A DNA stretch of 36,069 bases from Bacteroidota bacterium (GTDB lineage Bacteria > Bacteroidota > Ignavibacteria > Kryptoniales > JAKASW01). The translations under genes were made by a program, and so were the position numbers. The notes below the pieces were generated by a model. That model was not told where the DNA came from and ran no database searches. It was given only the letters and a program-made list of their open reading frames with translations. The stretch spans positions 2,064 through 38,132 of the forward strand of contig JAJYIT010000041.1 in the NCBI GenBank assembly GCA_021789975.1, given 5' to 3'. This document shows, in pieces, positions 1 through 36,069 of this stretch. Every line of letters starts with the position of its first letter. The first letter of the stretch is position 1.

Positions 1-207
1 TCCTAAAACATTCTATTGTCTTCCACGGACTCTCTACGATTAGCTGCTGCCGCTAAGGTATTCAACGATTCCTAAAACATTCTATTGTCTTCCACGGACT
101 CTCTACGATTAGCTGCTGCCGCTAAGGTATTCAACGATTCCTAAAACATTCTATTGTCTTCCACGGACTCTCTACGATTAGCTGCTGCCGCTAAGGCATT
201 CAACGAT
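1..207. repeat. 69-bp tandem repeat array, three copies, open at left edge
   Basis: Three head-to-tail copies occupy 1-69, 70-138 and 139-207. A fourth is abandoned after its first five bases at 208-212. The only difference I see is T to C in the GGTATT/GGCATT segment of copy 3. The period equals 23 codons, but every frame I checked on both strands meets a stop within a unit, so the array is non-coding. Each unit holds a weak inverted repeat, TTAGC-7 nt-GCTAA. The window begins exactly at a unit boundary, so more copies may lie to the left, or this may be a contig end trimmed at a repeat. It lies just upstream of the mutS promoter. Confidence 0.95.
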
Positions 208-215
208 TCCTATTC

Positions 216-244
216 TTGATAAACTTTCCCACCTAAAGTATATT
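216..244 (+). promoter_or_regulatory. Sigma70-like promoter for mutS-herA
   Basis: TTGATA at 216-221 and TATATT at 239-244 are separated by 17 bases. Each hexamer matches five of six consensus positions. Transcription would start near 251, giving a leader of about 75 bases before the mutS ATG. It lies a few bases after the tandem array, so array length could affect upstream DNA context but not the promoter core. Confidence 0.5.
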
Positions 245-324
245 CTAAACACAATTGTCAAAGAGAGAGGAGAGTCCGCGGTTTACGCACGCAGCATGAC
301 GTCAAAGATGTATGAAGAGTCGGA

Positions 325-3048
325 ATGGGTAAGGGAGCTTCGATAACCCCGCTAATGTCGCAGTACCGGAGGGTGAAAGACCGCTATCCGGATGCGATAG
401 TTCTTTTTCGGATGGGCGATTTCTACGAGACTTTCGAAGATGATGCTAAGGTTGCGAGTGCAGTTCTCTCTCTGACCTTGACCAGGCGGGCAAACGGTGC
501 CGCCGCCGCCGTTCCGCTTGCAGGCTTTCCTCATCACGCGATCAATCAGTATCTTCCGAAACTTGTCAATGCCGGCTACCGGGTCGCTGTCTGCGAGCAG
601 CTTGAAGACCCCAAGTTTGCGAAAGGGATCGTAAAGCGAGACATTGTCGAAGTAGTTACGCCGGGCGTAAACTTTTCGAGCGAGGCGGCGAAGGTTAACA
701 ACTATTTCGCGACGGTCGTTGCTGATGAAGATCTCTTCGGCCTCGCCTTCTGCGATGCTACTACAGGCGAATTCGGGTATGCGGAGGGCAATAAGGGAGA
801 CCTCGAGTCGTATCTTCTGAAGATAGAGCCCCGCGAAGTTGTGCTGCCAAGAGAACAGTCCGGCCTTCTTGAAACGCTGGTACTTGGCAGGCTCAAGAAA
901 ACGATCACCACGAGGCGAGACGACTACATTTTCAATTTCGATTACGCATACGATAAGCTGGTACACCATTTCAACGTCCAGAACCTGAAGGGCTTCGGTT
1001 TAGACCTGTCTGAAGATGCATATGCAAGAGTTCTCTACGACGGAAAAGTTCTTGCTGTCCGGGCTGCAGGTGCTGCGTTGGATTATCTGGCTGAAACACA
1101 AAACGGCAACCTGTCCCATATTGTCGGAATGTCCGAGTTCAGCCTGTCCGGCAATCTTGAGATCGGTGCGACGAGCTGCCGGCACCTTGAGCTGGTGGAC
1201 TCCGCTTCGGGCGGCGGCTCAACCCTGCTGACCATTCTAGACTCGACGGAGACGCCGATGGGCGCGCGGTTACTCAGGAAGATACTTCTCCGTCCGTTGA
1301 AGGAAGTCGGTTGTATAAATGAGAGGCTCGACGCCGTCGAAGAATTGATCGGAAATTCCGGCATAATACAAAGGTTGGCCTCGTTCCTTTCGGGTTTCGG
1401 GGACCTCGAAAGAATGGTTGCCCGTGTTTCGACCAAGCGCGCCGGTCCTCGTGAAGTGGGGTATGTCCGGGTGATGCTCGGCAGGCTACCGGAGTTGAAG
1501 GTCGAGATTAACCGGCTATCATCACCGCTCTGGAGCCGGCTTGCTTCGCAGGTCGATGACGAACCAGATCTTCTCAAGAGACTCGTGGATTCACTTTCTG
1601 AGGAGCTCCCCGCTCAGGCAACTGACGGCGGTGTCATTAGGAAAGGATTCAATCCGGAACTTGACGAGCTTAGGTCTCTCTCGTTCAACGCCAAAGACTG
1701 GATAGCGCAGTTACAGGTGACCGAACGAAAAAGAACGGGAATTCAATCGCTGAGAGTTGATTACAATTCAGTTTTCGGGTATTACATCGAAGTTACGAAT
1801 TCCAATCTCTCCAAAGTTCCCGCCGACTATATTCGCAAGCAGACTCTCGTGAATGCCGAACGGTTCATCACGCAGGAGCTGAAAGAATACGAGGAAAAAG
1901 TCCTTCATGCGGAAGAGAAGATACAGAAACTCGAAGCTGCACTCTTTGAAGGAATCCGCGATGAGGTGGCGGCACATTCCGCGAGACTGCTGGCAACTTC
2001 GGGTGCGCTTGCAATGACGGATGTGCTTGCGAGCTTCGCGAGGACGGCCATCAACAACCACTACGTCAGGCCCGATGTTGACGGGTCACTCGACCTTGAG
2101 ATCGAATCTGGAAGACACCCGGTCGTTGAGAAAGTACTGCCGTCAGGTGAAAGCTTCGTGCCGAACGATATCGTATTGAAACAAGGAGGTGCGCAGATCG
2201 CGCTCATCACCGGGCCGAATATGGCCGGCAAGAGTGTATTCATACGTCAGGTCGCGATCATCGTCATCATGGCGCAGTCGGGGTCGTTCGTTCCAGCAAA
2301 GCGGGCGAGGATCGGAGTCGCGGACAAAATATTCACGCGAGTCGGAGCCTCGGACAACATAAGCTCCGGAGAAAGTACCTTCATGGTTGAGATGGAAGAA
2401 TCCGCAAACATTCTCAACAACGCGACGCCGAAAAGCCTCGTCCTTCTTGACGAGATCGGAAGAGGGACAAGCACTTTTGACGGAGTTTCAATTGCCTGGT
2501 CAATCGTAGAATATTTGCATCAGAATCCCACCAAGGCCGCCCGCACTCTCTTCGCTACACACTATCACGAGCTGAACGAGCTCACGGAGATGTATCCTCG
2601 CGTGAAAAATTTCAAGGCAGACGTCAGGGAGTACGGAGGCAAAGTTGTCTTCCTCCACAAGATCGTCGAGGGCAGTGCAGACCACAGTTACGGAATCCAC
2701 GTTGCAGAGATGGCGGGATTACCAACAGCAGTAACGTCGCGGGCGAGAGAGATCTTGTCAAACCTTGAGTCCTTCGAGCTTTCGGCAACCGAATCTGCAA
2801 CTTCATCGAACGGCTCTGCAACTAAAGATTATGATGCGGGGCCTCCGACTGAAATGTCAAGGAAAATGCCGAGACCTCACAAGATTGTCTCAAAAAGGGA
2901 GGAAGGGACTTTGCAGATAGAGATGTTCCAGCTCGCTGACGAGGAGCTGAGAAATAAAATCAAGGATGTCGACGTCAACAACCTGACTCCGGTTGAAGCG
3001 CTGAACAAGATAGCGGAGTTCAAGAAAATGGTTGAAAAGGAGGACTAA
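325..3048 (+). CDS. mutS: DNA mismatch repair protein MutS
   Basis: MutS binds mismatches and small loops and starts methyl-independent or strand-directed repair with MutL. At 907 residues it has the usual full length. The mismatch-reading Phe-X-Glu motif is present as F33-Y34-E35 in the N-terminal domain. The connector, core and clamp regions follow. The ABC-type ATPase has Walker A GPNMAGKS at 630-637, then a DEIGRGTSTFDG signature/Walker B block and the TH(Y)HEL switch. The C-terminal tail after about 800 is low-complexity and ends in the conserved 'NLTPVEALNKI' dimerisation segment. The ATG at 325 begins a typical MutS1 start (TPLMSQY). The ribosome site is weak (GAAGAG). The stop abuts the next gene, so the two are co-transcribed. 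No mutL lies in the window. Confidence 0.98.
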   Translation: MGKGASITPLMSQYRRVKDRYPDAIVLFRMGDFYETFEDDAKVASAVLSLTLTRRANGAAAAVPLAGFPHHAINQYLPKLVNAGYRVAVCEQLEDPKFAKGIVKRDIVEVVTPGVNFSSEAAKVNNYFATVVADEDLFGLAFCDATTGEFGYAEGNKGDLESYLLKIEPREVVLPREQSGLLETLVLGRLKKTITTRRDDYIFNFDYAYDKLVHHFNVQNLKGFGLDLSEDAYARVLYDGKVLAVRAAGAALDYLAETQNGNLSHIVGMSEFSLSGNLEIGATSCRHLELVDSASGGGSTLLTILDSTETPMGARLLRKILLRPLKEVGCINERLDAVEELIGNSGIIQRLASFLSGFGDLERMVARVSTKRAGPREVGYVRVMLGRLPELKVEINRLSSPLWSRLASQVDDEPDLLKRLVDSLSEELPAQATDGGVIRKGFNPELDELRSLSFNAKDWIAQLQVTERKRTGIQSLRVDYNSVFGYYIEVTNSNLSKVPADYIRKQTLVNAERFITQELKEYEEKVLHAEEKIQKLEAALFEGIRDEVAAHSARLLATSGALAMTDVLASFARTAINNHYVRPDVDGSLDLEIESGRHPVVEKVLPSGESFVPNDIVLKQGGAQIALITGPNMAGKSVFIRQVAIIVIMAQSGSFVPAKRARIGVADKIFTRVGASDNISSGESTFMVEMEESANILNNATPKSLVLLDEIGRGTSTFDGVSIAWSIVEYLHQNPTKAARTLFATHYHELNELTEMYPRVKNFKADVREYGGKVVFLHKIVEGSADHSYGIHVAEMAGLPTAVTSRAREILSNLESFELSATESATSSNGSATKDYDAGPPTEMSRKMPRPHKIVSKREEGTLQIEMFQLADEELRNKIKDVDVNNLTPVEALNKIAEFKKMVEKED

Positions 3049-4569
3049 TTGGGATCGACCGGCAAAGTAGTTTCGGTGCATGGCTCAACAATTACCGGGG
3101 AAACTCTGGCGGCGGAACATTTCACAATAGGCTCGTATATTTCCGTCATTCTGGGTGAGAGCAAGATCCTCGGCGTCGTAACGGGCCTTGAGCTTGGCTC
3201 GGGGGACAATGTGCTGTTCATAGCGCAACTTTTCGGAAAATTCACTGGGGGAAGGTTTGTGCGGGGAACCGAAGAACTCCCGTATCCCGGCGCGCTCATC
3301 GAACTTCCGACCGAAGCGGAGCTCGACCTGATATTCAATACCCATCGCAGATTCGATTTTGCCCTCGGCGAGATATCGCTGCTGAGAGGGAAGAAGAACT
3401 ACATCGACCCGGACAAGTTCTTCAGCCGGCATATTGCAGTCGTAGGTGCGACAGGTTCAGGCAAATCATGTGCGGTTGCTTCAATCCTCCAGAAAATTCA
3501 CAGGCTTCCCGGTGCGAGGATAATTCTTCTCGATCTTCACGACGAATACGGCGAGGCTTTCGGCGATATGGCCGAGCGGATCAATATCGGTGAGTTTGAG
3601 ATACCGTACTGGACGATGAATTTTGACGAGTTGGTCGAAACGTTTGTCGATCCTGACGATCCCGCCTCGCGCAGCGAGATGGTCGTACTCTCGGAAATCG
3701 TGCTGAACAGCAAGCGCGTGAAGAACCTTCCTTACAAAGACACAATAACGGTCGATTCGCCGGTGTATTTTGATCTTAGCGACATACGGGTGAAGATGCA
3801 GGCGCTCGATACCGAGCGACTTCCTAACGGCAGAGAGGGTCCATTCTACGGGAGCTTCACAAGATTCCTCTTCAAATTCGACTCGAAGATAAACGATAGA
3901 CGGTTCGATTTTCTATTCAAGCCGAAGCGGTTCAAGACTACCGATGCTTTTTCGGAATTCCTCGAATCTCTTTTCGGGTTGAAGTCTGGTAAATCGATAG
4001 TTGTGCTGAACTTAAACATCGTTCCGCACGAAGTGATTAATGCCCTCGTTTCGCTCCTTGCGAGACTCGTTTTCGATTTCAACGTTTGGAACCCGTACAG
4101 GGCAAACCTTCCGATTCTGCTGGTGCTGGAAGAAGCGCACAACTACCTCAACACGTTCTCGACGTCGCAGACCGCTCGCAGGACTATAGAGCGTGTGGTG
4201 AAAGAGGGAAGAAAATACGGTGTCAGCTGCATGATTGTCAGCCAGAGGCCCATAGATGTAGCTGAGTCAATCCTCTCACAGTGCGGCAATTTCATCACGA
4301 TGCGGCTTTCTAATCCTGATGACCAGGCTTACATTGCTAAGCTTGTTCCTGAATCCATGGGAGACCTTCTTGATGTGATACCATCGTTGCGGCAGGGCGA
4401 AGGTCTGCTTCTCGGTGATGCAACCATACTTCCGCTGAGAACCAGAATCGATCCGCCTGACCCGTTTCCCAGAAGCAAGGACGTCGAGTTCTACACGAAG
4501 TGGAGCATACTTCCTCCTGCCGTCGACCTGGAGGCGGTAGTGGAAAGATGGAGACGAATCAATTACTAA
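3049..4569 (+). CDS. HerA-type ATPase (DUF87 / HAS-barrel DNA translocase)
   Basis: HerA proteins are hexameric FtsK-like DNA-pumping ATPases. They pair with the nuclease NurA in end resection in archaea and with other effectors in bacteria. This 506-residue protein has an N-terminal beta-rich HAS-barrel-like segment (about 1-100), Walker A GATGSGKS at 133-140, Walker B 'LLVLEEAHN' near 360 and a 'SQRP' sensor motif after it. The start is a TTG directly after the mutS stop, with AAAGGAGG ending five bases upstream, so translation is coupled to mutS. No NurA or other nuclease partner is adjacent. Coupling to mutS suggests a role in DNA processing or repair (inference). The family is clear; the exact biological role is not. 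Confidence 0.9.
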   Translation: MGSTGKVVSVHGSTITGETLAAEHFTIGSYISVILGESKILGVVTGLELGSGDNVLFIAQLFGKFTGGRFVRGTEELPYPGALIELPTEAELDLIFNTHRRFDFALGEISLLRGKKNYIDPDKFFSRHIAVVGATGSGKSCAVASILQKIHRLPGARIILLDLHDEYGEAFGDMAERINIGEFEIPYWTMNFDELVETFVDPDDPASRSEMVVLSEIVLNSKRVKNLPYKDTITVDSPVYFDLSDIRVKMQALDTERLPNGREGPFYGSFTRFLFKFDSKINDRRFDFLFKPKRFKTTDAFSEFLESLFGLKSGKSIVVLNLNIVPHEVINALVSLLARLVFDFNVWNPYRANLPILLVLEEAHNYLNTFSTSQTARRTIERVVKEGRKYGVSCMIVSQRPIDVAESILSQCGNFITMRLSNPDDQAYIAKLVPESMGDLLDVIPSLRQGEGLLLGDATILPLRTRIDPPDPFPRSKDVEFYTKWSILPPAVDLEAVVERWRRINY

Positions 4570-4618
4570 GTCAACTGTCAGCAAATGAGATTTGTGCAGT
4601 TAAGACTATAACGTTCTT

Positions 4619-4692
4619 ACCGCGAAGTTCGCAAAGATGCGCGAAGATTTGTTGTTATAGAAGATCTTTGTGTGCCTGGCGTTCTTGGCGGT
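4619..4692. repeat. Imperfect palindromic intergenic repeat (ACCGC...GCGGT)
   Basis: The left arm starts ACCGCGAAGTTCGCAAAGAT. The reverse complement of the right arm starts ACCGCCAAGAACGCC and contains ACAAAGATC. The arms pair imperfectly around a central A/T-rich loop. It lies between the herA-like gene and the phosphatase gene and belongs to the same style of element as those near 7765 and 11693. It may act as a processing or termination hairpin. Confidence 0.7.
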
Positions 4693-4736
4693 CTCAAGCA
4701 ATACTTTTGGCTCTGACCAGATAGGCTAATAAGAAG

Positions 4737-5969
4737 ATGAATCAGAGACAGTTATTTCATGCTATAGAAAAAACAGCTTCTAAAGATTACAGGACCGACG
4801 AGGAACTGCTGGACAGCGTCGTACAGGAAGTTATAAATTCCGACCAGATGAGAATAAAAGGCGGAAGAATCTGGAAGCTGGTGCCGAGGAAAAATGCATA
4901 CATTCTCGTCAAGCAAATAGGCGAGGTCAAGTCCATTCCCCAGGGATTTGCTATAAAAGTGTCTGATTATCCTGACTTCATACTTGTTGGAAGCAAGAAG
5001 ACCGTTTTAAGCAACGAGCGGAATCCCGAGCTGATAAAGACGGGTATTCAGAGCTACTCCGCGACAGGAGTCGGTGATAAGACTAAAGTTAAGGATAACT
5101 TGTTGTACCAGTATATACTTGCGTTTAACATGGAGACAGACGGCCAGGATCTCGGGGACAGCTTGAACGTAATCGGGAGTGCGGTGACGGCCGTATTGCG
5201 CGAGCGTCATGCCGTGGCAAGGACTAAGCAGCTCGAACAGGATATAGATCGCGCGCGTGAGATACAGCGTAGCATACTTCCGGGCCATGCGATGAACTAC
5301 GGCCTTTTCGAAATCTTCGGCATCTCTATTCCTGAACGGGTCGTGGGAGGGGACTTTTTCGATTATCTCCCGGCCGGCGAGGATGGCGAGAGGCTTGCAA
5401 TAGCTATCGGAGACGCCGCGAGTAAGGGGCTCAGTGCTGCCGTTGAGGCGTTGTATGTGTCAGGCGCCCTTAAGATGGGCGTTGAGCTTGATACGAACAT
5501 CTCTTCACTTATGAAGAAGATCAACAACCTGGTCAATTCTACTTTTTCAGATTCGAGATTTGTCACCGTGTTTGTGGGTGAGTTCACCGACGAAAAGACC
5601 GGGCTATTCCTTTATGTAAACGCCGGCCATAACCCCCCGATGTTTTACCGCAAAAGCCAGAACGAGATCTTTCAGCTAAAGACCACCGGCCCGGCATTGG
5701 GAATTGCTCCCAACGCCCGCTATTTCATCGGCAATGTAAATTTCGAGCCGGGTGATGTGCTTCTGTTGTACACTGATGGAGTCACCGAAGCTGCTGACAG
5801 CAATTTCACACTCTTCGGAGAGGAGAGGTTGAAGACCCGACTCGGAGAACTCGCAGATTCTGATCCCAAGAATATTTGTTCTCTTTTAATGGAGACGGTT
5901 CAGAAATTCTCGGTTTCATCGGCATATGCAGACGACAAAACCTTAGTAGTGATAAAGAGAGTTGGATAA
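4737..5969 (+). CDS. SpoIIE/RsbU-type PP2C serine phosphatase
   Basis: This is a 410-residue regulator of the kind that dephosphorylates anti-sigma-factor antagonists in partner-switching pathways. Residues 1-150 form a sensor-like domain of unclear family (GAF-like in pattern). Residues 155-180 form a helical linker ending in the family hallmark AREIQRSILP. The PPM/SpoIIE catalytic domain follows, with GGD at 204-206, IGDAASKG near 224-231, NAGHNPP, LYTDGVTEA and a final DDKTLVV, so the metal-binding aspartates are present. No membrane segment is evident. The ATG at 4737 lacks a strong Shine-Dalgarno. No anti-sigma kinase or STAS antagonist gene is adjacent, so its substrate is probably encoded elsewhere. 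Confidence 0.93.
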   Translation: MNQRQLFHAIEKTASKDYRTDEELLDSVVQEVINSDQMRIKGGRIWKLVPRKNAYILVKQIGEVKSIPQGFAIKVSDYPDFILVGSKKTVLSNERNPELIKTGIQSYSATGVGDKTKVKDNLLYQYILAFNMETDGQDLGDSLNVIGSAVTAVLRERHAVARTKQLEQDIDRAREIQRSILPGHAMNYGLFEIFGISIPERVVGGDFFDYLPAGEDGERLAIAIGDAASKGLSAAVEALYVSGALKMGVELDTNISSLMKKINNLVNSTFSDSRFVTVFVGEFTDEKTGLFLYVNAGHNPPMFYRKSQNEIFQLKTTGPALGIAPNARYFIGNVNFEPGDVLLLYTDGVTEAADSNFTLFGEERLKTRLGELADSDPKNICSLLMETVQKFSVSSAYADDKTLVVIKRVG

Positions 5970-6173
5970 GAAATCTTTCAAACAGATGAGCGAGCCGATG
6001 GAGCGGCAAAAGACGGTGGAACAAAATGATATGTGCCTCTGCGCCTTCACAGCCACATGAGGCGAATTGGTGGTGCAAGCTATTTGTTCCAAAGATTGGC
6101 TCTGCGATCGCGACTCTTTAGCGTTGCCGGCCTCGCTGGAGTTCTGCAACTGCACGACTAAATAGGTATTAAA

Positions 6174-7733
6174 TTGGAAAGTGTGTCATTGTTTGAAAAT
6201 AGATCCGTGAATGCACCCTCTCAGCTTCCGCAAGTGAAGCTGGTCAAGGCCTTTTCGAATCCCTTCAAAAACGTGGTTGCGACAGCAAGAACCTGTTATT
6301 CCTCGAAAGGGATAATCGAAGATGAATCGATAGATCTGGACAAGTATGGGAATCTCGCACGCGACATATTTGCTTCGGGACATCACACGACTTTCCAGCA
6401 TGCTACGTTCCAGTTCCAGATCTCCAACGTTTCGCGGCAATTCATCTGGTCGTTTCTGCACTCGCATCCGTTCTACAATTCCGAACAGGTGAGTCAGAGA
6501 TATGTCGAAGTGAAGGAAGACAACTTTTTTGTCCCGCCGTTGCAGGGCGACGCGCTGCAGATCTATTTAGATGCTGCTCGCGAACAGGTGACCGCCTACC
6601 GCGATCTGGTGCAGCTGCTGATGAAGCCTGCCGGAGATGAATACTATAAGATATTTCCGAGGCGAAAGAGCGATAGTCGTTTCAAGGGTGAAATCAAAAA
6701 GAAAGCACAGGAAATCGCAAGGTACGTTCTGCCGATAGCTACCTTCTCATACCTGTACCACACGGTTAGTGGGATAACTCTTCTGCGTTACGCAAAGATG
6801 TGCAGGTCAGGCGACGCTCCGTACGAGCAGAAACTAGTCGTGGATATGATGGTACGGGAGCTTCTCAGGTTCGATCCTAATTACAGCATAGTGCTGGACG
6901 AGCCGCTGGGGGAAGAGAATTTTGTGGAAGCGATACCTGATATCTCCCGCAATCCGGCGAAATTCGCGGCAGAGTTCGATGTCGAGCTTGGTGGTCACAC
7001 ATCGAAGCTGGTTGATTACAAAGCGAAAGCGGACAGAACAATTTCGGACGCCGTGAGAGAGATGCTTGGTAAGACAGCTCACGAAATGACCGACGATGAG
7101 GCATTGTCGCTGGCTATCGATCCATCGCGCAACCGGCTTCTCGCTAACTCACTGGTCCTTACGACCCACGATAAGATTTCCCGGGCGCTGTACCATGCTT
7201 CCTACACGTTCAAAAAGAAGCTTAGTCACACCGCAGACTCGCAGGACCAGAGACACCGGATGACTCCGGCCTCCAGACCGGTTTTGAAGCTGCAGATGAC
7301 GACCGAGCCGGATTACATCATTCCGAAGCTTGCAACACTGGATCAAGGTGCCGAGCGGCTCTACCGGCAAACCATGGACAAAACCTGGGAAGCAATTGGA
7401 AATCTTCTGTCGAAAGGCGCCAGCCGCGAATTTGTCTCGTATCTTCTCCCCAACGCCTTCCCAATCCGGTTTACCGAATCTGCAGACCTTCTAAACCTGC
7501 ATCACAAGATTGAAATGAGATTGTGCTACAATGCCCAGGAAGAAATCTGGAGGGCCTCGCTCGATGAAGTCAATCAGATTAAAGAAGTCCATCCGCTGTT
7601 GGGAAAGTACCTGCTGCCGCCATGCACAATCAGGATACTCGCGGGGATTAATCCGTATTGCTCAGAGGGGAAAAGATATTGCGGAGTCCCTGTGTGGAAA
7701 CTGGATACTTCCGATTACCAAAGAACAATTTGA
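6174..7733 (+). CDS. thyX: FAD-dependent thymidylate synthase, fused double-domain ThyX
   Basis: ThyX makes dTMP from dUMP using methylene-tetrahydrofolate, FAD and NADPH. Ordinary ThyX has 210-260 residues; this one has 519 and contains two ThyX-like halves (about 20-260 and 290-510). The first half carries the late part of the signature (FYNSEQVSQRYVE, about 100-112) but not RHR. The second carries RHR at 360-362 (QRHRMTPASRP) but lacks the NExSxRY part. The two halves may therefore build composite active sites. The start is TTG with a weak AGG upstream at 6165-6167; GTG at 6180 is a close alternative. The gene stands alone, flanked by repeat-bearing spacers. Confidence 0.92.
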   Translation: MESVSLFENRSVNAPSQLPQVKLVKAFSNPFKNVVATARTCYSSKGIIEDESIDLDKYGNLARDIFASGHHTTFQHATFQFQISNVSRQFIWSFLHSHPFYNSEQVSQRYVEVKEDNFFVPPLQGDALQIYLDAAREQVTAYRDLVQLLMKPAGDEYYKIFPRRKSDSRFKGEIKKKAQEIARYVLPIATFSYLYHTVSGITLLRYAKMCRSGDAPYEQKLVVDMMVRELLRFDPNYSIVLDEPLGEENFVEAIPDISRNPAKFAAEFDVELGGHTSKLVDYKAKADRTISDAVREMLGKTAHEMTDDEALSLAIDPSRNRLLANSLVLTTHDKISRALYHASYTFKKKLSHTADSQDQRHRMTPASRPVLKLQMTTEPDYIIPKLATLDQGAERLYRQTMDKTWEAIGNLLSKGASREFVSYLLPNAFPIRFTESADLLNLHHKIEMRLCYNAQEEIWRASLDEVNQIKEVHPLLGKYLLPPCTIRILAGINPYCSEGKRYCGVPVWKLDTSDYQRTI

Positions 7734-7764
7734 CAATGCAGGGAAGCCGAATCATTAGAAGAAA

Positions 7765-7916
7765 ACCGCAGAGACGCAGAGGCGCCAGGTTGATGAATCA
7801 GGTTCTTCGCGCCTCAGTATCTTTGGGCGTTCTTTCACCGCAGAGATGCGAACCTGCTTTCCAAGTGGCGGGGGTGCAGGGAGCTAAAATGACTCCGCAT
7901 CTTGGTGTCTCCGCGG
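7765..7916. repeat. Cluster of 'ACCGCAGAGACGCAGAGG' palindromic repeat arms
   Basis: Three related arms fill the spacer between thyX and the helicase gene. The first is ACCGCAGAGACGCAGAGGCGC from 7765. The second is a middle block with CTTTGGGCGTTCTTTCACCGCAGAGATGCG. The last is an inverted arm, CTCCGCATCTTGGTGTCTCCGCGG, ending at 7916. The outer arms are complementary in places. This sequence style is a widespread intergenic repeat in bacteria, including this group. No coding role is seen. Confidence 0.75.
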
Positions 7917-7954
7917 CGTATCTGTTTGGTTTCGGCTCTGCCGAGTTAGGGTAG

Positions 7955-9940
7955 ATGGAATCAAAGAAGTACACCATCCGAAAGGATGTTGTCGGCGAAC
8001 CACAGCGCCGAGTCTTCAAGATCAACTATGAAGGTGACCTGAATCCCGATCAGCTTGAAGCGGTACGGACAATAGATTGCCCTGTGCTCGTGATAGCCGG
8101 CGCCGGGACCGGCAAGACGAAAACACTTACGTACAGGGTAGCTTACCTTGTGGAACTTGGCGGCAATCCACAGGCGATTCTGCTCTTGACTTTTACTCGC
8201 AAGGCAGCAGCAGAAATGCTGAAAAGGGCCGCCGCACTGCTTAAATCGACCTCTGCAGAACAGGTTGCAGGCGGTACGTTCCATTCATTTGCAAACCTCA
8301 CGCTCAGGCGCTATGCGAAGCTGCTCGGTTATGGCGAACAATTTACGATTTTGGACGATTCGGATGCCGCCGACGTAGTCAATCTCCTCAGGACAAGGCT
8401 GAAACCTGAAAAACGGGCGCAGCGCTTTCCTAAGAAAGAGACTCTGGTCGATATCTTCAGCAGGTCGGAGAATACATACACTCGAATCGAAGAAATTCTG
8501 TTCAAGGAATATCCCCGCTTCATTGAGCAATCCGAAGACATACTCATGCTGAAGACGCAGTTCGACGACTACAAGCGCAGGTACAACCTGATGGACTATG
8601 ACGACCTGCTGAAGAACCTTCGGCTCCTGCTTGAGCAAAACGAGTCGGTCCGTAAATCGGTGACCAACAAGTACAGCTACATCATGGTGGACGAGTTCCA
8701 GGATACTAACAAGGTCCAGGGCGAAATAGTGAGACTCCTCGGGATAGACAAGCAAAACGTCATGGTCGTGGGAGACGATGCCCAGAGCATATACGCTTTT
8801 CGGGGCGCCAACTTCAAGAACATATTCGACTTCCCCACCTACTTCCCGAACTGCAAGACGATCAAGCTGACAGAGAATTATCGTTCCACGCAGGGGATAC
8901 TGAACTTCACCAACAAGGTAATCGACGCAGCAAAGGAAAAATACGAGAAGGAGCTTTACTCGCGTAAGAATGCCGGCGGTAAACCGGTCGTGGTAACCGC
9001 GGAGAATGAGAACGTTCAATCGAAGTTTGTCGTACAGCGGATTCTGGAGCTTCGGGAAGAGGGGAAGGTGTTGAACGATATCGCGGTCCTCTTCCGGTCA
9101 TCTTATTTGTCTTTCGATTTAGAAATCGAGCTGACCAGAGCGAACATCCCGTATGTGAAGTTTGGTGGTATGAAGCTGATCGAGGCGGCTCACATCAAAG
9201 ATGTCATCGCTTTTCTGAGGGTGATCGAAAATCCCCTGGATGCTGTTGGCTGGCATAGGATACTCCTCTTGCATCCCGGAGTTGGTCCCGGCATCGCGGA
9301 GAGAGTACTTGGTTCCATCACGGGGCCAACGCCGCCCGCGGACACTTCGAGTCAGGATGATCGACTCAAGATTCCTCCAAGTGCCCGGGAACTCATAGAA
9401 TTTGTGAATGAGCAAAACAAGAAGAAGGTTTCCCCGGTTGAAGAAATCGAGTCCGTTCTCCGATACTATGAGCCTCTCATGAGGGATAAATACGAAGACC
9501 ATCAGAAGCGCGAAAAAGATCTCGGCATGTTTACGTCCATAGCAGAACGATACAGGTCAATGCAAAACTTTCTTGCCGATCTTGCTCTTGAGCCTCCGAC
9601 AGAGAGTGTTGTGGATCTCGGTGATAAGGATCAGAAAGAAGAGCAGATCACTTTATCGACCATCCATTCGGCAAAAGGGCTGGAATGGAACAGCGTATTC
9701 CTGATATGGGCATTGGACGGCAAATTTCCGACAATGTATGCCACTGATGACGACGATGAGCTTGAGGAAGAAAGAAGGCTCATGTATGTCGCATGCACAC
9801 GGGCAAAAGAAAACCTGTATGTCACGTATCCGATGAACGTCTACGACAGGGAAACCGGCAGGATATGTACAAAGGCCAGCAGATTTTTGGATGCAGTGCC
9901 GCCCGACTTATTTGAAAAATGGAATCTGGATTTTGAGTAA
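7955..9940 (+). CDS. UvrD/PcrA/Rep-family ATP-dependent DNA helicase
   Basis: This is an SF1A 3'-5' helicase of 661 residues, slightly shorter than typical UvrD or PcrA (about 720). Walker A is AGAGTGKT at 48-55. Further motifs are LLTFTRKAAAEM (Ia), VDEFQDTN (II), GDDAQSIYAFRGA (III), a TENYRS motif, TIHSAKGLEW (V) and YVACTRAKENLYV (VI), so all helicase motifs are intact. No nuclease domain is fused. The ATG at 7955 follows a weak AGGG. Likely roles are unwinding in excision or mismatch repair, or clearing replication forks; with mutS upstream a repair role fits, but the genes are separated by unrelated ones. I cannot tell UvrD from PcrA or Rep by sequence alone. Confidence 0.95.
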   Translation: MESKKYTIRKDVVGEPQRRVFKINYEGDLNPDQLEAVRTIDCPVLVIAGAGTGKTKTLTYRVAYLVELGGNPQAILLLTFTRKAAAEMLKRAAALLKSTSAEQVAGGTFHSFANLTLRRYAKLLGYGEQFTILDDSDAADVVNLLRTRLKPEKRAQRFPKKETLVDIFSRSENTYTRIEEILFKEYPRFIEQSEDILMLKTQFDDYKRRYNLMDYDDLLKNLRLLLEQNESVRKSVTNKYSYIMVDEFQDTNKVQGEIVRLLGIDKQNVMVVGDDAQSIYAFRGANFKNIFDFPTYFPNCKTIKLTENYRSTQGILNFTNKVIDAAKEKYEKELYSRKNAGGKPVVVTAENENVQSKFVVQRILELREEGKVLNDIAVLFRSSYLSFDLEIELTRANIPYVKFGGMKLIEAAHIKDVIAFLRVIENPLDAVGWHRILLLHPGVGPGIAERVLGSITGPTPPADTSSQDDRLKIPPSARELIEFVNEQNKKKVSPVEEIESVLRYYEPLMRDKYEDHQKREKDLGMFTSIAERYRSMQNFLADLALEPPTESVVDLGDKDQKEEQITLSTIHSAKGLEWNSVFLIWALDGKFPTMYATDDDDELEEERRLMYVACTRAKENLYVTYPMNVYDRETGRICTKASRFLDAVPPDLFEKWNLDFE

Positions 9941-9943
9941 AGA

Positions 9944-10010
9944 CCCCCTTCCTCTCTCCTCCTGAAAGGCTCCTTCTTGCCCACCCGATTTAAGGAGGGA
10001 AGAAAGGGGG
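9944..10010. terminator. Hairpin between convergent genes, likely bidirectional terminator
   Basis: A C/T-rich arm (CCCCCTTCC... at 9944-9962) faces a G/A-rich arm (AGGAGGGAAGAAAGGGGG at 9993-10010), forming a long imperfect stem. It sits between the helicase stop and the stop of the oppositely oriented rubrerythrin gene, where a shared terminator is expected. It has no clean U-tract and also resembles a common intergenic repeat. Confidence 0.5.
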
Positions 10011-10026
10011 ACGAATACTCCTTTCC

Positions 10027-10653
10027 TTATTCGACAGTCAGGAATCTGTCCTTGCCAGTCATGCAGATTCCACAGCGCGCCGGAGCTTCTCCAGCGTATG
10101 TGTTGCCGCACGTCGGACAAACCTGGTACACTGACGCAAGTGATCCGATGTCGTTGGCTTCAAGTGCCTTCAATGCTCCCTCGTAAAGTGCCTTATGCTT
10201 GAGCTCGGTCTTGTTTGCGTAATTAAAAGAAATCGAGGCGATGGTAATCCCCGCCTTACCGGCGTCCTTTAAGAAACTCGGGTACATTATGCTTGACTCA
10301 TAGGTCTCGCCTTTTATCGCATCTTTCAAATTATCGCTCGTGGAGTTTACTTCGAACTTAGGATCGACGGCCGGTGCGGTTTCGCCAATCTGTTCGAGTG
10401 CCGCTTTATGGTTCCCCGCATGGATGTTTTCTGCCTTCGATGCTGCCTCAAACAGCAGGGCGATATTGTCCAAGCCCTCTTGCTTTGCCTTTTCTGCATA
10501 GGCGGCATACTTTGCACTGGCAGTGGTTTCGCCGGTAAACGCAGCCTTAAGATCCTCTACCACCTTCTTGGCAGCTTCCTTATCGGCGGCAGCGCAGAGC
10601 GTAAATGCGCTGAAAAGGATCAATACTGCCGATGAAATGATTATTCGCTTCAT
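10027..10653 (-). CDS. Rubrerythrin with signal peptide (exported)
   Basis: Rubrerythrins are diiron peroxidases that reduce H2O2 using electrons passed through a rubredoxin-like site. This 208-residue protein begins with a basic end, a hydrophobic stretch and an AAA site near 21-23, so it looks exported to the periplasm. The ferritin-like domain has candidate iron ligands E42 (GETTASAKY), E75/H78 (AENIH), E116/E119 (GETYE) and E150/H153 (ELKH). The C-terminal rubredoxin-like site has C179-x2-C182 and C194-x2-C197. AAAGGGAG lies upstream of the ATG. Rubrerythrins are normally cytoplasmic, so the signal peptide is the odd feature. It lies 155 bases downstream of the DUF2231 gene on the same strand. 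Confidence 0.93.
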   Translation of the reverse strand: MKRIIISSAVLILFSAFTLCAAADKEAAKKVVEDLKAAFTGETTASAKYAAYAEKAKQEGLDNIALLFEAASKAENIHAGNHKAALEQIGETAPAVDPKFEVNSTSDNLKDAIKGETYESSIMYPSFLKDAGKAGITIASISFNYANKTELKHKALYEGALKALEANDIGSLASVYQVCPTCGNTYAGEAPARCGICMTGKDRFLTVE

Positions 10654-10807
10654 CTTACTCCCTTTCTAGTTGATTAGTGATTTGACCTAAGACTCGGTCA
10701 CGTTCGCTTTAATATCGGCAGGTGCTTCGGAAATGGATCGTCTTGTTCTCGGCGTACGGTCCAGGCGATGTTCCGTTCCGGAGATCGAAGACGGATTAAA
10801 TGCAATA

Positions 10808-11308
10808 TTACGGATTTGATGCCGAAGCCAGAGAACCGTTTTGAATAGATCCTGAATTTGATGAACCGAATTCAATAGTTACTCCTGCTGCGTGTTTGAA
10901 AACCAATTCTCCACCATAATAGCCGGTCCTGGACACAGCAAGTACGCCCGCAAAGAATATTGCGAAGGCAATCCATCTGTAGTAGCCGGCATACCGGCGT
11001 ACCATGACCAGAGCAGTTCTGAATACCGCGGCTCCGATGATTATCCAGAGTGCCAGCTCAGCTGCACTTTCGTGAACTTCTACTGCATCCTTCAGACTTC
11101 CTGCCTCAACCAGACCATCGGCCGCCGACGCCCCCGAGAAATATGCAGCAATCGCTCCGATGGCTCCGACTATTAGAAGAATGAAACCGGTTTTTTCCAG
11201 GAAGTCGCGCTTCACAAACAACGATATCGCGTCGACGAGGAAGCCGATAATCAGGAGAGCGATGGGGAAATGCACTATCATAGGATGGAGATGAGTCAGA
11301 TCCGGCAT
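10808..11308 (-). CDS. DUF2231 family membrane protein
   Basis: This is a 166-residue integral membrane protein with about four hydrophobic segments. It opens with the family hallmark 'LHPMIVHFPIALL', whose histidines may bind a cofactor or metal (inference). The reading frame is open to an ATG at 11350, but the ATG at 11308 has AAAGGA upstream at proper spacing and gives the conserved start MPDLTHLHP, so I prefer it. Function is not established for the family; members often sit near redox or cytochrome-like proteins. Its position upstream of an exported rubrerythrin on the same strand fits an envelope redox role (inference). Confidence 0.85.
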   Translation of the reverse strand: MPDLTHLHPMIVHFPIALLIIGFLVDAISLFVKRDFLEKTGFILLIVGAIGAIAAYFSGASAADGLVEAGSLKDAVEVHESAAELALWIIIGAAVFRTALVMVRRYAGYYRWIAFAIFFAGVLAVSRTGYYGGELVFKHAAGVTIEFGSSNSGSIQNGSLASASNP

Positions 11309-11425
11309 ATCAATTCCTTTCTTTGAATTCCTGCAGAACCATGGCACCACTGCTCGCGCTATCCCCAGTGAGGAGCACGAGATCGATCATGAAGGTGGTA
11401 AAGCTCGAAGCACGCTGATTTATTG

Positions 11426-11444
11426 CATTGAGAATTTCTCAATG
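11426..11444. promoter_or_regulatory. 19-bp palindrome, candidate operator
   Basis: CATTGAGAA-T-TTCTCAATG has nine perfectly paired bases around one central T. It lies about 120 bases upstream of the preferred start of the minus-strand DUF2231 gene. The near-zero spacer suits a dimeric repressor site better than an RNA hairpin. No regulator gene is adjacent. Confidence 0.4.
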
Positions 11445-11588
11445 TATCAAGCTAACGCTGTGAAGTGTGGTATAGTTCCATCGAGGGTGCGCTACCATGG
11501 AACCAACAGCCCTTTAATGGGAGTCCGACAGTTGCGGGCTGGAATGCCGGACTCTGATAGACAGTTATCAAAGGTATGCCGCAGTACT

Positions 11589-11630
11589 GAAAGTCAGCCT
11601 TCGCCTGCTGAAGGCTGCGCCGTGACTTTC
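11589..11630. other. Nested double-stem hairpin
   Basis: The outer stem is GAAAGTCA (11589-11596) with TGACTTTC (11623-11630), both perfect. The inner stem is AGCCTTC (11596-11602) with GAAGGCT (11610-11616), with a seven-base loop. No U-tract follows on either strand, so a classic terminator is unlikely. It could be a structured RNA element or a remnant of a repeat. Confidence 0.5.
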
Positions 11631-11692
11631 GATTTGTAGCGCTGTATTCGTTCCAAGTTCTAGAAGTGTACCAATTTATGTTTTGCTCAAAC

Positions 11693-11768
11693 AGCGGAGA
11701 TCGCTAAGGTGCGCTGAGGATTTTTTAGCGATATAGAGCTTCGCGATCCTTGCGATCATTGCGGTTGA
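11693..11768. repeat. Degenerate palindromic intergenic repeat
   Basis: A left arm with CAGCGGAGATCGCTAAGG and a right arm ending CTTGCGATCATTGCGGTTGA pair imperfectly around TTTTTTAGCG. It resembles the elements at 4619-4692 and 7765-7916, supporting one dispersed family. Confidence 0.55.
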
Positions 11769-11959
11769 TTCACTTTTCTTCTTTCAAGTGAGATTCAAAT
11801 TAGGACACTACCCGAGTTCTTATGGTGGCTTGGCAAAATAGACTCCGGAACCATTTGTCTAAACACTGGAGCGGCGTAATCGCTATAGAACTCCTGGGAC
11901 TGGTGAGCAAATAGGTTTTCCTTTAGGATAGGACGGTACGAGTCGGACCGGCTGTCGTT

Positions 11960-12808
11960 CTACTTTCTTATCAATTCGGAGGTCAGGAGCCCCGCGATTA
12001 TGAATGCTCCACCTATTGCCCCGACATACCCGACAAACTCTCCAAAGGCGAAGAAGGCAATGATATTTGCAACTACGGGTTCCATGGAGAAGATTATTGC
12101 GGCGCGAACCGGCGTGATCTCGCGCTGGTACTTCGTCTGCAAATATGTTGCAAAGACGGTCGCCAGAATAGAAGTATATGCTATTGCCCCAAGGAATCCG
12201 AGATTGAAGTGAACATGGATCCTTTCGGTAAACGGTGCGACCATGATTGAAAGAAGGCTTGTTACCGATAGTTGCAGGAATGTCAGATGTCGAACGTCAT
12301 GTCTCTTTGAAAAAACGTCCAGGTAAACAATATAGATGGCGTAAGAGACGGCACACATGAATGTGAGCACATCACCGATGTTTATCCCCTGACCTTCCGG
12401 CGACGTTAGAAGAAAGAGACCAATGGCGACCAACCCCACTCCTATTAGGCTACCTCTTGACGGGGGGCGTCGTTCAATTGCAGCCTGCGCGATCGGCGTG
12501 AGTGCGACCAACAGCCCTGTAATAAATGCAGACTTTGACGCGGTTGTGTATTGGAGTCCAACTGTCTGGAACGCGAACCCTATCATCAGTAGCCCGCCGA
12601 GGAACAATCCACTAAACAACGTCCCCCGGTCCATGGAGAAGTAGTTACCTCTGTATATCAGCGGAAAGATCAAAGACGCAATACCGAACCTTATGGCGAG
12701 AAAAGCAAGAGGCGACGCATCTGAGAGAGCATACTTAACGACAGCAAATGTGCCGCCCCAGATAATCGTAATTGAGAGGAGAATGACCTCGGCTTTGCGG
12801 GACTTCAA
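11960..12808 (-). CDS. EamA/DMT-superfamily transporter
   Basis: A 282-residue protein made almost entirely of hydrophobic segments, about ten in two EamA repeats. It has the usual N-terminal 'IIWGGTFAVVKYAL' and second-half 'YAIYIVYLDVFSKR' and 'SMEPVVANIIAF' patterns. DMT proteins export amino acids, nucleobases or other metabolites; the substrate cannot be read from the sequence. The start is TTG at 12808 with a weak AGGT site upstream. It follows the UbiA-family gene by 60 bases on the same strand and may share its transcript. Nothing links their functions. Confidence 0.9.
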   Translation of the reverse strand: MKSRKAEVILLSITIIWGGTFAVVKYALSDASPLAFLAIRFGIASLIFPLIYRGNYFSMDRGTLFSGLFLGGLLMIGFAFQTVGLQYTTASKSAFITGLLVALTPIAQAAIERRPPSRGSLIGVGLVAIGLFLLTSPEGQGINIGDVLTFMCAVSYAIYIVYLDVFSKRHDVRHLTFLQLSVTSLLSIMVAPFTERIHVHFNLGFLGAIAYTSILATVFATYLQTKYQREITPVRAAIIFSMEPVVANIIAFFAFGEFVGYVGAIGGAFIIAGLLTSELIRK

Positions 12809-12868
12809 GACAGACCTAGCCGGAATGCCGGATGTTTGAACGAGAAAGGTGTTTTGAGCTGCCGGGCC

Positions 12869-13807
12869 TTACGAAACATATCTTGAAATCAAGAGAGCAA
12901 GTTCCCGCTTGTAAATTATCAGGACGACCGAAATGGTGTATAAGATAATGTTGATCAGCATAGGTTTGTCCGTCAAAAGCGCGCCGGTTGGATTTTCGCC
13001 GAGACCGAGTTTATGAATAAGGAAGAGGTAGCGGAAGATACCGTAGACCACGAATACGGTTGTGAAGATGAGCGCCTCAGTGCCGAAGACTCTTACCGTC
13101 CGTGCGGACATGGTATACAGGGCATAAGTAATTATCACACTTGCAGCGGAGACGGAAAGGATCTGATCGATGAGGCTGAGGTCGTAATCGAAAAGTACCC
13201 TCCTGCTGGTTCTGCCTGAGTCTTCACCGATTTGGCTACCGCCGCCCATCGAGACGAACTCGCCCCTTCGTTTTGCAATCCCTAAGAATAGGGACACGAA
13301 CAGCGTCGTCATTATCAGCCAGCTCGATATCTTAACATCTATCGCATACCCTCCCGCCAGAATTCTCAATATGAATCCCAATGCGATGACAAATACGTCA
13401 ACCAGCACAACTTCTTTGAGCAGGAAGGAATAAAAAATGTTAATCAGAACGTATGCGGCTATGGCAGCGGCCGACGACATGCCGCAGTTGCCAAGCTTCA
13501 TGACAAGAAAAGAGAGCACCAACAAGAGGAACGCTGCCATCCAACCTTCTGCAACTTTTACCATACCGGATGCGATAGGCCGCTTGTTCTTGACAGGGTG
13601 GAGCAGATCACGTTTCCTGTCCGCGATGTCGTTCACTATGTAGATAGCTGACGCCGCAAGGCAAAACGCAACGAAAGTGAGTGCCGATCTTGAGAACAAA
13701 CTTACATTGAAGAGATTTTTTGAGAAGATTAGCGGAATGACCACAAAAACGTTCTTAACCCATTGAACGGGCCGCATTAACTGCAGATAGTAGACGGATC
13801 TTTTCAT
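12869..13807 (-). CDS. UbiA-family prenyltransferase, decaprenyl-phosphate phosphoribosyltransferase-like
   Basis: A 312-residue, roughly nine-helix membrane enzyme. It opens with 'LMRPVQWVKN' and has the UbiA aspartate motif 'NDIADRKRDLLHP' followed by KNKRPIASG. This combination (RPxQWVKN, then HP.K..RPIA.G) is characteristic of 5-phosphoribosyl-1-pyrophosphate:decaprenyl-phosphate transferases (Rv3806c-like), which start the making of polyprenyl-phosphoryl sugars such as DPA for the cell envelope. The third family landmark 'LGIAKRRGEF' is also present. The epimerase partners (DprE1/DprE2) are not in the window. The ATG at 13807 has no clear ribosome site. A quinone or haem prenyltransferase is less likely. 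Confidence 0.85.
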   Translation of the reverse strand: MKRSVYYLQLMRPVQWVKNVFVVIPLIFSKNLFNVSLFSRSALTFVAFCLAASAIYIVNDIADRKRDLLHPVKNKRPIASGMVKVAEGWMAAFLLLVLSFLVMKLGNCGMSSAAAIAAYVLINIFYSFLLKEVVLVDVFVIALGFILRILAGGYAIDVKISSWLIMTTLFVSLFLGIAKRRGEFVSMGGGSQIGEDSGRTSRRVLFDYDLSLIDQILSVSAASVIITYALYTMSARTVRVFGTEALIFTTVFVVYGIFRYLFLIHKLGLGENPTGALLTDKPMLINIILYTISVVLIIYKRELALLISRYVS

Positions 13808-13892
13808 CAGAGTGATGATCGCTTGTGGTTCGCTTTTGAAGAAACAATTTAGTGAACGGTGGCTTAGTTAATCAAACAAATTCCGGGAATCT

Positions 13893-13921
13893 TTGTTTAT
13901 TTTGAACTCACGAAATATATT
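13893..13921 (+). promoter_or_regulatory. Promoter placing the tauE-like mRNA start at its ATG (leaderless)
   Basis: TTGTTT at 13893-13898 and TATATT at 13916-13921 have a 17-base spacer. Only six bases separate the -10 from the ATG at 13928, and no Shine-Dalgarno is present there. Transcription would begin at about the A of the start codon. Confidence 0.45.
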
Positions 13922-13927
13922 GCACGC

Positions 13928-14812
13928 ATGTTTTTGCTTTTCTTGAGTCTGTTTCTTGTCGCTATCTTTGCAGGTTTCTTCGGAGCTTTGGTTGGAATTG
14001 GTGGCGGGATAGTTATTGTCCCGGTATTAACGCTTGTATTCCACATGCCGATCCATCACGCCATTGCCGCGAGCATAGTTTCCGTGATAGCCACATCTAT
14101 AGCGGGTGCCCTTTCGTACGTCGACCAGCAAATCACTAATGTCCGTCTCGGAATGTTCCTGGAAATCGCCACAACCGGTGGGGCCCTCATCGGGGCTTTC
14201 GTGGGTGTTATGATGCAGGGATGGGTCCTGAGCCTCATATTCGGCGCGCTCATCATGTTCATGGCGGTTGTATCGTACCGGAGCAGGGAAACCGATGATA
14301 AAATGATAGCCGCAGATTCTTTCAAGACGGGGGGAGTCGACAAGATTTCGCGCAAACTTGACTTGCAGGGTGAATATCATGACGAGGCTGCTAACAGAGA
14401 AGTTAGTTATCACGCAACACGGGCGATCGAGGGCGGGCTCGTCTCCTCGCTCGCGGGAATAGGGTCCGGTCTTCTCGGGATTGGCGGAGGCGTTATCAAG
14501 GTGGCGGCGATGAACTCCATGATGAACGTCCCGATGAAGGTGTCCGTCGCTACAAGCAAGTTCATGATCGGAGTAACTGCTGCGACAAGCGCGATAGTAT
14601 ATTTGCTTGCAGGGGCGGTCAACCTGTACATCGTGGGGCCTGTCGCCCTCGGAACAATGCTCGGCGCGACTATCGGCAGCAACGTGATGAACAAACTGCA
14701 CAGCAAGGTTATAAAGATAATCTTCTTTGTCATCATGATTTACCTTGGTTTCAGTATGCTTGCAAACGGTCTGCGCAGCGGCGCGGGCATCAAATTCCCC
14801 ACTATCCTGTAA
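13928..14812 (+). CDS. TauE/SafE-family permease (sulfite exporter-like)
   Basis: A 294-residue membrane protein with about eight helices and the duplicated family signature: 'ALVGIGGGIVIVPVL' in the first half and 'GLLGIGGGVIKVAAM' in the second. A charged cytoplasmic loop of about 45 residues lies between the halves (about 120-165). Family members move sulfite, sulfoacetate or other organosulfur anions; the substrate here is unknown. It is followed after five bases by a DUF1634 gene, a very common pairing. It is transcribed away from the UbiA-family gene. Confidence 0.92.
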   Translation: MFLLFLSLFLVAIFAGFFGALVGIGGGIVIVPVLTLVFHMPIHHAIAASIVSVIATSIAGALSYVDQQITNVRLGMFLEIATTGGALIGAFVGVMMQGWVLSLIFGALIMFMAVVSYRSRETDDKMIAADSFKTGGVDKISRKLDLQGEYHDEAANREVSYHATRAIEGGLVSSLAGIGSGLLGIGGGVIKVAAMNSMMNVPMKVSVATSKFMIGVTAATSAIVYLLAGAVNLYIVGPVALGTMLGATIGSNVMNKLHSKVIKIIFFVIMIYLGFSMLANGLRSGAGIKFPTIL

Positions 14813-14817
14813 CTTTC

Positions 14818-15207
14818 ATGCAGTCCAAAACAGAACAGACCGAGACACAATATATAAATAGAATAGTCGGAATTATTCTTGCTACCGGCATGTATGTCAC
14901 CATAGGGCTGTACGCCGCGGGCCTGATACTTGCGCTGATAGAAGATTCGCGCATACCTTCAACCGCGCACCAATATTTCCCCTCGATCAGCGTTTTTATT
15001 TCAAGCTTAACCCACCTCGATGCGAGGACGTTTCTTTACCTCGGTACTCTTTCGCTGATCCTGACCCCCGTGAGCCGCGTCTTTATCTCGATCTTCGCGT
15101 TCTGGAAGGAACATGATTTCAAATACGTTGGAGTGACTTCAGTCGTATTTGTAATAATCCTGATAAGCGTCATAATCGGGAGCGTTTTCAAGATTGCCAT
15201 CGGGTGA
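14818..15207 (+). CDS. DUF1634 membrane protein
   Basis: A 129-residue protein with three hydrophobic helices (about 15-43, 75-93 and 102-127). The pattern 'GTLSLILTPVSRVFISIFAFWKEHDFKYVGVT' matches DUF1634. The family is regularly encoded right after TauE/SafE permeases and probably acts as an accessory subunit (inference). Five bases separate the two genes, so they are one transcript and probably translationally coupled. No independent ribosome site is evident. Confidence 0.85.
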   Translation: MQSKTEQTETQYINRIVGIILATGMYVTIGLYAAGLILALIEDSRIPSTAHQYFPSISVFISSLTHLDARTFLYLGTLSLILTPVSRVFISIFAFWKEHDFKYVGVTSVVFVIILISVIIGSVFKIAIG

Positions 15208-15311
15208 GCGCCAATGGTGTAATGCAATCGAATTGGAACTGGATCTCAGTCCGAGAAGCAGTGCCCAAACACGTTTGCAAATCATCGTATCGAAGTGCCA
15301 AGTTCTGTAAA

Positions 15312-15340
15312 TTGATTTTATTGGCCCCAGGTTGTAAACT
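15312..15340 (+). promoter_or_regulatory. Possible promoter for the sppA operon
   Basis: TTGATT (15312-15317) and TAAACT (15335-15340) are 17 bases apart, giving a leader of about 75 bases. Each hexamer matches four of six consensus positions, so support is modest. No other feature is seen in 15208-15422. Confidence 0.3.
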
Positions 15341-15422
15341 GTTGAGCAATTTGAAGTTAGCTGGTTAATTGGATTGTCCTTGAAGTCAAGCTACAAGAAA
15401 GCCCATTGAGCCTAAAAGTTTA

Positions 15423-16316
15423 ATGAAAAAATCGACGAAGATCTTTTTCTGGATACTCGGAATCATTATTCTTGGCGGTATCGTTGTCGCGATATTGATT
15501 TCAAGCGGTGGGGGAGAAGAAGAGAACTACAGTCTTAACGGACCAGGCCAGAAGGTGGCGATAGTCAATCTTACCGGGACGATTATGTCCTCAAGGGACA
15601 TTGTGTCGAACCTTCAGACTCTTGCAGAGAACAAGAGTGTTAAAGCTATAGTACTGCGTGTTGACAGTCCAGGCGGGGGCGTCGCGGCGAGCCAGGAAAT
15701 CTATGAGGAGGTTAGGTCCATAAGCGATACGGTTAAGCCAATTGTCGTCTCGATGGGATCGCTTGCCGCGAGCGGAGGATACTATGTGAGTTGTGGAGCA
15801 ACGAGAATAGTTGCAGATCCTGGGACAATAACCGGCAGTATCGGAGTTATCGCGGAGTTTCCAAATTGGAGCAAACTGATGACAAAGCTCGGACTCCAAA
15901 TGGATGTTATCAAGAGCGGCAAGTTTAAAGACTCCGGTTCTCCCTTCAGACCCATGACGAAAGCCGACGAGAAATATTTTCAGGGAGTTGTCGAGAACAG
16001 TTTCGGGCAGTTTCTTAACGTAGTTGCGAAAGACAGAAAAATACCTCTGGAGAAGCTCAGAAAGTTTGCGGACGGCCGTGTCTTTACCGGTGAGCAAGCG
16101 CTTAAGCTTGGACTTATAGATACGCTTGGATCTTTTGAGGATGCAATCAAGATTGCGGCGTCCCTGGGTGGGATCAAGGGAAAACCTTTGGTTGTCGAGC
16201 CGAGGAGGCCGAGATCGCTGGCAGACATATTGTTCGGAGATTTTTTCTCCAAACTTCACATCTTTGAGAGTGACTTCCTTGAACAGCCGATACTTCAATA
16301 CAGATTCGAGCATTAG
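15423..16316 (+). CDS. sppA: Signal peptide peptidase SppA, short form
   Basis: SppA degrades leftover signal peptides in the membrane using a Ser-Lys dyad. This 297-residue protein is the short, single-domain type. One N-terminal anchor spans about 7-27. The substrate strand is RVDSPGGGVAAS (79-90), the nucleophile is S117 in GSLAASGGYY, and the general base is probably K169 in GKFKDSGSPF. GTITGSIGVI is also conserved. The reading frame starts at ATG 15423 with a basic n-region; the ribosome site is weak. The HU gene begins 12 bases after its stop, giving an operon. Confidence 0.95.
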   Translation: MKKSTKIFFWILGIIILGGIVVAILISSGGGEEENYSLNGPGQKVAIVNLTGTIMSSRDIVSNLQTLAENKSVKAIVLRVDSPGGGVAASQEIYEEVRSISDTVKPIVVSMGSLAASGGYYVSCGATRIVADPGTITGSIGVIAEFPNWSKLMTKLGLQMDVIKSGKFKDSGSPFRPMTKADEKYFQGVVENSFGQFLNVVAKDRKIPLEKLRKFADGRVFTGEQALKLGLIDTLGSFEDAIKIAASLGGIKGKPLVVEPRRPRSLADILFGDFFSKLHIFESDFLEQPILQYRFEH

Positions 16317-16328
16317 AAAGGTGGGCAA

Positions 16329-16667
16329 ATGAGCGTTACTAAAGCTGATATTGTCGAAGAGATCGCGATGCAGACTGGACTAACAAAAATAGAAACGCAG
16401 GCAGTTGTTGAGGGTTTCCTGGCTTCCGTACGCAACGCACTTGCAGATGGAAAAGTCATCGAGATCAGAGGATTCGGCAGCTTCAAAATCCGGAAAAGAA
16501 AAGGACGTATGGCTCGGAACCCAAAGACGGGACAAGCCTATCCGGTAAAGGAACAATTCGTCCCTTATTTTAAAGTGTCTAAGGAATTTAAATCCTACGT
16601 TGACGAACACGTAGGCAAGAGAGAGGAAATCGAGAAAGGAAATGTCGAGGAGGCGCCTCAGAAATGA
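16329..16667 (+). CDS. HU/IHF-family DNA-bending protein
   Basis: A 112-residue nucleoid protein. The N-terminal helices (TKADIVEEIA, TKIETQAVVEGFLASV), the GFGSFKIRKRKGRMARNPKTG beta arm and the family's RNPxTG minor-groove tip with proline are all clear. It is about 20 residues longer than standard HU because of a charged C-terminal tail. IHF-like residues (EIRGFGSF) are present, so HU versus IHF cannot be settled. AAAGGTGG gives a good ribosome site. Its stop overlaps the next start by ATGA, so the two are translationally coupled. Confidence 0.95.
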   Translation: MSVTKADIVEEIAMQTGLTKIETQAVVEGFLASVRNALADGKVIEIRGFGSFKIRKRKGRMARNPKTGQAYPVKEQFVPYFKVSKEFKSYVDEHVGKREEIEKGNVEEAPQK

Positions 16668-17635
16668 CGGCAAGGTTTTGCCCGAATTGTGGTACCGAGG
16701 TATCCTCCAGTTTTAAGTTCTGTCCTAATTGCGGAGCAACTGCTCCTCTGCAAGCACCACCGACTTCCGAACGCATCTCGGGATCGGACAAAATCTCAGA
16801 GGTGTTGGTTTGTCCGACATGTGGGTATGAAAACTCTTTGTCAGCCACAGCCTGTGAATCATGCGGGTCGTTTCTCGGTAATGCGAAAAGAAGTCAGGCG
16901 GCACCATCGGCAAACACCCCTCCACCGGCTCCTTCGAAACCTCAGAATGTGTCTCCAGCTCAACCCAAACAAAGCAGCAAGAAGAAGGGAAAACAGGAAA
17001 ATTCCAGACGCCCGGATAGACAACAGTCACCCACCCGCAGGCGTTTCCACCTTGAGCCGTTTCAAATAGGCTCCATTGCCGCGGCAGTGGTATTGGGCGG
17101 TGTACTCGTTTATGGACTTATGAGCTCCAGACCTACTGCTCCACCCGGAGGTCAATCCGGAGGGGCGTCTCAACAGCAGACTTCAGGCAACCAGCCGAGC
17201 GCCGACGTTCTTCACGAGATCAACAATTTGACAGAACTGGTAGCAAAGAATCCATCGGACCTTGACGCAACGCTTAGACTTGCAAACATGCTCCAGGATA
17301 ACAAGTTCTATGACCGCGCCCAGATATATTATAAGAACTATCTGGCGAAGGAGCCGCAAAATGTGGATGCGAGGGTGGATTATGGAGTTACACTCTTCGA
17401 AGGTGGTCATACGCAGGAAGCAATTGAAGAACTGAAACATGCACTCAAAATAAATCCCAAACATCAAATCGGACTCTTTAACCTTGGCATAATTTACTTG
17501 AATGCCGGCGACTTCAGCGATGCGATGGATTCGTTCAAGAAGTGTGTCCAGGCTGATCCGAATAGTGAAATTGGAAGAAAAGCAGAACAAACATTGCAGC
17601 AACATGCAGGCCTAGATTCTCAGGAGGTGAATTAG
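16664..17635 (+). CDS. Double zinc-ribbon, single-pass membrane TPR protein
   Basis: A 323-residue protein of unknown role. Two cytoplasmic zinc ribbons come first: CPNC...CPNC at about 6-23 and CPTC...CESC at about 48-66. A Pro/Gln/Lys-rich linker follows to about 125, then one membrane helix (about 130-150), a Gly/Gln-rich spacer and roughly three TPRs (about 180-310), including 'PQNVDARVDYGVTLFEGG' and 'KHQIGLFNLGIIYLNAG'. The TPR half should lie outside the inner membrane. The start overlaps the HU stop (ATGA). The last codons contain the ribosome site of the following small gene. It probably acts as a scaffold or assembly factor (inference). Confidence 0.85.
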   Translation: MTARFCPNCGTEVSSSFKFCPNCGATAPLQAPPTSERISGSDKISEVLVCPTCGYENSLSATACESCGSFLGNAKRSQAAPSANTPPPAPSKPQNVSPAQPKQSSKKKGKQENSRRPDRQQSPTRRRFHLEPFQIGSIAAAVVLGGVLVYGLMSSRPTAPPGGQSGGASQQQTSGNQPSADVLHEINNLTELVAKNPSDLDATLRLANMLQDNKFYDRAQIYYKNYLAKEPQNVDARVDYGVTLFEGGHTQEAIEELKHALKINPKHQIGLFNLGIIYLNAGDFSDAMDSFKKCVQADPNSEIGRKAEQTLQQHAGLDSQEVN

Positions 17636-17636
17636 A

Positions 17637-17732
17637 ATGCCGAGTGGTAAAAAGCGCAAACGTCACAAAATGGCGACCCACAAGCGAAAGAAGCGGCTTC
17701 GCAAGATGCGTCACAAGAAGAAGATTCGCTAA
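17637..17732 (+). CDS. bS22/AURKAIP1(COX24)-like small basic ribosomal protein
   Basis: A 31-residue protein made almost wholly of Lys, Arg and His, starting MPSGKKRKRHKMATHKRKKR and ending RHKKKIR. It matches from memory the AURKAIP1/COX24-domain proteins annotated in Bacteroidota and relatives, related to mitochondrial mS38 and mycobacterial bS22, which bind the small ribosomal subunit. AGGAGGTG lies seven bases upstream of the ATG, inside the end of the TPR gene, so the gene is real and well translated. It is the last gene of the sppA operon and is followed by a strong terminator. Its shortness means length-filtered gene callers miss it. Confidence 0.9.
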   Translation: MPSGKKRKRHKMATHKRKKRLRKMRHKKKIR

Positions 17733-17747
17733 TTACAATTATGCATA

Positions 17748-17795
17748 GGTGCGGTTCACCCTGTCGTCGCAGGGCGGCCGCACCATTGTTTTCTT
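17748..17795 (+). terminator. Intrinsic terminator after the bS22-like gene
   Basis: The outer stem is GGTGCGG (17748-17754) with CCGCACC (17778-17784). The inner stem is CCCTG-TCGTCG-CAGGG. A T-rich run (ATTGTTTTCTT) follows. It closes the sppA-HU-TPR-bS22 operon and lies just before the next ribosome site, so readthrough could also regulate the downstream gene. Confidence 0.65.
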
Positions 17796-17809
17796 AACTA
17801 GCGGGAGTC

Positions 17810-18700
17810 ATGATGGACATTCTCAAACGTGTCGCCGGCTTCGTTTCCATTTTTATAGTTGGGGTGCTTGTTTCTCAGTCAGCGTTCGGATGGGGATTCT
17901 GGGCACACCACGTTATCAACAAAGAGGCGGTGACCGTTCTTCCCGAACCAGTACGCGACTTCTATTCCGCAAACGTGGATTATCTCGTCGAGCATTCGAC
18001 GGATCCGGACACGCGAAGGGCTTTTGTAAAGAACGAAGCTTATTCTCATTACATGGACCTGGACCGTTACGGGGATTATCCCGATTTTCATGTGCCTGCT
18101 ACCTACGAGGATGCGGTTGAGAAGTACGGTGAGGAAACTGTCTTGAAAGACGGTATTGTGCCATGGAGAGTGGGTTGGGATGTTGATAGCCTGACCGCCG
18201 CTATGAAGGAACACGATGTGCCTTTGATCCTTCATCTTTCGGCCGACCTCGGACATTATGTGGCAGATATGCATGTTCCTCTTCACGCGACAAAGAACTA
18301 TGATGGCCAGCTCAGCGGTAACATCGGTGTTCACTTTAGATGGGAAACTGGTATACCACAGCATTTTGGAAGTGACTACAACTTCAGTAATTTTGGAAGT
18401 GTCCATTACATCAAGAATCCGGTGAAACACGCGCTCGGCATATTGGAGCATAGTTATTCGCTCTTGCCTGAAGTATTCAAGGCCGACTCACTTGCAAAGG
18501 TTGGTATTCCCAAGGACGACCTTTACCGGGTGGAAGAGAAAGAGGGTAGGAGAGAATATATTTATTCCGACCAATACTATACGAAATTCAACAAAGAACT
18601 AAACGGCATGGTGGAATCGCAAATGCGAGAGGCGGTGAGTGCGGTGGCATCTTACTGGTACACCGCCTGGGTAAATGCCGGCAAACCAAAATTCTGGTGA
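17810..18700 (+). CDS. Exported zinc-dependent phospholipase C / S1-P1 nuclease-like protein
   Basis: This 296-residue protein belongs to the trinuclear-zinc fold shared by P1/S1 nuclease and bacterial phospholipase C. A signal peptide (about 1-27) would expose W28 (WGFWAHHVI); in the fold the mature N-terminal Trp is itself a zinc ligand. Other candidate ligands are H33/H34, the Asp of 'YMDLDRYGDYP', the His/Asp set in 'HLSADLGHYVADMHVPLH' and 'GVHFRWE'. All three metal sites therefore look intact. Substrate (nucleic acid or phospholipid) cannot be decided. Two consecutive ATG codons start it, with GCGGGAG upstream. It lies nine bases before trpB. Confidence 0.85.
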   Translation: MMDILKRVAGFVSIFIVGVLVSQSAFGWGFWAHHVINKEAVTVLPEPVRDFYSANVDYLVEHSTDPDTRRAFVKNEAYSHYMDLDRYGDYPDFHVPATYEDAVEKYGEETVLKDGIVPWRVGWDVDSLTAAMKEHDVPLILHLSADLGHYVADMHVPLHATKNYDGQLSGNIGVHFRWETGIPQHFGSDYNFSNFGSVHYIKNPVKHALGILEHSYSLLPEVFKADSLAKVGIPKDDLYRVEEKEGRREYIYSDQYYTKFNKELNGMVESQMREAVSAVASYWYTAWVNAGKPKFW

Positions 18701-18709
18701 GAGTGATAT

Positions 18710-20095
18710 ATGAAATCTACAAGTGTTCCGAATAGAGTATATCTCAGTGAACGGGAAATTCCAAAGAAGTGGTACAACATTGCGGCAGACCTGAAGGAGA
18801 AGCCGCTTCCACCGCTCGATCCTCAGACGCGCAAGCCGATCACTCCCGACAAGCTGGCGGCAATATTTCCGAATAGGATTATCGAACAGGAAGTGACGCC
18901 CGATTTGTTTGTCAAGATCCCGCCGGAGGTTTTGAAGGTATATCTTAAGTGGAGACCGACGCCATTAGTGCGTGCGAGGGGGTTGGAGGAGCTTCTGGAA
19001 ACTCCTGCTCATATTTATTACAAGAATGAGAGTCTTAGTCCGGCCGGAAGTCACAAACCAAACACCGCAGTTCCACAAGCATTCTACAATAAGATTGAGG
19101 GCGTCAAGCGGCTTACCACGGAGACTGGCGCCGGTCAATGGGGGAGTGCATTGTCGATGGCATGCAATTACTTTGACCTCGGTTGTAAGGTGTTTATGGT
19201 GAAGTCGTCTTACAACCAGAAGCCGTACCGAAGGGCAATGATGCAGCTGTGGGGCGCCGAGGTGACTGCGAGTCCGAGCGAGGAGACATCCGCAGGAAAA
19301 GGAATACTTGCCGCGCACCCTGATTCCCCAGGCAGTCTCGGCATCGCGATTAGCGAGGCAGTGGAAGTAGCCGCAAGCGACGTTGATACGAAATATTCAC
19401 TCGGCAGCGTTCTCAACCATGTTCTTCTGCATCAAACGATAATCGGCGAAGAAGCGTTGAGGCAGTTTGAAAGGGTAGATGAATACCCTGATATCCTGAT
19501 AGGCTGTGTCGGCGGAGGATCAAATTTCGGAGGCTTTTCCTTTCCTTTCATCCGGGAGAAGCTTGCAGATAATCCGCGCGCCAGGAATATGCGGGTGCTT
19601 GCGGTGGAACCGTCGGCGTGTCCCACTCTGACCAAAGGCGTTCTCACCTATGACTACGGCGACACTGCCGGTCTTACCCCACTTCTGTCTATGCATAGCC
19701 TGGGGCATGATTTTATGCCGCCGGCGATCCACGCGGGTGGTCTGAGGTATCATGGAGTTGCTCCCTTGATCTCGGCTCTTGTCAACGCCGGAATTATCAA
19801 TCCCGTCGCATACTCACAGAATGAAGTCTTCGATGCTGCCGTTAAGTTTGCAAAGAGCGAAGGGATAATACCGGCACCCGAATCCTCGCACGCGATACGC
19901 GCCGCAATTGACGAAGCTTTGCGTGCCAAGTCGGAAGGAAAGAAAGAAGTGATTGCGTTCAATCTCTCGGGTCATGGCCATTTTGATATGTCCGCCTATG
20001 ATGATTATCTGCAAGGGCGGCTCGCAGATAGTACGATAAATGAAGAAGACTTGCAGCGCAATTTAAACCAGCTCAGGCACCAGACGATTTCCTGA
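18710..20095 (+). CDS. trpB: Tryptophan synthase beta-like, TrpB2 type
   Basis: This PLP enzyme joins indole and serine to make tryptophan. At 461 residues with an extra N-terminal segment ('IPKKWYNIAADL', 'FPNRIIEQE') it is the TrpB2 form, not the trpA-paired TrpB1 (about 400). The PLP lysine is K116 in GSHKPN. ETGAGQWGSAL is the catalytic loop, CVGGGSN binds the cofactor phosphate, and the C-terminal 'NLSGHGHFD' is typical. No trpA or other trp gene is nearby, as expected for TrpB2, which works as an indole-salvage or stand-alone enzyme. The short gap after the phospholipase-like gene suggests co-transcription only by position. Confidence 0.93.
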   Translation: MKSTSVPNRVYLSEREIPKKWYNIAADLKEKPLPPLDPQTRKPITPDKLAAIFPNRIIEQEVTPDLFVKIPPEVLKVYLKWRPTPLVRARGLEELLETPAHIYYKNESLSPAGSHKPNTAVPQAFYNKIEGVKRLTTETGAGQWGSALSMACNYFDLGCKVFMVKSSYNQKPYRRAMMQLWGAEVTASPSEETSAGKGILAAHPDSPGSLGIAISEAVEVAASDVDTKYSLGSVLNHVLLHQTIIGEEALRQFERVDEYPDILIGCVGGGSNFGGFSFPFIREKLADNPRARNMRVLAVEPSACPTLTKGVLTYDYGDTAGLTPLLSMHSLGHDFMPPAIHAGGLRYHGVAPLISALVNAGIINPVAYSQNEVFDAAVKFAKSEGIIPAPESSHAIRAAIDEALRAKSEGKKEVIAFNLSGHGHFDMSAYDDYLQGRLADSTINEEDLQRNLNQLRHQTIS

Positions 20096-20314
20096 CACTA
20101 TAAACCGAGGGTTATGCGAGAAGCTGGTAGAGGTGAATGAGAGGATATGTGGTGCAATACCGGTACGAGAGGTACAGGATAAGAAGGAACTCGATGAGCT
20201 GAAATACACTTCAGAGGAATTTGTTGAGAAGGCGGGAAAGGAGATAGAGGATCTGCGAGGGGTAGCATTCGGGGAGAGACAATCTGAAGGAAATGACGAC
20301 CTTGAGGCTATAGA

Positions 20315-20877
20315 GTGGAGGCGAATCGTCGCGGCGTTAACCAGTTTGACCAGGCATGCGTCAAAAATGATGGAGCGCCTTGGATATGGAACTTAGTGCA
20401 TGAATACTTCTGGAATGCGACTCAGATAGTCGACCTCTATCAAGGTGAGAGAGCATTGTTGGATTTGCGCATGACCAATATTCAAACCTGGCAGCCGCCG
20501 TTTGCGGAATTGGAAGGCTAAGCGGAAGGGAGAACTGGATAATGGTAATGTTGAAGCAGTGATCAAGGCATTGAGACGACTTAAAACCAGGAGTGAAGAA
20601 ACGCGCCGAATATGTGAGTCAGCAATAGGATACGTTGAACAAGACAAAAAGCGGATGCGATATAACTCGTTCAGAGCGCGTGGACTATTTGTAGATTCCG
20701 GTGTGATCGAATCTGCCTGCGGTGGGCAGGGCCCGATGTCGCGCTGTCATAGGAAAGCCATTAGAACCATCCGGGATGCACTGGACCGTAAAAGGACCAA
20801 ATAGCATCATTGCTCTGCGTTGTATCCTTATGAGTCATTATTGGGACGACTTTTGGGCTTACAGGGCGGCTGTTTGA
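20315..20877 (+). pseudogene. Decayed ISKra4-family transposase, three frames
   Basis: The C-terminal half of an ISKra4-type transposase survives in pieces. Frame one (about 20315-20521) gives 'DGAPWIWNLVHEYFWNATQIVDLY'-like sequence. Frame two (about 20502-20770) gives AKRKGELDNGNVEAVI and RMRYNSFRARGLFVDSGVIES. Frame three (20773-20877) gives GMHWTVKGPNSIIALR and ends in DDFWAYRAAV before TGA. Joined, they follow the expected order, including the family's DGA and SGVIES (catalytic D and E) blocks. At least two frameshifts make it inactive. The 20133-20396 stretch may be more of it but was not recognised. No terminal inverted repeats or target duplication were found. Confidence 0.8.
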
Positions 20878-20925
20878 TGAAATCCCCTTATAAATTTGCC
20901 GCACACCCTGCTGCGTGCGCTTTTC

Positions 20926-20954
20926 TTGATTTTTATGGCGGGCGGTAATATCTT
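20926..20954 (+). promoter_or_regulatory. Sigma70-like promoter for the ytxH-like gene
   Basis: TTGATT (20926-20931) and TATCTT (20949-20954) are 17 bases apart. Transcription would start near 20961, and GCGGAGG follows as ribosome site before the ATG at 20987. It lies just beyond the transposase remnant. Confidence 0.45.
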
Positions 20955-20986
20955 AAAAACGGTACTTAAATCAGCGGAGGTATATC

Positions 20987-21367
20987 ATGGCACACGAAGA
21001 TGATGGAGTCACGCGAGGATTACTTCTAGGTTTTCTCGCGGGTAGTGTCATCGGGGCAGTCACAGCCTTGCTGCTTGCGCCGAAATCTGGAAAGGAGCTT
21101 CGTAAAGATATCCAGAAGAAAACTGATGAGTTGATGGACAGCGCACAGGAACAGCTTCAGCAGGCACGGGTTAAGGCGGAAGGAATTATCGGTGAAGGGA
21201 AGAAACGGTCGGGGGACCTGGTTAGCCAAGCTAAAGAGAAAGCCGGGATGCTGATTTCGGATGCGGAAAAAATACTCGACCAGGCAAAGGGAGAAGGAAG
21301 TAAGCTTAAAGCTGCGGTCAAAGCCGGAGCTGACGCGTTCAAGGAAGAACGAACTAAGAACAGCTAA
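20987..21367 (+). CDS. YtxH-domain protein (general stress/envelope type)
   Basis: A 126-residue protein. A glycine-rich membrane helix at about 9-30 (GLLLGFLAGSVIGAVTALLLAPKSGKELR) is the YtxH signature. It is followed by a long charged, alanine-rich amphipathic helix to the end (about 40-120), which probably forms a coiled coil or lies on the membrane. Function is not established; Bacillus relatives are stress-induced. A good ribosome site (GGAGG) precedes the ATG. The next gene starts 11 bases later and has a similar architecture, so the two proteins probably act together. Confidence 0.85.
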   Translation: MAHEDDGVTRGLLLGFLAGSVIGAVTALLLAPKSGKELRKDIQKKTDELMDSAQEQLQQARVKAEGIIGEGKKRSGDLVSQAKEKAGMLISDAEKILDQAKGEGSKLKAAVKAGADAFKEERTKNS

Positions 21368-21378
21368 GGGGGCCCAGC

Positions 21379-21765
21379 GTGACCACAGTCTTTCTTATCG
21401 TTGCCTCAATCGCTCTCATCGCAATAGCTGCTGCATGCATTTATTCGATAGCGTTGATGAAAGATGCAAAACACGTTCTCAACCAGCTCGAAAGTTCCGT
21501 TAAGGAGATCTCCGAGAAATCGGCTCCTCTCCTTGAAAACGCGGGGATAATTTCCGGAAAGATAAGGGAAATCGCCGAAAGCGTAGATGGTGAGGTTACT
21601 GGTGTCAAGACTGCTGTTGATTCTCTTGTCAACGGCATTGAGGAACTCGTTGAGCTGGAACAAAAAGTCAAATCAAGAATTGAAGATCCAGTTATGGATG
21701 CCGCAGGTTACGTCGCGGGTATTGTCAACGGAATCCAAGCCTTCCTGCGGGTTCTAAGAAGCTAA
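21379..21765 (+). CDS. DUF948-like membrane-anchored coiled-coil protein
   Basis: A 128-residue protein: one N-terminal membrane helix (about 3-27, VFLIVASIALIAIAAACIYSIAL), then heptad-like helix through about 100 with 'LESSVKEISEKSAPLLENAG' typical of DUF948. The function of the family is unknown. GTG at 21379 is the start, with AAGGGGG upstream. Co-transcribed with the YtxH-domain gene, a common pairing in this kind of genome. Confidence 0.75.
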   Translation: MTTVFLIVASIALIAIAAACIYSIALMKDAKHVLNQLESSVKEISEKSAPLLENAGIISGKIREIAESVDGEVTGVKTAVDSLVNGIEELVELEQKVKSRIEDPVMDAAGYVAGIVNGIQAFLRVLRS

Positions 21766-21834
21766 CGTGATCCGGACAAAGACGAACTCTTCCGATCCCA
21801 TACCACTTTGCGAAATTCTGGTTACTTACTTGCT

Positions 21835-21905
21835 CCCGAACCGGATGCACTGGCTCAGGGTCGGGCCCCCGTCCCCATATAGCTTGGGGAGCGGGGCTGC
21901 TCGGG
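21835..21905 (+). promoter_or_regulatory. Structured leader of the EF-G2 gene with alternative pairings
   Basis: A strong hairpin lies at 21867-21896, with CCCCGTCCCC facing GGGGAGCGGGG around a nine-base loop (ten pairs, one bulge). CCCGA at 21835-21839 can pair either with TCGGG at 21861-21865 or with TCGGG at 21901-21905; the choices exclude each other. AAGGAG at 21908-21913 and the ATG at 21919 follow directly. No U-tract is present, so control of translation is more likely than termination. I could not match it to a known riboswitch class. Confidence 0.45.
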
Positions 21906-21918
21906 AAAAGGAGATCAA

Positions 21919-24015
21919 ATGAAAGAGTACAATCCATCAAATCTAAGGAACATCGCTTTGGTTGGTCACGGCGGGTCGGGCAAAACTACTTTCGCCGAAG
22001 CCATCTTGTACGCATCAGGGGTTACCACTCGGATGGGGACAATCGCCGAAGGGAACACCGTTTCGGATTACAATCACGACGAGATCGAGAGGAAAATCTC
22101 GATAAGCACTTCTCTGCTCCATTCTGATTGGCATGACGCCAAGCTCAACATACTCGATCCGCCGGGTTATCCGGATTTTCTGGGTGAGGTTAAAGCGGCC
22201 CTGCGTGTTTCGGATATAGCTCTGGTGGTTGTGAAATCTGTTGAAGGAATAGAAGTAGGTACAGAAATAGACTGGGGGTTTCTGAAAGAGTACAGGACTC
22301 CAACCTGTTTTGTAATCAACAAAGTCGATTCAGAAAATTCGGCATTTGAAAAGACTCTCGGGCAGATTCGCGAAAAACTATCGCACGACGCCGTAGTCCT
22401 GCAAGTACCTGTGGGCGAGGGAACCGGCATCGATAGTGTCGTCGATGTCCTCAAGATGAAGCTGTTGAAGTTCGATCGTGCGGCAAAAGGTGCGTTCTCG
22501 GAGATGGAGATTCCAGATGCGTTGAAAGCGACCGCCGAAAAATATCGCGAAGAAATGATCGAACAGCTTTCGGAGACTGATGAGAGCTTGCTCAACTCCT
22601 TTCTCGAAAATGGCGGACTCACGGACGAGCAGCTGAAGATAGGAATGAAGAAGGCGCTTGTCGACAGGAAGATCTTCCCGGTTTTTGCTTCTGCAGGGCT
22701 GCAGATGGTTGGTGTGGCATCTATACTCGATTTTCTTTCAGAGTTCGGCCCGTCACCACTTGATATGCCTGCCGCAACGGGTTTTAGGGTGACTAATTCA
22801 CATGAAGAAGTCAAGATAGCCAGCGACCAGGGGGCAGATCCCGCTCTCTTCATATTCAAAACTATATCCGAAAGAAACATCGGGGAACTGTCTTTGTTCA
22901 GAGTCTTTTCCGGCATTGTCATCCCCGGGATGGATTTAGTCAATCAGGCTAACGGCAAGTCAGAGAGGCTCGGCACCCTCTACATCCTCAATGGAAAAGA
23001 CAGGAAAGAAACGCCCAAGGTGATCGCCGGAGATATCGCCGCGGTTGTGAAGCTCAAGGACACTCACACTAACAACACTCTCAGTGGAAAGAATCTTCCG
23101 ATCATCATGAAGAAGATAGACTTTCCGGAACCCCTCATGCACGTTGCCATCGTGTCGAAGAATCGTCACGACGAGGACAAAGTGGCATCAGGACTGCACG
23201 CCCTTCATGAAGAAGATCCGACATTCGTTGTGGAGGTCGACCCCGAGTTGAATCAAACCGTTCTCAGTGGTCAGGGTGAGATGCACCTGCAGGTTGTCAC
23301 CCGACGACTAAAAGAAAGATACGGTGTCGATGTGGATATGGTTGAACCGGACATCCCTTATCGGGAAACCATCAGGGGGGCAGTGGCGGATTCAGAGTAT
23401 AAGCATAAGAAACAGTCGGGAGGACGCGGCCAGTATGGTCACGTGCATCTCAAGGTGGAGCCACTTGTCCGAGGCGCAGGTTTTGAGTTCGTCGATGCAG
23501 TGGTCGGAGGTGTCGTACCAGGGCGATTCATCCCTGCGGTCGAAAAAGGTGTTGTTGAAGTCTTGTCCCAAGGAGTGGTATCGGGCCACAAAGTTGTCGA
23601 TGTGAGAGTCACTCTGTTCGACGGAACCTCGCATCCGGTGGATTCCGATGAAATTTCGTTCAAGATCGCGGGTGCCATGGCCTTCAAGAAAGGATTCAGA
23701 GATGCCAAACCCATCCTGCTCGAGCCCATCTACGAATTGGAAGTGATTGTCCCCGACGAACATATGGGGGACATCATGGGGGATATATCAGGCAGGCGCG
23801 GTAAGATACTCGGAATGGAAGCCGAAGGAGGAAATCAGAAGATCAAGGCGCAAGTACCTTTGAAGGAGCTTTACAAATATGCTAATGTCGTCCGAAGCAT
23901 GACCCAGGGAAGGGGCGTCTTCCGACAGAAGTTTTCTCACTATGAGGAAGTTCCCAAGGAAGTAGCAGAAAAAATCGTGGCTGAAACACAAAAGGACAAA
24001 GTCGAACAGGAATGA
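21919..24015 (+). CDS. Elongation factor G-like GTPase (EF-G2 type)
   Basis: A 698-residue translational GTPase with all five EF-G domains. G1 is GHGGSGKT at 16-23 and G4 is NKVD at 134-137. The effector region has 'TRMGTIAEGNTVSDY', as in EF-G2, not the canonical GHIDAGKTT/RGITI pattern. The G3 site reads DPPGY (80-84), where canonical EF-G has DTPGH: the usual Thr is Pro, and the catalytic His is Tyr. Tyr is common in EF-G2, Pro is unusual. Canonical fusA should therefore be elsewhere, and this paralogue probably has slow GTPase activity or a special role in translocation or recycling (inference). ATG at 21919 follows AAGGAG. Confidence 0.92.
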   Translation: MKEYNPSNLRNIALVGHGGSGKTTFAEAILYASGVTTRMGTIAEGNTVSDYNHDEIERKISISTSLLHSDWHDAKLNILDPPGYPDFLGEVKAALRVSDIALVVVKSVEGIEVGTEIDWGFLKEYRTPTCFVINKVDSENSAFEKTLGQIREKLSHDAVVLQVPVGEGTGIDSVVDVLKMKLLKFDRAAKGAFSEMEIPDALKATAEKYREEMIEQLSETDESLLNSFLENGGLTDEQLKIGMKKALVDRKIFPVFASAGLQMVGVASILDFLSEFGPSPLDMPAATGFRVTNSHEEVKIASDQGADPALFIFKTISERNIGELSLFRVFSGIVIPGMDLVNQANGKSERLGTLYILNGKDRKETPKVIAGDIAAVVKLKDTHTNNTLSGKNLPIIMKKIDFPEPLMHVAIVSKNRHDEDKVASGLHALHEEDPTFVVEVDPELNQTVLSGQGEMHLQVVTRRLKERYGVDVDMVEPDIPYRETIRGAVADSEYKHKKQSGGRGQYGHVHLKVEPLVRGAGFEFVDAVVGGVVPGRFIPAVEKGVVEVLSQGVVSGHKVVDVRVTLFDGTSHPVDSDEISFKIAGAMAFKKGFRDAKPILLEPIYELEVIVPDEHMGDIMGDISGRRGKILGMEAEGGNQKIKAQVPLKELYKYANVVRSMTQGRGVFRQKFSHYEEVPKEVAEKIVAETQKDKVEQE

Positions 24016-24032
24016 ATTCAAGATTGAAATCT

Positions 24033-24175
24033 CAAGCTCCAAACTCAAATCAAGTTCCAATTTCCAGGAAACGAATGACCGGTGGACGTTTGAGCGGTTT
24101 CCCGAGGTGGGTTTGGAGTTTTGCATTTAGCGCATCGAATTGGTTTGGACTTTGGAATTCGGAGTTTGGAGCTTG
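24033..24175. repeat. Intergenic inverted repeat (CAAGCTCCAAACTC arms)
   Basis: The arms are 14-base perfect inverted repeats, CAAGCTCCAAACTC at 24033-24046 and GAGTTTGGAGCTTG at 24162-24175, with weaker pairing inward. It fills the gap between the EF-G2 and HIT genes. The style matches dispersed 'TTTGGAATTTGGAGCTTG' intergenic palindromes. The right arm supplies the GGAG ribosome site of the HIT gene. Confidence 0.8.
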
Positions 24176-24178
24176 GCG

Positions 24179-24682
24179 ATGAACCGATTGTGGTCGCCCT
24201 GGCGATCGAAATATATCGAATCCTTTTCTGAGCAGAAGACCGGTGAAGCGAAAGGGTGCGTCTTTTGTCAGAAGCTTGCGCAAAAAGATGATGAAGAGAA
24301 TCTCATTGTCTATCGTAGCTCACTATCCGCGATCATAATGAATATTTATCCGTACAATAGCGGACATTTGATGGTGGTGCCATTTGCTCATAAAGCGATG
24401 TTTGAGGACCTCACAAAGGAAGAGCTTTCTGATGTAATGGAGCAGACTCAGCTTGGCATTAAGCTGCTTCGTATGACATCTCATCCCGATGGGTTCAATT
24501 TTGGGGCGAACCTTGGCAGGCTCAGCGGGGCGGGTATAGCTGACCACATCCATTTTCATATTGTTCCGCGTTGGGACGGGGACACCAACTTCATGCCGGT
24601 CCTGACCGAGACTAAAGTAATTTCTGAAGATTTACACGATACCGTCAGGAAACTAACCAAGGCGTTGGCAAATTTAAAGTGA
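24179..24682 (+). CDS. HIT-family nucleotide hydrolase/phosphorylase
   Basis: A 167-residue HIT protein. Its histidine triad is HIHFHIV inside 'ADHIHFHIVPRW', with the central His as catalytic nucleophile. The family substrate-binding 'YPYNSGHLMVVP' is present. Its start is like Ap4A phosphorylase/FHIT-type proteins (MNRLWSPWRSKYI). Likely substrates are diadenosine polyphosphates or AMP conjugates. The frame is open to 24140, but the residues before 24179 come from the repeat arm. ATG 24179 gives the family N-terminus and has GGAG seven bases upstream, so it is preferred. Confidence 0.93.
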   Translation: MNRLWSPWRSKYIESFSEQKTGEAKGCVFCQKLAQKDDEENLIVYRSSLSAIIMNIYPYNSGHLMVVPFAHKAMFEDLTKEELSDVMEQTQLGIKLLRMTSHPDGFNFGANLGRLSGAGIADHIHFHIVPRWDGDTNFMPVLTETKVISEDLHDTVRKLTKALANLK

Positions 24683-24794
24683 GCTGACGACCGGTTTATT
24701 ATGGGTAAATTTCTTCGCAGCCACTAGACAGCCTGCCGGCATACATCTCCTTCAAACCGGGTCTCGATTTCCTGCGTCCAAGTTTTGTATAATT

Positions 24795-26396
24795 ATGTAC
24801 ATGAGAAGGGAAATCCGTTATCTACCGGTCCAAATTCTTGTTCTCCTTATTATTAATCGCGTCGGTCTATCGCAAGGCGTTTCACCGGATTCGACTCAGA
24901 GCATCATACTCAGGCACTACACGCCGCCTCTAAGCGCGGAACTCATCAGACCTTCACAAACCGAATACAGGCTTTGGGAAGGATTCATGCTGGTACGGAA
25001 AGCGAATGACGGGGACCCTGCTGCGGAACATGAACTGGGTCTTCGTTATTTTCTGGGAGAGGGATTTCCGATAGACACCCTTCGAGCCGCGTATTGGATA
25101 AAAAGAGCGGCAGAACAGAAGATGCCGATTGCAGAATACAACTTCGGCGTATTTCTGAATAACGGTTGGGGAATTAGTTGGAATCCGTTCAAGGCATTTG
25201 GTGAGTTTGACAATGCAGCCGGGCAGCATCTCCCCGAGGCGGAGCTTGCACTGGGCTTGATGTACACCGATAACCTTGTGGTCCCCAGAAACCTGTCCAG
25301 GGCCTATAGGCTGGTCAAGGAGGCAGCCGATGCCAAGTATCCGCCCGCTCGGCGCGTACTCAAGATTTTTGTTGAGCAGGGTGTCACCGATTCTACCGAT
25401 ACCACGTCTGAAGTGTCCACAGAGGGTGACACCGCTTCGAATGTCAACTCAAGCGGCTTCGAACCAGTATTTCTAAATTTCAATCGTGATTCGATAACGG
25501 ATGTTAACGATTCGACAATAATCGAAGAAGCTTATCGTAAGGGAGGTGCTATTCTGATGAGTGCATTTCCCGCAAAAGGCTTGAGCGCGATTTCACAAGC
25601 AGGCAGGCCCGGAACGATAAAGATCGTTGAAAGGGCCGCAAATCTCGGAGACCCGCAAGCATTAACAATTCTTGGACGCTGCTACCAGAAGGGAGTCGGT
25701 GTACACCGGGACGATATCTTGGCCGCTGAACAGTACCTGCGTGCCGCAAGACTGGACTCACGGCAGGCACTTGTCCTTTTGTTAAAACTTGTTCGGAGGA
25801 AGAGTTTCGACGCAGAAGTTGAATCCCGGACAAAAGCCGGCGACACAGATGCAGCCTTCGTGTGGGCAGGCTTGACCGAACTGGGACTTGACCATCGCGT
25901 TGATGGTCATCAGGCGTTCAAATTACTCTCCGCCGCGGCGGCAGAGGGAAACATCCCTTCTCTGCTCGAACTCGGGAGGTGCTACTACACTGGTGAGTGG
26001 ACCTCTATAAATCCTATGCTGGGGAAACAGTGCTGGATGCAGGCCGCTAATGAGGGAAGTTCTGAGGCGAGAGTCCGTCTTGCGGCGACCGTTGTGCTTG
26101 CAGATTCAGCATCTTCAGACAGCGGAGTATTGATTGCGAGGGACGCGGCGCTTTCCGATACTATCCATACTCTTCTGGATGCATCGGCAGAAGGGTCCAT
26201 AATAGCTCAGCTCGCAATCGGTTACTGTTATGAGTATGGAATCGGGTTGCCGCGCGATACAGCGGACGCAGTAAGAGTATATAGACAATGCGCCGATCGC
26301 GGCAGCTCAAGCGCGTACGAAGCGCTAAGGAAGATGTACGATAGAATCCGGCCCAAGACACCCAAATTTCAAATAAAGGGTCGCGGATACGGATAG
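24795..26396 (+). CDS. Exported Sel1-repeat protein
   Basis: A 533-residue protein with an N-terminal signal sequence (about 1-27, cleavage near GLSQG) and many Sel1-like repeats, e.g. 'ELGLRYFLGEGFPIDTLRAAYWIKRAAEQ' and 'QLAIGYCYEYGIGLPRDTADAVRVYRQCADRG'. Sel1 repeats form helical scaffolds for protein contacts in signalling or secretion. An acidic Ser/Thr-rich spacer at about 190-220 splits two blocks. TATAAT at 24788-24793 lies so close that transcription would begin near the second ATG (24801), hinting that the real start is 24801 on a leaderless mRNA. No ribosome site is seen for either ATG. Confidence 0.88.
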   Translation: MYMRREIRYLPVQILVLLIINRVGLSQGVSPDSTQSIILRHYTPPLSAELIRPSQTEYRLWEGFMLVRKANDGDPAAEHELGLRYFLGEGFPIDTLRAAYWIKRAAEQKMPIAEYNFGVFLNNGWGISWNPFKAFGEFDNAAGQHLPEAELALGLMYTDNLVVPRNLSRAYRLVKEAADAKYPPARRVLKIFVEQGVTDSTDTTSEVSTEGDTASNVNSSGFEPVFLNFNRDSITDVNDSTIIEEAYRKGGAILMSAFPAKGLSAISQAGRPGTIKIVERAANLGDPQALTILGRCYQKGVGVHRDDILAAEQYLRAARLDSRQALVLLLKLVRRKSFDAEVESRTKAGDTDAAFVWAGLTELGLDHRVDGHQAFKLLSAAAAEGNIPSLLELGRCYYTGEWTSINPMLGKQCWMQAANEGSSEARVRLAATVVLADSASSDSGVLIARDAALSDTIHTLLDASAEGSIIAQLAIGYCYEYGIGLPRDTADAVRVYRQCADRGSSSAYEALRKMYDRIRPKTPKFQIKGRGYG

Positions 26397-26492
26397 GTGA
26401 CGACATTGGCGTTATGAAAGGGGATTTTCAACCGCAAAAGTGAAGAATACCGCGGAAGTTGACCAATCGAATTATAGAAGTTTCCCTGGGGT

Positions 26493-26521
26493 TTGACAGA
26501 ATAGGCTGATTCGGTTAATTT
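26493..26521 (+). promoter_or_regulatory. Possible promoter for the NtrC-type regulator
   Basis: TTGACA (26493-26498, perfect -35) and TAATTT (26516-26521, weak -10) are separated by 17 bases. About 90 bases of leader precede the GGTGGGAG ribosome site and ATG at 26613. I saw no sigma54 -24/-12 site here. Confidence 0.4.
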
Positions 26522-26612
26522 GTTTGTGCAGGTAATCGAAATGCATGCGTGCTGTGTTGGATGCAGTGGCCAATCTCGATCCGTTTAATGAATAGCTGAT
26601 TTAGGTGGGAGT

Positions 26613-27965
26613 ATGGTCAAGGGAAACATACTTGTAATTGACGATGATGAGACAATAAGAGAGTCGCTAATGATTCTCCTGTCGAGCAGGGGCCACGTAG
26701 TTGAGCTAGCAACCGACGGTGACGAAGGTCTGAAAAAGTTTCATGATTGTAGGCCGGACCTCGTGATGTCTGATGTCAGGATGAATAACCTGAGCGGAAT
26801 AGAAGTCCTGAAAGCTATTAAGAGGGAAGATGTTAACACGCCGGTTATTATCATGACCGCATTCGGTGATATGGATTCGGTCATCGAGGCAATGAAATAT
26901 GGCGCATTCGATTATCTGGAGAAGCCTTTTGCAACGTCGGATGTGGAATCGCTAATTGCGAGGGCAATCGAGACAAGATCGCTGGAGGCGGGTCTAGACG
27001 TTACCGGGTCCGCCGAACCCGAGTTGAACACCCAACGCCGGACAATAATCGGTCGCTCCCGCGGAATCATCGATGTTCTCAAGAAGATCGGACAGGTCTC
27101 GTCCAGTAGGGTAAACGTTTTGATACAGGGAGAAAGCGGAACGGGTAAAGAGTTAGTGGGCAGGATAATACATGAGTCGGGACCAACAAAAGATTTCCCG
27201 TTTGTCGCGGTGGACGTTTCTGCTCTTCCGGAAACCCTTCTGGAGAGCGAGCTTTTTGGACATGTAAAAGGCTCGTTCACGGGCGCGTCGCGCGATCAGA
27301 AAGGAAGGTTTGAACTGGCAGGAGAGGGCACAATCTTCCTTGACGAGATATCGGAGATTTCCATGAACCTTCAGTCCAAACTGCTTCGAGTCCTTCAGGA
27401 AAGGGAATACCAACGGGTTGGAGACAGCAAGGTCAGTCCGATGAAGGCAAGAGTCATTGTTGCAACCAACAAGAATCTTGATGATTTGGTCAGGCGCGGA
27501 GAATTCCGCCAAGATCTGTTCTATCGTATCAGTGTGTTCACCATTAACATTCCTCCGCTCAGAGATAGAAAGGACGACATCCCGCTTCTCGTATCGCACC
27601 TCCTTCGGAATATCAACAGGGATACACGAAAGAAGATCGCTCGCGTTCCCCAGGAGGTCCTGAAAATGTTGACGGACCATGATTGGGTTGGAAATGTTAG
27701 AGAACTGGAAAATGTGCTTATGCAGGCCGTCGTTCTGGCGAGCGGAGATGTTCTAAGCAGAGAATGTATCATATTTCGCGATGACTCGTCAAAAGCAAAG
27801 ATGCCCAGGCCTCAGGAGCTTAGTCTTGAATCGACCGAACGTGACCACATAAGGTACGTCCTTGAGGAGACTAATTGGGATAAATCAAAAGCCGCCAGGC
27901 TGCTCAACATTTCACGGCAAACCCTCTACAATAAAATTAAGGCATACAAGATACTGCGGAGCTGA
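26613..27965 (+). CDS. NtrC-type sigma54-dependent response regulator
   Basis: A 450-residue transcription activator. The receiver domain (1-120) has the acidic pocket 'VIDDDE', phospho-acceptor D54 (MSDVR) and the lysine in EKPF. The AAA+ domain has Walker A GESGTGKE at 173-180, the sigma54-contacting loop as GSFTGA at 220-225 (canonical GAFTGA, Ala to Ser) and GEGTIFLDEISE as Walker B. The Fis-type helix-turn-helix ends the protein (KSKAARLLNISRQTLYNKI). It therefore activates sigma54 promoters after phosphorylation. It is convergent with the hemerythrin/kinase cassette, 57 bases apart; one of those kinases may be its partner (inference). Confidence 0.95.
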   Translation: MVKGNILVIDDDETIRESLMILLSSRGHVVELATDGDEGLKKFHDCRPDLVMSDVRMNNLSGIEVLKAIKREDVNTPVIIMTAFGDMDSVIEAMKYGAFDYLEKPFATSDVESLIARAIETRSLEAGLDVTGSAEPELNTQRRTIIGRSRGIIDVLKKIGQVSSSRVNVLIQGESGTGKELVGRIIHESGPTKDFPFVAVDVSALPETLLESELFGHVKGSFTGASRDQKGRFELAGEGTIFLDEISEISMNLQSKLLRVLQEREYQRVGDSKVSPMKARVIVATNKNLDDLVRRGEFRQDLFYRISVFTINIPPLRDRKDDIPLLVSHLLRNINRDTRKKIARVPQEVLKMLTDHDWVGNVRELENVLMQAVVLASGDVLSRECIIFRDDSSKAKMPRPQELSLESTERDHIRYVLEETNWDKSKAARLLNISRQTLYNKIKAYKILRS

Positions 27966-28022
27966 GTCGAATCTGATTTAGCCGGATCGATACTTGCCGG
28001 TAAGTGAGATCGTCAGGAGCAT

Positions 28023-28430
28023 TCAATGCACTCCTTTCGAATTCAAAAACTGGCCGTATTTCTTGTCCGCGAAAAGTATATGGTTCTTAATCCAATCGCT
28101 TAGAAAGTCATGAAGCTCGGTGATCTGTACCTCTTCTCCGATGCTCCACTTTCCCCGCATGTTCAATACCTTCCACGAGAATTCATCGTGCTCCTTTTTG
28201 TGCCGCTTTTCTTCAGGATAGCCGTACTTCTGAAGGAGAGCTTCTTCAGAGCCGAAATGGAAAGCTATGTAGTCGAGCAGCCTATCAAGGGCAGCTTTCA
28301 GCACTTCTCGTTTGTTTTTGTTTCCAATAGATTCTTCCAGGGCATTAGCCAATTCGACAAGGCTCTTATGCTGGGCATCAAGTTCCGCGACTTTCACGCT
28401 AAAGTCGCCACTCCAGACTATGGGTGGCAT
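28023..28430 (-). CDS. Bacteriohemerythrin, single domain
   Basis: A 135-residue diiron oxygen-binding protein. Ligand motifs are complete: H in 'DAQHKSLVEL', HFGSEE (H-x3-E), HKKEH (H-x3-H) and the C-terminal HILFADKKYG (H-x4-D). The frame runs up to 28487, but ATG 28430 has GTGGAGGAA upstream and gives the standard start MPPIVWSGDFSV, so I prefer it. It lies 56 bases after the hybrid kinase stop, as the last gene of the signalling cassette. It could sense, store or deliver oxygen (inference). Confidence 0.92.
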   Translation of the reverse strand: MPPIVWSGDFSVKVAELDAQHKSLVELANALEESIGNKNKREVLKAALDRLLDYIAFHFGSEEALLQKYGYPEEKRHKKEHDEFSWKVLNMRGKWSIGEEVQITELHDFLSDWIKNHILFADKKYGQFLNSKGVH

Positions 28431-28486
28431 TTCTGTTCCTCCACTTATTTCCTTATCAACACAAAACAGAGAAGTTGTACGATACA

Positions 28487-31210
28487 CTACCCGCCATTCT
28501 TAGCGTGTCCGAGGGACTGGGAGATAGAGTTCAAGAGCTTCCTGGCTGTATAGGGCTTTCGCAAGACAGAAACAGTTGTCTCGAGTGAATCATAATTCCG
28601 AATATCATCCATAAATGTCGTTGTGGCGATTATCTCCAGATCCGGATTTAGTTTTCTAAGCGCCCAAATTGTTGCAGCGCCATCCATAATAGGCAAGATC
28701 ATATCTGTGATCGCGAGCTTCACCTTGTCGATGTGCTTGGCGAGCAGCGCCACGGCTTCGCTGCCATCGCTTGCCAGCAGCACCTTGTAACCGTATGCCT
28801 TCAATGTGGACTCCGTTATTTCCCGTATTGCCGGATCGTTGTCTGCTATCAAAAGAAGCTCGCCATGGCCTTGTTCGGGATTTCCTTCCTGGACAGTTGT
28901 CGCCGCCGGCTCCTCGGATTCCACCGAAGGGAAATATACCTTGAAAGTGGTACCCTTGTTCATCTCTGAATCCACTTCAATGAAGCCGCCATGGCTGTCG
29001 ATTATCCCCTGGACAATCGAAAGACCGAGACCTGTCCCTTTCCCTTGCTCTTTGGTGGTAAAAAATGGATCGAATATTTTATAGAGATTTTCTTTCTTGA
29101 TTCCGGCACCTGTATCCGAAACTTCCAGAGCGACATAGTGTCCCACCTTTGCTCCACCGCTCAAAGCTGCGTAATGTCTGTCGATGGTTATGCTCGTCGC
29201 ACGTATGGTAAGGTCCCCTCCCTTTGGCATGGCGTCTCTGGCGTTTATGCACAGGTTCATCAGCACCTGATGCACTTGAGTTTTGTCGGCAAGAAACAAC
29301 CAGCATCCTTTCTCTACGTTGACGTTCGAAGTAATTGTCCTGGGAAATGTATTATCGACCATTCTCTTGATATCTTCAAGTTCAACGGAGGGATCGATAA
29401 GCTCACGTTGAGTCTCGCTTCCTCTCGCAAATGCCAGGATTTGCTTAAGTACTCCGCTGCCCTTGCTGACGGTTGAATCGAGCAGAGAAAGCACTCTCAG
29501 TGTGCTCTCGTCACGGGCGTGTTTCTTGCGAAGTGCATCCAGCGAGATACCTATTGGAGTCAACAAGTTGCTGAAATCGTGTGCGATGCCGCCTGCAAGT
29601 TTACCGAGGATCTCCATCCTTTGTGATCTTCGGTATTGAAGTTCTAATGCTTTCTGTTCGGTGATATCTGTGCTAATCACAAGAATCGATCTCGGCATAT
29701 CGTCTTTATCGCGGATAAGTGTCCACCGGCTTAGTATGACGATCTCTTTTCCGGACCGTGTTTTCTGGTGCAGTTCTCCCTCCCACCTTCCTTCGGCGAG
29801 GGTTGAGGACAGGGCGGCTCTTTCCATCTCACCGGTGAGGGCGATCCCATTTCCAGCGGCATTGATTGACCCCCCCCCGACATTTGAAGCACCGACAGTA
29901 TCGTCGGGCGGAGTGAACGGCTGATTCAAATCTCCGATCTCTGAAGCTTTCCAACCGTAGAGTTCTTCGGCGCCCTTGTTCCAAAAGACGATGCCGCCTC
30001 CCAGATCAAGAACAGATATGGCATCGTGGGAGGCGTCCAACAGAGCCGCCTGCTGTCGGATCTTTTCGATGGCTTGATAGCGGGATGTGACATCGAGAAT
30101 GACACAGACTGCGCTGACCGTTTCGCTTGTGCCTTTGTCAATTAACCCGATGGCACCTTCGATGTTGCTCATTGTGCCATCCTGATGACGAATGTCCAGT
30201 TCAATCGAACCGGGTTTCTTTTTGGACAATACATGACGGAGCAGATCCGCGGCCCGTTTGAAATCATCCGGAGAAACAAGTTGTCGCATTTCCTCGAGCG
30301 TCAATTTGTGATTGGTATGGATCCCCAGGACTTTGGATGCTTTGGCGTCGCAGGTCGCTTCCTTCCTGAGAAGATTGACCTCGACAATCCCGATGCCCGA
30401 AAGTTCGGTCGCCAGTGAAAGACGCTGCACCGCCGCCCTGATGGTGTCTACTGCAATCTTGCGTTCGGAAATATCGAGAATTGTAGCAACTCTGATGTCT
30501 CTCCCATCTACATTAATGTATCTTGCCCTGACTTCAACTGGAAACTTTGTACCGTCCTTTTTTATTCCCATTGCTTCGTAGGTGTCAAGCGATTTCTCCT
30601 GAACCATTTTAGAGACAACATCTACTGACTCTGGAGGGACAGTCACTGGAATGAAATACTGCCTGATTAATTCTTTCGGCTCGTAGCCGAAGAGCTTGAA
30701 GAACTGGTCGTTTGCCTGGAGGAGAATTCCGTTGTCGTGGAACACGAGGGCTTCCCGCGCAGCTTCTGCAAGGAGGCGGAATCGTCTCTCGCTTTCAATC
30801 AGATCCTTCTCGGCCTTGTCGGATTTCCGTCTAAGTTCCACTTCGCGCAGCTCGCGGGCCACCGCAGGCGCCAGCCGATTTAGATTATTCTTTAGAACGT
30901 AGTCGCTCGCCCCGTTTCGCATGGCTTCTACCGCCTTGTCTTCGCCGAGAGTTCCTGAGACGAAGATGAAAGGTAGATGCTTGAACTTTCTCCTAACCAA
31001 TTCCAGGGATTCGATGCCGGAGAATCGTGGAAGTGTATAATCGCTTAAGACTACATCCCATTCCCGTTCGTTCAGAGCCTTCGCAAGCTCCTCCTCCGAA
31101 TCCACCCGAACAAAATCCACTTTGTAGCCTTCGCGTTCGAGTTGCCTGACATCAAGAAGAGTGTCGTCCTCTGAATCCTCTACGATCAATGCTCGCAGGT
31201 TTTTAACCAA
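28487..31210 (-). CDS. Hybrid histidine kinase, REC-PAS-PAS-PAS-HisKA-HATPase-REC
   Basis: A soluble sensor of about 907 residues with no membrane segment. Order: receiver (phospho-Asp in LSDYTLPRFSG), three PAS domains, HisKA with His about 544 in GIAHDFSNLL, HATPase (NLCINARDAM, DTGAGI, GKGTGLGLS) and a C-terminal receiver (TDMILPIMDG). The third PAS carries a Gly/Asn/Ala-rich insertion encoded across a G9 tract. The frame opens at TTG 31252, but TTG 31210 has GGGAG seven bases upstream and yields MVKNLRALIVEDSED, a normal receiver start, so I use it. Two receivers allow it to accept and pass phosphate within a relay. Confidence 0.92.
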   Translation of the reverse strand: MVKNLRALIVEDSEDDTLLDVRQLEREGYKVDFVRVDSEEELAKALNEREWDVVLSDYTLPRFSGIESLELVRRKFKHLPFIFVSGTLGEDKAVEAMRNGASDYVLKNNLNRLAPAVARELREVELRRKSDKAEKDLIESERRFRLLAEAAREALVFHDNGILLQANDQFFKLFGYEPKELIRQYFIPVTVPPESVDVVSKMVQEKSLDTYEAMGIKKDGTKFPVEVRARYINVDGRDIRVATILDISERKIAVDTIRAAVQRLSLATELSGIGIVEVNLLRKEATCDAKASKVLGIHTNHKLTLEEMRQLVSPDDFKRAADLLRHVLSKKKPGSIELDIRHQDGTMSNIEGAIGLIDKGTSETVSAVCVILDVTSRYQAIEKIRQQAALLDASHDAISVLDLGGGIVFWNKGAEELYGWKASEIGDLNQPFTPPDDTVGASNVGGGSINAAGNGIALTGEMERAALSSTLAEGRWEGELHQKTRSGKEIVILSRWTLIRDKDDMPRSILVISTDITEQKALELQYRRSQRMEILGKLAGGIAHDFSNLLTPIGISLDALRKKHARDESTLRVLSLLDSTVSKGSGVLKQILAFARGSETQRELIDPSVELEDIKRMVDNTFPRTITSNVNVEKGCWLFLADKTQVHQVLMNLCINARDAMPKGGDLTIRATSITIDRHYAALSGGAKVGHYVALEVSDTGAGIKKENLYKIFDPFFTTKEQGKGTGLGLSIVQGIIDSHGGFIEVDSEMNKGTTFKVYFPSVESEEPAATTVQEGNPEQGHGELLLIADNDPAIREITESTLKAYGYKVLLASDGSEAVALLAKHIDKVKLAITDMILPIMDGAATIWALRKLNPDLEIIATTTFMDDIRNYDSLETTVSVLRKPYTARKLLNSISQSLGHAKNGG
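29870..29878 (-). repeat. G9 homopolymer inside the hybrid kinase gene
   Basis: Nine C on the plus strand read GGGGGGGGG in the coding strand, encoding the glycines of VGGGS in the third PAS insertion. Tracts of this length are prone to slippage. Gain or loss of one base would truncate the protein before its kinase core. Confidence 0.9.
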
Positions 31211-31260
31211 AGCTTTTCTCCCACTCCTTATTTCACCGAATCGTGAGTCCAATCATATTA

Positions 31261-31683
31261 TTATACCGGAGGCACTTCGTTGAGAAGGAGCCAATAAAGA
31301 CCGACGTTCTTTGCTACTTCTGCGAACTCGGCGAAGTCCACCGGTTTCCTTATGTAGCTGTTAACCCCAAGGGTATACCCGTTGGTTAGGTCGGATTCTT
31401 CCTTGGATGACGTCAGGATTACCACCGGCAGGAACTTTGTCCGCTCGGTATTGCGAATCTGTTTTAGTACTTCAAACCCGCCTACTTTTGGAAGCTTGAG
31501 GTCAAGAAGCACGACGGCAGGGAGGGCATCGGTTTTGGCTTCATCGAAGAGAATGCTCAGTGCCTCTTCTCCGTCTCGCGCCACTACTACCTCGTTGACT
31601 ATTCTGCTCCTCCGTAGGGCTCGCAACGTGAGTTCTATATCGTCTGGATTATCTTCGACCAGTAGTATCTTCTTGGCTAACAT
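31261..31683 (-). CDS. Single-domain response regulator (Rcp1/CheY-like)
   Basis: A 140-residue receiver with no output domain. Acidic pocket 'LVEDNPDD', phospho-acceptor D61 in LLDLKLPKVGG, Thr/Ser switch in LTSSKEESD and the Lys in RKPVDF are all present. The extended 'NGYTLGVNSYIRKPVDFAEF' loop is typical of Rcp1-type regulators, which shuttle phosphate from phytochrome-like kinases. The frame is open to 31761, but ATG 31683 has TGGAGGA and gives a standard start. It overlaps the end of the upstream kinase gene by 35 bases, so translation is coupled; it is probably the direct partner of that kinase. Confidence 0.94.
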   Translation of the reverse strand: MLAKKILLVEDNPDDIELTLRALRRSRIVNEVVVARDGEEALSILFDEAKTDALPAVVLLDLKLPKVGGFEVLKQIRNTERTKFLPVVILTSSKEESDLTNGYTLGVNSYIRKPVDFAEFAEVAKNVGLYWLLLNEVPPV

Positions 31684-34600
31684 TGTTCCTCCATTCTTCC
31701 AAAGTGAAATAAAATATCGCTCCCTTTCCCGTTTCACCTTCGGCCCAAACCGTACCGCCATGCCTCTTGATTATACGGTACGTTGTGGCGAGACCTATCC
31801 CTGTCCCAGGAAATTCGCTCGGGTTGTGCAGCCGTTGAAAGGGAATGAACAGCTTGTCCCTATATCTTGGATTGAATCCGGCCCCGTTGTCTTTGATAAA
31901 GTAGGCCGTATTCCCCTTATTGTTAACAGTTCCGACTTCAATCTTTGCATCCGGTTGTCTTCCCGTAAACTTCCATGCATTGTCAACGAGATTCTGTAGA
32001 GCTATGCGCACAAGATGCGAATCCCCCACCGCCTTCATATTGGGCAAAACTTTGATCGACACGGAGCGATCGGGATCCGTTTGCTTGAATCCCCCGACGA
32101 TGTCTTCGACCATCTTGCTGATGTCAATAGTTTCGAGTCGGATTTGGTGGCGGGACACGCGGGAGAGTTCCAGCAAATCGTCGATCAGTGTTGCCATCGA
32201 CTGCGAAGCAGTGCGGATTCTGTTAAGATAGTCCTGTGCTTTTGCGTCAAGCGCTGCTGAGTAATCTTCGAGCAAAGCAAGACTAAAGCCGTCTATCGAT
32301 CTCAGCGGTGCGCGCAGGTCGTGCGAAACGGAATACGAAAACGCCTCCAGCTCCTTATTGGCGTCTTCCAGCTCAGCGGTTCTTACCGTAACGCGCGCTT
32401 CGAGTTCGGTGTTGAGTTTCCTAATCTCGTCTTCGGCCTTTTTGCGATCTGTGATGTCGCGAGCAGCTGCAAAGACGCCGATAACATTGCCGTTGTTGTC
32501 ACGATACATCGACGCATTGTAAAGCACGGGCATCACGTGACCGTCGATGTGCTTTATCTCCAGGGCATAGTTCGTTACTATGCCTTCACGGAAAACATGC
32601 TCGTAACCCGCCTTTGCTCTCTCTGGTTGCGTAAAGTAATCGGAGAAGTCGGACCCGATCAGATGATTCCTTTTTCTTCCGGTAGCTTTTTCCGTGGCTG
32701 CGTTTACGTCGGTTATCTTCCCTTCAGGGCTTATGGTAACAAGCGGGTCAAGACTTGCCTCGATCAGACTTCGGTTGTAAGCGTTCGCCAGTCGGACCGC
32801 TTCTTCTGCGTGCTTACGCTCTATGGCCTGGCCGAGCACGTTCGCCACGGCCTGCAAGAAAACCGAATCGTTTTCTGTGAATGCGTGGGACGAAGATGAA
32901 AACGATCCCAGGACCCCAAAGGGTTGGTCCTTCTTTCCTATTATGACAGTCATCCCGCTGACCACACCGTGTTCGAGAAGGAGATCAGGAGGCGTGAATC
33001 TAGTCTCTTCGTTGAGGTCCTTGACGATAACAGGTTCACTCGTGAGGAGAGTATATCCTGACTGAGAGCTTTTCCCGGCATTCACTTTAGTCCGACCTAC
33101 GCTTCCTTGGTTCCAGCCGACTCCCGCCTTCAAAAGGAGTGAATCCTCTCCGGGCATTAACTCCATGATATATGAAAACTCGATGCTCAGAGTCCGGGCT
33201 ACGAATGCTACTGTGGCTTCCATTAGTAAATCGAGCGATTCGCCCTTCAGGGCATGTTGCCCGAGGCTGGCAACGACTGCCTGCTGCTGTGCCCGGTACT
33301 TGAGTGCGGCCTCGACCTGGCGATGTTCGGATATATCGCGTGCAGTAGCCAATAGCCCGGTCACTTTTCCGTTTTCATCCCGATACAGGTTGGCGCTATA
33401 GAGTACCGGTGTTACCTGTCCTTCCTTGTGCAGGATTTCAAGCGGATAGTCGGTGATATGGCCCTCCCTGAACGCCAGTTCATATCCCGCTCTTGCCTTT
33501 TCAGGTTCAGTGAAATAGTCCGAAAAATCCATACCGATCAATTCGCTTCTTGAAAGGCCCGTTACGATTTCCGCGGCCGCGTTTGCATCAGCTATCTTGC
33601 CTTCGGTGTTGATCGTGACAAGCGGATCGGGACTAATCTCTATTAAGGTCCTATTATATACGTTGGCGCGTTGGATCTCTTGAGTTTGTTCTGCCACAAG
33701 TTCTTCCAGGTGCTCTTCATATCTTCTTATCTCAGCCTCTGCTTTCCTTCGCTCAGTGATATCCTTTGCCACGTGAACAGTGCCCAGTAACTCACCGGAC
33801 TCGTTGAAGAGGGGAGATGTGGTGGCCTCGATGTATATGCCGAGTGTGGGTTCGTAAATTTCTTCGGTTGCAAGTTTTCCCGTCTTAAGGGTCTTAACAT
33901 GAGGGCAGTTTGGAATCGCGCACTCGGTCTGATGAAATACTTCGAAACACCGTCTTCCTATCAGATCGTCGCTGCTTCTCTTGAACGTTTTTTCGTATGC
34001 TCTGTTAACGTTGACAAGCTTGTAATCCTTGTCCTGGATTGAAACCAGATCAGGGATGGCGTCGAAAGTTATCTGCCATTGACGGGCGGCGTGCTTGATC
34101 TTGTCCTCATCGCCGATCCTTTCAATCGCTATAGCGACCTGATCTGCAACCGTACGCATCAAGCCTATGTCTTCTGCGTTGAAGGAAGCGCGTGTTTTTG
34201 TTCCGAAAGAGAGCGTGCCGATAACTTTGCCATGTGCCTGTAGCGGATGGCAGCAATAGGCATTGATCCCAAATTTTCTTTCCAGACTTGTACGCTCATC
34301 TGAACCGTGGAGTATGTCCTCGGCTACGAAGCGCTCGCCAACGCGTGCGACACGACCACACACCGCCTCCCCGTAATCAAGCCATCTGATTTCCTTAGCC
34401 TTATCCTCGGGAATGCCGGAGTAAGCATTCAATTCGAGCCGGGCTGCGGATTCATTGACGAGGTAGTTGAAAAACGTCTGGCACTCTAGGTGTTCCATGA
34501 CCTTTGTACAAAGCTCGTTCACGATTGCCTGAGGATTTTCCGATTCGAGCAGCCTTGCCGTCAGAGTGGAGAGCAGTCGGAATCTTGTTTCACTCTTGTG

Positions 34601-35617
34601 GCTGGCCTCTTCAGCCCTTTGTGCCTCGGCTTTCCTTTCCTCGAGCGCGCGTTCCTTGAGTACCCGCTCTGTGGTCTCTATCAGGGAGAAGATTAATCCT
34701 TCGACTGACCCTTCGCTATCCTTCACCGGGGTTAGTGTCCAGTCCCAGTATGTGACGCTGTGTGATGGTTGATCGGAAAATTTAAATGGTTTGTCGTGGT
34801 ATGAAGCATCTTCGCCGGTGTCCAGCACACGCCGAAATATTTCCTCGTTCTCAGGATGCGGACAAAGCGCAAAGTGATTCTTTCCAACCATCTCTTCAGG
34901 AGTGTACCCACAAGTCTCGGCATATGCCTGGTTGACGCGGACAAAGTTGAAATCTCTGTCGAGATATACCAAGTGGGAATTCTTCGCCCCGTTCATAACA
35001 GATTGTATAATGTCTCGATCATGCTCCAACCTGAGCTTCGTAGCCGCAAGGGCTTTGACGGTACTTTTGTGGTCTGCCTTGAGCTTGATGGACCTGATCC
35101 CAAATACAAGGTCATCTGCCAGGTCAGACAACAGTTTCACTTCGGCGTCAGTAAACGGATCCGGGTCTCCGAAGTATATTGTCAGCGCTCCGAAGACCCT
35201 TTTGCCATCGAAGAGTGGCAGGACGAGGGAAGATGCATAGCCGCGTTTGAGTGCTTCTTCACGCCACATCGCGAACTTCGGGTCAGTGTGAATGTTTTTG
35301 CAGAAGCTCGGTTTGCCTGTCCGTATAGCGGTGCCTGTTGGGCCCCGGCCGCGTTCGTTATCAGCCCAGGTGATGTGCAGAGTTTCAAGATACCCGTCTT
35401 CAAAACCCGCGTACGCCACCGGTCGAACGGTCTTCTCGGCGTCGTCATCTGCAAAACCTATCCAAGTCATAGCGTGCCCGCAGTCATCAACTATAATCCT
35501 GCACACCGTGCGCAAGTAATCTTCTTCGTTCGAGGCACGCATTAGCGCTCGGCTGCTGTCGCTGAGTGCCTTCAGCGTCCGGTTGAGCCGCTGTATTTCA
35601 CCGCTGCTGTCGCTAAT
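31649..35617 (-). CDS. Multi-GAF/PAS sensor histidine kinase
   Basis: A soluble kinase of about 1,322 residues. Order: GAF, PAS, GAF, PAS, PAS, GAF, PAS, coiled coil, HisKA (SYSVSHDLRAPLRSI, His codon 32321-32323) and HATPase (NLVDNAWKFTG, DNGAGFN, GTGIGL). No conserved chromophore Cys/His context was seen, so light sensing is not supported. The first ATG is at 35542, but the same frame continues upstream with family-typical QRLNRTLKALSDSSRALM. The only well-placed start there is ATT at 35615-35617, seven bases after AGGAGG. I use that start and flag it as unusual. Its end overlaps the response regulator gene. Confidence 0.9.
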   Translation of the reverse strand: MSDSSGEIQRLNRTLKALSDSSRALMRASNEEDYLRTVCRIIVDDCGHAMTWIGFADDDAEKTVRPVAYAGFEDGYLETLHITWADNERGRGPTGTAIRTGKPSFCKNIHTDPKFAMWREEALKRGYASSLVLPLFDGKRVFGALTIYFGDPDPFTDAEVKLLSDLADDLVFGIRSIKLKADHKSTVKALAATKLRLEHDRDIIQSVMNGAKNSHLVYLDRDFNFVRVNQAYAETCGYTPEEMVGKNHFALCPHPENEEIFRRVLDTGEDASYHDKPFKFSDQPSHSVTYWDWTLTPVKDSEGSVEGLIFSLIETTERVLKERALEERKAEAQRAEEASHKSETRFRLLSTLTARLLESENPQAIVNELCTKVMEHLECQTFFNYLVNESAARLELNAYSGIPEDKAKEIRWLDYGEAVCGRVARVGERFVAEDILHGSDERTSLERKFGINAYCCHPLQAHGKVIGTLSFGTKTRASFNAEDIGLMRTVADQVAIAIERIGDEDKIKHAARQWQITFDAIPDLVSIQDKDYKLVNVNRAYEKTFKRSSDDLIGRRCFEVFHQTECAIPNCPHVKTLKTGKLATEEIYEPTLGIYIEATTSPLFNESGELLGTVHVAKDITERRKAEAEIRRYEEHLEELVAEQTQEIQRANVYNRTLIEISPDPLVTINTEGKIADANAAAEIVTGLSRSELIGMDFSDYFTEPEKARAGYELAFREGHITDYPLEILHKEGQVTPVLYSANLYRDENGKVTGLLATARDISEHRQVEAALKYRAQQQAVVASLGQHALKGESLDLLMEATVAFVARTLSIEFSYIMELMPGEDSLLLKAGVGWNQGSVGRTKVNAGKSSQSGYTLLTSEPVIVKDLNEETRFTPPDLLLEHGVVSGMTVIIGKKDQPFGVLGSFSSSSHAFTENDSVFLQAVANVLGQAIERKHAEEAVRLANAYNRSLIEASLDPLVTISPEGKITDVNAATEKATGRKRNHLIGSDFSDYFTQPERAKAGYEHVFREGIVTNYALEIKHIDGHVMPVLYNASMYRDNNGNVIGVFAAARDITDRKKAEDEIRKLNTELEARVTVRTAELEDANKELEAFSYSVSHDLRAPLRSIDGFSLALLEDYSAALDAKAQDYLNRIRTASQSMATLIDDLLELSRVSRHQIRLETIDISKMVEDIVGGFKQTDPDRSVSIKVLPNMKAVGDSHLVRIALQNLVDNAWKFTGRQPDAKIEVGTVNNKGNTAYFIKDNGAGFNPRYRDKLFIPFQRLHNPSEFPGTGIGLATTYRIIKRHGGTVWAEGETGKGAIFYFTLEEWRNNVSQEDTTGRR

Positions 35618-35728
35618 TCGCTTTCCTCCTCGTACATGATTTCATGAAATGCTTTCTGTGCTAGCTACGACTGCTTACAAAGGGATGACGGGTTACAGAC
35701 TCTAAGTCTCTAAGAGAACTGTATTTTA

Positions 35729-35890
35729 TCACAAACGAGACATCCTGCCGAAGATCTCTCGGGCGGCTCGCAATGTTTCAAACAGTCTTTGATCTGCGAT
35801 GTGAGATTCGCGAAATAGCATAACTCCGTTGACAAAACCGAAAAGGTCATCTTGGTGTCCGAGAAGCCCCTGCCCTTTTTTTCCTTGCAT
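35729..35890 (-). CDS. Small hypothetical protein, 53 residues
   Basis: An open frame starting MQGKKGQGLLGHQDDL and ending AREIFGRMSRL before TGA. GAAGG sits six bases upstream of the ATG. It is not recognised and has no membrane or export signal. It lies 111 bases upstream of the GAF/PAS kinase and in the same direction, so it could lead that operon. TTGCAA (35929-35934) and TACTTT (35906-35911), 17 bases apart on the minus strand, form a weak candidate promoter. The rest of 35618-36005 holds nothing else I could support. Confidence 0.4.
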   Translation of the reverse strand: MQGKKGQGLLGHQDDLFGFVNGVMLFRESHIADQRLFETLRAAREIFGRMSRL

Positions 35891-36005
35891 ACGTACCTTC
35901 AAATTAAAGTAACTGAGCGTTGTTTTAGTTGCAAGCTTGACTGGACCTTAAATCCGCGATAGGGGCATAAATATTGACGGATAAAAAGATGAGAGGATCC
36001 GTTAA

Positions 36006-36069
36006 GTGATTGATATAGCGATAGACGCTGGATTGGCGAGAAAAGATCGGGACACAACGGATTTTTCAC
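36006..36069 (+). CDS. Possible partial CDS running off the right edge
   Basis: GTG at 36006 opens a frame of 21 codons (MIDIAIDAGLARKDRD...) to the window end without a stop. AGAGGAT lies about nine bases upstream. It is too short to identify and divergent from the small 53-residue ORF. It could equally be chance. Confidence 0.25.
   Translation, partial: MIDIAIDAGLARKDRDTTDFS

Follow-up and report, generated by a model that had tools for sequence, protein, structure and literature searches.

The window, that is, the whole 36,069-nucleotide stretch of DNA that was analysed, encodes a rubrerythrin with an apparent export signal. Export would put this classic peroxide enzyme into the periplasm, and the question arises of where its reducing electrons come from when NAD(P)H is not close by. 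Passages of a study of two clostridial rubrerythrins (PMC12288474) describe a supply of electrons via an NADH-dependent rubredoxin oxidoreductase and rubredoxin, a chain that would be out of reach for an exported protein. An earlier note on this DNA had proposed that the rubrerythrin is exported with all of its diiron and rubredoxin ligands kept, and that the adjacent DUF2231 membrane protein, with its conserved histidines, is a candidate for the electron donor. The two genes lie on the same strand with a gap of 154 bases (Table 1), and the next gene upstream of the DUF2231 gene on this strand encodes an EamA-type transporter. A scan for promoters and terminators gave no excess over shuffled sequences, and between the two genes it found no minus-strand terminator-like site. 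Two further genes of the window were recorded in passing: the 519-residue protein encoded at 6174–7733 (+) matches Thy1 (ThyX) in two stretches and thus reads as a doubled ThyX-like protein, and the product of 17810–18700 (+), which has a signal-like start, matches zinc-dependent phospholipase C weakly, below the cut-off, and may be an S1/P1-type nuclease.

Table 1. Features of the rubrerythrin and DUF2231 genes, with positions in the window
Feature	Position	Strand	Description	Basis
Exported rubrerythrin gene	10027..10653	(-)	208 aa, ATG start	ORF
Signal peptide	10585..10653	(-)	residues 1-23, probable cleavage after A23	inspection; hydrophobic N-termini of relatives
Diiron four-helix domain	10177..10551	(-)	residues 35-159; ligands E42, E75, H78, E116, E119, E150, H153	Pfam
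Rubredoxin-like domain	10042..10122	(-)	residues 178-204; C179, C182, C194, C197	RUBY_RBDX, below cut-off
Shine-Dalgarno-like AAAGGGAG	10658..10665	(-)	5-12 nt before rubrerythrin ATG	sequence
DUF2231 membrane protein	10808..11308	(-)	166 aa, ATG at 11308; upstream of rubrerythrin gene	Pfam PF09990
H6, H8, H13 of DUF2231	11270..11293	(-)	predicted periplasmic end of helix 1; H8 and H13 33/33, H6 29/33	
H79 of DUF2231	11072..11074	(-)	predicted periplasmic end of helix 3; 33/33	
H139 of DUF2231	10892..10894	(-)	predicted periplasmic C-terminal part; 23/33	

The product of the 10027–10653 gene matches the Pfam family Rubrerythrin (PF02915) with an E value of 5.9e-21 and 75.7 bits, above the cut-off of 22.8, and RUBY_RBDX with 1.9e-5 and 24.4 bits, under the cut-off of 26.5. 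Its best match among solved structures is nigerythrin (1yuz; 8.4e-26), aligned over residues 22–205. The NCBIfam nigerythrin model NF045783 gives 115.5 bits, whereas 340 are needed for assignment as an equivalog, and the scores against the NCBIfam nigerythrin and rubrerythrin models are far under both cut-offs. In an alignment of 35 rubrerythrins of the linked set, all of the Glu and His positions listed for the diiron domain in Table 1 are invariant (35/35), as are C179, C182 and C194 (35/35); we take these positions to be metal ligands from what is known of other rubrerythrins. Position 197 is Cys in 16 sequences and Ser in 19. The claim that all rubredoxin ligands are kept thus holds for the window protein, in which all four rubredoxin cysteines are present, but not for its family.

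By inspection, the N-terminus of this protein, MKRIIISSAVLILFSAFTLCAAAD, resembles a Sec-type signal, and a short basic start followed by a hydrophobic core is common to eight sequences, those of seven genus members and of G058, in spite of differing letters. A lipoprotein reading was considered and rejected: by the usual lipobox rule, the FTLC motif ending in C20 is not a lipobox, and the N-terminus is therefore read as a cleaved signal peptide. In a scan of named genomes, 65 loci were sorted by a simple rule of our own and by eye into 55 exported and ten non-exported, the former having a signal or lipoprotein-type N-terminus and the latter comprising nine without a signal and one cut at its start. 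One exception to the rule was L123, which it called exported from a far-upstream start and which was counted as non-exported, since its close Akkermansia relatives are not exported. A lipobox pattern of our own is matched by 16 of the 55 exported relatives, and several Saprospiraceae rubrerythrins outside the pattern have a Cys at a similar position.

The co-occurrence of the two genes was assessed in three sets of genomes. In the first, consisting of the window's genome and 60 relatives, 48 rubrerythrin matches were placed against 58 DUF2231 matches, with distances taken between first bases and five short second pieces of genes omitted from the count. A DUF2231 gene lies within 3 kb of every exported-type rubrerythrin (8/8) and within 6 kb of none of the other rubrerythrin matches (0/40); 21 of these 40 were read and have no clear signal peptide by eye, and one of the 40 is a remnant in G007. 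Within the genus of the window (13 genomes, its own included), the full exported gene is present in seven and DUF2231 adjoins it in all seven. The remnant in G007 (L018/L072), which also belongs to this genus, is a 67-residue C-terminal piece of rubrerythrin, and no DUF2231 match was found in this genome; this is the pattern that joint loss of both genes would give, although the assembly is rated 90% complete.

The second set is a sample of 395 genomes of the phylum, of which seven contain an exported-type rubrerythrin with E < 1e-80. The same seven are those with a linked-type DUF2231 at E <= 1e-50, the next match being at 5e-35; both limits are our own choice and were set at gaps in the lists. 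Each pair lies on one contig and strand with the genes at most 3 kb apart. The chance agreement of two sets of seven among 395 is 3.5e-15 under the assumption that the genomes are independent, which they are not. In the third set, the named genomes, DUF2231 is present in 42 of the 55 exported loci versus none of the ten others, and strand is shared in every case. Pairwise distances within the two protein families are correlated (Spearman 0.80, 496 pairs), but shared ancestry confounds this value, which is given no weight here. Chance neighbourhood of the two genes is ruled out by the counts in these three sets, and absence of co-occurrence, which the earlier note had named as grounds for abandoning the idea, was looked for and not found. 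Together with gene order and strand, the counts strongly support both the export of the rubrerythrin to the cell envelope and its link to the adjacent DUF2231 protein, and the pair may be regarded as a conserved envelope module.

DUF2231 lies directly upstream in 20 of the 42 linked loci and upstream at 2.1–3.5 kb in 17; in the remaining five a divergent homologue occurs downstream only. The direct order is that of the window's genus, of most Bacteroidales-type loci and of L089 and L091. In the spaced order, which is found in many Ignavibacteria, Pontiellaceae and Saprospiraceae, DUF2231 is followed by a response regulator (RR), a histidine kinase (HK) and then the rubrerythrin; members of the RR/HK cluster stand between the pair in all 17 spaced loci, in L088 with one further frame, and no such pair stands between the two genes in the window. 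Outside the genus of the window, an OmpR-type regulator and a membrane histidine kinase just precede the rubrerythrin gene in 20 of 36 linked loci. Only four protein clusters occur in at least four loci, namely rubrerythrin, DUF2231, RR/HK and one that is present in four loci. The divergent DUF2231-like protein downstream of rubrerythrin, with an HLHLLLNH-type motif, was seen at L101:6748-7248 and L106:6959-7450, and also in L105, L109, L110, L113 and L118; that of L101, the one scanned, is below the Pfam cut-off.

Thirteen exported loci of the named-genome scan have no DUF2231, five of them within the linked clade and eight outside it. The five (L081, L084, L086, L092 and L100) lie at contig ends with little upstream sequence, 0.1–1.2 kb (3.7 kb in L084), and three of their five genomes have a linked-type DUF2231 elsewhere (E < 1e-63), the other two having none. 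The eight are real exceptions, from Spirochaetota (three), Armatimonadota (two), Bacteroidales, Verrucomicrobiota and Myxococcota (one each); seven of their eight genomes have no DUF2231 at E <= 0.001, and one has a weak partial match (8.6e-5). In the phylum sample, three rubrerythrins of greater distance, all having lipoprotein-type starts, are likewise unaccompanied. That of G353 (E 3.7e-57) has no DUF2231 within 16 kb and one elsewhere in the genome (7e-16). Those of G166 and G297 (loci L195 and L196; E near 1e-32) have no DUF2231 within 5 kb and none listed for the genome; both are degenerate, with letters near some of the expected diiron ligands altered and the rubredoxin-like CxxC pairs kept. 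Since such exceptions exist, DUF2231 is to be seen as the partner of one large group and not as a general need of exported rubrerythrins.

A tree was calculated from 69 rubrerythrins, with L112, L116, L118 and L121 skipped (motif missed) and L135 and L137 incomplete. The linked rubrerythrins (39 rows) fall in a 47-row group together with three Spirochaetota and the five contig-end loci, and this group is separated from the Akkermansia sequences and the remaining non-exported forms with only moderate support (91/77); the 34-row part that contains the window is supported by 100/98. Ser occupies the fourth rubredoxin position in 25 of the 69 rows, and two changes suffice on the tree, which fits one replacement of Cys by Ser and one reversion within the genus of the window, if the direction is as we infer. 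Of the 55 exported loci, 28 have Cys here and 26 have Ser, the residue of the last being unread. The residue differs between layouts, the direct one counting 18 Cys and two Ser and the spaced one a single Cys and 15 Ser, a split that also follows clades. The serine may alter or remove the site of electron entry, and this natural replacement of a rubredoxin cysteine poses a second, separately testable question.

The DUF2231 protein of the window is a member of PF09990 (3.1e-17, 63.4 bits, cut-off 26.4). Its structure model consists of four long helices, with a mean pLDDT of 84.9 and a pTM of 0.74. Across the aligned sequences, Lys and Arg average 2.1 per sequence in loop 1 and 3.1 in loop 3, versus none in the N-terminus, 1.1 in loop 2 (with 4.2 Asp and Glu) and 0.8 in the C-terminal part. 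This clustering of basic residues in loops 1 and 3 predicts a periplasmic position for the N-terminus, loop 2 and the C-terminus, and it is in these regions or in the adjoining helix ends that the conserved histidines sit. The protein should therefore span the membrane with four helices and present its conserved histidines to the periplasm; the histidines to which the earlier note had pointed are indeed conserved, three of them without exception in the 33 sequences compared (Table 1). A Foldseek search with the model gave no significant match (best E 0.29) and does not show a cytochrome, and the profile matched nothing among solved structures up to an E value of 1. CcmC, CcmF, STEAP, the formate dehydrogenase cytochrome and cytochrome b561 were among many unrelated helical bundles matched by Foldseek, with Z values in the fold comparison within the usual range for helical bundles, and because the matches scatter in this way no fold family is claimed.

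From these observations we infer the following topology, cofactor, electron path, substrate and regulation for the pair. The mature rubrerythrin would act in the periplasm as a peroxidase, reducing hydrogen peroxide to water at its diiron site. The DUF2231 protein would reside in the inner membrane, where its periplasmic histidine cluster probably holds a redox cofactor, either heme b or a metal; it would draw electrons from the quinone pool and deliver them to the rubredoxin-type iron, from where they would reach the diiron site of the rubrerythrin. Where they are encoded just upstream, the OmpR-type regulator and the membrane kinase would control the rubrerythrin gene. We give this reading, in which a membrane redox protein supplies electrons to a peroxidase in the periplasm, about an even chance of being correct. 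The lipoprotein-type rubrerythrin of G353 (L180:7789-9694) is divergent from genes for a Fur-family protein and a peroxiredoxin, company that fits a peroxide role.

The role of DUF2231 as electron donor is supported indirectly, by its conserved and predicted periplasmic histidines and by the redox neighbours that its relatives have elsewhere. In three loci (L047, L049 and L056) DUF2231 adjoins, in the same order, a protein that contains a cytochrome c domain, assigned by Pfam in L049 and by likeness in the other two; this protein is exported, its C-terminal part resembles Phenol_MetA_deg (L049 scanned), and these loci also hold an RR-like gene and, truncated where the sequence stops, an HK-like frame. 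DUF2231 adjoins CcmF-type genes in two loci, one of which was scanned. In L181 and its near-copy L182, an extended DUF2231 stands between a multicopper oxidase (by Pfam) and a P-type ATPase (by eye), the latter being His-rich in L181 by eye. Forms of DUF2231 with a C-terminal extension of about 200 residues were seen at L181:2741-3814, L183:3582-4715 and L184:2404-3462, and the extension from L181, the one scanned, has no Pfam match. In the 28 unlinked DUF2231 loci, inspection by eye showed nothing plainly redox-related among the remaining neighbours. An electron-transfer role is favoured, and not proved, by the redox neighbours. A broader proposal, in which DUF2231 would be a new small quinol-to-periplasm carrier for interchangeable partners, namely the rubrerythrin here and the cytochrome c-domain protein in a sister family, so that a non-heme peroxidase in the envelope would draw on the respiratory chain, with a natural Cys3Ser iron site of rubredoxin type in many of these rubrerythrins, is put forward tentatively.

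The same neighbourhoods bear on a different role for DUF2231, in which it would handle metal or heme and help to load or protect the exported iron protein without donating electrons to it. The fused DUF2231 beside the multicopper oxidase and the His-rich P-type ATPase, the two DUF2231 beside CcmF-type genes and the fact that the conserved polar residues are mostly histidines all suit this role. However, the set that adjoins the cytochrome c-domain protein does not, and exported rubrerythrins that have no DUF2231 would need loading too; overall we regard the role as unlikely.

The two-component genes and the ancestry of rubrerythrin lead to a further reading, in which the rubrerythrin would be a periplasmic ferroxidase that oxidizes Fe(II) with hydrogen peroxide or dioxygen, and DUF2231 would drain electrons into the membrane; the electron flow would then be reversed and Fenton chemistry would be kept out of the envelope. 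Rubrerythrin is placed in the ferritin-like superfamily in a paper on its evolution (PMC5114695, abstract). Pfam classes the one regulator scanned as OmpR-type and assigns HAMP, HisKA and HATPase domains to the three kinases scanned. The best families for the regulators and kinases of three relatives are the heavy-metal models TIGR01386/TIGR01387, at scores under the curated cut-offs (kinases 204–237 versus 292.6 bits, regulators 235–241 versus 279.2), and such heavy-metal-type regulators, which weigh against the preferred reading, could point to a metal rather than to peroxide. In the sensor region of 19 kinases whose genes immediately precede that of the rubrerythrin, D44, E48, E51, E70, E73, E75, H76 and E80 are invariant, and, the start aside, no column has Met or Cys in half of the sequences; the invariant acidic and His residues could suit a sensor of iron or another hard metal. 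A simple ferroxidase, however, has no need of the rubredoxin-type domain, three cysteines of which are kept in all 35 sequences, and the Fur-family and peroxiredoxin genes that flank one exported relative also speak against this reading, which we consider improbable.

Still further down in probability is a rubrerythrin whose main task in the periplasm is to sense redox state for the kinase, with little turnover. The RR/HK-type genes between the pair in every spaced locus would suit such a sensor, as would the tracking of the fourth rubredoxin residue with gene order, though this follows clades too; but the 20 loci, those of the window's genus included, that keep the pair with no kinase between them make it very improbable. 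Least credible of all is a cytoplasmic rubrerythrin made from an internal start, a shorter start being the other finding that the earlier note had said would count against export: a TTG at codon 11 and a GTG at codon 31 do precede the first ligand in the window gene, but it is the ATG that the Shine-Dalgarno-like site precedes, the nearest relative (L073) has no GTG-31, and a signal or lipoprotein-type N-terminus is the rule among the named-genome loci.

If DUF2231 is indeed the donor, peroxide removal would be wired directly to the quinone pool with no heme peroxidase. The preferred reading also gives a common domain that has had no assigned function a first role open to testing; a profile of the linked-type DUF2231 matches 173 of the 395 genomes of the phylum sample at E <= 1e-10. 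Both families are known. Among the open-licence papers searched, none was found to describe them as a stable pair in the envelope, and none to mention an exported or periplasmic rubrerythrin or COG4244; DUF2231 is mentioned in one. The words periplasm, signal, export and membrane are absent from the main text of the rubrerythrin-evolution paper (PMC5114695).

Compared with known systems, the window rubrerythrin shares with the rubrerythrin and nigerythrin of Desulfovibrio (1yuz) the diiron four-helix domain and the rubredoxin-like domain, and its type differs from them in being exported, in being linked to a gene for a membrane protein and in having Ser at the fourth position in the majority of the aligned sequences. 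The DUF2231 protein of the window belongs to PF09990, within which the linked set forms a distinct high-scoring group. Periplasmic peroxide removal is carried out in bacteria by cytochrome c peroxidase and quinol peroxidase, heme enzymes fed by the respiratory chain, whereas the proposed system, in this comparison from general knowledge, would use a non-heme diiron site. In another envelope system, MsrPQ, the protein MsrQ is a membrane heme b protein linked to quinol. At E <= 0.001 the matches of the two window proteins are confined to PF02915/PF21349 and PF09990, with no match to the MsrP or MsrQ families. In passages of a paper on Escherichia coli (PMC9302797), MsrPQ is described as a periplasmic redox enzyme whose activity depends on a partner, induced via the two-component system HprSR. 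The pair described here finds in MsrPQ/HprSR its nearest working likeness, one of principle and not of descent: the protein families are unrelated, and MsrPQ serves methionine repair rather than the removal of peroxide.
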